Below are positions 1-64,000 of a DNA stretch of 64,000 nucleotides, piece after piece (the first letter of the stretch is position 1; each line of letters opens with the position of its first letter). Position numbers and translations under genes: made by a program. The notes under the pieces were generated by a model. It worked only from the letters and a program-made list of their open reading frames with translations. It ran no database searches and had not been told where the DNA came from. The stretch is from Kribbella rubisoli (GTDB taxonomy: Bacteria; Actinomycetota; Actinomycetes; Propionibacteriales; Kribbellaceae), in contig NZ_SHKR01000013.1 in assembly GCF_004217145.1 (NCBI RefSeq), positions 558,001-622,000 on the forward strand, given 5' to 3'.

Positions 1-137
1 TCGTCCGTCGACTTTCGGCTGATGCGGGAAGACCCGCGCATAGGGGATCGTCGGGGTCGTGGTCAGGGCTTTAACCGATAGCAGCCGGCAACCGCCGGAC
101 GGCAGAATCAACCCACGGGTGGACACACCGGATCCGC

Positions 138-163
138 CCGGGGTCCGATGATCGGGACCCCGG
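138..163. promoter_or_regulatory. Inverted repeat upstream of the ABC exporter operon
   Basis: Arms ccggggtccgat (138-149) and atcgggaccccgg (151-163) pair over 12 bp with one bulged G. The palindrome lies about 65 bp before the ABC ATPase start and is followed by a possible -10 box GATACT at 171-176. It could be a repressor operator or the terminator of an unseen upstream gene. The rest of bases 1-227 shows no supported gene. Confidence 0.4.
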
Positions 164-227
164 AAACCTCGATACTGAGTGCTACACAGTCCACTACCAG
201 GTGCGCCACCGAAAGAGGAGTACGGCG

Positions 228-1220
228 ATGATCGAGGCAACGGGCCTCACCAAGCGATACGGCGCAACAGTTGCCGTTGACAACCTGTCTTTCGAGGTGA
301 AACCGGGAAGGGTGACCGGCTTCCTCGGCCCGAACGGGGCCGGCAAGTCGACCACCATGCGGATGATCCTCGGACTCGACACCCCGACGTCCGGCCAGGT
401 CACGATCGACGGGCAGCGCTACCGCGACCTGCACCAGCCGCTGACCAAGGTCGGCGCGCTGCTGGACGCCAAGTGGGTGCACCCGAACCGCTCGGCGCGC
501 GCTCACCTGGCCTGGATGGCGGCGTCCAACAAGCTGCCGAAGGACTCGGTCGACAAGGCCCTGGAGATGGTCGGCCTGACCGCGGTCGCGAACAAGCGGG
601 CCGGCGCCTTCTCGCTGGGTATGTCCCAGCGGCTCGGCATCGCCGGCGCACTGCTCGGTGACCCGGAGGTGCTGCTGTTCGACGAGCCGGTCAACGGCCT
701 CGACCCGGAGGGCATCGTCTGGATCCGGACCTTCATGCACCGGCTGGCCGACGAGGGCCGGACCGTGCTGGTCTCCAGCCACCTGCTGTCCGAGATGGCG
801 CTGACCGCCGAGGACCTGGTCGTCATCGGCCGCGGCAAGCTGATCGCGCAGAGCACCACGCAGGAGTTCGTCGACCGCGCCAGCGGCACGACGGTCAAGG
901 TCCGTACGCCGCAGCTCGACCAGCTGGCCGGCGTGCTGCACCAGCAGCAGCTGGTCACCCGGATCGAGGACGTCGAGAACGAAGGCAAGGTCCTGTTCGT
1001 CGAAGGCGACCTGACCACCGACCAGATCGGTGAGACTGCTGCCGCGCACGGCATCGTGCTGCACGAGCTGACGCTGCAGCGCGGTTCGCTGGAGCAGGCG
1101 TTCATGCAGATGACCGGTGACTCGGTCGAGTACCACGCGCACGACGAGATCGCTGCCGTGACCCAGCTCGACGCGCCGTCGGGCGCCGAGGTGGCCGCGG
1201 GTCCGAAGGAGGACAACTGA
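228..1220 (+). CDS. ABC transporter ATP-binding protein (antibiotic/bacitracin-type exporter)
   Basis: This 330-residue protein is the cytoplasmic ATPase of an ABC-2 type exporter. The Walker A motif GPNGAGKST is at about residues 34-42. The signature loop reads SLGMSQR instead of LSGGQ, as is common in the BcrA/DrrA-like branch, and it is followed by Walker B LLFDEP, the D-loop and the switch His in VSSHLL. A C-terminal extension of roughly 110 residues follows. I chose ATG 228 because gaaagaggag at 211-220 is a good ribosome site; a GTG at 201 is in frame but has none. The permease starts one base after the stop, so the two genes form an operon. The substrate cannot be read from the sequence; drug, peptide or lipid export are possible. 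Confidence 0.9.
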   Translation: MIEATGLTKRYGATVAVDNLSFEVKPGRVTGFLGPNGAGKSTTMRMILGLDTPTSGQVTIDGQRYRDLHQPLTKVGALLDAKWVHPNRSARAHLAWMAASNKLPKDSVDKALEMVGLTAVANKRAGAFSLGMSQRLGIAGALLGDPEVLLFDEPVNGLDPEGIVWIRTFMHRLADEGRTVLVSSHLLSEMALTAEDLVVIGRGKLIAQSTTQEFVDRASGTTVKVRTPQLDQLAGVLHQQQLVTRIEDVENEGKVLFVEGDLTTDQIGETAAAHGIVLHELTLQRGSLEQAFMQMTGDSVEYHAHDEIAAVTQLDAPSGAEVAAGPKEDN

Positions 1221-1221
1221 C

Positions 1222-1986
1222 ATGTCGGTGATCACAGTCGAGCGGATCAAGCTCTTCTCCACCCGCTCGCCGTGGTGGTGCATGATTGTCGCCGCCGTGC
1301 TGACGGTCGGGTTCGCGGCACTGACGACCGGCTTCCTCAAGGGCGCCGACGAGCAGCAGGCGACGATCTTCATCACCCAGCCGGGCGCCCAGCTCAGCCA
1401 GATGGTGATGATGGTGATGGCCGCGCTGGCCGTCACCACGGAGTACCGGTTCGGCACCATCCGGACCAGCTTCCAGGCCGTTCCGCAGCGCGCCGCGCTG
1501 TTGCTCGGCAAGACCGCGGTGGTCGCGTTCCTGTCCGGTGTCATCGGCCTGATCGCGTCCTTCGGCGCGTGGGGCGTCGGCAGCCTGTTCGCCAGCAACG
1601 CCGACCTGTCGATCAACACCGGAGCCGAGTGGCGGCTGCTGGCCGGTCAGGGCCTGGTCTTCGCGATCTCCGCGGTGATCGCGGTGGCGGTCGGCATCCT
1701 GATCCGGCAGAGCGCCGGTGCGATCGCGATCCTGATCCTCTGGCCGCTGCTGGTCGAGAACCTGGTCAACCTGATCCCCAAGGTCGGCGACGACCTGGCC
1801 CGGTGGGCGCCGTTCGCGAACGGCAGCTCGTTCCTGAACCAGGGCCAGGACTTCGGTCTGGCCGGCGCCGGCGCCGGGGGCAGCGACTTCGCTCTCAGCC
1901 CCTGGTGGGCACTGCTGTACTTCGCCGGCTGGGCGGCCGCGCTGATGGCGATCGCCCTCTTCTCGGCGAGCAAGCGCGACGCGTAG
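1222..1986 (+). CDS. ABC-2 family transporter permease
   Basis: This 254-residue integral membrane protein is the probable partner of the preceding ATPase. It starts one base after the ATPase stop, with gaaggagg just before it acting as the ribosome site. About six hydrophobic segments are visible, including one at residues 18-40, a long one around 56-75, several in the middle, and a C-terminal one before the SKRDA tail. This is the layout of ABC-2 permeases that work with DrrA/BcrA-like ATPases. A homodimer of this permease with two ATPases would form the exporter. No conserved residue identifies the cargo. A strong hairpin at 1992-2023 directly after the stop probably ends the operon. Confidence 0.88.
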   Translation: MSVITVERIKLFSTRSPWWCMIVAAVLTVGFAALTTGFLKGADEQQATIFITQPGAQLSQMVMMVMAALAVTTEYRFGTIRTSFQAVPQRAALLLGKTAVVAFLSGVIGLIASFGAWGVGSLFASNADLSINTGAEWRLLAGQGLVFAISAVIAVAVGILIRQSAGAIAILILWPLLVENLVNLIPKVGDDLARWAPFANGSSFLNQGQDFGLAGAGAGGSDFALSPWWALLYFAGWAAALMAIALFSASKRDA

Positions 1987-1991
1987 ACGAA

Positions 1992-2023
1992 CCCCGGCCA
2001 AGGTTAAGTGACCCTGGCCGGGG
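1992..2023. terminator. Stem-loop after the ABC permease
   Basis: A perfect 9-bp stem is formed by ccccggcca (1992-2000) and tggccgggg (2015-2023) with a 14-base loop. It begins six bases after the permease stop. There is no U-tract, which is usual for actinobacterial terminators. Confidence 0.65.
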
Positions 2024-2060
2024 CAGGGAGCCCGGTCGGGCTGAGGGGTCCTGGCCGCGA

Positions 2061-2102
2061 CGGCCCGTGGTACATCCGGGAGACCGGATGGACCACGGGC
2101 CG
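2061..2102. terminator. Second, stronger hairpin followed by a short T-run
   Basis: The outer arms cggcccgtggt (2061-2071) and accacgggccg (2092-2102) pair perfectly over 11 bp. An inner stem catccgg/ccggatg with a GAGA tetraloop extends it to 18 paired bases with one mismatch. TTT follows at 2103. It probably reinforces termination ahead of the DUF2785 gene. Confidence 0.7.
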
Positions 2103-2146
2103 TTTCTCCTGTTGATCAAAGGTTGGCGGGTGGCCCGGCGAGCGTC

Positions 2147-2152
2147 TACGGT
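2147..2152 (+). promoter_or_regulatory. Probable -10 box (TACGGT) for near-leaderless DUF2785 mRNA
   Basis: TACGGT fits TANNNT and lies seven bases before ATG 2160. No Shine-Dalgarno sequence precedes that ATG, so transcription would start at or one base before the start codon. Confidence 0.4.
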
Positions 2153-2159
2153 GCCGCGC

Positions 2160-2954
2160 ATGACCGATTGGGCGCAGGTGCGCGAGGCGGGCTTCGCGGT
2201 CCCTGAGGGCCGCACCACGGACGAGTTGGTGGCCGAGCTGGTGGGCATGCTGCGATCACCGGATCCCGTCGTACGGGACCGGCACGGGTACGCCGTACTC
2301 GCGACCTGGATCGGCCGCGGCGTACTGACCGCCGATCAGCTGCGGGCGCTCGGCGACGAGATGGTTCCGCGGTTCGGCGATCCGGAGATCCAGGTACGGA
2401 CGTTCGCGCCGTTGATCCTCGACTCGATCGTGACCGCGGGCGTCTTCGAGCCGCACTGGGTGCCGCCGTTCGAGCGCTGGTACGTCGCCGAGGAGGACCT
2501 GCGCGGGTACGACGAGAAGCTCGGCTGGCTGCACGCCGTAGCGCATGGGGCCGACCTGCTCGGGACGCTCGGGCAGCACGCGGCGGTCGAGCCGATGCAG
2601 ATGCTCCGGCTCGGGATCGGCCGGCTGCTGACGCCCACGTCGTACGTGCTGCGGGACATGGAGGACGATCGGCTCGGGTACGCGCTGGCCGCGACGCTCA
2701 TCCGCGACGACCTGACCGAGTCCGACGCGCTCGAGTGGCTCGACCCGGCGATCCGCGCGCTCTCGAACCCGCCGACCGAGGGGATCACGCCCGAGGTGAC
2801 GAACACGATCCGGACGTTGCGGGTTGTATACGTGTTGGCCGATCACGGTCTGCGGGTCGGTGATGAGAAAAAGCTCACGCCGATCCCGCGACGCGAACAG
2901 GTCAAGACGAAGCTGGCCGACGTGTTCCGCATCGTCACGCCGTACTATCTCTGA
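2160..2954 (+). CDS. DUF2785 domain protein
   Basis: This 264-residue soluble protein matches the DUF2785 family by its layout. An N-terminal segment with VRDRHGYAVLATWI is followed by helical repeats resembling a HEAT/ARM-type solenoid. No catalytic motif is recognised and the family's biochemical role is unknown. ATG 2160 was chosen over upstream in-frame codons because similarity begins there (MTDWAQVREAGF) and because a TACGGT box sits seven bases upstream. The gene stands alone: strong hairpins separate it from the ABC operon, and 308 bp separate it from the P450 gene. There is no signal peptide or membrane segment. Confidence 0.75.
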   Translation: MTDWAQVREAGFAVPEGRTTDELVAELVGMLRSPDPVVRDRHGYAVLATWIGRGVLTADQLRALGDEMVPRFGDPEIQVRTFAPLILDSIVTAGVFEPHWVPPFERWYVAEEDLRGYDEKLGWLHAVAHGADLLGTLGQHAAVEPMQMLRLGIGRLLTPTSYVLRDMEDDRLGYALAATLIRDDLTESDALEWLDPAIRALSNPPTEGITPEVTNTIRTLRVVYVLADHGLRVGDEKKLTPIPRREQVKTKLADVFRIVTPYYL

Positions 2955-3262
2955 GCGCTCTCAGGTATTGCAGGGCTCGGGGCAACTACCTGGTGGGGTA
3001 CCCCGCATCCGACTTTCGTCTTGTTTTTCCCTGAATCCTCCCCGAGCAACGGCATGTCGAGGTCCAGGGCGGAGTACAGGTGTAGTCAGGTGGCAGTGGA
3101 GGGCTCGTCCGTGACAAGGTCTCCACTGGCAGGCCATGGCCCCCTCCCATGGTGGTGCCAACGCCACTACCTGAGTAGTGCCAACACCATCAGATCTGGT
3201 CCCCGGCAAGGTTAGCTTTGAGCTACAAAGCCGTCGGGGGCAGCGGGTTCTAGAGAGGGCGC
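2955..3262. other. 308-bp intergenic region upstream of the P450 gene
   Basis: No gene is supported here. It holds the palindrome at 3165-3180 and two direct copies of gtgccaac, at about 3156 and 3178. Two ccatgg sites lie around 3134-3152. The region presumably contains the P450 promoter and its operator. Confidence 0.5.
3165..3180. promoter_or_regulatory. Operator-like palindrome before the P450 gene
   Basis: Six-base arms cactac and gtagtg flank ctga, and the flanks repeat gtgccaac-like sequence on both sides. The dyad lies about 83 bp upstream of the P450 start, which suits a transcription factor site. No regulator is assigned. Confidence 0.35.
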
Positions 3263-4576
3263 GTGGAAGTCATGGTTGCGACATACCTGAAGAGATGGGT
3301 CGGCAACCGCATTCTCAATAGGACCACCCGCAAGGGTGGTCTCGACCTGTCGAAAATGCGGATGTTCCCCAGCTCGGTCTCGATGCCGCTGCGCCGGCAG
3401 GGTCTCGACCCGGTGCCGGAGCTCGCGGAGGTGCGGGAGACCGAGCCGGTGCACAAGCTGGCCCACCTGTTCGGGCTCAACGTATGGGTGGTCAGCGGGC
3501 ATGCCGAGGCGAAGGCCGTGCTCGCCGACACGGCGAACTTCAGCAACGACATCCGGCCGCTGGTCGGCTCGGACCCGAACAAGCCGTCGGAGGGTATCGG
3601 CGGGCTCGGGTTCACCGATCCGCCGGACCACACGCGGCTGCGGAAGCTGCTCACCCCCGAGTTCACCAAGCGCAAGCTGGCCCGGCTCGAGCCGGCGATC
3701 GAGAAGATCGTCAACGACCAGCTGGACCTGATGGAGGCCAAGGGCCCGGTCGTCGACATCGTGTCGGACTTCGCCTTCAACGTGCCGTTCCTGCTGATCG
3801 CCGACCTGCTCGGCGTGGAGGAGCAGGACCGCGATCGCTTCCGCGCCCTCGGGCCGGCCCGCTTCGACCTGTCCGGTGGCGGGATCGGGGTGTTCGGGTC
3901 GGCTTCGGAGTCCCGGGACTTCCTGTTCGAGATCGTCCGTAAGCAGCGGACGAACCCGGGCGACGGGCTGATCGGGTCGATCATTCGCGAGCAGGGTGAC
4001 GACCTCGACGACGTCGAGCTCGGTGGGCTCGCGGACGGTGTGTTCCTGGGCGGGTACGAGACGTCCGCGAGCATGCTGGCGCTCGGCACGCTGGTGCTGC
4101 TGCGCGACCCGAAGAACTTCGAGCTGATCCGGAACGAGCCCGGCGCGGTCGACGGGATCGTCGAGGAGCTGCTGCGGTACTTGACGGTCGTCCAGGTCGC
4201 GTTCCCGCGGTTCGCACGACACGACCAGGAGCTGTTCGGCCAGCAGGTGAAGAAGGGCGACCTGGTCGCGGTGTCGCTGTCCGGCGCGGACCGCGACAAG
4301 CAGATCTTCGGCGCGGACGCCGAGGACTTCTACCCGCGCCGTACGGTCTCCGCCCCCCACCTCGCCTTCGGCCACGGCATGCACCGCTGTGTCGGGGCGG
4401 AGCTGGCGCGGATGGAACTGCGCGCGGCCTTCACCGCGCTCGCCCACCGCTTCCCGGACCTGTCCCTCGCCGTACCCGAAGAACAACTCCGCTTCCGCGA
4501 CTTCTCCATCGTGTACGGCGTCGAATCCCTCCCCGTCCAACTCCACGCGGCGTCTACCAACCAAGCCGCCGTCTGA
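3263..4576 (+). CDS. Cytochrome P450
   Basis: This 437-residue soluble haem monooxygenase is of the bacterial class, which needs separate ferredoxin and reductase partners. The I-helix motif GGYETSA carries the oxygen-activating (A/G)GX(D/E)T signature. The K-helix ExxR is in EELLR. The haem loop reads FGHGMHRCVG, with the thiolate Cys at residue 376. The conserved DPPDHTRLR segment lies in the N-terminal third. The length is usual for soluble bacterial P450s. The start could be GTG 3263, with agagaggg 4 bases upstream, or ATG 3272; neither choice affects the domains. No redox partner gene adjoins. The convergent gene is an F420-type oxidoreductase, which does not necessarily act with it. The substrate is unknown; steroids, terpenoids or polyketides are typical for the family. 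Confidence 0.95.
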   Translation: MEVMVATYLKRWVGNRILNRTTRKGGLDLSKMRMFPSSVSMPLRRQGLDPVPELAEVRETEPVHKLAHLFGLNVWVVSGHAEAKAVLADTANFSNDIRPLVGSDPNKPSEGIGGLGFTDPPDHTRLRKLLTPEFTKRKLARLEPAIEKIVNDQLDLMEAKGPVVDIVSDFAFNVPFLLIADLLGVEEQDRDRFRALGPARFDLSGGGIGVFGSASESRDFLFEIVRKQRTNPGDGLIGSIIREQGDDLDDVELGGLADGVFLGGYETSASMLALGTLVLLRDPKNFELIRNEPGAVDGIVEELLRYLTVVQVAFPRFARHDQELFGQQVKKGDLVAVSLSGADRDKQIFGADAEDFYPRRTVSAPHLAFGHGMHRCVGAELARMELRAAFTALAHRFPDLSLAVPEEQLRFRDFSIVYGVESLPVQLHAASTNQAAV

Positions 4577-4590
4577 AGCACACCGCTCCG

Positions 4591-4684
4591 CGGCCGCCGA
4601 GTCGTGGCGTATGGCGGGTACCCCGAAGCGCGAGTCGTGGATCGAGGTTGAATTCCCCAGCCATTTCCCACGACTCGACGGCCG
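4591..4684. terminator. Long inverted repeat between convergent P450 and LLM genes
   Basis: Arms at 4591-4607 (cggccgccgagtcgtgg) and 4668-4684 pair at 16 of 17 positions. A third copy of cgagtcgtgg at 4631-4640 can pair with the right arm in a shorter hairpin. The right arm ends one base before the LLM stop codon, so the structure probably acts as a bidirectional terminator. Confidence 0.6.
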
Positions 4685-4685
4685 G

Positions 4686-5501
4686 TCAGGACAGGTTGAA
4701 GCGGTGGGCGAAGGTGGTTAGGTCGTCGAGGGACCGGGGGTTGATTACCAGGCGGGTTACGCCTTGGTTTTCGTAGGAGGTCAGGGCTTCGGGGATTAGC
4801 TCGGTGGAGGCCCAGCGGGTGTATTCGAGGTTGTCCTGGGGCGCGGTCTTGCAGGCCAGGTCCCATTGGGCTGCGCGTTCGGTGGGTGTGAGGTTGCCGC
4901 CGGGGAAGTAGCCGGTGCCGCGGAGGCCGGCTCGGCGGGCGGCGGCGCGGCTAGAACCGCCGATGTGGATGGGGAGCGGGGCCAACGGGTGCGGGTAGCT
5001 GGTCAGGTTCTCGAAGTCGAAGAACTCGCCGGAATAGCTCACCCCGTCCGGCCCGCCCGACCACAGCAGGCGCAGTACGTCTATGGCCTCGTCAGTACGG
5101 CGACCACGGGTCGCGAAGTCGACGCCGACCGCGGACGCCTCTCCGGCCAGACTGCCCAGGCCGACGGTCAGCAGGCGCATCCGGCCCTTCGAGAGCACGT
5201 CGATCGTGGCGAGACGCTTCGCGAGGATGACCGGATGGTGGTACGGCAGCAGCAGTACTGCGGTACCCAGCAGGAGACGCTCGGTCGCGGCGGCGACGTA
5301 CATGAGCAGGTCGAGCGGATCGGCGTACTCGAGCGTGGTCGGCAGTTCGAAGCCGCCCAGGCTCGCGCCGCGGTAGAGCGCGACGTGCTCGGGCACGTAC
5401 AGGCCCTCGAAGTCGCACGCCTCCGCGTGCTGGGCAAACTCGACCAGCCGCTCCGGATCCATCCCTTGCCCTGGAGTGCTGTAAGTAACGGCGAATTTCA
5501 C
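4686..5501 (-). CDS. LLM-class F420-dependent oxidoreductase (Rv2161c-like)
   Basis: This 271-residue luciferase-like monooxygenase-fold protein has the (beta/alpha)8 layout of F420-dependent oxidoreductases. Visible features are the N-terminal strand FAVTYST and VPEHVAL, the LLLGTAVLLLPYHHP segment that lines the cofactor pocket, the RLATIDVLSKGR helix and the IHIGGSS motif. It resembles the TIGR03619 subgroup, whose substrates are mostly unknown. GTG 5501 was chosen because similarity begins at KFAVTYST and a TAGGGT box lies seven bases upstream; the in-frame ATG 5540 would add an unconserved tail. F420 use is inferred from the family; FMN use is possible. The gene converges on the P450 gene. 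Confidence 0.85.
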   Translation of the reverse strand: MKFAVTYSTPGQGMDPERLVEFAQHAEACDFEGLYVPEHVALYRGASLGGFELPTTLEYADPLDLLMYVAAATERLLLGTAVLLLPYHHPVILAKRLATIDVLSKGRMRLLTVGLGSLAGEASAVGVDFATRGRRTDEAIDVLRLLWSGGPDGVSYSGEFFDFENLTSYPHPLAPLPIHIGGSSRAAARRAGLRGTGYFPGGNLTPTERAAQWDLACKTAPQDNLEYTRWASTELIPEALTSYENQGVTRLVINPRSLDDLTTFAHRFNLS

Positions 5502-5508
5502 CCCGCCG

Positions 5509-5514
5509 ACCCTA
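5509..5514 (-). promoter_or_regulatory. Probable -10 box (TAGGGT) for the LLM gene
   Basis: On the minus strand TAGGGT stands seven bases before GTG 5501. This spacing puts the transcription start at or one base before the start codon. The purine-rich gggtcggcggg could also serve weakly as a ribosome site, so leaderless expression is only likely. Confidence 0.35.
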
Positions 5515-5693
5515 GAACCCTGCCCCCGAGGGCAACGCAAATTCCGGCACTGGTGGTTCTCGTGAGTAGTGTCTTTGTGGCACTAGGTGGTCGTTGGCCG
5601 GATCGGGTCGTGACAGGATGCGGGGTGGGTGGTCACAATGGGCGGTCCGGCCCGAGGTGCGGGTGACGGAACAGGGAAGGGCCGTCGGCGGGT

Positions 5694-7265
5694 ATGGGGA
5701 TTGGGGAGATGGCGACGGGCGATGTGCTGACTGCCCGGATCGCCGCCGCGATGACCGCCGCGCAGTCAGGTGGGCATGCGAGTGCTGCGGCGGAGATCGA
5801 GGCGATCCGGTCCGAGCTGGGTGCGGAGCCCAGCTACCGGCTGGCCGCCGTCGAGTACGTGCGCGGCGTGTCAGCTCATCACGCCAGTGACGCCGACGAG
5901 GCGCTGCGGGCGGTCGACGCCTGTATCGAGGTCGCCCGGGCGATCGACGAACCCGGCTGGGAAGCGAACGCCCTCCCGATCCGCATCATCAATCTCGCCC
6001 GCAGCGGCCGCGGCGGCGACACCGTCAACGACCTGGTCGCAGCTGAAGCGGCCTTGAGCCGGACCAAGGACCTGGGACTGACTGCCTGGGCGCACACCGG
6101 CCTCGGCTACGCGTACGACGTCCTACGGCTGTTCGAGCTCTGCATCCCGCACTACGAGCTCGCGACCGGGCTCGACGCGGACGTGTTCGAGCTGGCCGAA
6201 TCCGAGGCGATCGACCGCTTGAACCTCGCCGAGACGTACCTGCGCTGGGCACACGAACTCGAGCGCCTCGGCGATCCTTTGTATACAAGGGAGATCGAGG
6301 AGCGGCTGGCGTCAGCGGCGTACTGGGCGCGTGAGGCCGAGCGGGTGATAGTGGACGACGAGACCCAGGAGTTCTGGCGTCTGAGCGCCCGTCTGTGGCT
6401 TGCTGCGGCCGCTACCGCCGAGGACCCGGACCGTGCGGTCGCCGAGCTGACCGAGATCCGCGACGAGATCAGCAAGCTCGGCGAGACCGAGCGGCTCGCG
6501 ATCGCCGGCGCGTACCTGGCCAGGGCCCTGAAGGCGCAGGGAAAGTTCGAGCAGGCCAAGGCCGCGGCGGACCGGGCGGCCGACGACCTGATTCCGTTGG
6601 CCGACCCATCGACACATGTCCTGGTCCTGCAGACCCGTTCGGAGATCGATGCTCTCGACGGTACGCCGGGAGCCTTTGCCGGCTTGGAGTACGCGCGTTC
6701 GGTCGCGCGCGGGTGGTGGAAGGAGCGGCAGCGGGCGCTGAACGCCGTACGGCATGCGCTTGCTGTGCACGATCTCCCGGCCCGGCACGACGCCGAGTGG
6801 CACGCGGCGCGGCAGGATCCGCTGACCGGCGTGGGGAATCGCCGCGCGCTGGACGAGCGGCTGACCGCGGCCCGTGACTCCGGGCGTGCGGTGACCTTGC
6901 TGGCCATCGATGTGGACAATCTGAAGATCGTCAATGACACCTTCGGGCACGCCTGCGGGGACGAATTGCTGCAGGTTGTGGCAAATCTCCTGGTAGAACA
7001 GGCGCGAGCGACTGATGCCGTGGTTCGATCGGGAGGCGACGAGTTCTTCGTGGTCCTCGACCAGCCCGACGCCAAGGGCGGTGCCCAGCTGGCCGAGCGG
7101 ATCCGGATCGCCGTCGGGGCCATCGCGGCTTCGACGGAGAAACCGTGGTTGCGCCGACTCGGGCTGAGCCTCGGGTACGCCGCAACCGCCGAAGGTCTCG
7201 GCGTCGAGCAATTGATCGCGCGGGCGGATCTGCGCCTGTACGAGGACAAGCGACGCAACAGGTGA
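5694..7265 (+). CDS. Diguanylate cyclase with helical (TPR-like) N-terminal region
   Basis: This 523-residue cytoplasmic protein should make cyclic di-GMP from two GTP. The C-terminal GGDEF domain starts near RQDPLTGVGNRRALDERL. It carries DVDNLKIVNDTFGH and an intact active loop GGDEF at residues 447-451. An inhibitory I-site RATD lies exactly five residues upstream of that loop, so product feedback is expected. The first 370 residues are alpha-helical and Ala/Leu/Glu-rich, with repeats such as AWAHTGLGYAYD, and resemble a TPR-type sensory or docking region. No membrane segment is present. ATG 5694 was chosen; ATG 5709 is an alternative. A closely related gene follows 39 bp downstream, so the pair is a tandem duplication. 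Confidence 0.9.
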   Translation: MGIGEMATGDVLTARIAAAMTAAQSGGHASAAAEIEAIRSELGAEPSYRLAAVEYVRGVSAHHASDADEALRAVDACIEVARAIDEPGWEANALPIRIINLARSGRGGDTVNDLVAAEAALSRTKDLGLTAWAHTGLGYAYDVLRLFELCIPHYELATGLDADVFELAESEAIDRLNLAETYLRWAHELERLGDPLYTREIEERLASAAYWAREAERVIVDDETQEFWRLSARLWLAAAATAEDPDRAVAELTEIRDEISKLGETERLAIAGAYLARALKAQGKFEQAKAAADRAADDLIPLADPSTHVLVLQTRSEIDALDGTPGAFAGLEYARSVARGWWKERQRALNAVRHALAVHDLPARHDAEWHAARQDPLTGVGNRRALDERLTAARDSGRAVTLLAIDVDNLKIVNDTFGHACGDELLQVVANLLVEQARATDAVVRSGGDEFFVVLDQPDAKGGAQLAERIRIAVGAIAASTEKPWLRRLGLSLGYAATAEGLGVEQLIARADLRLYEDKRRNR

Positions 7266-7304
7266 CGGGCACCGCAACAAAGTGAGTCAGGGTAGGGAGG
7301 TGCG

Positions 7305-8873
7305 GTGCGCGAGACGTCGGGGGTGACGGCACGGATCGCAGCGGCGATGACGCGGGCGCAGTCGGGCAGTCCGGCCGAGGCTGCGCTCGAGCTCAACGAG
7401 CTGCTGGCCGAGCTGGATCCGGAGCCGAGTCACGAGCGGGCAGCGGCCGAGTACGTGCGGGCCGTCGCGGCGCATCACGCCACCGATTCGGTCGAGGCGC
7501 TGGACGCCGTCGACGGCTGCATCCGGGTCGCTCGCGCGATCGACGAGCCGGGCTGGGAGGCGAACGCGATCGCGCTGCGGATCGTCACGCTGATCCGCAC
7601 CGGCGAGGGCGGTGACTCGGTCGCGGACCTGGTCGCCGCTGAGAACGCCCTGTCGCGGACCCGCGATCTCGGTCTGGCCGGCTGGGCGCACACCGGCCTC
7701 GGCTACGCGTACGACCTGCTCCGGCTGTACGAGTTGTGCATCCCGCACTTCGAGCTCGCCGCCGAAGGTGATCACGATCCGCTCGGCCTCCCCGAGGCGC
7801 CGGCGATCAACCGGCTGAACCTGGCAGAGTCGAACCTGCGCTGGGCCCACGAGCTCGAGCGGCTCGGCGACACGTCGTACGACGAGGAGGTCAAGCAGCG
7901 CCGGCGGGCAGCGCATCGGTGGGCGGGTGAGGCGGTCGATGCGATCCTCGCGGCCGATCTGCTCGGGTACTGGCCGATGGTCGGGCGGATGTGGCTCGCG
8001 GCGAGCAACGACGCCGGGGACGCGGCCGAGGCGGCTGTGATCCTGAAGGACTGTCGCGACCAGCTCGCAAAGCTCGGCGATCTCGAGCTGGCTGCGATCG
8101 CGGGCGCGTACCTGGCGATGGCGTACCTGAAGCTCGGCCGGGTCGACGACGCGATGGAGGCCGCGGGACGGTCGGCGAGCGAGCTGCCGCCGACGTCGGA
8201 TCCGCCGGTCGAGGCGCTGATCCGGCACACCGCCGTACGGATCGTGGCTGAGTCCGGCGACGCGGGTGCGTCCAGTGGGTTGCAGTACGCGCGGGCGATC
8301 AGCAGAGGGTGGTGGGCGGAGCGGCTGCGCGGGCTGTACGCAGTACGGACTGCGCTGGCGAGCCATGAGCTGTCGATCCGGCACGACGCCGAGTGGCGGG
8401 CCGCTCGGGAGGACCCGCTGACCGGTGTGGGCAATCGGCGCGCGTTGGACGAGCGGATGTCGGTGGCGCGGGACTCCGGTCGGTCGGTCGCAGTGATCGC
8501 GATCGACGTGGACAACCTGAAGGTCATCAACGACAGCTACGGACATGCCTGCGGGGACGAGGTACTGCGGCGTGTCGGGCAGCTGCTGAAGGAGCAGTGC
8601 CGCGCGGAGGATGTGGTGGCACGAGCGGGTGGGGACGAGTTCGTCGTCGTACTCGACAACCCGGACGAGCGGGGCGCGCCTGAGCTCGTCGAGCGGATCA
8701 AGACCGCAGCGGATCGAGAGGCGGCGCACGCGCTGGCGCCGTGGTTCGCCATGCTGCGGCTGAGCGTGGGGCAGGCGAGCAGCACGGACGGTACCTCGGT
8801 CACCGACCTGCTGACCGAGGCGGACCGCCGCATGTACGCCGAGAAGCGCCGACGTCGGCGGGCTGCTCAGTAG
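7305..8873 (+). CDS. Diguanylate cyclase, tandem paralogue of the preceding gene
   Basis: This 522-residue paralogue shares the architecture of its neighbour: a helical TPR-like N-terminal region (AGWAHTGLGYAYDLLRLYELC) and a C-terminal GGDEF domain. The active loop GGDEF is at residues 442-446, with I-site RAED five residues before it, so it should be active and feedback-inhibited. The GTG start at 7305 follows agggagg at 7294-7300. It lies 39 bp after the first cyclase and may be cotranscribed with it. The last seven bases overlap the end of the convergent methyltransferase gene. Divergence between the copies is greatest in the middle of the N-terminal region, which suggests different inputs. 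Confidence 0.9.
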   Translation: MRETSGVTARIAAAMTRAQSGSPAEAALELNELLAELDPEPSHERAAAEYVRAVAAHHATDSVEALDAVDGCIRVARAIDEPGWEANAIALRIVTLIRTGEGGDSVADLVAAENALSRTRDLGLAGWAHTGLGYAYDLLRLYELCIPHFELAAEGDHDPLGLPEAPAINRLNLAESNLRWAHELERLGDTSYDEEVKQRRRAAHRWAGEAVDAILAADLLGYWPMVGRMWLAASNDAGDAAEAAVILKDCRDQLAKLGDLELAAIAGAYLAMAYLKLGRVDDAMEAAGRSASELPPTSDPPVEALIRHTAVRIVAESGDAGASSGLQYARAISRGWWAERLRGLYAVRTALASHELSIRHDAEWRAAREDPLTGVGNRRALDERMSVARDSGRSVAVIAIDVDNLKVINDSYGHACGDEVLRRVGQLLKEQCRAEDVVARAGGDEFVVVLDNPDERGAPELVERIKTAADREAAHALAPWFAMLRLSVGQASSTDGTSVTDLLTEADRRMYAEKRRRRRAAQ

Positions 8874-10309
8874 TTCAGGAAGCCTTCCACGATGAGGTTT
8901 CTGATCTGCGGGAGGTAGTCGGAGAGTACGTCGACCAGCGGGCGGTCCATCAGGTCCGCGAGGGCCGCGAGGATCTGGCCGGTGCTCAGGTCGCCGTCAC
9001 ACGCACCGACGAAGCCTGCCAGGACAGTGTCGACCTGCTCTGCGCGGCGCATGCCACGCTGACGTCGCAGAACGATCGTGGCTGGGTCCTCAGCGCCTGG
9101 CTGACCAGTGGTCTCCTGGATGACGTCATCCGCGACGCGGAGGTGCAGAGCGGTCAGGTCAGCGGGGAGGCCTTCCAGACGTTCGAAGCGGTGCAGGACG
9201 TGCGGACCGATCGGGCGCTCGATCTCGTACGGCCATGACTCGGCGTCGAGGGTGCCTCCGACGTTGTGGAGAGTGATCCAGCCCATGCCGATCGCTTCGA
9301 CGCTCTGGTCCTCCAGATAACGCATCCACTCGTCGTACCGGGTGGTGTACTGCGGTGAGCCGTGCAGGCCGGCGTCGCGCAACCAGAGCTCGACGTACTC
9401 GGACGGGTCGAGCTGCTCGCGCTGGACGGCCCAGGCCGACCGGTCCGCGGTCCAGGTGGCGATGCGGTCCTGCCAGTCCTCGCCGCGGACACAGGTCCAG
9501 TTGGCGAGCAGCTGGCACCAGCCGCCGTCGGTGAGGTGGTCCGGCGCCTGCCTGATTAGCTGCTCGACGACGGCGTCACCGGCGTACCCGGTCTCGCGGT
9601 AGGTCAGGTCGCCGCCGGGTGGGGAGATGACGTACGGCGGATTGCTGACGATCAGGTCGAACCGCTCACCCCGGACCGGCTCGTACAGGCTGCCTTCGCG
9701 TACGTCGAGGTCGATGTGGTTGAGCGCCGCCGTCCAACGGGCCAACTGGAGCGCACGCGGGTTGACGTCAGTGGCGACGAGCTGGTTGACGCGATCGGCG
9801 AGGTGGAGCGACTGAATGCCACACCCCGTGCCGATGTCGAGCGCACGATCTGCCTTGATCGGGACGGTGAGGTGGATCAGACTCAGGCTGGCCGGGGCGA
9901 TCCCGAGCACGTAGTCGGACCGCATTGCCTCGCGGCGCCCGTCGAGCCCGGGGGTGGGGTCGGCAACCACCCACCACTCCCGCTCATCCTCCGCAAACGG
10001 CCGGATGTCGAGCACAGCCCTCGCCTCGCCGCCGGTGGTCGCGATGATGCCCAAGGCAACCAGATCGACTCCCGGAATCGCCTTGTCTACAAGCGCTTCC
10101 GGCACGGTCCGCTGTAACAAGAACAGCCGGATCATCGTGTCAAGCGCATCCCCCGAGTCCGTACGCCGAACCGCCGGCGCCGTCTCGTTCCGCCCCAACG
10201 CCCCGTTGGCCTGCTCCCCGAGCCGCTCGGCAACCCCATCCACGGTGTACCCCGCAGCCCCGAACGCCGCCCGCAACCCACCCACGTCGTACCCCGTCAA
10301 CTCCCGCAT
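8867..10309 (-). CDS. SAM-dependent methyltransferase (HemK/RsmC-like small-domain type)
   Basis: This 480-residue protein has an N-terminal helical region of about 130 residues and then a class I methyltransferase core. The SAM motif reads DIGTGCGIQSLHLA. The catalytic motif VSNPPYVISP is the NPPY type used by N-methyltransferases acting on Gln, Asn or adenine/guanine amino groups. A C-terminal domain of about 200 residues follows. Actinobacteria have a family of this layout annotated only as methyltransferases, so the substrate is unknown; release factors, rRNA or a small molecule are possible. ATG 10309 is preceded by gatcgggag. The upstream region carries a striking array of TGGGTTAACCCA palindromes, and the 3' end overlaps the convergent GGDEF gene by seven bases. 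Confidence 0.8.
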   Translation of the reverse strand: MRELTGYDVGGLRAAFGAAGYTVDGVAERLGEQANGALGRNETAPAVRRTDSGDALDTMIRLFLLQRTVPEALVDKAIPGVDLVALGIIATTGGEARAVLDIRPFAEDEREWWVVADPTPGLDGRREAMRSDYVLGIAPASLSLIHLTVPIKADRALDIGTGCGIQSLHLADRVNQLVATDVNPRALQLARWTAALNHIDLDVREGSLYEPVRGERFDLIVSNPPYVISPPGGDLTYRETGYAGDAVVEQLIRQAPDHLTDGGWCQLLANWTCVRGEDWQDRIATWTADRSAWAVQREQLDPSEYVELWLRDAGLHGSPQYTTRYDEWMRYLEDQSVEAIGMGWITLHNVGGTLDAESWPYEIERPIGPHVLHRFERLEGLPADLTALHLRVADDVIQETTGQPGAEDPATIVLRRQRGMRRAEQVDTVLAGFVGACDGDLSTGQILAALADLMDRPLVDVLSDYLPQIRNLIVEGFLNY

Positions 10310-10380
10310 CTCCCGATCTTCCCACCGTCACCCCACCACCCGCCCGGCCCCACCCCCACCCCGCCCGCGGCTCCGGCTGA

Positions 10381-10412
10381 TGGGTTAACCCACAAGCAGG
10401 TGGGTTAACCCA
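10381..10412. repeat. Pair of TGGGTTAACCCA palindromes, first cluster
   Basis: Two perfect 12-bp palindromes TGGGTTAACCCA lie at 10381-10392 and 10401-10412. They are 20 bp apart centre to centre, so they fall on the same face of the helix. They lie 70-100 bp upstream of the methyltransferase start and are part of a sequence block repeated at about 10621-10673. Confidence 0.7.
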
Positions 10413-10447
10413 TGAAATGCGACCGGGTGGGGCGGCTGGTCCCGATC

Positions 10448-10570
10448 TTCCTACCGTCACCCCCACCACCCGCCGCCGCACCCCACCCGCCGCCGCACCC
10501 CCACCCCTGCCCCACCCCTGCCCCACCCCCGCCTCACCCCGCCCAACCCGCGCCCCGCCCCGCCTGCGGC
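10448..10570. repeat. Low-complexity C-rich tract (G-rich on the minus strand)
   Basis: About 120 bases are almost free of T and G, built from variants of cccacccctg and ccgccgcac. The minus strand has many runs of four or more G separated by one or two bases, a typical potential G-quadruplex. Minus-strand mRNA crossing from the GH31 gene, or the methyltransferase leader, would contain it. I see no coding potential. Confidence 0.6.
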
Positions 10571-10573
10571 TGA

Positions 10574-10648
10574 TGGGTTAACCCACGGCGTTGTGGGTTA
10601 CCCACCCGGAGTGCCGGTGGTTAACCCACAAGCGGGTGGGTTAACCCA
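10574..10648. repeat. Array of four TGGGTTAACCCA-type palindromes, second cluster
   Basis: Perfect copies lie at 10574-10585 and 10637-10648. Between them are two variants, gtgggttacccac at 10593-10605 and gtggttaacccac at about 10617-10629. The centres are 20, 23 and 20 bp apart. The last two copies plus the following 25 bases repeat the block at 10385-10433 almost exactly (acaagc, then aaatgcgac). No gene is supported in 10310-10730. Bases 10665-10735 are G-rich on the plus strand. Confidence 0.7.
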
Positions 10649-10730
10649 TGAAATGCGACTAGGTGGGGCGCTGGGCGGGGGTGGCGGCCGGGCCGGGGGC
10701 TGGGCGGGGGTGGGGGCTGGGTGGGACGGG

Positions 10731-13700
10731 TTATGGATTGCAGGTGAGTTTGGCTTCGGCCCAGTCGGCGTGGTCGCTGGTGTTGCCGTCGCCTCCGTCG
10801 GTTACTTGGAGGGTGAGGGTTTGGCCGCCGGTGACGTCGACCGTCGTGGTGGCGGTGGGGGACGTGCCGGTCAGTTGATCCGACGTGTACTTCGCGGTGC
10901 CGTCGGTGAGGACCTTGAAGGTGACTTTGCCGCGGTCCTCCATCTCGTCGTCGATGCCCAGTTTGCTGGTGAACGTGGTGCAGTTGCCACCCAGACGGAC
11001 GCTCACCGACGAAGGAGCGTGTGCACCCAATCCCTTCGCGTACGTGACCCCGTCCAGCGTGATCGGGCCGCCGTCGCCGGTGCCGTCCTCGCCGTTGCTG
11101 CGGTCGCGCTCGACCGGGCCCCAGCCGTTGCTCGAGTCAAGGAATTCCAGGTCACTGACCCAGTTGTCCCCAGTAGGTGCCGGAGGCAACGGTTTGTCGG
11201 CGGCCGTGGCGGCGAAGAACCCGAGCCCGCCGCCGGGCAGCTTGATCGCCTTCACCGTCTTGCCGGGATCGAGCGGTACGGCGGTGTAGAAGACGCGATA
11301 GTCCGTCGTCGTATTGCCCAGACCGGCTGGTGTGTAACGGCCCTTGACCGAGACGGCGAGCGCGGCGCCGCCTGTGGTCGGGTCCTGACAGCACCAGTTC
11401 GGCAACTGGAAGGTGCCTTCGGACGTGGAGCCGTCGGTATAGATGATGGTGACGGTCCCGCGAGCGTTGAGACTCGCGCCGGCGCCGAGTAGCGCGAGGT
11501 GCGAACCGGTGCCCGAGACGAGGATCGGCGCGGACTGGTTCTTCACCACGTTCGGAGTCCCCGGCGCTCCGGTCGGCCAGGTGAACCTGGCGTCCTGGAC
11601 CGTGACCTCAGCGCCCGGTGAGTACCCGGCGGCCGCGAGCGCTTCGCCGTTGAAGCTGTCACCCGATCCGTCGAAATTGCCTTGTTTGTAGGTGTTTGCA
11701 TCGGTGATGCCGACCAGGTTGGACGCCTGAGACAACGATGCGTACGGCAGCTCGGCTGTTGCCGAAGCGGAGTTTGAATAACTCTTGCCTTGGGCAACGT
11801 AGCTTGCCTTCAGTTGCAGGGTGAAGCTCGCCGGCTTGACGTCCGCACCCGGTGTCACCTGCAGCTTGGCGGTGACAGTCTGGCCGGAGCGGACCGACGC
11901 GAACCGGTTGGCGCCGGTGACAGTCCAGCCGGCCGGGACCTGCATGGCCAGGTCGACGTTGCGGACGGTTCCGGGGGTGCTGTTGCGGAACGTCGCGGTC
12001 ACCTCGGTCGCCTGGCCAGGCGCGTTCCAGAGCGACGGCGTGGTGAGCTCCGGGGTGCCGAACGTGTTGCTGACGTCCGCTCCGCCTACCGAGGAGGTGC
12101 CGGAGAGGCGTACCACGGTAGACCGCGAGGTGGAGATCGACGCGGTCTGCACGGTGACGACACCGTTGGCGAAGCTCCACTTGGCGGGGCGCCCGTCGAT
12201 GGTGACGTTGTGCGGCGCGGTGCCGGTGTGGAGAGTCAGTTCGTACGGGCGCGCCGCCGGCTTGCCGTCGTACGAACCGTTGCTGCGACCGATGTTCACG
12301 GTGATGTCGCCGCGGCCGTCGGTCGGTGCGTCGACGGCGAACGTCTGCGTGGCGGACTTCGTGGAGCGGGTGACGCGGTCGTCCTCATAGAGGTTGAACG
12401 AGGACTTCCCCGACGGGTAGATGTCGACCGTGACGGGGTCGCTCGGCTTTTGTTCGGCGGCGTTGTTGAGGCCGGACTTCCACATCGGTACGACGGCGCC
12501 CGCCTTCACGAACAGCGGCAACGTGTCGAGCGCCGCGTGGTAGCCGTTGACCGTCGTCGGGCCCTGGTACACGCGACCGGTCCAGTAGTCGACCCACCGA
12601 CCTGCGGGCAGGTAGATGCCGTTCTTCACCTCGTCCGCGCCGTACATCGGCGCGACCAGGAACTCCTTGCCGGCCAGGAATTCGTACTTCGTTGTGTCGT
12701 CCCACGTCTTCGGGTCGTTCGGGTACTCCAGCACCAGCGACCGGTTCAGCGGTGCGCCGGTCCGGTGCGCCTCAGCGGCGTAGGTGTAGAAGTACGGCAG
12801 CAGGCGTTCGCGCAGCTTGAGGTACTTGCGGTTGATCGAGGTGTACGGGTCGCCGTACGCCCAGGGCTGCTTGTACGCCGGAGTCGACCAGCCGGACATG
12901 CTCATCAACGCCGGGTTGAACACCTTCCACTGCAGATCACGCACGTACGACGTGGCACTGCCGCCGAAGATGCCGTCGACGTCACCCGCGCTGTAGGCGA
13001 TACCCGAGTTACCGGACCCGGTGATCGCCGGGATCTGCCACTTGATCGCGTCCAGCGAGCCGCTGTGGTCGCCGGTCCACTGCACGGCACACCGCTGCGC
13101 GCCGGCCCAGCCCTCGACCATCCACGCGAACCCACGGGCGTTGCTGTACTGCTCGATGCCGTCATGCGCGGTGTCGCAGGCACTCAGTGCGTAGCGGTAG
13201 CCCGGACCGACCCACGCCACGTCCAGCTTCCGTACGCGCACACCGGCGTCACCGACCTCGGCCGGCTGCCGGTCCAGGTTGGACTGGGTCCACAGGCCCA
13301 TCTGGATGTTCCGTGCCCGCAGTTCGTCGCCGGTCTGCTTCAGCGCCGGGATGTCGCGCTTGCCCCACCACGTGCCGTCGACCTGCTCGGAGTCGGTGTT
13401 GGCGGAGTACCCGCAGCCGTAGTCGTCGTTGACGAGCATCCAGCCGCCCGGCATGTCCTCGTCCTTGAACCGCTGCGCGACCTTCACCGCGTCGAGCGTG
13501 GTCACCTTGTCCGGGGTGACCTTCCAGTCGTTGCTGGGGTCCGGGTCCGTCGCGTAGTGACCGCGGTTGTAGCAGTCGGAGTCGCCGTACTCGAGTCCGT
13601 AGATCGGCGGCATGAACGGCCGGCCGGTGAGCTCGGTGTAGCGGTCCAGCGAGGTCTTCAGATCGCCGACGAAGTAGTACGCGTCGAACCGCTTCTCGTC

Positions 13701-14402
13701 GTGAGTAGTTACAACCGGACTAGTGAAGGTGTAACTACCCGGATCGAAGGTGTTCCGCAGTACGCCGTACCCCGCGGTGCTCATGTAGTACGGCGACGCG
13801 TTCGGGTTGCCGCCGTCCTCCCAGTTGAAGTCCCTGGAGATCTTGATCGTCTGGTCGCGGTGCGAGAAGCGGCCGTTCTGCATGCCTCCGCCGAAGAACT
13901 GCTCGTTCGCACCACGCGCCAGGGTCTGAGTGGTGGAGGTGTCCGTCCAGGACAGCGGTGCGGCCTCGGACCAGACCAGCTGCCCGTTCGACCGGTACAG
14001 GGAGAACTTCAGCGGGCTCTTCTGCGCACGGACCTCGATCTTGCCGGTCGTGAGCGAGTAGTAGGTGCCGCGGTCACGCCAAGAGGTCTTCGGGGTGCCG
14101 TAGTCCGTCTTGGTGACGATGTTGGACGCCGGGACGCCCGGATCGGTGGGCGGAGTGTTCGCGGGGTCGGTGAAGTTCCCGTCCGGCGCCATCCACAGCC
14201 GGAAGACGTCGTCCTTCAGGAACACCACCCGCACCTTCGCCGCGCCGGCGCTGAGGGTGTACGTCGCCTTGTCGGCCGCGAAGCCGGTGACGTCACCGAG
14301 CGTGGTCGCCGCGGCCTGTGCGGGAGCCGCGGTGTACACAAGTGCGCCTGCTAACAGAGCTAGGGCGACTACTGAACGTTTCATGCGGACAAAGATGCTC
14401 AC
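10731..14402 (-). CDS. Secreted glycoside hydrolase family 31 enzyme with NEW3 and NPCBM domains
   Basis: This 1223-residue exported enzyme is probably an alpha-glucosidase, alpha-xylosidase or alpha-glucosyltransferase acting on extracellular oligo- or polysaccharides. A Sec signal peptide ends near PAQAAATT. The GH31 catalytic domain covers roughly residues 130-740. The nucleophile is Asp394 in KLDVAWVGPGY and the acid/base is Asp445 in WTGDHSGS. Family motifs GLWTQSNLDRQ and RERLLPYFYTYA are present. A NEW3 (alpha-galactosidase-associated) domain lies near 780-880 and an NPCBM sugar-binding domain forms the C-terminus. The GTG start at 14402 follows gtgagg; ATG 14384 is an alternative that also keeps the signal. 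The gene is divergent from the Tat-exported protein. Exact specificity cannot be fixed without alignment. Confidence 0.92.
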   Translation of the reverse strand: MSIFVRMKRSVVALALLAGALVYTAAPAQAAATTLGDVTGFAADKATYTLSAGAAKVRVVFLKDDVFRLWMAPDGNFTDPANTPPTDPGVPASNIVTKTDYGTPKTSWRDRGTYYSLTTGKIEVRAQKSPLKFSLYRSNGQLVWSEAAPLSWTDTSTTQTLARGANEQFFGGGMQNGRFSHRDQTIKISRDFNWEDGGNPNASPYYMSTAGYGVLRNTFDPGSYTFTSPVVTTHDEKRFDAYYFVGDLKTSLDRYTELTGRPFMPPIYGLEYGDSDCYNRGHYATDPDPSNDWKVTPDKVTTLDAVKVAQRFKDEDMPGGWMLVNDDYGCGYSANTDSEQVDGTWWGKRDIPALKQTGDELRARNIQMGLWTQSNLDRQPAEVGDAGVRVRKLDVAWVGPGYRYALSACDTAHDGIEQYSNARGFAWMVEGWAGAQRCAVQWTGDHSGSLDAIKWQIPAITGSGNSGIAYSAGDVDGIFGGSATSYVRDLQWKVFNPALMSMSGWSTPAYKQPWAYGDPYTSINRKYLKLRERLLPYFYTYAAEAHRTGAPLNRSLVLEYPNDPKTWDDTTKYEFLAGKEFLVAPMYGADEVKNGIYLPAGRWVDYWTGRVYQGPTTVNGYHAALDTLPLFVKAGAVVPMWKSGLNNAAEQKPSDPVTVDIYPSGKSSFNLYEDDRVTRSTKSATQTFAVDAPTDGRGDITVNIGRSNGSYDGKPAARPYELTLHTGTAPHNVTIDGRPAKWSFANGVVTVQTASISTSRSTVVRLSGTSSVGGADVSNTFGTPELTTPSLWNAPGQATEVTATFRNSTPGTVRNVDLAMQVPAGWTVTGANRFASVRSGQTVTAKLQVTPGADVKPASFTLQLKASYVAQGKSYSNSASATAELPYASLSQASNLVGITDANTYKQGNFDGSGDSFNGEALAAAGYSPGAEVTVQDARFTWPTGAPGTPNVVKNQSAPILVSGTGSHLALLGAGASLNARGTVTIIYTDGSTSEGTFQLPNWCCQDPTTGGAALAVSVKGRYTPAGLGNTTTDYRVFYTAVPLDPGKTVKAIKLPGGGLGFFAATAADKPLPPAPTGDNWVSDLEFLDSSNGWGPVERDRSNGEDGTGDGGPITLDGVTYAKGLGAHAPSSVSVRLGGNCTTFTSKLGIDDEMEDRGKVTFKVLTDGTAKYTSDQLTGTSPTATTTVDVTGGQTLTLQVTDGGDGNTSDHADWAEAKLTCNP

Positions 14403-14526
14403 GAGTGCCTCACTTCACGCATCAATGAACAAGATGCGCACATTGAAGCTCACCGGCGACGCGTTGTCATCAGGTCGGCCTTCATGAAGTTGGGACAGTG
14501 TCGCCATCACGGGGTGAAACAAGGCG
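14403..14526. promoter_or_regulatory. Divergent promoter region between GH31 and the Tat hydrolase
   Basis: This 124-bp spacer contains the dyad tcaatg (14422-14427)/cattga (14441-14446) and the 10-bp palindrome cttcatgaag at 14480-14489. Either could bind a sugar-responsive repressor. No consensus -10 box is obvious. Confidence 0.35.
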
Positions 14527-15921
14527 ATGACGATGAGTCGCATGAGCAACCGGCGTCCCAGCAGCCCCAGCAGTCACGTCTTCACCAGGCGTCATCTCCT
14601 GGGCGCCGGCCTGACGGCCGGCGTCGCGGCGGGTGTTGCCGCGGCCTGGCCGGGGTTGGCGCAAGCCGCCCCGATCGACCCCGATGCTCCGGCCGGCGTC
14701 GCGCCGGGCCTCGCGCCGGACAGGCTCCGCGCGCAGGACGAGCCGAACTTCCATCCGGTGAAGTTCCGGCTGCCGGCGCCGACCGGGCGGAAGGCGCTGG
14801 GGACGACCGCGATCCACCTGATCGACCGATCGCGGCCCGATCCGACCATGCCCAGCGGGCACCGCGAGTTGATGATCAGCCTCTGGTACCCGGCCGGGAT
14901 GTTCGGGTCGGCGCCGTTCGCGAAGTACATGCCGCCGCGGACCTCGGTCGAGGTCGACGACGCGTGGACCGGTGAGTACGGGCTGGCGCTGCCGAGCGGG
15001 TCGTTCGACTTCGCCAGCACCGAGACGCACGCGCGAGTCGACGTACCGGCGCAGCCGATGCGGCATCCCGTCGTACTGTTCTCTCCCGGTTTTCAGTACA
15101 GCCGGTTCGTGAACACCGCACAGGTCGAGGATCTCGCCAGCCGCGGGTACGTCGTGGTGACGATCGACCACTCGCACGAGACCCCGGTGGAGTTCCCCGG
15201 CGGGCGGTTCCTGCCGGGCGCGCCGGAGTCGGAGCCGCCCGGTCCGGACCAGATCCGCACGGCCGTCGAGACCCGGACCGCGGACGCGCGGTTCGTCCTG
15301 GATCAGCTCGAGCGGATGGCCGACGGCCGGAAGGTCGATGCCGACGGCAAGGATCTTCCGAAGGACCTCGCGGACGGGCTGGACCTGCGCAAGGCCGGCA
15401 TGTTCGGCATCGGGCTCGGCGGCTACGCGACCGCGAACACGATGCTGCAGGACCGGCGGATCTCGGCCGGGATCGACCTCGACGGCACCCTCCAGGACGA
15501 CCGGGCGAAGGGTCCGCTCGGCGACGTCGCGGAACGTGGTCTGGACCGGCCGTTCCTGCTGTTCGGATCGGGTGAGACCCAGCGGACCGATCCGGCCAAG
15601 GACAACTACGACCCGTCCTGGGCGAGCTTCTGGACGGCGCAGCGCGGCGGCAGGCTGAACCTGGCGATGGCCGGCACCAAGCAGAAAGCGTTCACCGACT
15701 ACCAGTTCATCTTCTCCCAGCTCTTCCACGACATCTACGGCGAGGACCCGATCATCACCTCGGTGATGAAGGCTCTCGTCGGCAGCGCGAAACCGGCCCG
15801 GAGCGTGCTGGCGCAGCGCGAGTACATCGCTGCATTCTTCGACCAGACGCTGCGCCGCCGGCCCTCGCCTCTGCTCCGCGGTGGCTCTCCGAAGTTCCCG
15901 GAAGTTCAGTTCGTGCGCTGA
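14527..15921 (+). CDS. Tat-exported alpha/beta-hydrolase-fold protein (PAF-acetylhydrolase-like) lacking catalytic residues
   Basis: This 464-residue protein begins with a twin-arginine signal (TRRHLLGAGL) and an Ala-rich stretch ending at LAQAAP. The rest matches the alpha/beta-hydrolase fold of the platelet-activating-factor acetylhydrolase group: VVLFSPGF for the oxyanion region, SRGYVVVTIDH, the elbow FGIGLGGYA, and IDLDGTL for the Asp strand. The nucleophile elbow GxSxG has Gly at residue 296 in place of Ser. The usual His before FTDYQ is replaced by Gln386. It may therefore be a binding protein rather than a hydrolase. ATG 14527 was chosen; ATGs at 14533 and 14542 also keep the signal. 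It is divergent from GH31, with topA downstream. Confidence 0.78.
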   Translation: MTMSRMSNRRPSSPSSHVFTRRHLLGAGLTAGVAAGVAAAWPGLAQAAPIDPDAPAGVAPGLAPDRLRAQDEPNFHPVKFRLPAPTGRKALGTTAIHLIDRSRPDPTMPSGHRELMISLWYPAGMFGSAPFAKYMPPRTSVEVDDAWTGEYGLALPSGSFDFASTETHARVDVPAQPMRHPVVLFSPGFQYSRFVNTAQVEDLASRGYVVVTIDHSHETPVEFPGGRFLPGAPESEPPGPDQIRTAVETRTADARFVLDQLERMADGRKVDADGKDLPKDLADGLDLRKAGMFGIGLGGYATANTMLQDRRISAGIDLDGTLQDDRAKGPLGDVAERGLDRPFLLFGSGETQRTDPAKDNYDPSWASFWTAQRGGRLNLAMAGTKQKAFTDYQFIFSQLFHDIYGEDPIITSVMKALVGSAKPARSVLAQREYIAAFFDQTLRRRPSPLLRGGSPKFPEVQFVR

Positions 15922-16131
15922 GTCGGCGTACTCTCGACTGAGGTTCGCCACGCTGCCGTGGCGGCATCGCGACGCGCGGTGACGATGCATGAGGGGAAGG
16001 GCACCGGTTACCGTGCGTTGAGAAATGCGTTGCCGTCGGCCGTACTCTGTCCTCGGGTCGGGTCGGTCTGTGCCCGGGGGAACAGAGCTGAGGGCGGGCG
16101 CGATGTCGGCAGGACGAGAGTAGGGAGCGCA

Positions 16132-18888
16132 GTGGCAGGGGCAGCAGGGACCAAAACAGCGGCCGGGACCCGTCTGGTGATCGTCGAGTCGCCGAAGAAG
16201 GCGCGGATGATCGCCGGCTTCCTCGGGTCCGGGTACGTGGTGGAGTCCAGCTTCGGCCACATCCGCGACCTGCCGAGCGGAGCGGACGAGATCCCGGCGA
16301 AGTACAAGGGCCTGCCGTGGGCACGCCTGGGCGTGAACGTCGACGAGCACTTCGACCCGCTGTACGTCGTACCGGCCGACAAGAAGGCGCAGATCCGCAA
16401 GCTCAAGGACCTGCTCAAGGGCGCCGACGAGCTCTTCCTGGCGACAGATGAGGACCGCGAGGGCGAGGCGATCGCCTGGCACCTGCTCGAGGAGCTGAAG
16501 CCGAAGGTCCCGGTCAAGCGGATGGTCTTCCACGAGATCACGCCGAAGGCGATCCAGGACGCGGTCGGCAACGCCCGGGACATCGACGAGGACCTGGTCG
16601 ACGCCCAGGAGGCGCGCCGGATCCTCGACCGGCTGTACGGGTACGAGGTCTCCCCGGTGCTGTGGAAGAAGGTCATGCCGCGGCTGTCGGCGGGCCGGGT
16701 CCAGTCGGTCGCGATCCGGATGGTGGTCGACCGCGAGCGCGAGCGGATCGCGTTCCGCAGCGCCTCGTACTGGGACCTCGACGCCACGCTGGACGCCGGC
16801 GAGGACCGGAATCCGCGACTCTTCCCCTCCCGCCTGGTCTCGGTGGACAGCAAGCGGGTGGCGCAGGGCCGCGACTTCAGTTCGGTCGGTGAGCTCAAGG
16901 GCGCGAACACCGTCCATCTGAACGAGGCGACCGCGACCGCGCTGGCCGGCGCGCTGCGGGAGTCGCAGTTCACCGTCCGGTCGATCGAGTCCAAGCCGTA
17001 CACGCGCAAGCCGTATGCGCCGTTCCGGACCACCACGCTGCAGCAGGAGGCAGGCCGCAAGCTCGGCATGTCCGCCTCGCAGACCATGCAGGTCGCCCAG
17101 CGGCTGTACGAGAACGGCAACATCACCTATATGCGTACCGACAGCGTGACGCTGTCGGACACCGCGATCACCGCCGCCAGGGCGCAGGTCCGCGAGCTGT
17201 ACGGCGCGTCGTACCTGCCGGACAAGCCGCGCGTCTACACCTCCAAGGTGAAGAACGCCCAGGAGGCGCACGAGGCGATCCGGCCGGCCGGCGAGACGTT
17301 CCAGACACCGGCCCAGACCGGTCTGAGCGGCACCGAGTTCCGGCTCTACGAGCTGATCTGGATGCGGACGATCGCGTCCCAGATGCGGGACGCGGTCGGC
17401 AACAGCGTCTCGATCAAGATCGACGCGACCGCGGCGACCGGCGAGCAGTGCGAGTTCACCTCGTCGGGCCGGGTGATCACCTTCCACGGGTTCCTCAAGG
17501 CGTACGTCGAGGGCGCGGACGACCCGTCCGCCGGCACGGACGACCAGGAGACGCGGCTGCCCGACGTGACCGAGGGCGACGTACTGCCCGCGTCCGAGGT
17601 GGTCGCGTCCGGGCACGAGACCAAGCCTCCGGCGCGCTACACCGAAGCCACGCTGATCCGCGAGATGGAAGAGCGCGAGATCGGCCGCCCGTCGACGTAC
17701 GCGACGATCCTCGGCACCAACGTGGCCCGCGGGTACATCTACAAGAAGGGTCAGGCCCTGGTTCCGGCCTGGCTGGCGTTCGCGGTCGTCCGGCTGCTCG
17801 AGGAGCACTTCACCCGGCTGGTGGACTACGCGTTCACCGCGACGATGGAGGACGTGCTCGACGAGGTCGCGGCCGGTGACCTGCAGCGCGAGGGTGTGCT
17901 GTCGCGGTTCTACTTCGGTGACGACAACCTCGAGGGCCTGAAGTCGATGGTCACCGACCTCGGCGACATCGACGCCCGCCAGATGTCCACGTTCCCGGTC
18001 GGCGGCGACGACTCGGGCATCGTGCTCCGCGTCGGGCGGTACGGGCCGTACGTCGAGGACAAGGACGAGCGGCGCGCGAACGTGCCGGAGGACCTGCCGC
18101 CGGACGAGCTGACCGTCGACAAGGCCCACGAGTTGCTGGCCCAGCCGTCGGGCGTCGAGCTCGACCTCGGTACTGCGCCGGACACCGGCCTGCGCGTTGT
18201 CGCCAAGGCCGGGCGCTTCGGGCCGTACGTGACCGAGGTGCTGCCGGAGGACGCGCCGAAGAGCGCCAAGCCGCGGACCGGGTCGCTGCTGAAGTCGATG
18301 ACGCTGGAGAACGTCGGCCTCGACGACGCGATGAAGCTGCTGTCGCTGCCGCGCGTGGTCGGCAAGGACCCGGAGTCGGGCGACGAGATCACCGCGCAGA
18401 ACGGGCGCTACGGGCCGTACCTGAAGAAGGGCACGGACTCGCGGTCGCTGGCGACCGAGGAGCAGATGTTCGACATCACGCTCGACGAGGCGCTGAAGAT
18501 CTACTCCGAGCCGAAGCAGCGCGGTCGTCGCGCCGCTGCCCCGCCGCTGAAGGAGCTCGGCGAGGACCCGGAGTCCAAGAAGCCGGTGGTGGTGAAGGAG
18601 GGCCGTTTCGGCCCGTACGTCACCGACGGCGAGACGAACGCGACGCTCCGCAAGGACGACGCGGTCGAAACGATCTCGCTGCTCCGCGCGGCTGAACTGC
18701 TGGCGGACAAGCGAGCCCGCGGTCCGGTGAAGAAGACCGCGAAGAAGTCCACCGCGAAGAAGACGACGGCCAAGAAGACGACGGCGAAGAAGACGACGGC
18801 GAAGAAGGCCACCGCCAAGAAGACGACGGCGAAGAAGGCCACCGCCAAGAAGACGACGACCAAGAAGGCGCCCGCCAAGAAGAGCTGA
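16132..18888 (+). CDS. topA: DNA topoisomerase I
   Basis: This 918-residue type IA topoisomerase relaxes negative supercoils. The N-terminal TOPRIM domain starts at RLVIVESPKKARMI, with the acidic metal site DEDREGEA. The catalytic tyrosine is Tyr333 in ITYMRTDS. After the core come degenerate topoisomerase C-terminal repeats, each with GRYGPYV or GRFGPYV, at about residues 620-860. The tail is a 50-residue Lys/Thr/Ala-rich extension. Such tails are typical of actinobacterial TopA and are known to aid DNA binding and processivity. GTG 16132 follows gggag at 16123-16127; longer in-frame starts lack conservation. The 210 bp upstream show no gene and presumably hold the promoter. Confidence 0.97.
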   Translation: MAGAAGTKTAAGTRLVIVESPKKARMIAGFLGSGYVVESSFGHIRDLPSGADEIPAKYKGLPWARLGVNVDEHFDPLYVVPADKKAQIRKLKDLLKGADELFLATDEDREGEAIAWHLLEELKPKVPVKRMVFHEITPKAIQDAVGNARDIDEDLVDAQEARRILDRLYGYEVSPVLWKKVMPRLSAGRVQSVAIRMVVDRERERIAFRSASYWDLDATLDAGEDRNPRLFPSRLVSVDSKRVAQGRDFSSVGELKGANTVHLNEATATALAGALRESQFTVRSIESKPYTRKPYAPFRTTTLQQEAGRKLGMSASQTMQVAQRLYENGNITYMRTDSVTLSDTAITAARAQVRELYGASYLPDKPRVYTSKVKNAQEAHEAIRPAGETFQTPAQTGLSGTEFRLYELIWMRTIASQMRDAVGNSVSIKIDATAATGEQCEFTSSGRVITFHGFLKAYVEGADDPSAGTDDQETRLPDVTEGDVLPASEVVASGHETKPPARYTEATLIREMEEREIGRPSTYATILGTNVARGYIYKKGQALVPAWLAFAVVRLLEEHFTRLVDYAFTATMEDVLDEVAAGDLQREGVLSRFYFGDDNLEGLKSMVTDLGDIDARQMSTFPVGGDDSGIVLRVGRYGPYVEDKDERRANVPEDLPPDELTVDKAHELLAQPSGVELDLGTAPDTGLRVVAKAGRFGPYVTEVLPEDAPKSAKPRTGSLLKSMTLENVGLDDAMKLLSLPRVVGKDPESGDEITAQNGRYGPYLKKGTDSRSLATEEQMFDITLDEALKIYSEPKQRGRRAAAPPLKELGEDPESKKPVVVKEGRFGPYVTDGETNATLRKDDAVETISLLRAAELLADKRARGPVKKTAKKSTAKKTTAKKTTAKKTTAKKATAKKTTAKKATAKKTTTKKAPAKKS
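18729..18885 (+). repeat. 15-bp tandem repeats encoding the TopA KKTTA tail
   Basis: Variants of aagaagacgacggcg recur about ten times in frame, giving KKTTA/KKATA units. The repeats lie inside topA. Such tracts can gain or lose units by slippage without a frameshift. Confidence 0.8.
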
Positions 18889-18894
18889 CGGGCG

Positions 18895-19307
18895 TCAGCC
18901 GCCGAAGCTGCTGAAGCCGCGGACGATGAAGTAGAGCACGAACGCGAAGAACGCGGCGAAGATGATCGCGACTGGCACGGCCACCCACAGTGGTGGCCGC
19001 CGGGCGCGAACCGCGGCGCCGGTGGACTGGCTGACGAGTCCTTGGCGACGATGCGTCCGCTTCGCCACTTCCCGGTGACGGTCACCTCTTCGCCGTCGAC
19101 GACCTGCCCCTCGAGAGCGGTCGCGCGCAATTCGACAAGCACGGGCTGCTGCGGTTGCCCGACGCTGTCGTGCTGGGCGAGCCGGAAGGTCAGCACTTGG
19201 ATCGAGCCGTTGTCGGAGCGGCCCTCGGAGCGGTACTGCACGTTCTGTACGACACCGCGCAGCTCGGCGGCGCCCCGCCGGGCGACTGCGTTCGACTGGT
19301 CACTCAT
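18895..19307 (-). pseudogene. OB-fold membrane-anchored protein with a one-base frameshift
   Basis: Reading from ATG 19307 (ribosome site gggggaa), the first 90 codons encode MSDQSNAVARRGAAELRGVV and an OB-fold-like nucleic-acid/ligand-binding stretch ending GRIVAKD. In that frame the reading continues antisense into topA without similarity to anything. One base out of frame, the sequence continues as LVSQSTGAAVRARR, a hydrophobic span VAVPVAIIFAAFFAFVLYF and a stop at 18895, seven bases after the topA stop. Restoring one C in the minus-strand gga-ctc run at 19035-19041 joins both parts into a 137-residue protein with one C-terminal membrane anchor. It is either a decayed gene or a sequencing deletion. 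Confidence 0.7.
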
Positions 19308-19413
19308 CGGAGTTCCCCCAGGTGTGAGACGTAGTACCCGGAAAGTACATTGGGTTCGGGCCCGCAGGTGGCCGCAAGCCAGGACGAGACGCAATCGCAA
19401 AAGGAGCGCGCGG

Positions 19414-19845
19414 ATGACGAGTGCGGCCGAGGTCAGCGCGCAGCGGTTGCGTGAGCGGGGGGAGCGGGTTACGCCTGCTCGGCTTGCGGTGGTCGAGGTG
19501 CTGGCCGGCACCGAGGAGCATCTGAGCGCGGAGCAGATCGGCGAGCGGGCCGAGCAGTTGCGGCCGGGGATCCACCGCGCGACCGTGTATCGGGCGCTCG
19601 ACGCGCTCGGTGAGTTCGGTCTCGTCACGCACGTCCACCTCGGGCGGGCCGGTACGACGTACCACCTGGCCGGCGATCTGGCCCCGCGTCACCTGCACCT
19701 GCGCTGCTCGGAGTGCGGCACGGTGTACGACGCCCCGGGCGACGTCCTCGAATCGGCCCGGAAGAAGCTCGCCCGCGAGCTCGGGTTCCACCTCGCGCCC
19801 GAGCAGGTGGCCCTCGTCGGAGTGTGCAAGAACTGCCAGCCGTGA
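19414..19845 (+). CDS. Fur-family metal-dependent transcriptional repressor
   Basis: This 143-residue winged-helix repressor has the Fur/Zur/PerR layout. The DNA-binding domain spans residues 1-85, with RVTPARLAVVEVL and the recognition helix HRATVYRALDAL. The dimerisation domain contains HLHLRCSEC, a metal ligand set. CxxC pairs at CSEC and CKNC form the structural zinc site. ATG 19414 has aaaggag eight bases upstream. Fur, Zur and PerR cannot be told apart from these motifs alone; a Zur-type role is plausible in this phylum. The following beta-galactosidase gene seems to have its own promoter, so the two need not be linked. Confidence 0.9.
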   Translation: MTSAAEVSAQRLRERGERVTPARLAVVEVLAGTEEHLSAEQIGERAEQLRPGIHRATVYRALDALGEFGLVTHVHLGRAGTTYHLAGDLAPRHLHLRCSECGTVYDAPGDVLESARKKLARELGFHLAPEQVALVGVCKNCQP

Positions 19846-22683
<2,838 letters not shown>

Positions 22684-22691
22684 CTGGCGGA

Positions 22692-23099
22692 TCAGCTGGA
22701 GCCCGGTGCAGCCGTCGGCAGGCCAATGTCGTCGGCGGCTGCCAGGAGGCGCTTGTCGTAGGTGACCAGCGCCGTCAGAGAGATGCCTTCGAGGACGAGG
22801 GATTGCGCCGTCGCCAGATGGATGGCGTCGAGAGTTCGTAGCATCGGGTCGGAGTAAGCCGCTGCCGTCGCAAGGACCGTGTCGTCGACGGGGACTCGGT
22901 CGAGCCTGGCCAGGACCGTCGGCACGGCTGCGAGCCGGCTTGGATCGGATCGGCGCAATGCACGGGGAACCTCGGTGAGCACCAAGGACGATGCCACGAG
23001 ATCCTTGTCGTCCTGGTTCGCCAGCCAGGTCTCGAGTGCTGCGCTTTCCGCCTCCCGGCGGATCATCTTCACGATCGCGGCCGAGTCGAGGAAGATCAC
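22692..23099 (-). CDS. vapC: VapC-type PIN-domain toxin
   Basis: This 135-residue PIN-domain ribonuclease is probably the toxin of a type II toxin-antitoxin pair. The acidic residues expected for the metal site are visible: Asp5 in MIFLDSAA, Glu in LVLTEVPRAL, Asp in LRTLDAIHLA and a further Asp in LVTYDKRL. The start is GTG 23099, which overlaps the antitoxin stop in GTGA, so translation is coupled. It should cleave a specific RNA unless bound by the antitoxin; the target cannot be predicted. The gene lies between the beta-galactosidase and a MocR regulator. Confidence 0.9.
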   Translation of the reverse strand: MIFLDSAAIVKMIRREAESAALETWLANQDDKDLVASSLVLTEVPRALRRSDPSRLAAVPTVLARLDRVPVDDTVLATAAAYSDPMLRTLDAIHLATAQSLVLEGISLTALVTYDKRLLAAADDIGLPTAAPGSS

Positions 23100-23371
23100 A
23101 GACGCTCCTCACGAAGGTCCGAGATGATTTCGGTCGAGTCGACCGACAGATCCGGCTCGCCTGCAGGAAGGACGAGTGGTCCCGGATTGCTCGCGGGAAT
23201 CAACCGGCCGCGACGAATCAAGTCGGCCCGGATGCTGGTGCTGTCGTCGATCGGGACGAGGCGTGCCGCCGGGTGGCCGCTGACGGTGATCTCGAGGGAC
23301 TCGCCGTTGGCAACCCGCGCCAGCACGGCGCTGGTGTGCTGGTTGAGTTCACGCACGGGGATGCTGTCCAT
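23096..23371 (-). CDS. vapB: VapB/Phd-type antitoxin
   Basis: This 91-residue protein is the antitoxin of the adjacent PIN toxin. The N-terminal Phd/YefM-like DNA-binding fold reads SIPVRELNQHTSAVLARV. SGHPAARLVPI follows, and then an acidic C-terminal tail (DSTEIISDLREERL) that would wrap the toxin. The ATG at 23371 has no ribosome site, but a TACACT box lies exactly six bases upstream and a palindrome overlaps it. The pair is therefore probably leaderless and self-repressed. The four-base overlap with vapC fits fixed stoichiometry. Confidence 0.88.
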   Translation of the reverse strand: MDSIPVRELNQHTSAVLARVANGESLEITVSGHPAARLVPIDDSTSIRADLIRRGRLIPASNPGPLVLPAGEPDLSVDSTEIISDLREERL

Positions 23372-23377
23372 GGCACA

Positions 23378-23399
23378 AGTGTAGAACGTTGTGTTCTAC
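23378..23399 (-). promoter_or_regulatory. vapBC promoter and autoregulatory operator
   Basis: The perfect palindrome GTAGAAC-gttgt-GTTCTAC spans 23381-23399. On the minus strand its last three bases begin TACACT (23383-23378), a TANNNT -10 box six bases before ATG 23371. A dimeric VapB-VapC complex bound here would block RNA polymerase. Confidence 0.6.
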
Positions 23400-23408
23400 G
23401 CCTGCCAG

Positions 23409-24821
23409 TCAGATCGCGATCGAGGGGCGGGGGCGGACGCGGGTGGTCGGTGGGTGGTAGGCGGACCAGGCTTTGGCGAGGCGGTGGACCGCTTCGGTCA
23501 GGGCTGGTTCGGGGGCTCGGAAGTGTAGGCGGACGTGGGAGTCGCTGGCGCCGGTGACGTCGAGGCCGGCGCCGGGGAGGATGGCTAGACCGTGGCGTAG
23601 GGCGGTCTGGGCGAAGGACGTGCCGTCGCCGTACGGGAGACGGACCCAGAGGCACTGGCCGCCGGTGACCGTTGGGATGTCCCACGAGGGGAAGGCCTGC
23701 GTGAGGAGTTTGTGCAGGTGGTCGTGGCGGCACCTGAGGGTGTCGTGGAGGTCAGGACCGTCCAGGAGTGGCAGCAGATGTACGGCGGCCAGCTGGGTCG
23801 GGACGTTGCCGCCCAGGTCGTGTACCGCGCGGAGGCGGGCCAGGCGGTTGATCAGGGGTGTGGACGCGCGGATCCAGCCGATGCGCAGGCCGCCCCAGAT
23901 GCTCTTGCTGAGTGAGCCGATCGAGATGACCGAGTCGGAGTACGCCGCCAGTGGCGTGGGCTCCACCTCACCAGGGAAGCCAAGATCAGCTGGTACTTCG
24001 TCCTCGATCAGCGGGATACCGGCGCCGGCCAGCCGCTGGCGGGGCAGCGCAGACATCACCGAGCCGGTCGGGTTCTGGTACGTCGGGATCACGTAGGCAA
24101 GCGCAGGACGCCGCTCCCGCACCGCCGCCTCGAACCCGTCCAGCCCGACCGGCAGACCACGCAGTACTGCGCCTTCCTCGCGGAACACCTCTAGCGCGCC
24201 CGGGTACGTCGGCGCCTCGACGAGCACCTGGTCGCCGGGAGACACCAGAGCATGCGCCAGCAGCGACAGGGCCTGTTGGCCGCCGTTGGTGACCATGATC
24301 TGCTCGAAGGACGTCCGTACGCCGCGGGCCGAGTAGCGGTCCGCCAGCGCCTTCCGCAGCGCCGGGTGACCGTACGGGTAGTAGCCGATGTCGTCGCTGA
24401 TCCGACTGAGCTCCGGGGCGATCTCCACGAACGCCTCGGCAAGCTGCGGCGGCGGATCGCCGGGGGCGGCGCAGACGGCGAGCAGTACGTTGTCGTCGCG
24501 CGCCTCGAGCGAGTCCAGGAAGATCGGGTCGACCGGAGCGTCCTCGACCGGTCCTCCGGACGGTACGCCGGCCACGCGCGTGCCGCTGCCCTGCCGGCGA
24601 GTGATCCGGCCCTCGGCGCGGAGCAGGTCGTACGCGGCGACCACCGTCGTACGGCCGACTGCCAGCGCACCGGCCAGCGCACGGTCCGGAGGGAGCGGGA
24701 CGCCGGGAGGGAGTTCGCCGTCGTCGATCAGGTGGCGGAGGCGGGCCGCGAGCAGCACGTACAGCGGGCCGCGGCCGGACGACCAGCGGCCCAACCGGTC
24801 GACTACCTCGATTGGTCTCAT
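23409..24821 (-). CDS. MocR-family regulator (GntR HTH fused to an aminotransferase domain)
   Basis: This 470-residue protein joins an N-terminal GntR winged helix (PLYVLLAARLRHLIDDGELPP, then AVGRTTVVAAYDLLRAEG) to a fold-type I aminotransferase domain. The PLP lysine is expected in SIGSLSKSIWGGLRIGW and the Asn-Pro motif is in PTYQNPTG. MocR proteins bind PLP or substrate and regulate a divergent target, here very likely the aminotransferase gene 63 bp away. ATG 24821 was chosen; longer in-frame starts would run through the operator. The regulated metabolite is unknown, with vitamin B6 or amino-acid metabolism the usual themes. It does not look like PdxR specifically, because no pdx genes are near. 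Confidence 0.88.
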   Translation of the reverse strand: MRPIEVVDRLGRWSSGRGPLYVLLAARLRHLIDDGELPPGVPLPPDRALAGALAVGRTTVVAAYDLLRAEGRITRRQGSGTRVAGVPSGGPVEDAPVDPIFLDSLEARDDNVLLAVCAAPGDPPPQLAEAFVEIAPELSRISDDIGYYPYGHPALRKALADRYSARGVRTSFEQIMVTNGGQQALSLLAHALVSPGDQVLVEAPTYPGALEVFREEGAVLRGLPVGLDGFEAAVRERRPALAYVIPTYQNPTGSVMSALPRQRLAGAGIPLIEDEVPADLGFPGEVEPTPLAAYSDSVISIGSLSKSIWGGLRIGWIRASTPLINRLARLRAVHDLGGNVPTQLAAVHLLPLLDGPDLHDTLRCRHDHLHKLLTQAFPSWDIPTVTGGQCLWVRLPYGDGTSFAQTALRHGLAILPGAGLDVTGASDSHVRLHFRAPEPALTEAVHRLAKAWSAYHPPTTRVRPRPSIAI

Positions 24822-24846
24822 CTGCGAACCAATTCTGCCGGATTGG
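24811..24846. promoter_or_regulatory. ATTGG/CCAAT repeats at the MocR-aminotransferase divergent promoter
   Basis: ATTGG occurs at 24811-24815 and 24842-24846, 31 bp apart, with the inverse CCAAT at 24830-24834. Read on the minus strand, CCAATCCGGCAGAA matches a segment at the other MocR locus (near 41010). This is the expected layout for a MocR operator. Confidence 0.45.
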
Positions 24847-24884
24847 CTCTGGGGCGGCCAGACCAAGCCCAGAACCATGGATGT

Positions 24885-25979
24885 ATGCCGACCTTTCCGC
24901 GCAACGAGATCGTGTCCCTGACCGCCGAGCAGGCCCAGCACGAGCTAGGTGAGAGCTACGGCCCGGACCTCCGGCTGGCCGACCTGCTGACCCCGGAGCT
25001 GGCGGACCTCGAGCTCGGCTACGGTACGGCGGCTGGTGACCCGCGACTGCGCGCAGCGATCGCGGATCGGCACGGCGTACGGCCGGATCAGGTCGTCGTC
25101 ACGATCGGTGGGATGCACGGGATCTTCCTGCTGTCCTACCTGATGCTCGAGCGCGGCGGGCAGGTCGTGACGACCAATCCGCTGTTTCCGAACACACGCA
25201 ACATCTATGCGTCGCTCGGCGCTGACGTGCGGGTGGTTCCGCTGACCTTCGACGACAGATACCGCGTGACAGCTGACGCCGTACAGGCGCAGCTCACACC
25301 GGAGACCAAGCTGGTCAGCCTGACGACTCCGCAGAACCCGTCAGGTGTCGCGATCTCGCTGGAAACCCTGCAGGAGATCGTGATCGCGATGGGCGAGGTG
25401 TGTCCGGACGCCTATTTGATGGTCGACGAGACCTACCGGGTGGCGGCGTACGGCGATGATCCGATCGCGCAGACCGCGGTGTCGCTGGGGTCGAAGGTCG
25501 TGTCGGTGGCCTCGCTGTCGAAGTGTCACGGGGCCGCCGGGTTGCGGATCGGGTGGGTCGTGAGCACAGATGACGAGCTGGTGGACCAGTTGGCGACCGG
25601 AAAGTTCAGCACGGTCGTGTCCGCGGCGCCGCTGAGTGAGGCGTTGGCGGTGCGGGTGCTCGAGCAGGAGGACCAGATCCTCGGAGTACGAAGGTCCTGG
25701 CTGGCAGAGAACCTTCGGATTACCGAGAACTGGGTGAAAGAGAACGGCGATCTGGTCGAGTGGGTCCGGCCAGATGCCGGGGCCTTGTGCGTGGTGCGGT
25801 TGAACGTCGATCCAGTGCGGTTCAAGCAGGCGGCCGCGGAGCGAGGTGTGCGGCTGGCTGATGGTGGCTGGTTCGGGGATCAGGAGCAGGTATTCCGGCT
25901 TGGCTTCGGGTACCTGGCGGCGGGTGAGCTGAAGGCGGCGCTGGATGCGCTGCGTGAGGCTGTCCATGCTGCCTACTAG
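24885..25979 (+). CDS. PLP-dependent class I/II aminotransferase
   Basis: This 364-residue fold-type I enzyme resembles the aspartate-aminotransferase superfamily. Visible are the Gly-rich TIGGMHGIF cofactor turn, the Asn-Pro motif in TPQNPSG, Asp in MVDETYR and the Schiff-base Lys213 in SLSKCHGAAGLRIGW. The protein is shorter than typical 390-400-residue members and its N-terminus is compact. ATG 24885 has no ribosome site. The divergent MocR gene presumably controls it. It ends nine bases before the MFS-thymidylate kinase start, and its TAG stop forms part of that gene's likely -10 box. The amino-acid substrate is not predictable. Confidence 0.85.
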   Translation: MPTFPRNEIVSLTAEQAQHELGESYGPDLRLADLLTPELADLELGYGTAAGDPRLRAAIADRHGVRPDQVVVTIGGMHGIFLLSYLMLERGGQVVTTNPLFPNTRNIYASLGADVRVVPLTFDDRYRVTADAVQAQLTPETKLVSLTTPQNPSGVAISLETLQEIVIAMGEVCPDAYLMVDETYRVAAYGDDPIAQTAVSLGSKVVSVASLSKCHGAAGLRIGWVVSTDDELVDQLATGKFSTVVSAAPLSEALAVRVLEQEDQILGVRRSWLAENLRITENWVKENGDLVEWVRPDAGALCVVRLNVDPVRFKQAAAERGVRLADGGWFGDQEQVFRLGFGYLAAGELKAALDALREAVHAAY

Positions 25980-25982
25980 TCT
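25977..25982 (+). promoter_or_regulatory. Probable -10 box (TAGTCT) for leaderless MFS-tmk
   Basis: TAGTCT fits TANNNT and ends exactly six bases before GTG 25989. Its first three bases are the stop codon of the aminotransferase. With no ribosome site present, leaderless transcription from here is likely. Confidence 0.5.
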
Positions 25983-25988
25983 TTAGGC

Positions 25989-27974
25989 GTGCCGGAGGCT
26001 TATGACCCGCTGACCGATCCTGCACCGGCGCATGATGTGCGCGCGGTGTTGCGGATCCGCGCGTTCCGGCGGCTGTGGATCGCGTTCGGGCTGTCGAGTC
26101 TGGGCGACTGGATCGGGTTGCTGGCGTTGACCGCGATGGCGAAGTCGTTCGCCGGCGACAACTACCAGGCGGCGAACTTCGCGATCGGCGGCGTGCTGTT
26201 CCTCCGCGTGCTGCCCGCGCTGGTGATGGGTCCCGTGGCCGGCTGGATCGCGGACCGGCTGGATCGGCGCTGGACGATGATCCTCGGCGACCTGATCCGG
26301 GCGGCGTTCTTCGTCACGATCCCGATCATCGGCACGCTGACCTGGCTGCTGGTCGCAACCGTGCTGATCGAGATCGTCAGCCTGATCTGGGGTCCCGCCA
26401 AGGACGCCTCGGTGCCGAACCTGATTCCACGGCACCGGCTCGAAGCGGCCAACCAGATCAGCCTGATCACGACGTACGGCACGGCTCTTCCCGCCGCGGT
26501 GATCTTCACCGCGATCACGCTGGTCACGCGCTGGGCCGGTGATTTCTCCATCGATCTTGCGGTGTACGTGAACGCCGCGACGTTCGCTGTCTCGGCGTTC
26601 GCGATCGTGTCGGTCGCCGAGATCGGCCGCGCGGTGCATGATCACGAGGACCATCCGACGCTGTGGCGGACCATGGTCGAGGGCTGGTCCTACGTCACCG
26701 GCACGCCGGTGGTCCGCGGTCTCGTGGTCGGTATCTCAGGCGCATTCGCGGCCGGTGCGGTCGTGATCGGATTGGGTCGCACGTACGTCGAGGATCTCGG
26801 TGCCGGCGATCCTGGGTACGGCGTGTTGTTCGGTGCTGTCTTCGGTGGTCTCGCGTTGGGGATGGGGTTCGCGCCGCGGATCTTCTCCGGGCTGTCGCGG
26901 CGACGGTTGTTCGCGGCTGGGTTGGTCGGGTCGGGCATCTGCCTGGCCGGGCTGGCGTTGATCCAGCAGATCGAGATCGCCACGATGATCGCGATTCTGC
27001 TCGGGTTCTGCGCCGGTGGATCGTGGGTTTCCGGCTACACCTTGCTCGGCCTCGAAGTGCCGGATGCCGTTCGCGGGCGGACGTTCGCGTTCGTGCAGTC
27101 CGCAGTACGCACGGTGCTTGCGGTCACGTTGGCGATCGCGCCGTTCGCGGCCGGTGCGATCGGCCGGCATACGTGGACGATCCGCGGCCATTCGGCGACG
27201 TACAACGGTGCTTCGATGACGATGCTCGCGGCCGCGATCCTGGCCGGGGTGATCGGCCTGCTCGCCTGGCGGCAGATGGACGACCGTCCGGGTGTCCCGT
27301 TCTGGCGCGACGTACGGCGGAGTTTCGGCAAGACACGTGGTGACTACCCGACGACGGGGCTGTTCATCGCGATCGAGGGCGGCGACGGGGCCGGCAAGTC
27401 GACGCAGTCCGCGCTGCTCGTGAAATGGCTTGAGGAGCAGGGGCAACAGGTCTTGCTGACTCGCGAGCCGGGCGCGACCGAGCTCGGCAAGACGCTGCGG
27501 CAGATCGTTCTCGACCCGGCGACCGGCGACATCTCGCACCGCACGGAGGCGCTGCTGTACGCCGCCGACAAGGCCGAGCATGTCGACTCCGTGATCAAGC
27601 CTGCTTTGAAGGCAGGAGCCGTCGTGATCACCGATCGGTACGTCGACTCGGCGCTGGCATACCAGGGCTCCGGGCGTGATCTGGATGTGTCCGACGTCGA
27701 GCGGGTGAACCGCTGGGCCACCGACGACCTCCGGCCGAACCTCACGATCCTGCTCGATCTGCCGCCGAAGCGCGGTCTCGGCCGATTCGAGGAGCGGGAC
27801 CGGATCGAGGCCCAGTCCGACGAGTTCCACGAGCGGGTGCGGCACGCGTTCCTCGAGCTGGCGGCCGCGGAGCCGCAGTACTACCTGGTCATCGACGCGT
27901 CCCAGGACCGCGAGGACATCGCCAAACAGATCCGCGCCCGTCTCCAGCCGATTCTCCCCAAGGTGGGCCTATGA
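25989..27974 (+). CDS. tmk: MFS transporter-thymidylate kinase fusion
   Basis: This 661-residue protein has two parts. Residues 1-440 form an MFS-type membrane domain of about 11-12 helices, with DWIGLLAL, GPVAGWIADRLDRR and GPAKDASVPNLIP, like enterobactin-exporter-type MFS proteins. Residues 455-661 are thymidylate kinase, which phosphorylates dTMP to dTDP. They show P-loop GGDGAGKS at 464-471, DRYVDSALAYQG for the DR(Y/H/F) motif, and LID residues in RFEERDRIE. Such fusions are known in actinobacteria such as Streptomyces. The role of the membrane part is unknown; it may tether the kinase. The GTG 25989 start is supported by TAGTCT six bases upstream. The order topA...tmk-holB is conserved in the phylum. 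Confidence 0.93.
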   Translation: MPEAYDPLTDPAPAHDVRAVLRIRAFRRLWIAFGLSSLGDWIGLLALTAMAKSFAGDNYQAANFAIGGVLFLRVLPALVMGPVAGWIADRLDRRWTMILGDLIRAAFFVTIPIIGTLTWLLVATVLIEIVSLIWGPAKDASVPNLIPRHRLEAANQISLITTYGTALPAAVIFTAITLVTRWAGDFSIDLAVYVNAATFAVSAFAIVSVAEIGRAVHDHEDHPTLWRTMVEGWSYVTGTPVVRGLVVGISGAFAAGAVVIGLGRTYVEDLGAGDPGYGVLFGAVFGGLALGMGFAPRIFSGLSRRRLFAAGLVGSGICLAGLALIQQIEIATMIAILLGFCAGGSWVSGYTLLGLEVPDAVRGRTFAFVQSAVRTVLAVTLAIAPFAAGAIGRHTWTIRGHSATYNGASMTMLAAAILAGVIGLLAWRQMDDRPGVPFWRDVRRSFGKTRGDYPTTGLFIAIEGGDGAGKSTQSALLVKWLEEQGQQVLLTREPGATELGKTLRQIVLDPATGDISHRTEALLYAADKAEHVDSVIKPALKAGAVVITDRYVDSALAYQGSGRDLDVSDVERVNRWATDDLRPNLTILLDLPPKRGLGRFEERDRIEAQSDEFHERVRHAFLELAAAEPQYYLVIDASQDREDIAKQIRARLQPILPKVGL

Positions 27975-28009
27975 CAGTACTGATGCCGCGACTCCGTCGC
28001 GGCGGGTCA

Positions 28010-28090
28010 TGGGGCTGTGACTCCCGGCCTTCCCTCGTCGCTCTGGTCGCTTCGCTCCCGCCGCTCCTCAGTCCAGGCCGGGAGGCCCCA
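28010..28090. promoter_or_regulatory. Stem-loop sequestering the holB ribosome site
   Basis: Arms tggggc (28010-28015) plus ctcccggcct (28021-28030) pair with aggccgggag (28075-28084) plus gcccca (28085-28090), 16 bp with a five-base bulge. The right arm contains the ggagg ribosome site and the A of the holB ATG. The loop is rich in cgctc repeats. A small hairpin ccgcga/tcgcgg precedes it at 27986-28002. It may control holB translation or be a REP-like element. Confidence 0.5.
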
Positions 28091-29298
28091 TGACCGTGTG
28101 GGACGACCTGGTCGGACAGGACCCGGCAGTCGCCGTACTGCGGAAGGCTGTCGACGGCGCCGCCGGCGTGCTGCGTGGAGAACGTGGTGCTGCGGTCGCC
28201 GGCATGACGCATGCCTGGCTGATCACCGGGCCGCCGGGATCGGGCCGGTCGAACGCGGGCCGAGCGTTCGCGGCCGCGTTGCAGTGCGCCAACCAAGGCT
28301 GCGGCGAGTGCAACGACTGCCGTACTACGCTCAGCGGCGCGCACCCCGACGTGTCGTTGATCCGCACCGAGCTGTTGTCGATCCGGGTCAGCGAGGTCCG
28401 CGAACTGGTCCGCCGCGCCGCGATGAGCCCGACGCAGGGCCGCTGGCAGGTGATGGTGATCGAGGACGCGGACCGCCTGACCGAGCAGGCCGCGGACGCT
28501 TTGCTGAAGAGCATCGAGGAGCCGGCGCCGCGGACCGTCTGGGTGCTGTGCGCGCCGACGGTCGAGGATGTCGTACCGACGATTCGTTCACGTTGCCGCC
28601 TGCTGGTGCTGCGTACGCCGCCGGTCGCCGCGGTCGCGGAGATGCTGAGCCGCAAGCTCGAGGTGGATCAGGATCTGGCCTGGTTCGCCGCGCGGGCCGC
28701 GCAGGGGCATATCGGCCGGGCGCGGGCGCTGGCTCGCGACGAAGAGGTCCGCGAGCGGCGGAACAAGGTGCTCGAGGTGCCGTTCGCGTTGCGTGACCTC
28801 GGTGCGTGCCTGAAGGCGGCGCAGCAGCTGGTCAACGCGGCCAAGGTCGAGGCGAAGGCCAGCGCCGAGAAGGTCGACGAGAAGGAGCGGGCCGCGCTCG
28901 AGCAGGCGCTGGGCGTCGGGACGAAGGGCGCCAAACCGCGCGAGGCGAACGCCGCGCTGAAGGAGCTCGAGGACCAGCAGAAGGCTCGCGCCAAACGCTG
29001 GGAACGCGATGTGCTCGACCGATCACTCGTGGATCTGATGGCGTTGTACCGCGACGTGCTGGTCGTGCAGACCCGATCCGGTAGCGAGCTGATCAACGCA
29101 GAGTTGCATCGGAACATCGAGCAGCTCGCGGCGCGGACGACACCGGAGCAGACGGTGCGCCGGATCGACGCGATCGGGATGTGCCGCGAAGCGATCGAGG
29201 CGAACGTCGCGCCGCTGGTCGCGCTGGAAGCGATGACGGTCTCGTTGTTCGAGGGACGCAGCGACGGGTTCACGATCCCGCGCCGGGTACTGCGCTGA
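28090..29298 (+). CDS. holB: DNA polymerase III subunit delta' (clamp loader)
   Basis: This 402-residue AAA+ clamp-loader subunit helps load the beta clamp. The start MTVWDDLVGQ is typical. The P-loop reads GPPGSGRSN, with Arg in place of Lys as in non-hydrolysing delta' proteins. The zinc cluster is in CANQGCGECNDC. VIEDADRLTEQAADALLKSIEEP carries the Walker-B-like region, and SRCRLL the SRC arginine-finger motif. The C-terminal half is an actinobacterial helical extension with many charged residues (AKVEAKASAEKVDEKE). The gene follows tmk by 115 bp, the usual neighbour, and its ribosome site lies within a strong stem-loop. Confidence 0.95.
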   Translation: MTVWDDLVGQDPAVAVLRKAVDGAAGVLRGERGAAVAGMTHAWLITGPPGSGRSNAGRAFAAALQCANQGCGECNDCRTTLSGAHPDVSLIRTELLSIRVSEVRELVRRAAMSPTQGRWQVMVIEDADRLTEQAADALLKSIEEPAPRTVWVLCAPTVEDVVPTIRSRCRLLVLRTPPVAAVAEMLSRKLEVDQDLAWFAARAAQGHIGRARALARDEEVRERRNKVLEVPFALRDLGACLKAAQQLVNAAKVEAKASAEKVDEKERAALEQALGVGTKGAKPREANAALKELEDQQKARAKRWERDVLDRSLVDLMALYRDVLVVQTRSGSELINAELHRNIEQLAARTTPEQTVRRIDAIGMCREAIEANVAPLVALEAMTVSLFEGRSDGFTIPRRVLR

Positions 29299-29427
29299 GG
29301 CGTTGGTCACGTTCCGGGATGCACGTCCGATAACTGGGCGGATGGTGTAACACCGAGACCGGCGGGTCCGATGACTGGGTGTCCGGGTGAAGCAGATCGC
29401 TCGGCACTTTTCGCCGAACGGACACCG

Positions 29428-30096
29428 ATGAACCAGCCGCCCTCCGAGATCCAGCCTGCGCGGCAGCCGTTGCCGTCGGCTGAGTCATGGCTCGAGGGCG
29501 TCCCGACCCCGGCACAGCAGAAGCAGGACGGGTACGCCGTCGCGGCGCTCGCGACCAGCCTGCCCGGGATGGTGCCGATCGCCGTTGTGCTTGCCGGGAT
29601 CGCGTTGCGGCGGATCAAACGGTCCGGTGGCCGCGGGAAACGGCTCGCGTACGGCGCGTTGCTGGTCTCGCTGTGCTGGGTGATCGCGACGGCGGTCGCG
29701 GTGACGCTCAACCTGGTCGGCGAGCACCGGGCCGGGATCGGCCGGACGGTGTCGATCTCGCAGGTCGCCGTCGGCCGTTGTTTCGACGCGGACCTGGACG
29801 CCGATGCACTGAAGCTGGTGCGGATCGCGGACTGCGCCGCGCCGCACACCGGTGAGGCGTACGCGAAGGTGAGCGCGGCCCTGGCCGGGCTGTCCGTCGC
29901 AGAGACCGGGACGGTGGCGACGCAGCAGTGCGCGGGGGCGTTCGTCGAGTTCGTCGGGAAGCCGTACGAGCGGTCCGAGCTGGACATGTACTACGTCGTA
30001 CTGGAAAATCGTGACGTTGCTGACGGCAACGTCCTGTGTCTGGTCGGGATGCCGGGGACCAAGCTGACGGGTACGATGCGCGGATCACAGCGGTAA
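29428..30096 (+). CDS. Membrane protein with DUF4190 and septum-formation domain
   Basis: This 222-residue protein starts with a Pro-rich cytoplasmic stretch. A DUF4190-like pair of membrane segments follows (ATSLPGMVPIAVVLAGIAL and ALLVSLCWVIATAVAVTLNL). The extracytoplasmic domain of the septum-formation family has the paired-Cys pattern VGRCFDAD, RIADCAAPHTGE, QQCAGAF and NVLCLVGMPG. The family name comes from a weak link to division; the activity is unknown. ATG 29428 was preferred over ATG 29371 because the hydrophilic extension is unconserved. The next gene is a larger paralogue 27 bp downstream. Confidence 0.75.
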   Translation: MNQPPSEIQPARQPLPSAESWLEGVPTPAQQKQDGYAVAALATSLPGMVPIAVVLAGIALRRIKRSGGRGKRLAYGALLVSLCWVIATAVAVTLNLVGEHRAGIGRTVSISQVAVGRCFDADLDADALKLVRIADCAAPHTGEAYAKVSAALAGLSVAETGTVATQQCAGAFVEFVGKPYERSELDMYYVVLENRDVADGNVLCLVGMPGTKLTGTMRGSQR

Positions 30097-30123
30097 TGCC
30101 CGCGGGGGAGCAGTGGGGGTAGC

Positions 30124-31164
30124 GTGACTCAGCCACCGTACGAACCGGAACGTCCGCAGGACAGGCCGCACGACGCCACCCCGGACGCCACCCAGTCGTT
30201 CCCGACCCAGGACCCGACCCAGGTCTTCCCAACCCAGGACCCGACGCGGGCGTTTCCGACGTACGGGCGGCCGCAGCAGGCGCATTCTCAGCAGGCCGGT
30301 TCGTCGCCTTGGGTGGCTCCTGGGCAACCACAGCCCGCTCCAGGGCAGCCGCAGTACGGGCCGCCGGGGAGTTATGGGCAGCCTCCTTATGGGCCGCAGC
30401 CGCCGCAATCGCCGTACGGGCAGGGGTATGGGCCGGCGCAGTATCCGACCCAGTATCCAACGCAGTATCCGGCGCAGTACGGGCAGGCGCCGGCGCCGTA
30501 CGGGTATGGCTACGGCTACACGGGGTCGGGCGGGTCGAACGGGCTGGCGGCCGCGGCGCTGGCGACCGGGATCGGCGGGATCTTCATCGGCCTGTCCGCG
30601 CCGGTCGCGATCGGTCTCGGCATCGCCGCGCTCGTGCAGATCAAGCGCCGCCAGCAGGCCGGCAAGGGGATGGCGATCGCCGGGCTGGTGATCGGTTCGC
30701 TCGTGACGATCGGGTACGTCGTCCTGATCGGGTTCCTGATCGTGCTCGGCTCGACGTACGACGAGGGCTACGGATCGCCCGAACCGGTCTCGTCGTACTC
30801 CACCGGCCCGACGACCAGCGTCGACGACCTGGCCGTCGGCGAATGCTTCGACGACGGCAGCGAGGAGGCCGAGGTCGTTCGCCAACCGTGCACCCTCGCC
30901 CACGACGGCGAGGTCATCGCCGACGTCACCCTCCCCGAGGGCCCGTACCCGGGCGACAACGGCGTCGACAAAGCCGCCGACCGCGCCTGCAGCCCCAGGT
31001 TCACCAGCTACGTCGGCAAATCCCCCGACGACTCCGAGCTGGACCTCTCCTACTGGACCCCCACCCGTTCCATCTGGGAGGACGACGATCGCCTGGTCGT
31101 CTGCGCCATCTACGGCCCCGACCACGAAAAGCTAACCAGCACAGTAAAAGACAGCCACCGCTAG
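30124..31164 (+). CDS. Pro/Gln/Tyr-rich membrane protein with DUF4190 and septum-formation domain
   Basis: This 346-residue paralogue of the preceding protein has a long disordered cytoplasmic N-terminus. It carries direct repeats of the TQ(V/S)FPTQDPT type and many YG/PYG units up to residue 138. Two DUF4190 membrane segments follow (GLAAAALATGIGGIFIGL and IAGLVIGSLVTIGYVVLIGF). The outer domain shows VGECFDD, QPCTLAHDGEV and RACSPRF cysteines. The low-complexity N-terminus resembles actinobacterial proteins that cluster at the membrane. GTG 30124 was chosen with gggggt upstream. Its TAG stop abuts the TAG of the convergent gene inside ctagctag. Confidence 0.75.
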   Translation: MTQPPYEPERPQDRPHDATPDATQSFPTQDPTQVFPTQDPTRAFPTYGRPQQAHSQQAGSSPWVAPGQPQPAPGQPQYGPPGSYGQPPYGPQPPQSPYGQGYGPAQYPTQYPTQYPAQYGQAPAPYGYGYGYTGSGGSNGLAAAALATGIGGIFIGLSAPVAIGLGIAALVQIKRRQQAGKGMAIAGLVIGSLVTIGYVVLIGFLIVLGSTYDEGYGSPEPVSSYSTGPTTSVDDLAVGECFDDGSEEAEVVRQPCTLAHDGEVIADVTLPEGPYPGDNGVDKAADRACSPRFTSYVGKSPDDSELDLSYWTPTRSIWEDDDRLVVCAIYGPDHEKLTSTVKDSHR

Positions 31165-31728
31165 CTAGCGCCGGGCGCTGATGCCGCCGACCATCCACAG
31201 TCGGCCGCCGGTTGCGCACTCCCGGCCGGTCCAGGTGTTCTGGAACCTGTCCGCACCTCCGCCGCCGATGCTGATTCGTACGCCGGACCGCGCGACAACC
31301 TTGCCGATGGCGTCGAGGATCTCGAAAGATTGCGAGTCTCCGCGGACGGTGTACCCGCGGGGCCACACGAGAGTCACCTCGGACTGCCCCGCCTGCGCTC
31401 GAACACAGCCGTTCGCGTCGGCGGTCAGCGTGGCTACGAGGAGCGCCTCCATGCCACTGGGACCGGCGTAGTCGGACGTGACGATTCGAGGCGGGACGGC
31501 GGCGGCCGACGGCCCACTTGCTGTCGGCGGGTGTCCATCGCCTGGGTGGACGGCCCACGTAGTACCGGCGATGACCGCGGCGGCGACCAGCGCCGTACCG
31601 ACGACCGTGAGGCGTTGGCTGCGGGTGCGGCGGTGGCGGATGCGGTTGGCGACGGCGTCCTCGGCTAGGTCGACGGTGTTGCTGCCCTCGGCGGCTGTTG
31701 CGCGGAGTAGGTCTTGTAGGTCTGTCAT
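31165..31728 (-). CDS. Membrane protein, putative anti-sigma factor partner
   Basis: This 187-residue protein has an N-terminal cytoplasmic region of about 45 residues (MTDLQDLLRATAAEGSNTVD). One membrane span follows (LTVVGTALVAAAVIAGTTWAV), then an outer domain with two cysteines. It overlaps the stop of the sigma factor gene by four bases (ATGA), and this order and coupling are typical of sigma factor/anti-sigma pairs. No zinc-binding HxxxCxxC motif is visible, so its role as an anti-sigma factor is inferred only from position and topology. Confidence 0.65.
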   Translation of the reverse strand: MTDLQDLLRATAAEGSNTVDLAEDAVANRIRHRRTRSQRLTVVGTALVAAAVIAGTTWAVHPGDGHPPTASGPSAAAVPPRIVTSDYAGPSGMEALLVATLTADANGCVRAQAGQSEVTLVWPRGYTVRGDSQSFEILDAIGKVVARSGVRISIGGGGADRFQNTWTGRECATGGRLWMVGGISARR

Positions 31729-32222
31729 GGGGTGCTCTCCTCGGTGACGCCGAGTTGGGTGGCGAGCTTTGCTCTTGCATCGGCCAGGTGGCGTTTCACG
31801 GTGCCTTCGGCGCAGCCGAGCTCGCCTGCGATCTCGGTGACCGGCAGGTCTTCGTAGTAGCGCAGTACGACGCACGCGCGCTGCTTCGGTGACAGGGTCG
31901 CCAGCGCTCGCCGGACCTCGTCCGCCACCGCCAGCCGGTCGTCGTCGTGGTGCGGTACGTCAACCAGCAGGTGGCGGGTCGCGTTCCAGCGCCTGAGTCG
32001 CCGCCGGCTGTCGATGTACTGGTTGAGCATCGCGCGGCGTACGTACGCCTCGAGTTCGTTGACGTCCCCACCGATCCGCCGCCGGCTGAACACCCGCGTG
32101 AGCGCTTCCTGGACGAGGTCGCCGGCTGTACTCGCGTCGCCGGTCAGCAGATACGCATAGCTCCGAAGCGCACCACCCCGCGAAGCCAGCAATGCCCGGA
32201 ACGCAGGCTCCCAGTCAGCCAC
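31725..32222 (-). CDS. SigE-family ECF RNA polymerase sigma factor
   Basis: This 165-residue sigma factor has region 2 (LRSYAYLLTGDASTAGDLVQEALTRVF, split across helices) and region 4 (LSPKQRACVVLRYYEDLPVTEIA, then CAEGTVKRHLADARAKL). That is the layout of the SigE-like ECF group common in actinobacteria. GTG 32222 was chosen because gagagggg lies 8 bases upstream and similarity begins at ADWEPAFR; an upstream in-frame start would add an unlike tail. It is cotranscribed and coupled with a membrane protein that may hold it inactive. Its promoter region faces the RicT-like gene. Confidence 0.9.
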   Translation of the reverse strand: MADWEPAFRALLASRGGALRSYAYLLTGDASTAGDLVQEALTRVFSRRRIGGDVNELEAYVRRAMLNQYIDSRRRLRRWNATRHLLVDVPHHDDDRLAVADEVRRALATLSPKQRACVVLRYYEDLPVTEIAGELGCAEGTVKRHLADARAKLATQLGVTEESTP

Positions 32223-32296
32223 CTCACCACCCCTCTCACCCACCCAGACGAACAACGGGCCCGCGACGTTGGGGGTCCACCTGAACAATCTGCAAG

Positions 32297-32302
32297 TACT
32301 CT
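32297..32302 (+). promoter_or_regulatory. Probable -10 box (TACTCT) for the leaderless RicT-like gene
   Basis: TACTCT fits TANNNT and ends exactly six bases before GTG 32309, with no ribosome site between them. It lies in the short divergent region with the sigma factor gene. Confidence 0.5.
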
Positions 32303-32308
32303 GACGGC

Positions 32309-33337
32309 GTGGGCATGGTTATGGCGGTGTCGTTCGAGCGGTACGGGCGGCTTTATTACCTGGATCCGGGTGAGTTTCGGCCCCGGGTGGGGGAGAAAGT
32401 GCTCGTGCCTACTGACGACGGGCCCGAGGTGGCTGAGTGCGTGTGGGCGCCGCAGTACGTCACCGAGGAGGTTGGCGGGCTGCCGCTGTGTGAGGGCATC
32501 GCCAGCGCGAAGGATCTGGATCGCGACGAGCAGAACCGGCAGCGGCGGGCTGACGCGCGGGTGATCGCGAAGCGGACGATCCGGCAGCACGATCTGCCGA
32601 TGAAGGTGGTCGGGATCGATTTCGTCGACCGGCGGCCGGATGTCGATCAGCTGGTGATCGTGTACTTCTCGGCCCCGCACCGGGTGGATTTCCGCGAACT
32701 CGTGCGGGACCTGGCGCGGGCGCTCAGGGCCCGCATCGAGCTCCGGCAGGTCGGCGCCCGCGACGAGGCGCGGTTGCAGGGCGGGATCGGGCCGTGCGGG
32801 CGGGACCTGTGCTGCGCGACGTTCCTGAAGGATTTCGAGCCGGTCAGCGTCCGGATGGCGAAGGACCAGGACCTCCCGCTGAACCCGCTCAAGATCTCGG
32901 GCGCGTGCGGCCGGCTGATGTGCTGCCTGAAGTACGAGCACCCGCTCTACCAGGAGTTCAACGCGAAGGCCCCGGCTCTCGGGACCGCGGTGGAGACCCC
33001 CGCGGGTGATGGAGTGGTGGTCGGGCACAACGTGCCGAGCGACACCGTGGTCGTCCGGCTGGCGGCGTCGGGCCGGCGCTGCGCCTGCAGTCGCGCGGAC
33101 GTGTGCTCGCCGCGGCAGCAGTACGAGGCGTCCGGTACGACGACCCCGGACGCCGCCCCGATCGAACCAGTCGGTACGCCGGACGTCACGCCTGCAGCCG
33201 ACGCCGTACCAGCATCAAATGCCGAACCCGCAGCACCAGCCGCGCCGGAAGAAGAGACCCGCGAGGAGCGGCGGGTTCGGAAACCGCGCCGGCGCCGCCG
33301 CCTGCACCATGACGACGAGGGAGAAACCGCGCAGTGA
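32309..33337 (+). CDS. PSP1-domain protein, RicT/YaaT-like
   Basis: This 342-residue protein contains the PSP1 domain, with VVGIDFVDRRPDVDQLVIVYFSAP and HRVDFRELVRDLA. It also has the cysteine motifs CGRDLCCATFL and CGRLMCCLKYEHPLY, which in Bacillus RicT bind an iron-sulfur cluster in the RicAFT complex affecting RNA maturation. In Bacillus the gene sits beside holB, and here it lies 3 kb after holB, so the neighbourhood is partly conserved. No RicA or RicF gene is seen. The C-terminal 90 residues are Pro/Ala/Glu-rich and end in basic clusters (KPRRRRRLH). The last four bases overlap the next start (GTGA). Confidence 0.88.
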   Translation: MGMVMAVSFERYGRLYYLDPGEFRPRVGEKVLVPTDDGPEVAECVWAPQYVTEEVGGLPLCEGIASAKDLDRDEQNRQRRADARVIAKRTIRQHDLPMKVVGIDFVDRRPDVDQLVIVYFSAPHRVDFRELVRDLARALRARIELRQVGARDEARLQGGIGPCGRDLCCATFLKDFEPVSVRMAKDQDLPLNPLKISGACGRLMCCLKYEHPLYQEFNAKAPALGTAVETPAGDGVVVGHNVPSDTVVVRLAASGRRCACSRADVCSPRQQYEASGTTTPDAAPIEPVGTPDVTPAADAVPASNAEPAAPAAPEEETREERRVRKPRRRRRLHHDDEGETAQ

Positions 33338-34875
33338 GATTCCGCAGGTCGACCGTACTGGTGGCAGCTCTTGCGGTCCTGGCGAGCGGATGTGGAGTGG
33401 CCAGTCGCGCCCAGAACGCAGGCAGCGGCACCGAGGTGCCCGGCATCGGCAGCAACCCGCCGAGCGCACCTGTGGGACCGATCCCGGCCGGGCTGGAGAA
33501 GTTCTACCAGCAGAAGCCGGACTGGGAACGCTGCGGCTCCAACCAGCAGTGCGCGACCATCCTCGTCCCGCTCGACTACACCAAGCCGGCCGGCCAGACG
33601 ATCGAGCTGCGGGCCCGGAAGGTGCTGGCGCGGGACCGCGGCGGTCGGCTCGGCACGCTGTTCATCAACCCGGGCGGTCCGGGTGCGTCCGGGCAGGAGT
33701 TCGCCGGGCAGGCGCGGCTGGTGTTCGGATCGTCGCTGCTGCGGAAGTTCGACATCATCGGCTGGGACCCGCGGGGCGTAGGGGAGTCCACGCCGGTCAA
33801 GTGCCTGGACACCGAGCAGTTGGACACGATGATCGCCGCCGACGGCAGCCCGGACAACGCGGCCGAGATCGCGGACCTCGACAAGGAGGCGAAGACCTTC
33901 GCCGCCGCCTGTGAAGCACGTTCCGGTCGCCTGTTGCCGCATCTGTCGACCAAGGACGCCGCCCGCGACATCGACGTCCTGCGAGGCATCGTCGGCGACC
34001 CGCAGCTGTACTACATGGGGATGTCGTACGGCACGTACCTCGGAGCGACGTACGCCGAGCTGTTCCCGAAGAACGTCGGCCGGATGGTGCTGGACGGTGC
34101 GGTCGACCCGTCGATCACCAACGAGCAGATGGGGATCGCGCAGGCGAAGGGCTTCGACAAAGCGCTGGACGCGTTCGCGGAGGACTGCGCACAGCGGTCC
34201 TGCAAGCTCGGCAGCAGCAAGACCGAGGTGCTCGCGAAGGTCGACCAGCTGATCAAGGACAGCGACGCGAACCCGCTGCCCGGAGACGGGAACCGCAAGG
34301 TCACGCAGGCCCTGGTCATCCTCGGCCTGATCTACCCGCTGTACCTGAAGGACTTCTGGCCGCGCCTCGAGGACGCCGTCGCCGACGGGCTCGCGGGGAA
34401 CGGCGGCCGCCTGCTCGCGCTCGCCGACGAGTACACCGACCGTCAGCAGAGCGGGTACGCCGACAACTCGAACGAGGTCAATATCGCGATCAACTGCCTC
34501 GATCACCCCGACTTCACCTCGATCGCGCAGATCGAGGCGAACCTGCCGGCGTACAAGACGGCGTCACCGCGGTTCGGCGAGTTCCTCGCCTGGTCGTCGG
34601 TGTCCTGCGCGAACTGGCCGGTGAAGCCGGTCAACCAGCCGCACAAGATCAAGGCGGCCGGCGCGAAGCCGATCATGGTCGTCGGTACGACGCGTGACCC
34701 GGCCACGCCGTACGAGTGGGCCGTCAGCCTGGCGCACCAGCTGGAAAGCGGTGTCCTGGTCACGCGCGACGGCGACGGGCACACGGCGTACCTCTCGGGG
34801 AACGCGTGTGTGAAGAACGTCGTCGAGAGCTACCTGGTGCAGGGCAACACCCCGGCCACCGACATCAAGTGTTAG
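33334..34875 (+). CDS. Lipoprotein alpha/beta-hydrolase, S33 tripeptidyl-aminopeptidase-like
   Basis: This 513-residue exported hydrolase has a lipoprotein signal: a basic start MRFRRS, a hydrophobic core and lipobox LASGC. The alpha/beta-hydrolase fold shows FINPGGPGASG for the oxyanion region. The nucleophile elbow GMSYGTYLG has Ser231. A C-terminal TAP-like domain supplies VGTTRDPATPYEWA (Asp) and GDGHTAY (His). Cys pairs in the cap suggest disulfides outside the cell. Family members release tripeptides or cleave esters; the exact substrate is unknown. Its GTG start overlaps the RicT-like stop in GTGA with agggaga upstream, so the genes are coupled. The gene converges on the next one with a four-base overlap. 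Confidence 0.9.
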   Translation: MRFRRSTVLVAALAVLASGCGVASRAQNAGSGTEVPGIGSNPPSAPVGPIPAGLEKFYQQKPDWERCGSNQQCATILVPLDYTKPAGQTIELRARKVLARDRGGRLGTLFINPGGPGASGQEFAGQARLVFGSSLLRKFDIIGWDPRGVGESTPVKCLDTEQLDTMIAADGSPDNAAEIADLDKEAKTFAAACEARSGRLLPHLSTKDAARDIDVLRGIVGDPQLYYMGMSYGTYLGATYAELFPKNVGRMVLDGAVDPSITNEQMGIAQAKGFDKALDAFAEDCAQRSCKLGSSKTEVLAKVDQLIKDSDANPLPGDGNRKVTQALVILGLIYPLYLKDFWPRLEDAVADGLAGNGGRLLALADEYTDRQQSGYADNSNEVNIAINCLDHPDFTSIAQIEANLPAYKTASPRFGEFLAWSSVSCANWPVKPVNQPHKIKAAGAKPIMVVGTTRDPATPYEWAVSLAHQLESGVLVTRDGDGHTAYLSGNACVKNVVESYLVQGNTPATDIKC

Positions 34876-35504
34876 TTGGGGCGGGTATCGCCCGGCGCGA
34901 CCGGCAGTTTGAGGGTGTCGGTCGCCTGCTGCAGTACGGCGACGAGGCCGGCCTCGTCCTGTGGGCGGCCGCCGACGGTGATCTCGACGGCTGACGTCTG
35001 GCCGCCGTCGAGCGAGATCCAGCGCGACAGACCCATCCGCGGACCGCGGGCCTGGTCGGTGTAGGTGTACACCAGCGTGCCGTTGTCGCGGCTGAGCACC
35101 TTCAGGTTGCGCTCGTCGATGCTGTGCTCGCGGCCGGCAACCAGCTGATCCGGCGTCTGCTTGCTGCCCCGCGTGTCGAACCGGACCTGCCAGACGCCGG
35201 TCGGGTCGAGGAACTTCGGCCGGGTGCCGTCCTGGGCGCTCTTCCAGCCGGCCGGGACCTCCGCGGACACCGGGTCGTCGTCGGTGCCGAAGTCCTGCAC
35301 GATGTAGTGCAGCGAGTCGGGCGCCAGACAACCCGCACAGGCCGGGGTGCTGGGTGGGGCCGAGCTCACGATCCCCACCGAGGTGTTGTTGTCGGTGGCG
35401 AACGGATTGCCGCCGTTGATGGCGAGCACCGCGCCGAACACGGCTACGCCGACGGTCATTCCCGCCAGCGTCATCAGCAGCGCCTGGTGCCTGGGCGTGA
35501 GCAT
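34872..35504 (-). CDS. Membrane-anchored extracytoplasmic protein of unknown function
   Basis: This 210-residue protein has one N-terminal membrane span (ALLMTLAGMTVGVAVFGAVLAI) and an outer domain beginning with a Ser/Pro stretch and the close cysteine pair CAGC. No family is recognised. The outer part (PAGWKSAQDGTR, VWQVRFDTRG, RWISLDGG) reads like a small beta-rich ligand-binding fold. It converges on the S33 hydrolase gene with a four-base overlap, so transcription of one may limit the other. It is divergent from the sterol-carrier gene. Confidence 0.65.
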   Translation of the reverse strand: MLTPRHQALLMTLAGMTVGVAVFGAVLAINGGNPFATDNNTSVGIVSSAPPSTPACAGCLAPDSLHYIVQDFGTDDDPVSAEVPAGWKSAQDGTRPKFLDPTGVWQVRFDTRGSKQTPDQLVAGREHSIDERNLKVLSRDNGTLVYTYTDQARGPRMGLSRWISLDGGQTSAVEITVGGRPQDEAGLVAVLQQATDTLKLPVAPGDTRPN

Positions 35505-35587
35505 CCCGACCTCGCTTCCCTCTCTCCCGGCCGATTATCGCTGACGAGAGGGGCGTCACCGCAAACCCGCGCGTACGCTGGCACGTC

Positions 35588-35938
35588 GTGGAGATGTCCG
35601 AACCCGCGTTCCAGCAGGCGTTGCAGCGCTACGACAACGGTACGGCGGAGCGCGCCGACTTGAAACTGCTCACGAAGGAACTGCTGAAAATCCTGGTGGC
35701 AAAGGCGCCGGGTCACGCCGTCGAGGTCCGCGTCCCGCCGTACGGCGCGGTGCAATGCATCGAAGGCCCGCGCCATACCCGCGGTACGCCGGGCGCGGTG
35801 ATCGAACTTCCGCCGGAGCTGTGGATCGACGTCGCACTGGGCCGCACGACGTGGGCCGACGCCCGGTTGAGCGGCAAACTCCGCGCCAGCGGCGAGCGCA
35901 CCGACCTGACCGGCCTACTGCCACTCGTCCGAGCGTGA
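35588..35938 (+). CDS. Sterol carrier (SCP2-like) family protein
   Basis: This 116-residue soluble protein matches the actinobacterial sterol carrier family. It has an N-terminal helix (EPAFQQALQRYDNGTAERAD), then VEVRVPPYGAVQCIEG and VIELPPELWIDVALGR, and a final WADARLSGKLRASGERTDL that resembles the C-terminal half of SCP2 folds. The family may bind lipids or act as a subdomain related to mycothiol-dependent maleylpyruvate isomerases; no activity is established. GTG 35588 or ATG 35594 may be the start. A TACGCT box eight bases before GTG suggests a leader of at most two bases. Confidence 0.72.
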   Translation: MEMSEPAFQQALQRYDNGTAERADLKLLTKELLKILVAKAPGHAVEVRVPPYGAVQCIEGPRHTRGTPGAVIELPPELWIDVALGRTTWADARLSGKLRASGERTDLTGLLPLVRA

Positions 35939-35986
35939 ATGAGCCGCGGCGCTCCCCTGCAGCACCGCGGCTCACGTCTCGGGAAC

Positions 35987-36778
35987 TCAGTGCGCCGAAG
36001 TCGACCAAACCGCCGTACGGCCGTAGACGATCACCAGGCGGCCGTCGTCCCGCATCTGGAGCACGGAGCCCTTGCGGACGGTCTTGCTGGACCACAGCGC
36101 CTTCTTGGCGGCGCTGTAGACGACGAAGTTGCCGTCCTGCTGCATGACGGCGAACGCGCCCTTGCTGACGGTCTTGGTGGACCAGACCGGGGTCTTGCCG
36201 TTCTTCACCATGACGAGGTTGCCGTCGGTCTGCATCTGCAGGCGGTAGACCCGGCTGGGCGAGAACAGCATGTCGTAGGGGTTCAGCAGCCGGCCGGAGC
36301 CGAGCGTGCCGATCACCATGTGCCGGAACCAGACCGCCTTGTTGCGGACGTTGTAGATGACCAGGTTGGAGTCGTTCTGCACGGCCAGGTACGCACCGGT
36401 GCTGCCGCCGGTGTTGCTGGCCCAGACCGGGGTACGGCCGGAGATGACGACCAGGTTGCCGTCGCGCTGCATGATCAGACTCGAGGCCTTGCGATTCGTC
36501 ATCGAGCCCCACAGCGCGGTGCGGCCCTTGTAGAGGACGGCGTTGCCGTCGGTCTGCATGATGAGCGTGTAGATCCCGTTGGGCGAGCGACGGTACTGGC
36601 CCGGCTTCAGGTACTCACCCGGCTTGAGCAGCGACGACACGGCGGTCGTGCTCGTGGCCGAAATGGCCGCAGTACCTGCGGCCTGGGCGGCCGGGGGAAC
36701 AAGCAGCGTGGCACCGGCGGCAGCGCCTGCGGCGAGCGTGGCGAGCAGCCGGGTGCGTGCTGACTTGATCGAGATCAT
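35987..36778 (-). CDS. Secreted B-lectin (bulb-type mannose-binding) protein
   Basis: This 263-residue exported protein has a Sec signal peptide ending near PPAAQAAG and then two B-lectin beta-prism domains. Six copies of the mannose-binding motif QxDxNxVxY or close variants are visible: QTDGNAVLY, QRDGNLVVI, QNDSNLVIY, QTDGNLVMV, QQDGNFVVY and RDDGRLVIV. The first, third and fifth keep the full consensus except for small changes. It should bind mannose-type glycans outside the cell, possibly for adhesion or competition; no toxin or enzyme domain is fused to it. ATG 36778 has cggagac eight bases upstream. It is divergent from the MFS gene. Confidence 0.88.
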   Translation of the reverse strand: MISIKSARTRLLATLAAGAAAGATLLVPPAAQAAGTAAISATSTTAVSSLLKPGEYLKPGQYRRSPNGIYTLIMQTDGNAVLYKGRTALWGSMTNRKASSLIMQRDGNLVVISGRTPVWASNTGGSTGAYLAVQNDSNLVIYNVRNKAVWFRHMVIGTLGSGRLLNPYDMLFSPSRVYRLQMQTDGNLVMVKNGKTPVWSTKTVSKGAFAVMQQDGNFVVYSAAKKALWSSKTVRKGSVLQMRDDGRLVIVYGRTAVWSTSAH

Positions 36779-36962
36779 GCGGTTCGTCTCCGTTTCCCGA
36801 GAACCGGCCGGGCGTTCCCGGCCGGTGAAATTGACGCCTTAGGCAACCAATCGGTTCCACGCTAGGCCGCTGCGAGGGTCGCCGCCGGATGTTTCGACGG
36901 TGGTCGAAAGGCTGCCGAAAATCAGGTTCGTCCCTATTGGTAGGACCTGTCAGTATGTTCCG

Positions 36963-38249
36963 GTGGCAGCAAGTCTCCGCACGCGACTGGCCCGGTTGCG
37001 CGTCGATCTGACCCCGTGGCGTGGTTCCCGTGACTTCCGCATCCTGCTGGTCTCGGGATCGGTCTTCTTCCTCGGCGGAATGGTCGGGTACGTCGCTCTG
37101 CCGTACCAGCTGTACCAACTCACCGGATCGAACTTCGCCGTCGGCGCGATGGGTCTGGTGACGATCGCACCACTCGTCGTGTTCGGCCTGTACGGCGGTG
37201 CGCTGGCCGACCACGTCGAACGCCGCAAGCTGCTCGTCGGCACCGGCATCGCCCAGGTCGTGATCTCCGCGCTGATGGTCACCAACACCCTGCTCGCGCA
37301 CCCGCAGATCTGGCTGATCTACGTCTGCGGCGCGCTGAACGCCGTCGCCTCCTCGCTGCAGCGGCCCTCGCGGGAGGCACTCCTGCCGCGCGTCGTCCGC
37401 CACCAGGAGATCCCGGCGGCCGTCGCGCTGAGCTCGCTGACCTCGCAGATCGGCCAGCTCGCCGGTCCGGCGCTGGGCGGTGTCCTGGTCGGTACGGCGG
37501 GCGTGACCTGGGCGTTTGCGATCGAGCTGACCGGGATCGTGTTCGCGACGTTGCTCTACAGCCGGCTCGGCTCGTACAAGGCGGGTGACCACACCACCGC
37601 GCCCAGTCTGCGCGCGATCGGCGGCGGGATCGCGTACGCGTTCCGCCGCAAGGACCTGCTGGCGACGTACGTGGTGGACATGGTCGGGATGTTCCTGGCG
37701 ATGCCGATCGTGCTGTTCCCGGCGTTCGCGACCGAGATCCTGAAGGAGCCGAAACTGCTCGGTCTCCTGTACAGCGCAGAGGCGATCGGCGCGATGTGCG
37801 CGAGCCTGACCAGCGGATGGGCGAAACATGTCCATCACCAGGGCCGGGCGGTGGTGCTGGCCACGATGGGCTGGGGCGCCGCGGTCGGCATCGCCGGGCT
37901 GGCGCCGAACATCTGGTTCGCGATCGGGTTCTTCGCGCTGGCGGGCGCGGCCGACATGGTGTCGGTGCTGTTCCGCTCGGTGATCTGGAACCAGACGATC
38001 CCCGACGAGATGCGCGGCCGGCTGGCCGGGATCGAGATGCTCGGATACTCCCTCGGCCCGCTCGGCGGCCAGGCACGTTCCGGCCTCGTCGCGGACCTCA
38101 CCGGCGTCCGTACTGCGATCGTCAGCGGCGGCGCCCTGTGCGTCATCGGCGTGATCGGCACCGCCGCGTGGCTGCGCGAGTTCTGGCGGTACGACGCCCG
38201 CACCGACGAACACGCCGTCCGCGAAAGAGACCTCCGCGCGGCCCGGTGA
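36963..38249 (+). CDS. MFS exporter (enterobactin-exporter EntS-like)
   Basis: This 428-residue transporter has about 12 hydrophobic segments and the MFS_3 layout. FRILLVSGSVFFLGGMVGYVAL comes early, and the loop motif GGALADHVERRKLL lies between helices 2 and 3. RPSREALLPRVV follows, and a second GQARSGLVADLTGVR lies near the end. It probably exports a small hydrophobic compound or siderophore using the proton gradient; the substrate is unknown. GTG 36963 was chosen because similarity begins at VAASLRTRLARL; an earlier in-frame start would add 21 unlike residues. The membrane half of the Tmk fusion is of the same general type. Confidence 0.87.
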   Translation: MAASLRTRLARLRVDLTPWRGSRDFRILLVSGSVFFLGGMVGYVALPYQLYQLTGSNFAVGAMGLVTIAPLVVFGLYGGALADHVERRKLLVGTGIAQVVISALMVTNTLLAHPQIWLIYVCGALNAVASSLQRPSREALLPRVVRHQEIPAAVALSSLTSQIGQLAGPALGGVLVGTAGVTWAFAIELTGIVFATLLYSRLGSYKAGDHTTAPSLRAIGGGIAYAFRRKDLLATYVVDMVGMFLAMPIVLFPAFATEILKEPKLLGLLYSAEAIGAMCASLTSGWAKHVHHQGRAVVLATMGWGAAVGIAGLAPNIWFAIGFFALAGAADMVSVLFRSVIWNQTIPDEMRGRLAGIEMLGYSLGPLGGQARSGLVADLTGVRTAIVSGGALCVIGVIGTAAWLREFWRYDARTDEHAVRERDLRAAR

Positions 38250-38412
38250 GGGCATGTTTCCCCGCCCCGCGCCTACTGCGCGGCACTCGGCACGGCACCT
38301 CGCCGCACGGGTGCAAAGGGAACGATGCTCCGCATCGACCCCTTCGCCCCCGCGCGCCGATGCACCGCGCCGAGCACCTGCTCGCGACGGCGCGGGACGG
38401 GGAGACATGCCC
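38250..38412. repeat. 163-bp element bounded by 23-bp inverted repeats
   Basis: The terminal arms 38250-38272 (gggcatgtttccccgccccg, then cgc) and 38390-38412 match at 21 of 23 positions. Nested dyads lie inside: ctcggc/gccgag, aaggg/cccctt and cgatg/catcg around 38320-38345. It fills the whole space between the MFS stop and the lipoprotein's TAGGCT box. It could be a structured RNA, a bifunctional terminator, or a MITE/REP-like mobile repeat. No clear target duplication is visible. Confidence 0.6.
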
Positions 38413-38428
38413 TAGGCTTCCAAGCATC

Positions 38429-39391
38429 ATGCGTACCCTGATCGCCGCCGGGCTGGCCGTCGTACTGCTTGCGGGCTGTAGCGGTCCCGGTCAGGAGAAT
38501 GCGCCGAGTGCGCCGCCACTGGTGTCGGTTTCGCAGACGCCTTCGGAGACCCCGTCGGAAACGCCGTCCGTGACGCCGTCGTCCGGTTCGAAGCTTGCGG
38601 AGACGCTGTGCGTGCGGATGGACGCCGCGCTGGTGAAGTCGACGCTCGCGGTGCCGGTCGCGAACATCCAGCCGGAGACGCCACCGGTCGACTTCGGCAT
38701 TCCGACGTACGACGTCTGTCAGTTGACGCTCAGCACGGCTGCGAACGGGCCGGTGCTGAAGGTCGAGACTTCGGTGCTTCCGGCAACAAAGGCGACGTTG
38801 GCGGCGACCCAGAAGGCGTACGCCGCGACGAAGAAGGAGCCGGCCAAACCGGCGCTGCTGGGGGACGGCGGGTACGGGACGAGCACGTTCGTCGTGTTCC
38901 TGCTGGACGGCAGGCTGTACAGGATCACCGGGCCCAAGGCCACGCTCGCGAAGTACGTCGTGCTGGGGCAGGATGCGATCAATCAGGCGCCCGGGCTGCC
39001 GGAGCCCGCGCTGTTGATCACGCGGCAGGACTGTGAGCGCGGTTCGTCCGCGGCCGAGAACGTGATGGGCGGGCCGCCGATGGTCCGGCGGGACGGCGAG
39101 ACGACCCTCGGCGACCCGGTCTGCGGCTGGGTCACCTCGACGAACGTGCTGTACACCTCGGTACGCCGTACCCCGCAGGCGAAGGCCCTGATGGTCCCGA
39201 TCCGCAAGGCCGCGACCTCCCAGTCCCTCCCGCTCGGCGACGAGGGGTACGTCGACACCGCCACCGGCCGGACGACGATCCGTGTCGGCGACGACAAGAT
39301 CGTCGAGCTCGTGCCGCTTCCGGCGCGCGCGATCAACCCGGACCTGATGACCCAGTTCGCGCTCGCGATGGCTCAGCTCTACACCCACTGA
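38429..39391 (+). CDS. Lipoprotein of unknown function
   Basis: This 320-residue lipoprotein has the signal MRTLIAAGLAVVLLAGC with lipobox LLAGC. A Ser/Thr/Pro-rich linker (QTPSETPSETPSVTPSSG) follows, then two similar outer halves of about 130 residues, each with one Cys pair: CVRMDAAL...CQLTL and CERGSSAA...CGWVT. The internal repeat suggests two copies of a DUF3558-like or sensor fold that binds a ligand at the cell surface. No enzyme motif is seen. A TAGGCT box lies ten bases before ATG 38429, giving a leader of about four bases, and the upstream 163-bp inverted element abuts this box. Confidence 0.7.
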   Translation: MRTLIAAGLAVVLLAGCSGPGQENAPSAPPLVSVSQTPSETPSETPSVTPSSGSKLAETLCVRMDAALVKSTLAVPVANIQPETPPVDFGIPTYDVCQLTLSTAANGPVLKVETSVLPATKATLAATQKAYAATKKEPAKPALLGDGGYGTSTFVVFLLDGRLYRITGPKATLAKYVVLGQDAINQAPGLPEPALLITRQDCERGSSAAENVMGGPPMVRRDGETTLGDPVCGWVTSTNVLYTSVRRTPQAKALMVPIRKAATSQSLPLGDEGYVDTATGRTTIRVGDDKIVELVPLPARAINPDLMTQFALAMAQLYTH

Positions 39392-39520
39392 GATCGCTAC
39401 CTGCGACCGGTTCGCGGGTGTTGGGGTGTCCGGATCCGTTGGTGCTGCCGCGTCCGCGGCGTACCGAAGGACAGGTAGTGGTCGGCTGATCGCTGCCGCG
39501 CGAGGCGGGTGGAGGGACTG

Positions 39521-41020
39521 CTACCTGTTCTTGGCCAGGGATCCGGCGATGGTGGCGATGGCCTCGGTGATCTCGGTGGGGGTGCGGGCGGCGTAGCCCA
39601 GGACGAGGCCGGGGGCGTGGGGGAGTTGGCTGTGCCAGGACAGGGGGTGGGTTTTGATGCCGTTGGCCAGGGCTGACGCGGCCAGGTCGGTGTCGTCGGT
39701 GCGGTCGTCGAAAGTGATCGTGAGGTGCAGGCCGGCGGCGGCGCCGTGGATGGTTGCGGTGGGCAAGTAGTTGTGGATCGCGGTGACCATCGCGTCGCGG
39801 CGGACCCGGTGCCGGCGGCGGAGGAAGCGGAGGTGGCGTTCGAGCTCGCCGGACTCCATCAGATGGGCGAGCGTGAGCTGCGGGAGCGCCGCGTTGCCGA
39901 GGTCGGCCAGGCGTTTGCGGCCGACGAGTTCGTCCTTGTACTGCGGGGGCGGGAGCATCCAGCCGATCCGCAGCGACGGCGCGAGGAGCTTGGAGATGCT
40001 GCCGGCGTAGATCACGTGGTCGGGCAGCATCGCGTGGAGTGCGGGGACGGGCGGGCGGTCGTACCGGTGTTCGGCGTCGTAGTCGTCCTCGATGATCAGC
40101 CCGCCGTCCGCGGCCCATTGGATCAGCTCACGACGACGTTCACCGTCGAGCACTACCCCAGTCGGGAAGTGGTGCGCCGGCGTCACCATGACCACTCGGG
40201 CGGCGGATTCCCGCAGTACATCGACCTGTAGGCCGCGGTCGTCGACCGGGATGGGTGGGGTATGCATGCCCCAGTTCTGTAGGTGCTGCCGAGATCCGAG
40301 CGAGCCGGGATCCTCGACGGCGATCTCCTGTACGCCGCGCTGCGCGAGGACCTGCGCCGCCAGCCCGATCGCCTGCGCAACACCAGCCACGATGATCAGG
40401 TCGTCCGGGTCGGCCGCGATCCCGCGGTTACGCGCGAGCCAGTTCGCGACAGCTCGCCGCAGCGCCGGAGTCCCCGCCGGATCGCCGTACCCGAAGCTCG
40501 CCGACTCCAGGTCGTCAAGCACAGCCCGTTCAGCCCGCAACCACGCCGCCCGCGGAAACGCCGCCAGATCCGGCACTCCGGGGGTGAGATCGACCTTGGC
40601 GGGCGCGGCGCGGAGGTCGTCGAAGATGTCGAGGTTGTCCGCGGAACGACAGGAGGTAGTCGCCGATTCGCCGACGGTTGGCGCCGCGCCAGGCGGGCCG
40701 GCGGCTATACGTACATGACTACGTCCTGTCGAACCGGCCACCAAGGTGCCGCCGCGGCCGTGGGTGGTGATGTGGCCGTCTTCGGTGAGGCGTTGGTAGG
40801 ACTCGGTGACCACGCCTCGGGAGATGCCTAGGTCGGCGGCGAGGGTGCGGGTGGCGGGGAGGCGGGTGCCTACTGGGAGGTGGCCGGTGGAGATTGCAGT
40901 GCGGAGGCGGTCGGTGAGCCAGTTCGCGAGACCGCCGGGTGGCGCCTCGGCGGGATCCAGTTGAAGGAAGTCCGCGCCTCCATTGGACCGACCACTTCTG
41001 CCCGGATTGGACCTGTTCAC
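39521..41020 (-). CDS. MocR-family regulator (GntR HTH fused to an aminotransferase domain)
   Basis: This 499-residue protein has an N-terminal GntR winged helix (LANWLTDRLRTAIS and LGISRGVVTESYQRL). The fold-type I aminotransferase domain has the PLP lysine in YAGSISKLLAPSLRIGW and IIEDDYDAEHRYD before it. The target is probably the methyltransferase gene, which starts 28 bp away on the other strand. The GTG start at 41020 lies within an inverted repeat and has no good ribosome site, so the true start is uncertain. It is only distantly like the MocR gene at 23.4-24.8 kb, yet both share CCAATCCGG-type sequences at their starts. Confidence 0.85.
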   Translation of the reverse strand: MNRSNPGRSGRSNGGADFLQLDPAEAPPGGLANWLTDRLRTAISTGHLPVGTRLPATRTLAADLGISRGVVTESYQRLTEDGHITTHGRGGTLVAGSTGRSHVRIAAGPPGAAPTVGESATTSCRSADNLDIFDDLRAAPAKVDLTPGVPDLAAFPRAAWLRAERAVLDDLESASFGYGDPAGTPALRRAVANWLARNRGIAADPDDLIIVAGVAQAIGLAAQVLAQRGVQEIAVEDPGSLGSRQHLQNWGMHTPPIPVDDRGLQVDVLRESAARVVMVTPAHHFPTGVVLDGERRRELIQWAADGGLIIEDDYDAEHRYDRPPVPALHAMLPDHVIYAGSISKLLAPSLRIGWMLPPPQYKDELVGRKRLADLGNAALPQLTLAHLMESGELERHLRFLRRRHRVRRDAMVTAIHNYLPTATIHGAAAGLHLTITFDDRTDDTDLAASALANGIKTHPLSWHSQLPHAPGLVLGYAARTPTEITEAIATIAGSLAKNR

Positions 41021-41027
41021 AGGACCA
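40982..41027. promoter_or_regulatory. MocR operator candidate at the methyltransferase divergent promoter
   Basis: ATTGG occurs at 40982-40986 and 41006-41010. The dyad tggacctgt (41008-41016)/acaggacca (41019-41027) pairs at 8 of 9 positions and covers the MocR start codon. On the minus strand CCAATCCGGGCAGAA resembles the operator region at 24.8 kb. Confidence 0.45.
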
Positions 41028-41048
41028 TTGTGGCCGGATCGTAGAGGT

Positions 41049-41849
41049 ATGGGAACTGACTACGTCCACGGCTACACCCCGGCAGAGACCCGTCGCCTGG
41101 CGGACCAGGCCGGAACGCTCGCCGACCTCCTTCACGGCGGCACCACCTACCCAGCCGGCAGCCGAGTGCTGGAAGCGGGCTGCGGAGTGGGCGCGCAGAC
41201 CGTACAGCTGGTGACCCGCAGCCCCGGCATCGAGCTCGTATCGGTCGACGTCTCCGAAGACTCGCTCGCCCAGGCGAAGGCCCGCGTCGCCGTACATGCT
41301 CCGGATGCCACAGTCGACTGGCGCCACGCAGACCTCCACGACCTGCGCGGCGAGAAGTTCGACCACATCTTCGTCTGCTTCGTCCTCGAGCACCTCACGG
41401 ATCCGGCCAAGGCTCTCGTCAGCCTGCGCGACCTGCTGAACCCCGGCGGCACGATCACGGTGATCGAAGGCGACCACGGTTCCGCCATCTACCACCCGCG
41501 CAGTACACAGGCCCAAGCCGCGGTCGACTGCCTCGTCGACCTCCAGGCCGAGGCGGGCGGCGACTCGCTCATCGGCCGCCGCCTCCAACCGCTCCTCGAC
41601 CAGGCCGGATACGACGAGGTACACGTCGAGCCACGCGCCGTGTACGCCGACCAGACGCTCCCGCATCTCGTCGACGGGTTCACGCGCAAGACGTTCATCG
41701 CGATGGTCGAGTCAGTGCGTGAACGCGCGATCGCGGCCGGCCGACGTACCGAGGCCGAATGGGACGCGGGCATCCGCGACCTCGAGAAGACTGCCGAGCC
41801 CGGCGGCACATTCCACTACACGTTCTTCAAGGGGGTCGGTCGGACATGA
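41049..41849 (+). CDS. Class I SAM-dependent methyltransferase
   Basis: This 266-residue methyltransferase has SAM motif I VLEAGCGVGAQT, the acidic end of strand 2 in SVDVSEDSL, motif HADLHDL and the post-III region LNPGGTITVIEGDH. The architecture fits UbiE/arsenite- or small-molecule methyltransferases; the acceptor is unknown. ATG 41049 was chosen, with gtagagg upstream; GATCGT six bases before it may be a weak -10 box. It is divergent from a MocR regulator that probably controls it. Its stop overlaps a 46-codon membrane protein gene in ATGA. Confidence 0.85.
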   Translation: MGTDYVHGYTPAETRRLADQAGTLADLLHGGTTYPAGSRVLEAGCGVGAQTVQLVTRSPGIELVSVDVSEDSLAQAKARVAVHAPDATVDWRHADLHDLRGEKFDHIFVCFVLEHLTDPAKALVSLRDLLNPGGTITVIEGDHGSAIYHPRSTQAQAAVDCLVDLQAEAGGDSLIGRRLQPLLDQAGYDEVHVEPRAVYADQTLPHLVDGFTRKTFIAMVESVRERAIAAGRRTEAEWDAGIRDLEKTAEPGGTFHYTFFKGVGRT

Positions 41850-41986
41850 TCGCTCTACTCGTCCTCGTCGCCGCGGTCTGCCGGTCGCTGAATCGCAACC
41901 AGCGCAGGCAGCTCCGCCCGACCGTCAACGGGATCGAGGACCGTGACCTGCAACGACTTGTGGCTGATCTCCGAGCACTCACCTGA
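41846..41986 (+). CDS. 46-residue single-span membrane protein coupled to the methyltransferase
   Basis: The ATG at 41846 overlaps the methyltransferase stop in ATGA, so translation should be coupled. The product has one short hydrophobic segment (MIALLVLVAAVC) and a basic, then acidic, soluble tail (RNQRRQLRPTVNGIEDRD). The hydrophobic part is only about 12 residues, so it may be a weak anchor. No family is recognised. The overlap and the high-GC codon pattern support a real gene; it could mediate location of the methyltransferase. Confidence 0.5.
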   Translation: MIALLVLVAAVCRSLNRNQRRQLRPTVNGIEDRDLQRLVADLRALT

Positions 41987-41989
41987 CCA

Positions 41990-41999
41990 GTTCATGAAC
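41990..41999. promoter_or_regulatory. Palindrome GTTCATGAAC before the CYTH-CHAD gene
   Basis: This perfect 10-bp palindrome lies 18 bases upstream of ATG 42018. It could be an operator. The half-site TTCAT also occurs in the inverted repeats near 14480 and 19861, which may be chance. Confidence 0.3.
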
Positions 42000-42017
42000 T
42001 CCTGGTAGACAGGGGGT

Positions 42018-43505
42018 ATGCCCCCGACTGAGCAGCTTGAGATCGAGACGAAGTACGACGTCGACGACAGCGTGATTCTGCCGGCGCTGCACGAGCTGCC
42101 CGGGGTCGCAAGTGTCGCCCAGCCCGTCGAGCTCGACCTGGAGGCCGTCTACTACGACACCGCCGGGCTCGACCTGGCTGCGAACAAGGTGACGTTGCGC
42201 CGCCGGACCGGTGGTGAGGACGACGGCTGGCACGTGAAGTTCCCGGTGTCGTCGGGCGAGCGGCTCGAGGTCCATCACCCGCTCGGGCGATCGGTGCGGA
42301 GTGTGCCGATCGCAGTCGTTCGCACGGTCCGCGTGCATGCGCGCGATCACGCGCTCGTCCCGGTCGTCACGCTGCAGACGAGGCGCGTCGTACACCGCCT
42401 GCTCGACGCGGACGGCGCCGTACTCGCGGAGGTCGCCGACGACAACGTGACCGCGACGGTCGAGGGCGGCGAGCCGGAGAGCTGGCGCGAGTGGGAGGTC
42501 GAGCTGGTCGGTGGGGACAAGCTGCTGCTCGAGGACGCCGGCGAGCTGCTGAAGTCGGCCGGCGCGCGTCCCGCAAGTGGTCCGAGCAAGTTGGCGCGGG
42601 CGCTCGGCAATCGGGTGCCGTCGTCCGTGGACTGGACGCTGCCGAAGAAGCCGCGGACGTCCGACCTGTTCCGGGCGTACGCCGCTGCGCAGGTGAAGGC
42701 GATCCACGAGCGGGACCCCGAGGTGCGGCGTGATGTGCCGGACTCGATCCACAAGTTCCGGGTCGCGACGCGGCGGCTGCGGTCGGCGCTGGCGACGTAC
42801 CGTGCGGTGATCGACCGCGAGGCCGGTGATGAGCTCCGGGCGGAGCTCAAGTGGCTCGCGGGCGAGCTCGGGGTCGCACGCGATGCGGAGGTGCAGCGCG
42901 AACATTTCGCGGCCGAGGTCGCGGAGCAACCGGTCGAACTGGTCATCGGCCGCGTCGCCGGCCGGATCGACGATCACCTGCGCCGGGTCTACAAGGACGG
43001 CCGTGCGGGCGCGCTCGCGGCGCTCGAGAGTGAGCGGTACTTCCGGCTGCTCGACGCTTTGGACGAGCTGATCGTGAAGCCGCCGGTGACCGGCGACGAC
43101 CGCAAGGCGAGCAAGCAGATCGACGACGTCATCGGCCACGACCGCAAGCGGATGCGCAAGGCGGTCAAGCGTTCGCAGGCCGCGGAGACGGTTGCTGAGC
43201 AGGACCACGAGCTCCACGAGGTCCGCAAGGCCGCCAAACGACTCCGGTACGCCGCGGAGTCCGCCGTACCTGTGCTGGGCGACGACGCGACTGCGCTGGC
43301 TGCTCGGGCCGAAGAGGTCCAGGAGATCCTCGGCGAACACCAGGACTCCGTTGTCTCCCGCGAGCTCCTCCACCACCTGGCCCTTGAGGTCTTCGCCGAC
43401 GGCGGCAACCCCTTCACCTTCGGCCGCCTTCACGCCGTCGAAGAAGCCCGCGGCAACACCTCGCGAGCCGTCTTCTACGAACTCTGGCCAACCCTCGAGT
43501 TCTGA
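42018..43505 (+). CDS. CYTH and CHAD domain protein
   Basis: This 495-residue protein has an N-terminal CYTH triphosphate tunnel domain. It includes the ExExK signature in LEIETKYDV and the conserved basic/acidic strands RRRTGGEDDGWHVKFP and REWEVELVGG. A C-terminal CHAD domain (about 215-495) is rich in His/Arg helices, with HKFRVATRRLRSALATYR and HEVRKAAKRLRYAAE. CYTH enzymes hydrolyse inorganic triphosphate or act on polyphosphate, and CHAD domains bind polyphosphate. A role in polyphosphate metabolism is the best inference. Two hairpins follow the stop. Confidence 0.92.
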   Translation: MPPTEQLEIETKYDVDDSVILPALHELPGVASVAQPVELDLEAVYYDTAGLDLAANKVTLRRRTGGEDDGWHVKFPVSSGERLEVHHPLGRSVRSVPIAVVRTVRVHARDHALVPVVTLQTRRVVHRLLDADGAVLAEVADDNVTATVEGGEPESWREWEVELVGGDKLLLEDAGELLKSAGARPASGPSKLARALGNRVPSSVDWTLPKKPRTSDLFRAYAAAQVKAIHERDPEVRRDVPDSIHKFRVATRRLRSALATYRAVIDREAGDELRAELKWLAGELGVARDAEVQREHFAAEVAEQPVELVIGRVAGRIDDHLRRVYKDGRAGALAALESERYFRLLDALDELIVKPPVTGDDRKASKQIDDVIGHDRKRMRKAVKRSQAAETVAEQDHELHEVRKAAKRLRYAAESAVPVLGDDATALAARAEEVQEILGEHQDSVVSRELLHHLALEVFADGGNPFTFGRLHAVEEARGNTSRAVFYELWPTLEF

Positions 43506-43527
43506 CTGCCGGCCCCGAAAACGTGAG

Positions 43528-43563
43528 CCGGGCGGTCAGGTACTCGCCTACCTGGCCGCCCGG
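43528..43563. terminator. Hairpin after the CYTH-CHAD gene
   Basis: Arms ccgggcggtcaggta (43528-43542) and tacctggccgcccgg (43549-43563) pair at 14 of 15 positions with a six-base loop. It lies 22 bases after the CYTH-CHAD stop. Confidence 0.75.
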
Positions 43564-43571
43564 AGTTGGGG

Positions 43572-43616
43572 CTGTCAGGCAGGTCCGCGTCGAATTCAGC
43601 AGGACCTGCCTGACAG
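43572..43616. terminator. Hairpin after the ActP-like gene (minus strand)
   Basis: Arms ctgtcaggcaggtcc (43572-43586) and ggacctgcctgacag (43602-43616) pair perfectly over 15 bp. The right arm ends four bases before the symporter stop at 43621. With the neighbouring hairpin it separates two convergent genes. Confidence 0.75.
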
Positions 43617-43620
43617 GTAT

Positions 43621-45267
43621 TTAGTGGTTGACCGCCTTCTCGGCGCCGGCGCCGGTGAGGGAGCGGACTTCCATTTCGGCGAAGCGGTCCACGTCGACCG
43701 GCTCCTTGCTGGTGACGGTTCCCAGCCAGCCGAGGAAGAAGGCCAGGGGGATCGTCACGATGCCCGGGTTGTCGAGCGGGAACCAGTGGAAGTCGATGCT
43801 CGTGTCGGTGATCATCGACAGGCTGGCGTGGGTCTTCGCGTCGACCTTGCCGGAGACGACCGGGCTGAACACGATCAGGATGATCGTCGAGGCCAGGCCG
43901 CCGTAGATGCTCCAGAGCGCGCCGCGGGTGTTGAAGCGCCGCCAGAACAGCGAGTACAGGATCGTCGGCAGGTTCGCACTCGCCGCGACCGCGAACGCGA
44001 GTGCCACCAGGAACGCGATGTTCTGGCCGTTCGCGAAGATGCCGCCGATGATCGCGACGATGCCGATCACGACCGCGGTGTACCGCGCCACGCGGACCTC
44101 GCCGTCGCCGCTGATCTGGCCCTTCTTGATGATCTGGCCATAGATGTCGTGCGCGAACGACGTACTCGCGGTGATCGTCAACCCGGCCACGACGGCGAGG
44201 ATCGTGGCGAAGGCGACCGCGGAGATGACGCCGAGCAGGACCTCACCGCCGAGTTCGAAGGCGAGCAGCGGGGCGGCCGAGTTCGCCTTGCCCGGTGCGG
44301 CCTTGATCCGGTCCGGTCCGACGATCGCGGCAGCGCCGTACCCGAGGACCAGCGTGAACAGGTAGAAGATGCCGATGATCCAGATCGCCCAGCTGACACT
44401 GCGGCGGGCTTCCTTCGAGTCCGGGACCGTGTAGAAGCGCATCAGCACGTGCGGGAGACCGGCGGTGCCGAGCACCAGCGCGAGAGCCAGCGAGATGAAG
44501 TCCAGCTTGGTGACGCCGGTTGCGCCGTACTGCAGGCCGGGCGACAGCAGTTTCTCGCCGGCGGCCGGGCTCTTGTCGACGGCTGCACCGAGGAGGCTGG
44601 ACAGATTGAAGGCGTACTTCGCGAGCACCCAGAGCGTCATGATGCCGGCGCCGATGACCAGCAGCACGGCCTTGACGATCTGTACCCAGGTGGTGCCCTT
44701 CATGCCGCCGACCAGGACATAGGTGATCATCAGGATGCCGACCACGGCGATCACGATGCTCTGTCCGGCCCGGTGGCTGACGCCGAGCAGCAGCGCGACC
44801 AGACCGCCGGCGCCGGCCATCTGCGCCAGCAGGTAGAAGAAGCAGACGACGAGGGTCGAGATCGCGGCCGCCATCCGGACCGGCCGCTGCTTCAGCCGGA
44901 ACGACAATACGTCGGCCATCGTGAAGCGGCCGGTGTTCCGTAGCAGCTCGGCAACTAGTAGCAGTGCAACTAGCCACGCGACCAGGAAGCCGATCGAGTA
45001 CAGGAAGCCGTCGTATCCGTTCAGCGCGATCGCGCCGGCGATGCCGAGGAACGACGCGGCGGACAGGTAGTCGCCGGAGATCGCGATGCCGTTCTGCGGA
45101 CCGGTGAACGACCGGCCACCGGCGTAGAAGTCGGCCGCGGTCTTGTTGTTGCGGGAGGCCCGGAACACGATCGCCAGCGTGGCCACGACGAACAACGCGA
45201 AGATGACGATGTTGACGGTCGGGTTACCGATGTCTGTCGCCAGCGGCAACATCAGTGGGGCGGTCAC
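43621..45267 (-). CDS. Sodium:solute symporter, ActP/MctC-like monocarboxylate transporter
   Basis: This 548-residue SSS-family transporter has about 13 membrane helices. Characteristic segments are FYAGGRSFTGPQNGIAISGDYLSAASFLGIAGAI (split over helix 1), YVLVGGMKGTTWVQIVKAVLL, GTAGLPHVLMRFYTVPDSKEARRSV and the later SFAHDIYGQIIK. These match acetate permease ActP and corynebacterial MctC, which import acetate, pyruvate or propionate. The GTG start overlaps the stop of a small DUF485 membrane protein (GTGA), the usual partner. A LytTR-type direct repeat upstream of that partner suggests control by the nearby response regulator. Confidence 0.9.
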   Translation of the reverse strand: MTAPLMLPLATDIGNPTVNIVIFALFVVATLAIVFRASRNNKTAADFYAGGRSFTGPQNGIAISGDYLSAASFLGIAGAIALNGYDGFLYSIGFLVAWLVALLLVAELLRNTGRFTMADVLSFRLKQRPVRMAAAISTLVVCFFYLLAQMAGAGGLVALLLGVSHRAGQSIVIAVVGILMITYVLVGGMKGTTWVQIVKAVLLVIGAGIMTLWVLAKYAFNLSSLLGAAVDKSPAAGEKLLSPGLQYGATGVTKLDFISLALALVLGTAGLPHVLMRFYTVPDSKEARRSVSWAIWIIGIFYLFTLVLGYGAAAIVGPDRIKAAPGKANSAAPLLAFELGGEVLLGVISAVAFATILAVVAGLTITASTSFAHDIYGQIIKKGQISGDGEVRVARYTAVVIGIVAIIGGIFANGQNIAFLVALAFAVAASANLPTILYSLFWRRFNTRGALWSIYGGLASTIILIVFSPVVSGKVDAKTHASLSMITDTSIDFHWFPLDNPGIVTIPLAFFLGWLGTVTSKEPVDVDRFAEMEVRSLTGAGAEKAVNH

Positions 45268-45596
45268 TGGGCTTCTCCCTCGATCTGGCGGCGCAGCTTC
45301 TCGGCGTCCGGGTCGAGCCGGCGGTCGGCCCAGCGGACGTAGATCAGCGTGATCGCGAACGTCGACACGAACTGGCCGAGCCCGAACAGGAGGGCGACGG
45401 TGATGTTGCCGCCGACCTTGTGCGACATGAAGCCGTGCGCGTAGTCGGCGAGCAGGACGTAGACGAAGTACCAGACCAGGAACAGTGCGGTCATCGGGAA
45501 CACGAACCGCCGGAACCTGCGACGCAGTTCGGAGAAGTCCGGTGACAGCTGGACATCCCTGTACGTCGTGAGGTCCGGATCGCGCGTATCACTCAT
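45264..45596 (-). CDS. DUF485 small membrane protein, symporter partner
   Basis: This 110-residue protein has two membrane helices (VFPMTALFLVWYFVYVLLAD and ITVALLFGLGQFVSTFAITLIY) and short charged ends, typical of DUF485 proteins encoded with ActP/MctC symporters. ATG 45596 follows ggagg with seven bases between. Its stop overlaps the symporter GTG, so the two are coupled. Its function is probably assembly or stability of the transporter, but this is not established. Confidence 0.88.
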   Translation of the reverse strand: MSDTRDPDLTTYRDVQLSPDFSELRRRFRRFVFPMTALFLVWYFVYVLLADYAHGFMSHKVGGNITVALLFGLGQFVSTFAITLIYVRWADRRLDPDAEKLRRQIEGEAQ

Positions 45597-45740
45597 CGGC
45601 GAGCCTCCAGGTGGATCGAGCCGGGCGGAAGAGGCCGGGCACGTCGTACTGTGGCCTGCGTCACCAGCAGCCGACAGCACCGGCGCGCATCGAGCGCTCA
45701 GCGGAGCAGACCAGTCGCTCGGTGGATCGGTCAGCTGCGC

Positions 45741-45769
45741 CGAGCGGTAGGAATCACACGACGAGCGGT
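45741..45769 (-). promoter_or_regulatory. LytTR-type tandem binding site upstream of the ActP-like unit
   Basis: On the minus strand two direct copies of ACCGCTCG (45769-45762 and 45748-45741) are separated by exactly 13 bp, a 21-bp period. This is the spacing used by LytTR-family regulators. As I recall, E. coli BtsR (YehT) binds two ACC(G/A)CT(C/T)A repeats 13 bp apart upstream of its pyruvate symporter gene. The site lies 145-173 bp before ATG 45596. Confidence 0.55.
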
Positions 45770-45770
45770 C

Positions 45771-47309
45771 TTACCGAGGCGGCAGGCCGCGATCCACGTC
45801 GACGGCCTCAGGGGTGTGCAGTCGGACCATGCTGCGGGCGGTTCCGGCCGGGATGCGGTCCGGGGTGAGTTTCGAGACCACGATGACCGTGATGAACGCG
45901 AGCGGCATCGTCCACGCGGCCGGCTGGCCGACGAGCGCCCGCGGCCAACCTCCCTGCGGTGCACCCGCCACGTTGATCAGAGCAGCAGCGCTGGCCGCGA
46001 TCCCGCCGACGACCAGACCGGCCGCCGCGCCCGTGGTCGACATCCGCCGCCACCAGATCCCCAGCACCAACAGAGGGCAGAACGTCGACGCAGCAAGGGC
46101 AAACGCGAGCCCGACGGTGTCCGCGAGGCTCAAGGCGCCCGTCACCGTGAACGCCAGATATGGCACGACCATCGCGATCAACGCCGCGATCCGGAAGCTG
46201 TTGACCGCCACGTAGTCGCCGCCGGTCCACTCGCGCAACCGGCTCCGCAGCAGGTCCTGGTCGATCACCCCGGCGATCGCGACCGTCAACCCCGACGACG
46301 TCGACAGGAACGCCGCGAACGCCCCGGCGGCAACCAGTGCACCGAGCAGATCCCCTGCTGTACCAGGGAAAACTCGCCCGGGTAGCTCGAGTACGACGGT
46401 GTCCCCGCCGCTGGCCACCAGGTCGGGCGCGAACGTCCGCCCGAGGACGGCGTACATCGGCGGGAACAGGTAGAACAGGCCGAGCAACGCGAGGACGACG
46501 ACCGTCGTACGGCGGGCCGCGCGGCCGTCCGGGTTGGTGTAGAAGCGGACGAGCACGTGCGGGAGGCCCATCGTCCCGAAACAAAGGGCCAAGAGCAACG
46601 AATACGTCGCGTACAGCGGATGGTCGCGACCGCCCGCACGCGACAACGGCTCGGCCCACTCGGCGGCCGCCCCGTGGAGTGAGTCGAGTACGCCGGTCGG
46701 CTGGTGCCACGCGAGCAGGATCACGAAGATTGGTGCTGCCAACGCTGTCAGCTTCAGCCAGTACTGGAACGCCTGCACGAAGGTGATCGAGCGCATTCCC
46801 CCCGCGGCGACGTTGATCACCACGATGACCGCGACGATCATCGCCCCGACCTGCGGCGGTGCGCCGGTAACGGTTTGTACGGCGAGACCGGCTCCGTGCA
46901 GCTGCGGCAGGAGGTAGAGCGTCCCGATTCCGACCACGAGACCGGCGCAGATCCGCCGTACCAAAGGCGATTCGAAGCGGGTCTCGGCGAAGTCCGGCAA
47001 TGTATACGCACCGGACCGGCGCAGGGGAGCCGCGACGAGGACCAGCAGCATCAGGTAGCCGACCGTGTAGCCGACCGAGAACCACAGCATGTCGGCGCCG
47101 TTCACCAGCACCAGACCGGCGACACCGAGGAACGACGCAGCCGACAGGTACTCGCCGCTGATCGCCGACGCGTTCCAGCGCGGACTGACCGCGCGACTTG
47201 CGACGTAGAAGTCACTCGTCGTCCGCGAGATCCGCAGCCCGAACAGCCCGATCCCGATCGTTGCCGCGACCACCAATCCGATCGCACTCAAACTGATTGC
47301 CGATGACAT
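45771..47309 (-). CDS. Second sodium:solute symporter (ActP/MctC-like)
   Basis: This 512-residue SSS transporter is paralogous to the one at 43.6 kb. It shows FYVASRAVSPRWNASAISGEYLSAASF (helix 1), VAAGGMRSITFVQAFQYWLKL, GTMGLPHVLVRFYTNPDGRAARR and GVIDQDLLRSRLREW. It has about 13 membrane segments. The start ATG 47309 directly follows the TAG stop of a small membrane protein with no gap. It belongs to the kinase-regulator-small protein-symporter operon, so it is a likely target and possible co-sensor of the two-component system. The substrate is probably a short monocarboxylate. Confidence 0.88.
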   Translation of the reverse strand: MSSAISLSAIGLVVAATIGIGLFGLRISRTTSDFYVASRAVSPRWNASAISGEYLSAASFLGVAGLVLVNGADMLWFSVGYTVGYLMLLVLVAAPLRRSGAYTLPDFAETRFESPLVRRICAGLVVGIGTLYLLPQLHGAGLAVQTVTGAPPQVGAMIVAVIVVINVAAGGMRSITFVQAFQYWLKLTALAAPIFVILLAWHQPTGVLDSLHGAAAEWAEPLSRAGGRDHPLYATYSLLLALCFGTMGLPHVLVRFYTNPDGRAARRTTVVVLALLGLFYLFPPMYAVLGRTFAPDLVASGGDTVVLELPGRVFPGTAGDLLGALVAAGAFAAFLSTSSGLTVAIAGVIDQDLLRSRLREWTGGDYVAVNSFRIAALIAMVVPYLAFTVTGALSLADTVGLAFALAASTFCPLLVLGIWWRRMSTTGAAAGLVVGGIAASAAALINVAGAPQGGWPRALVGQPAAWTMPLAFITVIVVSKLTPDRIPAGTARSMVRLHTPEAVDVDRGLPPR

Positions 47310-47690
47310 CTATTGCCGTCCGACGAACTCGGTGAACTCGGCCTCGATCCGCTCGGCGTTGCGGACGTAGATGCGCGCGGCGACGTACACGACCGGATAG
47401 ACCACGATGCCGAGGATCACCCAGGGCAGCGGCAGGCCGAAGATGGACAGGGTGCGCGTCGGCGGGACGAGCCAGAAGAGCAGCGGGATGCTGCCGAGGA
47501 CGAGCAGTACGCCGCCGATGACTGCCAGCGTGAGTCGCAGCTGGGACTGGACCAGCGACAGCATGTAGATCTCACCGAGCCTGGTCTGCTCATCGATCTC
47601 GCGGGTACCGGTCGGGATGATCGGACGCCGGGCCGCACTGGTCCGCGGGCTGGTGACCCGAACCCTGCGCGGTCCCTCCGGAGTGCTCAT
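47310..47690 (-). CDS. Small two-helix membrane protein, symporter partner
   Basis: This 126-residue protein has a basic N-terminal region of about 50 residues (TSPRTSAARRPIIPTGTREI). Two membrane helices follow (LRLTLAVIGGVLLVLGSIPLLFWL, split, and LPWVILGIVVYPVVYVAARIYV), then a short acidic tail. The position matches the DUF485 partner of ActP-type symporters, though its sequence is more distant. ATG 47690 overlaps the response regulator stop (ATGA), and its own stop abuts the symporter ATG, so all three are translationally coupled. Confidence 0.8.
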   Translation of the reverse strand: MSTPEGPRRVRVTSPRTSAARRPIIPTGTREIDEQTRLGEIYMLSLVQSQLRLTLAVIGGVLLVLGSIPLLFWLVPPTRTLSIFGLPLPWVILGIVVYPVVYVAARIYVRNAERIEAEFTEFVGRQ

Positions 47691-48433
47691 CGCAGGGAGG
47701 TCGATCGGACCAGGAGATCGCGCAGCTCGCGGGTGTGCCGCCGGCTGACCGGGAGCCAGTCGCCTCCGACGCGGACCGCGCACCGGCCGCCGTCGACCCG
47801 CATCTCGTCGATATGCGCCAGGGCGACCAGCGTGCTGCGGTGGATCCGCGTGAACCCGGCGTCGCGCCAGCGCTCCTCCAGCGTGCTGAGCGGGATGCGG
47901 ACGAGGTGCGAGTTCTGGCCGGTGTGCAGGCGGGCGTAGTCGCCCTGCGCCTCGACGTACCGGACTGTGGAGCGTTGCACGAACCGGGTGATGCCGGCGA
48001 GCTCCACCGAGATCGTCTCGTCGTCGGTGTCGTCCGGCGACTGCAGCGCAGCCGGTGCGCCCGCGGTGACCACCCGGCGGACCGCCTCGGCCAGGCGCTC
48101 GGCCCGGACCGGCTTCATGACGTAATCGGCCGCGTCGAGCTCGAAGGCGGCCACGGCGTGTTCGTCGTACGCCGTGACGAAGACGATCCGAGGACGCGGC
48201 TGGCGGAACTTGGACAGCACACTGGCCAGGTCGATGCCGTCCAGACCGGGCATCTTGATGTCGCAGAACACCACGTCCAGGTCGGAGGCCTGCAGGATCT
48301 TCAGCGCCTCCGGGCCGTCCGATGCGGTCTGGATGGCGCCGATCCGAGGGTCCTGGCTCAGCAGGTACACCAGCTCCTCACGGGCGGGCTCCTCGTCGTC
48401 CGCGACGAGCGCGCGCAGCGGAGTGTCAACCAT
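47687..48433 (-). CDS. LytTR-family response regulator
   Basis: This 248-residue regulator has an N-terminal receiver domain with acidic pocket ADDEEP, phosphoacceptor Asp58 in VVFCDIKMPGLDG, Thr in FVTAYDEHAV and Lys in YVMKPVRAERL. The C-terminal LytTR DNA-binding domain spans about 135-245, with VRYVEAQGDYARLHT, LSTLEERW and FTRIHRSTLVALAHI. Phosphorylated dimers of this family bind paired direct repeats two helical turns apart. Such a pair is present at 45741-45769. It starts nine bases after the kinase gene and overlaps the next gene by four bases. Confidence 0.93.
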   Translation of the reverse strand: MVDTPLRALVADDEEPAREELVYLLSQDPRIGAIQTASDGPEALKILQASDLDVVFCDIKMPGLDGIDLASVLSKFRQPRPRIVFVTAYDEHAVAAFELDAADYVMKPVRAERLAEAVRRVVTAGAPAALQSPDDTDDETISVELAGITRFVQRSTVRYVEAQGDYARLHTGQNSHLVRIPLSTLEERWRDAGFTRIHRSTLVALAHIDEMRVDGGRCAVRVGGDWLPVSRRHTRELRDLLVRSTSLR

Positions 48434-48442
48434 CCCCTCACA

Positions 48443-49567
48443 CTAAGGGGACGCATGCACCCCTGAGGAGTATTTGGGGATGCGGAAAGTTACCTTCGTG
48501 CCGGCCTCCAGTGCGGTCTCCACGACCAGGCCGTACGTGTCGCCGTACACCTGCCGCAGCCGGGCGTCGACATTGCCCAGGCCGACCGAGTCGCTGCCGG
48601 TTTCGCCGGACAGGGCGGCGCGGATCACCTCAGGGTCGCTACCGGCGCCGTCGTCCTCCACGCTGATCTCTGCCTCGTTGATCCGGTCCCGCGCGCGGAT
48701 AGTGATCGAGCCGGCCCCGGCCTCGAGTCCATGCCGTACTGCGTTCTCCACCAGCGGCTGGACGACCAGGAACGGGATGACCACTGGCAGCACCTCCGGC
48801 GCGATCTGCAGCGACACCTTGAGCCGATCACCGAAGCGGGCCTGCTCCAGCACCAGATAGCGCTCCACATTGCGCAACTCATCAGCCAGCGTGGTGAACT
48901 CGCCGCCACGCCGCAGTGCGTAGCGGGAGAAGTCCGCGAACTCCAGCAGCAGCTCACGCGCTCGCTCGGGATCTGTGCGGACGAACGAGGCTATAGCGGC
49001 CAGGGCGTTGTAGATGAAGTGCGGGCTGATCTGGGCGCGCAGCGCACGCAGCTCGGCCTCCATAGCCCGGGTGCGTTCCTTGTTGAGCTCTGCCAGCTCC
49101 ACCTGGCCGGACACCCACCGGGCAACCTCCTCGGTAGCTCTGACCAGTGCAGCGGAGGTGTTGTTGCTGTACGCGACCAGTACGGCGACCACGCGCTCCT
49201 CGGTGACGATTGGTGCGACCACCGCTGTACGGATCGGGCACTGTGGATCGCCACAGGCCACGTCGTGTGCACCTAGTACTGCGGTTCGGCCCGAGCGGAG
49301 CGTCGGCGCCGCGAGGTCCTTGGCGTCCCGGCGGTGATTGCTCTCGTACGCGCCACCGACGCCGTCCCACGCCAGTACGCCGGACGAGTCGCAGATCGCG
49401 ATAGCCGCCGTACCAAGGAGGTCCCTGAGGTGGCGGCTCGCTTTACCTGCCGCTGCGGGGGTCAGGCCTTCGCGCAAGTGCGGGCTGGCCAACGAGGCGG
49501 TATGCAGCGTCGCATACGTCGCCTTGTCGGCCGGAGTCCCGAAATGCTTCCTCCGCCGCGCGAACAC
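48443..49567 (-). CDS. LytS-type sensor histidine kinase, cytoplasmic, with GAF domain
   Basis: This 374-residue kinase has an N-terminal GAF-like sensor (about 40-160: IAICDSSGVLAWDG to VVAPIVTEERVVAVLVAYS). The His_kinase motif ISPHFIYNAL has His183. The HATPase domain shows PLVENAVRHG and GVGLGNVDARL-like SVGLGNVDARLRQVYG. No membrane segment is visible, unlike classical LytS. The GTG start at 49567 was chosen because TACCGT lies exactly six bases upstream and conservation begins at ARRRKHFGTPADKATY. An unusual Cys-containing GAF insert, HDVACGDPQCPI, might sense metal, redox or ligand. The regulator gene follows nine bases later. Confidence 0.88.
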   Translation of the reverse strand: MFARRRKHFGTPADKATYATLHTASLASPHLREGLTPAAAGKASRHLRDLLGTAAIAICDSSGVLAWDGVGGAYESNHRRDAKDLAAPTLRSGRTAVLGAHDVACGDPQCPIRTAVVAPIVTEERVVAVLVAYSNNTSAALVRATEEVARWVSGQVELAELNKERTRAMEAELRALRAQISPHFIYNALAAIASFVRTDPERARELLLEFADFSRYALRRGGEFTTLADELRNVERYLVLEQARFGDRLKVSLQIAPEVLPVVIPFLVVQPLVENAVRHGLEAGAGSITIRARDRINEAEISVEDDGAGSDPEVIRAALSGETGSDSVGLGNVDARLRQVYGDTYGLVVETALEAGTKVTFRIPKYSSGVHASP

Positions 49568-49573
49568 CCCCTG

Positions 49574-49579
49574 ACGGTA
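49574..49579 (-). promoter_or_regulatory. Probable -10 box (TACCGT) for the leaderless kinase operon
   Basis: On the minus strand TACCGT ends six bases before GTG 49567 and lies just past the phosphoesterase stop. It gives the kinase-regulator-transporter operon its own leaderless promoter. Confidence 0.5.
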
Positions 49580-49584
49580 ACCGC

Positions 49585-50316
49585 TCAGCCCTCCGCACGC
49601 GGCCTGAACGCCTCCAGCGCCTCCGTGTCGGAGTACGTGCTCAGCAGGTACTCCGCAACCCACGCCTCCCGGCCTGGGTACGTCGACTCGCGCACGATCC
49701 GGTCCGCCGCTGCAGCAGCGTCCAACGCGGATCGACGCAGTTGTACGCCGTCTGCGGTGAGCAGCGCCCAGCTCGGACCGGGTGCGCCGTACGGCATGCC
49801 GACGCTGCCTGCGTTCACCACCAGGCGCCGATCGACCTGACGCGCGACCGGCATGTGCGTGTGGCCGCACACCACCGTCCTGACGTCAGCCGGCAAGCCG
49901 CTGAACACTGTGGACCACCGTGAGATCGGACTGTCGACCAGCACCATCTCCTCGTCATCGCGTGGAGTGGCGTGGCAGAACAACGCGTCTCCGATCGTCA
50001 CGGTGGTGGGGAGTCCGGCCAGCAGCTCGACCTGGTCCGGCCGCAGCTGCTCCGCAGCCCACGGGCTCACCTCATCCGGTGGCTTGGCGTCGTACGTCCC
50101 CCGAGCCATCTCCACCAGCTCCCGGTCCGCGTTACCGCGCACCCACACGGCCCGATTGCCCAACGCCGTCAGGACATCCAGCGTCTCCACCGGCTGCGGT
50201 CCACTGGCGATGTCCCCGGCCAGCACGATCACGTCAGCATCCTGAGCGTCGGCCAGCACCGCCTCCAGTGCAGGCAGCACCCCATGAATGTCAGCCAGTA
50301 CTGCAACCGTCGTCAT
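49585..50316 (-). CDS. Calcineurin-like metallophosphoesterase (YfcE/MJ0936-like)
   Basis: This 243-residue phosphodiesterase carries all metal-binding motifs of the family: DIHG at the start, GDIASGPQP, RGNADRE, FCHATPRDD and GHTHMP. It probably hydrolyses phosphodiester bonds of small molecules or nucleotides using two metal ions. ATG 50316 was chosen because CAGACT lies six bases before it and the motif-bearing strand VAVLADIHG begins there. It ends 17 bases before the kinase start, so read-through into the two-component operon is possible. The physiological substrate is unknown. Confidence 0.88.
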   Translation of the reverse strand: MTTVAVLADIHGVLPALEAVLADAQDADVIVLAGDIASGPQPVETLDVLTALGNRAVWVRGNADRELVEMARGTYDAKPPDEVSPWAAEQLRPDQVELLAGLPTTVTIGDALFCHATPRDDEEMVLVDSPISRWSTVFSGLPADVRTVVCGHTHMPVARQVDRRLVVNAGSVGMPYGAPGPSWALLTADGVQLRRSALDAAAAADRIVRESTYPGREAWVAEYLLSTYSDTEALEAFRPRAEG

Positions 50317-50322
50317 ACCCGC

Positions 50323-50328
50323 AGTCTG
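50323..50328 (-). promoter_or_regulatory. Probable -10 box (CAGACT) for the phosphoesterase
   Basis: On the minus strand CAGACT ends six bases before ATG 50316. The second A and final T of TANNNT are kept, but the first base is C. No ribosome site is present. Confidence 0.35.
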
Positions 50329-50371
50329 CCGTGAAAACCCTTGCGGCAAAGGGACATCTGCTCAGAGCAGA

Positions 50372-51598
50372 TCAGCGGGCGAAGTCGACCTGCTTGGCGG
50401 CGACAACCTCGGTCGCGCGTTCACACTCCGCGGTGTCGAGGGAGCAGCGCACGACTGTGGTCTTGGTGTTCGGATCCTGACCTCCTCCGGCCACGACGGC
50501 GACCATCAGCAGGTGCTGTTCGTCCTCTGCGACGGCCTCGTAGAAGCAGCCACTCCACTGGCGCTCCACGGCGCCGCTGCGCGAGTCCAGCGCGGTGATG
50601 ATGTTGCTGCAGTAGCTGTCGCCGTACGCCGGTGTGCCGATCGCGACGCTGCCATCGGGGGTGAATCCGGTGACCCGGTAGTCGCAGGTCTTGAACCGCT
50701 TCTTGCCGGTGGCGATCTCGACCACTGTGGAGCAGCCGTCGCCGGTGTTGTTCGCAGGCAGTGCGGACGCGAGGCGGCCGTCCTCGGAGACAGCCGTCGC
50801 GTCGCCGGTGACCGTCTTCACCAGAACGGGTTTGGCGGCACCCGGTGTCCACGAGTAGAGCTTCAACGTCCGCTCAGCGCCCTTGACGGAGGCCTTGTAG
50901 TAGATCGTGTCCTTCGTGTACGCGAGCATATAGATGCTCTGGACGTCGGGGAGCTCCACGGACTTCACCGAGGCGCCGTTGTCCGCGTAGAGCGTCGCGC
51001 CGTACGTCTGCTCTCCAACGACTACTGGCGGGGTGGTCGCGTACGCCACGGCCGACTGGTCGGCCGTCCCGGCGAGGGTCATGACATGCGGCGTACGGCG
51101 AATCACTGTGCCGCTCGAGCCGACCTTGAGCAGATCGCCGCCGGAGGTCGTTGCGAGGACGCTGGTGCCCAGGCGGGCGACCTCCATCAGGCTGCCGGTG
51201 CTGGGGACCTTCAGCTCCTTGCCGGCTCCGAGCACAGTGCGGTCGAACCGATAGGCCAGCTGCGGAGCCCGCCCCTGCGTCAGCTTGGCGGCCTCGAGAG
51301 CAACCGGGCCGGAGGGGGCCTGGGGTGTCGTCGTAGACGGAGGCTTCGGCGTGAGCGACGGCTTCAGCGTCGGCTTCGCTACTACGACCGGGGTCGAGGT
51401 GAGCATGGGGGTCGGTGATGGCGTCGGTGACGGTGTGGGACTCAGGGTCCCGCCCAGTGGCGCGGCGAGGGCTGAGGAGGCTGACTCGGGCCGCTGGCGG
51501 TAGGCGAGCGCTCCGCCGACAGCGACAGCAGCCACAGCGACGGCCGCTACGACAGCGATGAGACGGCCGTTCAGCTGTCGCTTGGGCGGAGTCGTCAA
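50372..51598 (-). CDS. Membrane-anchored extracytoplasmic protein, beta-propeller-like (copy 2)
   Basis: This 408-residue protein has one N-terminal membrane span (LIAVVAAVAVAAVAVGGALAY), a Thr/Pro/Ser-rich spacer (PTPSPTPSPTP) and an outer domain of about 290 residues. Repeated strand motifs (GGDLLKVGSSG, TLKLYSWTPG, DYRVTGFTPDGSVAIG) look like a beta-propeller. Two Cys pairs are present near the C-terminus. It starts with TTG at 51598, two bases after the stop of a paralogue, so the two are coupled. The protein may sense or scaffold at the cell surface. The divergent Ser/Thr kinase suggests a joint signalling role. Confidence 0.7.
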   Translation of the reverse strand: MTTPPKRQLNGRLIAVVAAVAVAAVAVGGALAYRQRPESASSALAAPLGGTLSPTPSPTPSPTPMLTSTPVVVAKPTLKPSLTPKPPSTTTPQAPSGPVALEAAKLTQGRAPQLAYRFDRTVLGAGKELKVPSTGSLMEVARLGTSVLATTSGGDLLKVGSSGTVIRRTPHVMTLAGTADQSAVAYATTPPVVVGEQTYGATLYADNGASVKSVELPDVQSIYMLAYTKDTIYYKASVKGAERTLKLYSWTPGAAKPVLVKTVTGDATAVSEDGRLASALPANNTGDGCSTVVEIATGKKRFKTCDYRVTGFTPDGSVAIGTPAYGDSYCSNIITALDSRSGAVERQWSGCFYEAVAEDEQHLLMVAVVAGGGQDPNTKTTVVRCSLDTAECERATEVVAAKQVDFAR

Positions 51599-51599
51599 C

Positions 51600-52754
51600 T
51601 CAGTCCCCGATCAGTAGTGCGCCCTTGGCAAGGGGCGTGGCGAGTTCGCAAGCACCGGTAGAGACCGTGCAGCGGATGATGGAAGCAGGTGTCTCCTCGC
51701 CGGTGTCGGCGAGTAGGAGGAGGTGCTGGTCGTCTTCAGGGACCCACTGGCGGAACACTCCGGACCACTCGTGCAGCAGAGTGCCCTTCTTGGCGTCCAG
51801 TACAGCTGCGATGCCGTTGCCGTATCCGTCCTGGTACATCGGTCCGGCGATCGCAGTGGCGCCGTCCGGGGTGAAGCCAACGATCTGGTAGTCGCAAGTG
51901 CGCCAGAGACGCTTGCCTGCTGGCACGGTCAGGAGGCTGCTGCAGCTGTTCTGGTCGGCCAGAGTGGTCAGTGAGCCCGCCGTACCGACGCTGGAGACAG
52001 CCATCGCCTTCGGGACGGCCTTGATCAGCGTCGCCTTCGACTCACCAGGAGTCCACTCGTACAGGTTGGTCGAACCGTCCTCGGTCGTGCCCGCGTCGAA
52101 GTACACCTTGCCGTTGAGGTAGCCCAGCAGGGAGGTGTTCCAGACGTCCGGCACGGTCACCTTCTGTACGGTGCCGCGGCCCTGATCCTGCTGTGCGTAA
52201 ATGGTCGCTCCGGCCATCGACTCGCCGGTGTCCTTCAGGCGCGAGCCGACGTACGCCGCGCCGACGCCGTCGTCGGTGGTGACGATCTGGGTGATGTCCG
52301 GGGTCCGGGCGGTGATCTTGCCGTCGGTGTTGATCGTCAGCATCTCGGTGCCGTAGCCCTTGGTGACTACCGCGAGGGCCGACGAGCCGAGCCGGGCGAC
52401 CTCCTGGATGTCGGCACTGCCCGGGACCGTGACGTCTCCGCCGGCGCCGCCACGGATCGTCCGGCCGGTCAGGTACGCGATCTGCGGAGCGCGGCCGGTC
52501 GGGAGCTTGCTGAGGACGATCTTCGTCTTCAGCGGCCCGGCCGGCGGCGTACTGCTCGGCGTCGGTGTCTTGGAGGGCATCGGCGTCGGTTTGGCCGTCG
52601 TCGGGCTGCTGGGGGACGGCGACGTGGAGAGGGGAGCGGCTTCGGCTGCCGCGGTCTCGGGGCCCTGGCGGTAGGCGAGGGCTCCGCCGCCCGCGATAGC
52701 GGCCACGGCGACAGCTGCGACGAGGGCGACCAAGCGGCCGTTCTGCACTCGCAT
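51600..52754 (-). CDS. Membrane-anchored extracytoplasmic protein, beta-propeller-like (copy 1)
   Basis: This 384-residue paralogue of the next gene has the same plan: MRVQNGRL, a membrane span (LVALVAAVAVAAIAGGGALAY), a Ser/Pro/Thr linker and an outer propeller-like domain. Shared phrases are GRAPQIAYLTGRT, LYEWTPGESKATLIKAV, TCDYQIVGFTPDGATAI and EDDQHLLLLA. ATG 52754 has aggag seven bases upstream; the longer in-frame extension lacks conservation. It is divergent from the Ser/Thr kinase gene, separated by 113 bp. No enzymatic motif is seen. Confidence 0.72.
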   Translation of the reverse strand: MRVQNGRLVALVAAVAVAAIAGGGALAYRQGPETAAAEAAPLSTSPSPSSPTTAKPTPMPSKTPTPSSTPPAGPLKTKIVLSKLPTGRAPQIAYLTGRTIRGGAGGDVTVPGSADIQEVARLGSSALAVVTKGYGTEMLTINTDGKITARTPDITQIVTTDDGVGAAYVGSRLKDTGESMAGATIYAQQDQGRGTVQKVTVPDVWNTSLLGYLNGKVYFDAGTTEDGSTNLYEWTPGESKATLIKAVPKAMAVSSVGTAGSLTTLADQNSCSSLLTVPAGKRLWRTCDYQIVGFTPDGATAIAGPMYQDGYGNGIAAVLDAKKGTLLHEWSGVFRQWVPEDDQHLLLLADTGEETPASIIRCTVSTGACELATPLAKGALLIGD

Positions 52755-52855
52755 CCGCGATCTCCTAACAAACCTCAAGGCCCGCTGTCGGGAGATGTGA
52801 CGTCGGGAAACACCGCTTTGTTCACTCCAGCGAACGGGTCGCAGGAGGGATCGAG

Positions 52856-52861
52856 CATAAT
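52856..52861 (+). promoter_or_regulatory. Probable -10 box (CATAAT) for the leaderless kinase gene
   Basis: CATAAT matches TATAAT at five of six positions and ends six bases before ATG 52868. A possible ribosome site, gcaggaggga at 52841-52850, lies too far upstream to serve that ATG well. Confidence 0.45.
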
Positions 52862-52867
52862 TGCGCC

Positions 52868-54291
52868 ATGGACCAGCCACCCCGGATCGGCCGGTACTCC
52901 CTGGTCCGCCGGGTGGGTGCCGGAGGTTTCGCGACCGTTTGGCTGGCCCGGGACGAGCAATTGGACGCCGAGGTCGCGGTCAAGATCCTGTCCGAGAACT
53001 GGGTCGAGGACGAGGACGTCCGCCGTCGCTTCCTGGCCGAGGGCCGGTTCCTGCGCAAGGTCGATTCGCTGTACGTCGTCGGCGTCCACGACATCGGCGA
53101 GGCCGAGGACGGCCGCCCGTTCATGGTGCTGACGTACGCCGACGGCGGCACGCTCGCGGAGCGGATCAAGGCCGGGCCGCTCGAGTTCGGCGAGGCGGTC
53201 CGGATCATCACGCAGGTCGGGCGCGGTCTGAAGCACCTGCACGCGCGCGGCGTACTGCACCGGGACGTGAAGCCGGCCAACGTGCTCTTCCGCACCGACT
53301 CGGCCGCGGGCGATCGCGCGATGCTGTCCGACCTCGGACTGGGCAAGTCGCTGGCGGAGGTGTCGCGGATCACGATGCCCGGCGGCACTCCGGCGTACGT
53401 CGCTCCGGAACAGGTGATGGGCGACCGGCTGGACCACCGAGCGGACCTGTACTCGCTGGGCGCCGTTGCGTACGCCGCCTTCACCGGTCAGCCACCGCAT
53501 GGCGTTGCCAGCCTCGGTGCGGTGATGCAGATCGACGCACCGCCGCCGTCGATGACCACGCTGCGCGAGGACGTACCGGACGCGATCGACGTCGTCGTAC
53601 GGCGTGCTCTCGAGCCGGACCGCGACCAGCGCTGGCCTGACCTCGACAGCTTCCTCAATGCGCTGCGAGAGGCGTACACCACGGGCAAGGTGCCGGCTGG
53701 GTTGGTCCCGGCCGCGGAGATGCCCGCACCGGCGCCCGCTGCCGCTCCGGTCGACCAGGCGACCGCGTTAGCCAGTTTGAACGAGCAGACCGTTCCGGTG
53801 AAGCCCAAGCGCCGCCGGCGTGCAGCAGTGATCACTACGCTCGCTGCGCTGGTTCTTGCGGCAGGGGGTGGGTACGGCGGTTATGAGTACGTCCTGACCC
53901 GTCCGATCAAGGTGGATGACAAACCGCTGTCGGTAGAGGTCCCACGCTCGTGGAAGCAGAAGGCCGTTGACGGACAGCAGTCGCTCCTCGTCAGCACCAA
54001 TACGTCCTCGTGGCAGACGAACTCTGCGATCGAAGGCGTGTTCGTCGGCGTGGTGAACGCGACCCAGCTGCCGACGAGCGTCACGGCGCCTGACGGCTGC
54101 ACCGTGGGTTCAGGGGCTCAGAGCACCATCGATGGCCAGCAGGCAGTCACGTTCCAGCTCAGCTGTGGGACCAGCCCGAGCATTGTCGAGCAGTACCGGC
54201 AGGTGAATGCCGGCACGCAGCTCCGGATCCAGGTCCGGGCTACCGACGCAGGGACCCGGACCAGGGTGCTCGACTCGGCGGCGTACAAGCC

Positions 54292-54295
<4 letters not shown>
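52868..54295 (+). CDS. Ser/Thr protein kinase with one membrane span
   Basis: This 475-residue Hanks-type kinase has the glycine loop RVGAGGFATVWLA, catalytic Lys in VAVKIL, HRDVKPANVLF, SDLGLGKSL (DLG in place of DFG, as in many actinobacterial kinases) and GTPAYVAPEQV. The kinase domain ends near residue 265. A linker of about 50 residues ends in a basic patch before the membrane span VITTLAALVLAAGGGYGGY. The outer domain of about 135 residues has two Cys residues and no PASTA repeats. It should phosphorylate cytoplasmic proteins in response to an outside cue. Two paralogous anchored proteins are divergent from it. Confidence 0.93.
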
Positions 54296-56679
<2,384 letters not shown>

Positions 56680-56709
56680 GCGGGCTTTCCGGCGACCCAG
56701 TGTTTGGCA

Positions 56710-56715
56710 TAGGTT
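56710..56715 (+). promoter_or_regulatory. Probable -10 box (TAGGTT) for the pnt operon
   Basis: TAGGTT fits TANNNT and ends seven bases before GTG 56723. There is no ribosome site, so a leaderless or one-base-leader mRNA is likely. Confidence 0.45.
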
Positions 56716-56722
56716 TCGGCGA

Positions 56723-57844
56723 GTGAAGATCGCAGTCGTACGGGAGACGAGACCGGCGGAGCGCCGGGTCGCGCTGGTGCCGGAACAAGTCGCGAAACTG
56801 ATCGAGCTCGGCTACGAGGTCGCGGTCGAGCCGGCCGCCGGTGAGCGCGCGCTGTTCTCCGACGACCAGTACCGCGACGCCGGCGCCGAAGTGGCCTGGG
56901 GCGCCGACCACGCGGCCACGATCGTGGCATCGGTCCAGCCGCTCGAACGCGAGCGCCTGCAGCGGTTGCACGCCGGTACGGCGCTGATGTCGTTCCTGCC
57001 GACGAACCCGCCGGACGTGGTCCGGACCGCAACTCGCGCCAAGCTGACCGCGTTCGCGATGGAGCTGATCCCGCGGATCTCCCGGGCCCAGTCGATGGAC
57101 GCGCTGTCCTCCCAGGCGCTCGTCGCCGGATACCGGGCGGCGATCGTCGCAGCCGAACGACTCCCGCGCTTCTTCCCGCTGAACATGACCGCAGCCGGCA
57201 CGGTCCCGCCGGCCCAGGTCGTCGTACTCGGAGCCGGTGTCGCCGGTCTGCAGGCGATCGCGACCGCCAAGCGCCTCGGCGCGGTAGTCAAGGCGTACGA
57301 CGTCCGTACCGCGGCCGCCGAGGAGATCGCGTCGATGGGCGCCGTACCGATCGAGCTCGAACTGGGCACGCTCGACGGACCCGGCGGATACGCCCGCGAG
57401 ATGACGCCTGAACGCGCGCAGCTGCAGCGAGAACTGCTCACGCCGTACGTCGCCGCGGCGGATGCGCTCATCACGACAGCCGCCGTACCGGGCCGGACTG
57501 CTCCGATGCTGGTGACGCGATCGATGGTGGAGCAGATGAAGCCGGGATCGGTCGTGGTCGATCTAGCCTCCGAGCAGGGCGGCAACGTCGAAGGATCCGT
57601 CGCCGGGACCGAGCTGACCATCGGCGAGGCGCTCGTCTGGGGTGGCGCGAATGTGCCGTCGCAGATGGCCGGTCCGGCATCGCGGCTCTACGGTCAGAAC
57701 ATCGCGAACCTGATCCGGCTGATGACCCGCAACGCCGCCTTCGACCCCGACTTCACCGACGAGATCGTCCGCGGCTGCTGCGTCACCCACGACGGCAGCG
57801 TGCTCCATGAGCCCACCCGCGAGCTCTTGAAAGGCCAGGCTTGA
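56723..57844 (+). CDS. pntAa: NAD(P) transhydrogenase subunit alpha, part 1 (NAD-binding domain dI)
   Basis: This 373-residue soluble subunit binds NAD(H) in the proton-translocating transhydrogenase, which makes NADPH from NADH. It begins MKIAVVRETRPAERRVALVPE, typical of the AlaDh/PNT N-terminal domain. The Rossmann motif VVVLGAGVAGLQA follows, with VKAYDVR at the end of strand 2, and the later GSVVVDLASEQGGNVE. GTG 56723 follows a TAGGTT box. The stop overlaps the next start (TGATG). The three-gene form pntAa-pntAb-pntB is usual in actinobacteria. Confidence 0.94.
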   Translation: MKIAVVRETRPAERRVALVPEQVAKLIELGYEVAVEPAAGERALFSDDQYRDAGAEVAWGADHAATIVASVQPLERERLQRLHAGTALMSFLPTNPPDVVRTATRAKLTAFAMELIPRISRAQSMDALSSQALVAGYRAAIVAAERLPRFFPLNMTAAGTVPPAQVVVLGAGVAGLQAIATAKRLGAVVKAYDVRTAAAEEIASMGAVPIELELGTLDGPGGYAREMTPERAQLQRELLTPYVAAADALITTAAVPGRTAPMLVTRSMVEQMKPGSVVVDLASEQGGNVEGSVAGTELTIGEALVWGGANVPSQMAGPASRLYGQNIANLIRLMTRNAAFDPDFTDEIVRGCCVTHDGSVLHEPTRELLKGQA

Positions 57845-58149
57845 TGACCGAGTCCATTGCGCTGCTGACGATCTTCGTCCTCGCGGCGTTCGTCGGGGTC
57901 GAGGTGATCAGCAAGGTCTCCTCGACGTTGCACACCCCGTTGATGTCCGGGGCGAACGCCATCCACGGCGTCATCCTGGTCGGCGCCATCATCGTCACCG
58001 GCTCGGCCGACTCCGTGATCGTGGTGATCGTCGGGCTGCTGGCCGTCGTACTCGCGACCGTGAACATGGTCGGCGGGTTCGTGGTCACCGACCGGATGCT
58101 GGAGATGTTCAAAGGTCCGGGGGCTCGTAAGAAGGAGCTGCACAAGTGA
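57844..58149 (+). CDS. pntAb: NAD(P) transhydrogenase subunit alpha, part 2 (membrane domain)
   Basis: This 101-residue membrane subunit supplies the first helices of the proton channel. It has about three hydrophobic helices, with the conserved TPLMSGANAIHGVI in the middle. ATG 57844 overlaps the pntAa stop by one base, and its end overlaps the pntB GTG in GTGA. The length is as expected for separate pntAb genes. Confidence 0.94.
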   Translation: MTESIALLTIFVLAAFVGVEVISKVSSTLHTPLMSGANAIHGVILVGAIIVTGSADSVIVVIVGLLAVVLATVNMVGGFVVTDRMLEMFKGPGARKKELHK

Positions 58150-59516
58150 TCCCCACCTGGGCCCAGATCGGCTATCTGGTCTCCGCGGTCTGCTTCATCG
58201 TCGCGCTGAAGGCACTCTCGTCGCCGCGGAGCGCTCGAACCGGCAACCTGATCGGTGCGGCCGGCGCGGTACTCGCGGTCCTCATCACGTTCGCGGCGTA
58301 CAAGCCGGACCACCTGGCGCCGATCCTGATCGCGCTGATCATCGGCACCATCGGCGGTGTGGTCGGGTCGCGGCGGGTGCAGATGACCCAGATGCCGCAG
58401 CTCGTTGCCTTGTTCAACGGTGTCGGCGGTGGCGCGGCGGCGTTGGTCGCACTGCTCGAGCTCGACGAGGTCTCGTCCGACGCGACGGTGGCGGCGATCG
58501 CTTCGGCGTTCACGATCCTGGTCGGAGCGGTGAGCTTCTCCGGATCGGTGGTGACGTTCACCAAGCTGCAGGAGCTGATGACGACCCGGCCGGTGACGTT
58601 CCCGGGTCTGCCGGTGCTGTTCGTCGCTTCGATCCTCGGCGGGCTGGCGCTGGGCGTCTGGCTGGTGTCGGACCCGCGCGTGTGGGTCGGCGTACTGCTC
58701 TGCCTCGTGGGGCTCGCTATCGGTGTGATGCTGGTGCTGCCGGTGGGCGGTGCCGACGTACCGATCGTCATCTCGTTGCTGAACGCATTCACCGGTCTGA
58801 CGGTGGCCGCGGGCGGTTACGTGCTGGGCAACACGCTGCTGCTGATCGCGGGCACGCTCGTCGGCGCCGCCGGTACGTTGCTGACCAAGCTGATGGCGGA
58901 CGCGATGGGGCGGTCCGTGTTCAACATCCTCTTCGGCGCGATCCGGGGCGGGTCGACGCTGGGCGCCGGAGTCGCGTCCGAGCGGCCGGTGATCTCGGGC
59001 GGGCCGGAGGACGTGGCGATCCTGCTCGGGTACGCGAACAAGGTCATCATCGTGCCCGGGTACGGTCTGGCGGTCGCCCAGGCGCAGCACGTCCTGCGTG
59101 ACCTGGTCGAGGAGCTGCAGTCGCGGGGCGTCAAGGTCGACTACGCGATCCACCCGGTCGCCGGTCGCATGCCCGGCCACATGAACGTGCTGCTCGCCGA
59201 GGCCCAGGTCCCGTACGACCAGCTCCGCGAGATGGACGACATCAACGGCGACTTCAAGACCACGGACGTCGTCCTGGTCGTCGGCGCCAACGACGTGGTC
59301 AACCCCGCGGCCCGCAACACCCCGTCGGCCCCCATCTACGGCATGCCGATCCTCAACGCCGACGAGGCCCAACGCGTCATCTTCCTCAAACGCTCGATGC
59401 GCCCCGGCTTCGCCGGCATCGAGAACGAACTCCTCTACGACCCCCGAACAACACTCCTGTTCGGTGACGCCCGGGACTCGTTGACAAAGCTCCTGGGCGC
59501 GCTCAAGACGGTCTGA
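58146..59516 (+). CDS. pntB: NAD(P) transhydrogenase subunit beta
   Basis: This 456-residue subunit has an N-terminal membrane part of about nine helices and a C-terminal NADP(H)-binding domain dIII. Conserved motifs are QMPQLVALFNGVGGGAAAL, PVGGADVPIVISLLNAFTG, IVPGYGLAVAQAQHVLRDL, YAIHPVAGRMPGHMNVLLAEA (over a loop) and LVVGANDVVNPAARN. With PntAa and PntAb it couples proton entry to NADP reduction. The following 319 bp have no clear gene apart from a dubious 15-codon reading frame. Confidence 0.95.
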   Translation: MIPTWAQIGYLVSAVCFIVALKALSSPRSARTGNLIGAAGAVLAVLITFAAYKPDHLAPILIALIIGTIGGVVGSRRVQMTQMPQLVALFNGVGGGAAALVALLELDEVSSDATVAAIASAFTILVGAVSFSGSVVTFTKLQELMTTRPVTFPGLPVLFVASILGGLALGVWLVSDPRVWVGVLLCLVGLAIGVMLVLPVGGADVPIVISLLNAFTGLTVAAGGYVLGNTLLLIAGTLVGAAGTLLTKLMADAMGRSVFNILFGAIRGGSTLGAGVASERPVISGGPEDVAILLGYANKVIIVPGYGLAVAQAQHVLRDLVEELQSRGVKVDYAIHPVAGRMPGHMNVLLAEAQVPYDQLREMDDINGDFKTTDVVLVVGANDVVNPAARNTPSAPIYGMPILNADEAQRVIFLKRSMRPGFAGIENELLYDPRTTLLFGDARDSLTKLLGALKTV

Positions 59517-59835
59517 CGCCAGGAAAACGTTTGTCATCTGAAAAGCCGCGTACTAAACCACACTGCACGGTTTCCGCGCAACCATCTGACACCTTCCTGC
59601 CCGAAATTCACCGCAGTCAGGTCCAGGCCGGTAAGTAGACCAGCACCCCTTGGCCGCCTCCGGTCAACGACCTACCCCGGCCACCACTCTTCGTTGCCCG
59701 CCCGAGAGCCCCTCTGTTTGACTTTCCCCACGAGAGGCCCGGGCGGCGCACCCATTTCCCCTCTCCTTCCCCCCGCCCCAAGGAGATCACCGTGCCCAGC
59801 CCCCACCCACCCCTTTCCCGCTCCTGGGACTGGGG
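59517..59835. other. Intergenic region after pntB
   Basis: No established gene is present. A partial dyad cgcccg/cgggcg lies around 59698-59752 and may terminate the pnt operon. From about 59755 the plus strand is pyrimidine-rich. A reading frame of 15 codons with a good ribosome site begins at 59792. Confidence 0.5.
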
Positions 59836-59839
59836 CTAA
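59792..59839 (+). CDS. Possible 15-residue peptide gene (doubtful)
   Basis: GTG 59792 follows the strong ribosome site aaggag at about 59780-59785. The frame encodes MPSPHPPLSRSWDWG and ends at TAA 59837-59839, overlapping the end of the convergent regulator gene. The composition follows the local C-rich sequence, so the frame may be chance. The match to a ribosome site and its place beside a peptide-type locus are the only support. Confidence 0.15.
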   Translation: MPSPHPPLSRSWDWG

Positions 59840-60822
59840 TCCACCCACCCCCGCTGAGCCGCCCGAACCCCCAACTCAAACCGCCCCGAAGCCCCCACCT
59901 GCTCGCTCAGCTTGGCCGCAATCCGCCGCACAGTGCGCATCGACACACCCAGCTTCCGAGCCACCTGCTCGTCGGTTGCCTCGCGCACCAGGAGCCCAAG
60001 GAATTCAGCTTCCTGCGCGCTGACACCGCTTCCTCTCGCCGGTTGCTCGTCCTTGAAGGGGTCGATCGCGCGGTTCCAGAAGCTCAGGTAGAGCTCCTCT
60101 GCCATCCGTACGACGGCACGACTGTGGTGCACGACGGCGCCGACAGAGGTGTCGTCAGGGTCGATCCCCATTACCGCCGACGCGCCGTCGAAGATGGTCA
60201 ACCGGAATGGCACCGAGGGCGCCAGTCGCACCTTTCCCCCGAGACTGAAGACGAAATGTGCAAGTTCGCGCGCGCCTGACCTCTTCCAATAGGATTCTGG
60301 ATAGACGTATCGCATCTCTATGCCACGCTCGAGATGTTGTTTGTCGGGGAAATGCTCTGGGTCAAGAACTGTAGATGCGTCAGACTGAATTAGTCCCCAG
60401 ACAGATCTCGTTGGAGAAAACCGCTGCATTCGTTGGTTGGCGAGTTCGCGACCCTCGAGGATCTCGACGTCGCGCGTTGTTCTCTGCACCAAGGAATTCG
60501 CGAGATCCGCCGTGAATCTGTCGGCGGCGAGCTGGTCCGATCGCAGCTCCTTGCTCAGCGCCTCGATCTCCTGTTGCCGCCGCGCGGCGAGGCGTCCGAA
60601 GGTGAGCGACGGATCGAGCGGATACTCAACCCCTTCGATCCAGCTCGGCACGAGGAACCCGAGCTCGCGCAGCTTCTCCAGGTCGCGGGACGTCTCGTCC
60701 TCGCTCTGCCCCAGCTCGACGGCGAGATCGCTCAGTCGCGAGCCTCGTCCCAGTTCTGGCCGCTGCAGCAAGGTGCGGTAGACGGCGAGCAGATGCTCCG
60801 TGAGCCCTGCCGAGTCGAACAA
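59836..60822 (-). CDS. TrmB/LuxR-type transcriptional regulator (copy A)
   Basis: This 328-residue regulator has three parts. An N-terminal TrmB-like winged helix covers about residues 7-60 (VYRTLL to LRELGFLVPSW), followed by a coiled region (RRQQEIEALSKELR). A central PLD-like domain shows RGIEMRYVYPES and RLTIFDGASAVMGIDPDD. The C-terminal LuxR-type helix-turn-helix reads TDEQVARKLGVSMRTVRRIAAKL. Its start is TTG 60822, five bases after the stop of copy B, with no ribosome site, so translation may depend on reinitiation. Actinobacteria have many such regulators, often unlinked to known pathways. It may be the intact receptor for the small secreted peptide encoded upstream. Confidence 0.82.
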   Translation of the reverse strand: MFDSAGLTEHLLAVYRTLLQRPELGRGSRLSDLAVELGQSEDETSRDLEKLRELGFLVPSWIEGVEYPLDPSLTFGRLAARRQQEIEALSKELRSDQLAADRFTADLANSLVQRTTRDVEILEGRELANQRMQRFSPTRSVWGLIQSDASTVLDPEHFPDKQHLERGIEMRYVYPESYWKRSGARELAHFVFSLGGKVRLAPSVPFRLTIFDGASAVMGIDPDDTSVGAVVHHSRAVVRMAEELYLSFWNRAIDPFKDEQPARGSGVSAQEAEFLGLLVREATDEQVARKLGVSMRTVRRIAAKLSEQVGASGRFELGVRAAQRGWVD

Positions 60823-60827
60823 CGCCG

Positions 60828-61810
60828 TCAGACCCAGCCGCGCTTTGCGGCCGCTACGCCGAGTTCGAAGCGGCTGGCGGCGTCGAGGCGTTCGGAGAGG
60901 TTGGCGGTGATGCGGCGCGCGGTGCGGAGGGAGATGCCGAGGAGGCGGGCAACCTGCTCGTCCTTGGCGCCGCCGGCCAGGAGGCGCAGTACTTCGGCCT
61001 CGTGCGGGGTCAGCGGGGCGTCGTCGCGTTCGTCGGGATCGAACAGTTCGGTGGCTTGGTCCAATACGAGTCGAAAAGGGCCAGGGCTACGGCGATGACC
61101 GCCGGACTTCGGTGGATGACTGCGCCGGCTGTGGGGTTGTCCGGATCCATCGGCATGATTGCGATCTCCTGGTCGACAAGCAGGATCCGCATCGGCAGCG
61201 TCGGAGTTACTCGGACCTCGCATCCGAGCCGGTGGACGGCTGCGGCGTACTCCATCGCCTGCTTCGACGCTGTCATGCTCTGCAGGTAGACGGTTCGTAG
61301 CTTGATGCCACGATCAAGCAGCGGAAGGTCCGGTGACTCCTCCACTGACAGGGTCGTGTCATCGATGTGAGTCGGCACCAGGCCCCAGAACGTCTCCCGG
61401 GCCTTCAGAGCAAGCTCTTCGATGCGACGTGATGCATTCGCCCGGCCCTTCAGGACCTCGACGTCACCGCTGCTGCGTGCGGTCAGGAGTTCGTTGTACT
61501 GCTCTGCGACAACCTCTGCGGATGCCTCGGCCTCACGCAGCTCACCGAGCAGCCGGGTCAGCTCGCTACGACGGCGTTCGGCCAAACCGGTGAGTCCCAC
61601 CCGGGGATGGACCGCGTGCTCTCCTCCTGGGTTTGTCCACGTCGGTACGAGGAGGTCCAGTTTGCGTAGTCTGTCCATCAGCTCGAGCACGGCCTCAGCC
61701 GGCAGCTCTACTAGCGCGGCAATCTGCTCGGGCGTACTGTCTGGGTGGCTGAGAAGGGCGTGATAGACCGCAAAAGTGGCTTCGTCCACCCCCAGCGGCT
61801 CGAACACCAT
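60828..61810 (-). pseudogene. TrmB/LuxR-type regulator (copy B), frameshifted
   Basis: From ATG 61810 (ribosome site ggaggag) the frame encodes the N-terminal winged helix (ATFAVYHALL), coiled region and PLD-like domain (RGIKLRTVYLQS, RILLVDQEIAIMPMDPDN) up to ALALFDSYW. It then runs out of frame to a stop near 61010. One base out of frame the sequence continues as DQATELFDPDERDDAPLTPHE and a complete LuxR helix-turn-helix (DEQVARLLGISLRTARRI), with a stop at 60828. Adding one G to TATTGG-ACC at 61060 restores WDQATELF, which aligns with WNRAIDPF of copy A. A recent inactivating deletion or a sequence error explains this. Confidence 0.82.
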
Positions 61811-61827
61811 CTTCTCCTCCAGAACTT

Positions 61828-61839
61828 GTCGGAACCGAC
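61828..61839. promoter_or_regulatory. Palindrome GTCGGAACCGAC in the peptide/regulator promoter region
   Basis: This perfect dyad (5+5 with AA centre) overlaps the likely minus-strand -10 box TATGGT (61843-61838) and transcription start of the regulator gene. The shared 97-bp region (61811-61907) is AT-rich relative to its surroundings. It could be the regulators' own operator. Confidence 0.45.
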
Positions 61840-61907
61840 CATATACAGAGCGCGTCCATAAAGAGCACTCAATAGGCGGTTTCGGATTATTTCTGAAGGG
61901 ACGAGTT

Positions 61908-62027
61908 GTGATCAAGAAGTTGCTGGCTGTAGTCGGTCTGGGGATCGTGCTGGCCCTCGGGGCTTCGGTCCCGGCTAGCGCATCGACGGGTCAGGAGCCG
62001 GCCTGTCAGCCCCTCGTCTGCTGGTAG
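61908..62027 (+). CDS. Small secreted peptide, 39 residues, divergent from the regulators
   Basis: GTG 61908 follows ribosome site gaaggga at 61895-61901. The product begins MIKKLLAVVGLG and has a classical Sec signal with basic start, hydrophobic core and cleavage site VPASA|S. The predicted mature peptide STGQEPACQPLVCW has 14 residues, with Cys33 and Cys38 four residues apart and a C-terminal Trp39. A disulfide ring would give a small cyclic tail like secreted pheromones. It is too short for the usual gene-calling limits. Position suggests it is the signal read by the two divergent regulators, directly or through uptake or processing. No exporter or protease gene is adjacent. The alternative is a stray exported fragment, but the intact signal and ribosome site argue against that. 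Confidence 0.7.
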   Translation: MIKKLLAVVGLGIVLALGASVPASASTGQEPACQPLVCW

Positions 62028-62099
62028 CCGGACCTCGGTTGTCGGAGTCCAACTGAGCTCGTTGCTCGGGCGTGACGCAGGCCACTGTCCGGCGTCCCG

Positions 62100-62105
62100 T
62101 AGACT
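62100..62105 (+). promoter_or_regulatory. Probable -10 box (TAGACT) for leaderless purF
   Basis: TAGACT fits TANNNT and ends exactly six bases before GTG 62112, which begins the conserved MARGDGRL sequence. Confidence 0.55.
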
Positions 62106-62111
62106 GTGGGT

Positions 62112-63671
62112 GTGGCTCGTGGCGATGGTCGGCTTACTCATGAACTCGACCCGCAGGATCTGGGTCCGCAGGATGCTTGTGGGGTGTTCGGGGTTTGGGC
62201 GCCTGGTGAAGAGGTTGCCAAGCTCACCTACTTCGGGCTCTATGCCTTGCAGCACCGGGGGCAGGAGTCGGCGGGGATCGCGGTCAGTAACGGGTCGCAG
62301 ATTCTGGTCTACAAGGACATGGGGCTGGTCAGCCAGGCCTTCGACGAGGCGACCCTTGCAAGCTTGAGAGGGCACATCGCGATCGGCCACTGCCGGTACT
62401 CGACGACTGGTTCCAGTGTGTGGGCCAACGCGCAGCCGACGTTCCGGTCCACCGCGACCGGTTCGATTGCGCTCGGCCACAACGGCAACCTGACCAACAC
62501 CAGCGAGCTGGCCGCCAGCCTGAACGGCGAAGGTGACCTGGATCTCGGTCTCGACGCCGACGTCGACCACGCGAAGGCGAACGCCAAGCACGGTGCGTCG
62601 TCCGACACCGACATCCTCACCTCGATGCTGGCCGGCTACCCGGACCTGACGATCGAAGAGGCCGCCGCCAAGATCCTCCCGAAGGTCAAGGGCGCGTTCA
62701 GCCTGATCTTCATGGATGAGAACACGCTGTACGCCGCCCGCGACCCGCAGGGCATCCGCCCGCTGGTCCTCGGCCGGCTCGAGCGCGGCTGGGTGATCTC
62801 CAGCGAGACCGCCGCCCTCGACATCTGCGGTGCGAGCTTCATCCGCGAGGTCGAGCCGGGTGAGATCGTCGCGATCGACGCCGACGGTCTCCGCTCGACC
62901 AAGTTCGCCGAGCCGGACCCCAAGGGTTGTCTGTTCGAGTTCGTGTACTTGGCCCGTCCGGACACCCAGATCTCCGGCCAGCGGATCTACTCGACCCGCG
63001 TCGAGATCGGCCGCAAGCTCGCCAAGGAACACCCGGCCGAGGCCGACCTCGTCATCGCGACCCCCGAGTCCGGCACCCCGGGCGCGATCGGGTACGCCGA
63101 GGAGTCCGGCATCCCGTACGGGTCCGGCCTGGTCAAGAACGCGTACGTCGGCCGCACGTTCATCCAGCCGAGTCAGACGATCCGCCAGCTCGGCATCCGC
63201 CTGAAGCTGAACCCGCTGCGTGAGGTCATCGAAGGCAAGCGCCTCGTCGTCGTCGACGACACGATCGTCCGCGGCAACACCCAGCGCGCGGTCATCCGGA
63301 TGCTGCGCGAGGCCGGCGCCAAGGAGATCCACGTCCGCATCACGGCGCCGCCGGTGAAGTGGCCGTGCTTCTACGGCATCGACTTCGCCAGCCGGGCCGA
63401 GCTGATCGCCAACGGGCTGAACACCGAGGAGATCTGCCGTTCACTCGGCGCTGACTCGCTCGGGTACATCAGCCTCGACAACCTGGTCGAGGCGACGACG
63501 GTCCCGAAGGAGCGGCTCTGCCGCGCCTGCTTCGACGGCGTCTACCCGGTCGCCCTGCCCGACCCGGAGCACCTCGGCAAGCACCTGCTCGAGCTGCCGG
63601 TGACCGACGCCGACGGTCTGGCCACGGTTTCCGGCGGTGGCGGCGCCGCCGACGCCCTGAGCCGTCCGTGA
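62112..63671 (+). CDS. purF: Amidophosphoribosyltransferase
   Basis: This 519-residue enzyme makes phosphoribosylamine from PRPP and glutamine, the first step of purine synthesis. A propeptide of 22 residues precedes catalytic Cys23 in DACGVFGVW. The glutaminase Ntn domain shows YFGLYALQHRGQESAG and HCRYSTTG. The PRTase domain has the PRPP motif VVVDDTIVRGNTQ. Cysteines in KGCLFEF, WPCFYGI and CRAC match the iron-sulfur cluster type of the Bacillus enzyme. GTG 62112 is preferred because TAGACT lies six bases upstream; GTG 62106 is also in frame. purM follows after an 83-bp gap containing a hairpin. Confidence 0.97.
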   Translation: MARGDGRLTHELDPQDLGPQDACGVFGVWAPGEEVAKLTYFGLYALQHRGQESAGIAVSNGSQILVYKDMGLVSQAFDEATLASLRGHIAIGHCRYSTTGSSVWANAQPTFRSTATGSIALGHNGNLTNTSELAASLNGEGDLDLGLDADVDHAKANAKHGASSDTDILTSMLAGYPDLTIEEAAAKILPKVKGAFSLIFMDENTLYAARDPQGIRPLVLGRLERGWVISSETAALDICGASFIREVEPGEIVAIDADGLRSTKFAEPDPKGCLFEFVYLARPDTQISGQRIYSTRVEIGRKLAKEHPAEADLVIATPESGTPGAIGYAEESGIPYGSGLVKNAYVGRTFIQPSQTIRQLGIRLKLNPLREVIEGKRLVVVDDTIVRGNTQRAVIRMLREAGAKEIHVRITAPPVKWPCFYGIDFASRAELIANGLNTEEICRSLGADSLGYISLDNLVEATTVPKERLCRACFDGVYPVALPDPEHLGKHLLELPVTDADGLATVSGGGGAADALSRP

Positions 63672-63705
63672 TGCCGAACCGCCTGTAATCCAGTCCCCCG
63701 GGAAC

Positions 63706-63739
63706 ACGGCGGTACGCCGGACGCCCGGAGTACCGCCGT
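63706..63739. promoter_or_regulatory. Hairpin between purF and purM
   Basis: Arms acggcggtac (63706-63715) and gtaccgccgt (63730-63739) pair perfectly over 10 bp with a 14-base loop that itself is GC-rich. It lies just before the purM ribosome site (63743-63750). It may terminate part of the purF transcripts, stabilise their 3' end, or bind a repressor. Confidence 0.5.
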
Positions 63740-63754
63740 ACCGAGGAGAACAAC

Positions 63755-64000
63755 GTGAGCGAAGGCGCGAGCTACGCGTCCGCCGGGGTCGATATCGAGG
63801 CCGGTGACCGCGCCGTCGAGCTGATGAAGGAGTGGGTGGCGAAGGCGACCCGCCCCGAGGTGGTCGGCGGGCTCGGCGGGTTCGCCGGCCTGTTCGACGC
63901 GACCGCCCTGACGTCGTACCGCCGGCCGCTGCTGGCGACCTCGACGGACGGGATCGGGACCAAGGTCGCGATCGCGCAGAAGCTGGACAAGCACGACACG
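63755..64000 (+). CDS. purM: Phosphoribosylformylglycinamidine cyclo-ligase, 5' part (cut by window end)
   Basis: The first 82 codons read [20 protein letters not shown], then [17 protein letters not shown] and [16 protein letters not shown]. These are the hallmark N-terminal segments of AIR synthetase, which closes the imidazole ring in purine synthesis with ATP. GTG 63755 follows gaggagaa at 63743-63750. It continues beyond the window. The purF-purM order is the common actinobacterial arrangement. Confidence 0.95.

Follow-up and report, generated by a model that had tools for sequence, protein, structure and literature searches.

In the 64,000-nucleotide stretch of Kribbella rubisoli DNA analysed here (the window), a small gene for a Sec-type peptide lies divergent from two regulators that combine a TrmB-like winged helix, a PLD-like middle domain and a LuxR helix-turn-helix (TrmB-PLD-LuxR). 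The pairing and its orientation are conserved throughout the genus, and peptides with a Trp motif, sometimes in tandem copies, accompany part of the homologous regulators elsewhere. From sequence comparison, we consider it probable that the Kribbella pair is a member of a widespread actinobacterial peptide-signalling family, in which a pheromone would be exported, reimported and read by a cytoplasmic receptor.

The small gene (61908..62027, plus strand) is a real gene. It encodes a precursor of 39 residues that starts with GTG, ends in CQPLVCW and is the probable signal of the system. Read by eye, a ribosome-site-like GAAGGG lies upstream of it, and the precursor shows an n-region MIKK, then a hydrophobic core, and a cleavage-like site, ASA. 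The initial annotation had described a GTG-started small gene with a ribosome site, kept in all 38 Kribbella genomes as shown below, and a spacing of 97 bp to a divergent regulator; both descriptions are correct, the regulator starting at 61810. It had also proposed a Sec-exported peptide. The signal-like features are indeed present (the Sec-type call used throughout is a rule of hydropathy and charge, not SignalP), but the mature form may be shorter than the predicted STGQEPACQPLVCW, because related precursors repeat a unit of only 5-6 residues. For the window peptide with a disulfide, we calculated monoisotopic masses of 1515.65 for the 14-mer and 845.36 for CQPLVCW. None of the peptides that we tried (sets of 1, 5 and 6) matched a Pfam family, or an NCBIfam family at a score near its cut-off.

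Both regulators lie in tandem on the minus strand. The first, reg1 (60828..61810), is frameshifted near 61050-61057: its N part, with the TrmB-like winged helix and the PLD-like domain, forms an open reading frame of its own (61010-61810, ending at 61010), and the LuxR helix-turn-helix is in a different frame (60828-61223). The second, reg2 (59836..60822), is an intact downstream copy of the same architecture. Pfam scans assigned TrmB/FilR1-like parts and a LuxR helix-turn-helix to both, several of the matches being below curated cut-offs. In all 37 other Kribbella genomes examined, reg1 is a single open frame; its break near 61,050 in the window strain is either a mutation or a misassembly. 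The second copy is optional in the genus: 13 of 38 genomes have it intact, a contig end interrupts it in one, and in the others it is decayed or missing. The two tandem TrmB/LuxR-like regulators reported initially are thus right as to architecture and strand, but one is frameshifted and the other is intact in only 13 of 38 genomes. As the regulator beside the peptide is the frameshifted (or misassembled) one, the receptor in the window strain would be the intact reg2, or none. The flanking genes, both on the plus strand and named by eye, are purF (62106..63671), next to the peptide on its 3' side, and a gene for a pntB-like transhydrogenase subunit (58146..59516), a synteny marker that lies outside the system.

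In order to follow the locus through the genus, we used the second regulator and the peptide as queries, and fetched the loci of 38 Kribbella genomes. The order purF - peptide - reg1 is found in 38 of 38, and in most of the fetched stretches pntB lies beyond the regulators. Every genome has a Sec-type peptide of 38-50 residues, 95-101 bp divergent from reg1, with a GTG start codon in 37 cases and ATG in one. Each peptide contains exactly two Cys past residue 10, arranged as C-x(2-5)-C-W. The Trp is the last residue in 30 peptides and is followed by one to five residues more in the other 8. The Cys-x4-Cys pattern expected at first is not fixed: the spacing is x5 in 16, x4 in 14 and x2 in 8 of the 38 sequences. 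The pN/pS ratio is 0.41 at the start (MIKK...), 0.06 at the CW end and 0.76-0.98 between; the start and the CW end are constrained, and the middle is fast-changing and nearer neutral. The initial annotation had asked whether the small gene is kept beside homologous regulators. It is, in all 38 Kribbella genomes, and peptides with a Trp motif stand beside part of the distant homologues; from this conservation we infer support for a signalling role.

A near-invariant element, GGAACCGACCATATACAG-N3-GCGTC (61831..61856, plus strand), is aimed at the peptide gene. It resembles an ECF-sigma promoter (consensus GGAAC-N17-CGTC). The exact 18-mer GGAACCGACCATATACAG is found in 35 of 38 Kribbella genomes, and GGAAC-N17/18-CGTC in 37 of 38, ending 48-52 nt ahead of the start codon of the peptide. 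Transcription of the Kribbella peptide appears to be driven by an ECF-type promoter. A search of the window strain's own genome (8.6 Mb) for the 18-mer, allowing up to 3 mismatches, returned a single copy, so that no wider regulon is seen. A mirror-symmetric divergent ECF promoter was also considered and dropped, the reverse motif being found in only 8 of 38 genomes. Ahead of peptides from outside Kribbella, a loose form of the pattern was present at only 1 of 24, and the element therefore looks like a Kribbella trait.

On its other side, the peptide gene is separated from purF by only 5-90 bp across the 38 genomes, and no terminator-like site lies between the two in the window; the genes are thus possibly co-transcribed. 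The constant place of the open reading frame 5-90 bp ahead of purF in 38 of 38 genomes would also be expected of a regulatory leader peptide that acts on purF by translation attenuation, the nearness of the regulator being incidental. This is very improbable. Neither purF nor pntB was found at E 1e-20 in 83 regulator loci from outside the genus, many of them with Trp peptides, showing that the peptide goes with the regulator rather than with purF; the leader was rejected on this ground. Moreover, the export signal is conserved, and the stretch has neither an Rfam match nor a terminator-like site.

We then looked at regulators of the same order in other genera. Of 10 opened loci, 4 have a divergent Sec-type peptide whose last residue is Trp, and 6 have none. 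The four regulators are 33-35% identical to reg1, and the peptides end in PCIDCW and PCIGCW in one genus, taken to be Nocardioides, and in NGFGW and GGFQW twice in another family. A class-wide search with a regulator profile matched 129 of 394 genomes at E 1e-40, and its discovery loci yielded peptides with GFDWG x3, VIGWD x2, DMGWQ x2, DLPWT x2 and DPGWQ x2. After these discovery loci we fixed a strict rule (Sec-type by hydropathy, 28-130 codons, and either W among the final four residues or xxW in repeat) and applied it to two sets of 40 loci hand-picked from the class-wide listing, mostly by score. Set 1, with loci of up to 20 kb, largely re-examines the discovery-locus regulators (L188-L215); set 2 is a fresh test, except for L276, which is the L201 locus.

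In set 1, the density of strict matches per 10 kb was 2.0, 2.0 and 1.5 for the three 250-bp bins closest to the regulator, and 0.26 past 3 kb. A strict Trp peptide lay divergent within 1 kb at 8 of 40 loci in set 1 (0.52 expected, p 9e-8) and at 13 of 40 in set 2 (0.52 expected, p 2e-14), these 13 including two spurious-looking cases (L274, L286) and the discovery locus L276. Taking both sets together, 21 of the 29 near strict peptides are upstream and on the opposite strand (p 1e-7). The link between peptide and regulator, originally drawn from position, has therefore held up in both pairing and orientation, in 38 of 38 loci within the genus and in 13 of 40 against 0.52 expected in set 2.

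Four loci, L274 and L286 in set 2 and L253 and L231 in set 1, pass the strict rule but resemble membrane ORFs or products of chance. All four stayed in the counts: L274 and L286 belong to the 13 divergent peptides, and L253 (once) and L231 (twice) to the others. These few matches, of membrane-protein or antisense appearance, are what one would see if the Trp-ending secreted ORFs near regulators were chance products of GC-rich DNA. As a general explanation, chance is practically negligible: it is refuted by the 38/38 conservation and by the excess near regulators, where rates are about 6-25 times background with a bias in orientation, and it does not account for the tandem repeats or the ribosome-site-like stretches seen by eye.

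Many regulators stand without such a peptide. Within 1 kb, 32 of the 40 loci of set 1 and 27 of the 40 of set 2 have no strict divergent peptide. Nor was there a strict match within 1.5 kb at the 11 other paralogues in the window strain's own genome or at 10 paralogue loci of other Kribbella genomes. When 27 regulators, most of them related to peptide-bearing ones, were inspected for overlooked peptides, one credible case (L236) was added. Some Trp peptides lie more than 1 kb off or downstream of the regulator, one repeat peptide being 8.5 kb away. Ribosome-site-like stretches were seen by eye ahead of Trp peptides.

The feature common to the wider set of peptides is the Trp motif, examples of which near homologous regulators across the class are DLGWQ, DLPWT and DVTWG. 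Cys pairs occur only in the Kribbella branch and its near kin; most peptides elsewhere have none, and the disulfide-closed pheromone suggested by the window peptide cannot serve as a general rule. Several precursors repeat the motif in tandem. Downstream of the regulator, we found GTTWD x8 (L283), GAGWD x5 (L223), GAGWD x6 and GNTWG x4 (L255), and divergent from it GFDWG x3, DGFGW x3, DLPWT x2, DPGWQ x2 and SWDWPK x2 (L259). Such tandem units are as expected for a multicopy propheromone. Across 30 non-Kribbella pairs the motif is roughly [GD]-D-[LFMIV]-[GTIP]-W-[GQDT]; position -3 is D in 17 of them, and position -1 is G in 15. We chose these pairs by hand among the near peptides of the two sets and among plasmid and phage loci; they take in L246 and L263, which fail the strict rule, and downstream peptides such as those of L221, L283 and L299, and leave out L274, L286, L253 and L231.

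Likeness of the motif tracks likeness of the regulator, with a Mantel r of 0.38 (p 0.0002) over the 30 hand-picked pairs and of 0.20 (p 0.03) over 23 non-redundant pairs. This correlation could come from shared descent alone. On a quick tree of 111 regulators, the presence of a peptide, a label given to 43 rows and extended to peptides more than 1 kb off (L223, L245, L255, L302), required 24 changes against 34.3 after shuffling, and none of 500 shuffles was as low. Sister regulators share motifs (GAGWD/GAGWD, DLPWT/DLPWT, DVTWG/DVTWG), and one group of 21 rows, to which 7 of the tree's 11 Kribbella paralogues belong, has no peptide.

Mobile elements carry the pair as well. A regulator homologue is present in 82 plasmid records, 79 of which are named Streptomyces. 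Among 7 plasmids opened by choice, the peptide is divergent in 5, downstream in 1 (GAGWD x6) and absent from 1. The divergent ones are from S. clavuligerus pCLA1 (DLPWT x2), S. lavendulae BP39 plas2 (DDLGWQ) and three Streptomyces sp. NBC strains. Two queries of 50,697 phage records gave a sole match, Streptomyces phage Chymera (two records of one phage). Its regulator is gp29; gp30, which diverges from it across about 145 bp, is a Sec-type peptide that contains two copies of DPGWG. The two genes lie close to the integrase and the immunity repressor. Three virus contigs with gp29 homologues of 100, 88 and 68% identity all keep both DPGWG copies, although the spacer is altered in the 88 and 68% contigs. 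A regulator-profile search of IMG/VR gave 19 candidates, none of which was confirmed. Given the position of the Chymera pair, an arbitrium-like role is worth testing.

A peptide of this kind might instead be an exported effector (antimicrobial, surface, or metal/thiol-active) beside a regulator that senses another ligand, with no re-import. Its Cys pair and Trp could work outside the cell, and divergent regulator-effector pairs are common. The regulator family must also often sense something else, because many of its members have no peptide. We nevertheless consider an effector unlikely: the motifs are short, rich in D and G (the D at -3 in 17 of 30) and sometimes repeated, unlike typical antimicrobials; they follow regulator similarity, and the phage copy sits in a lysogeny region. 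In the window, moreover, no modification, immunity or transport gene was seen by eye between pntB and purF. Extracellular sensing of the peptide, or its recognition by some other membrane receptor, with the regulator only controlling its production, is also rather improbable, given that the motif correlates with the regulator sequence and that the two-gene layout recurs, in the phage too.

The regulators are 327-328 residues long. Among 14 members of the family, Pfam GerE was found in 13 and Pfam TrmB in 10 at E 0.01, member 1 being just under the gathering score. An hmmsearch against the TrmB-type family gave E 1.4e-10 over columns 13-254, which span the winged helix and the PLD-like core. 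No TPR appears in the 19 Pfam matches that reg2 gave at E values up to 1, nor among 25 of the 29 families listed for the 14 members. The fold was predicted for the intact K. kalugense regulator (mean pLDDT 84.3, pTM 0.53). The model consists of a winged helix-turn-helix (1-66), one long helix (69-112), an alpha/beta domain (117-252) and a helix-turn-helix (262-323), which use up the chain. Its best Foldseek match is TrmBL2 (E 5e-14); residues 114-258 align with PLD-family nucleases at Z 16-17, and residues about 264-327 with LuxR helix-turn-helices at Z about 12. By eye, the HxKxxxxD catalytic motif is absent from the regulator sequence, and for this reason the PLD-like domain is likelier to be a sensor than an enzyme.

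An imported pheromone read by the PLD-like domain is the most economical reading of these data. The precursor would be exported by Sec and trimmed outside the cell to a short Trp peptide, in Kribbella the C-terminal piece with Cys-x(2-5)-Cys-Trp, and elsewhere a pentamer to hexamer such as DLGWQ or GTTWD, sometimes from several tandem copies. An oligopeptide importer would take this peptide back into cells, where the PLD-like middle domain of the TrmB-PLD-LuxR regulator would bind it; the peptide-bound regulator would alter transcription at the divergent promoter, and perhaps elsewhere. We infer these steps, from export and processing to import, binding and output, together with a quorum function of the peptide. 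If the pairs work as proposed, they provide a large set of sequence-defined peptides and receptors ready for synthesis and testing, which would be of use in work on silent antibiotic clusters, on plasmid biology and on phage lysogeny, and peptide-responsive one-component receptors would exist on a second, different fold.

Among known systems, the closest in logic are the RRNPP systems (Rap, Rgg, NprR, PlcR, PrgX, AimR), whose small Sec-type propeptides adjoin regulators of 250-500 residues and which are also carried by plasmids and phages, as described in the passages of PMC10075063 used here. The criteria given there include a small propeptide exported by Sec, an adjacent receptor of 250-500 residues and TPR repeats. 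The present propeptide, of 39 residues in the window and 38-50 in the genus, is within the 10-100 of RRNPP; the receptor, of 327-328 residues, is within 250-500; and the two are adjacent in 38 of 38 genomes (95-101 bp). As to Sec export, the Kribbella peptide fits a hydropathy and charge rule only. The present regulators are however TrmB-PLD-LuxR proteins with no TPR detected. With three of the five computational criteria in agreement and no TPR repeats detected, we do not place them in RRNPP. They also differ in belonging to Actinomycetota and in that some precursors have tandem Trp units; according to the same passages of PMC10075063, that survey covers Firmicutes and viruses, and signals of Actinomycetota are typically small molecules made by enzymes. 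By analogy, the present pairs are likely to follow an RRNPP-like logic with an unrelated receptor.

The regulators share with archaeal TrmBL2/TrmB the winged helix and the PLD-like core (hmmsearch E 1.4e-10, Foldseek E 5e-14), but add a C-terminal LuxR helix-turn-helix and have secreted peptides as partners, whereas the known ligands of TrmB are sugars. With LuxR/GerE regulators they have in common the C-terminal GerE helix-turn-helix, in 13 of 14 members. Unlike a RiPP, the precursor has no modification enzyme beside it, its immediate neighbours in the window being the regulators, pntB and purF. In Streptomyces coelicolor, BldK imports a developmental oligopeptide signal, reported as a peptide of 655 Da (PMC9640686); the passages used here name neither its gene nor its receptor. 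The likeness is that of an actinobacterial short peptide taken up by an oligopeptide importer, import being in our case a proposal. In its passages used here, a 2016 review (PMC4748050) gives butyrolactones and cyclic or modified peptides as actinobacterial signals, and we found no description of the present pairing in open-access PMC full texts, a scope outside which lie most subscription papers and bioRxiv. We tentatively suggest that Actinomycetota may have a peptide language of their own, with Sec-exported precursors that contain one to eight Trp-centred copies of 5-7 residues and with cognate TrmB-PLD-LuxR cytoplasmic receptors, carried on chromosomes, linear plasmids and temperate phages. 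It could include streptomycete developmental peptides yet to be identified, for example the BldK-imported signal. Pairs of the Chymera type would then be its equivalent of arbitrium, the AimR-AimP system of Bacillus phages: the Chymera receptor is of a different type and the analogy is one of position only, but in Chymera too a secreted repeat peptide and its regulator lie close to the integrase and the immunity repressor.

purF lies 5-90 bp downstream of the peptide gene in all 38 Kribbella genomes (the two genes span 61908-63671 in the window) and, judged from this spacing, the two may be co-transcribed, which would couple expression of the peptide to purine synthesis. A near-invariant ECF-like element (61831-61856) is directed at the peptide gene; its 18-mer has a single copy in its own genome when up to 3 mismatches are allowed.

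The divergent TrmB-PLD-LuxR regulator is frameshifted at 61050-61057 in the window, while it forms one open frame in 37 of 37 other Kribbella genomes examined; the frameshift is either a mutation or an assembly error. Its tandem copy is decayed, through stops, frameshifts or break-up into pieces, in several Kribbella genomes (loci L075, L087, L096, L100, L102 and L105), which suggests repeated loss of this second regulator within the genus. The record NZ_JAAGLV010000016.1 (L152), titled Streptomyces sp. SID13031, groups with the Kribbella set and is probably misnamed.

Outside Kribbella, the highest copy numbers among the precursors found occur at L283 (eight GTTWD units), L302 (six GAGWD) and L223 (five GAGWD). 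All three precursors lie downstream of the regulator, at 1.7-1.8 kb for L223 and L302.

Streptomyces phage Chymera (KU958700.1, 3322-4597; L307) carries a TrmB-PLD-LuxR-like regulator, gp29, and the divergent gp30, a predicted secreted peptide with two DPGWG motifs, near an integrase and an immunity repressor. This pair is a possible analogue of the arbitrium system of Bacillus phages, the likeness being one of position only.
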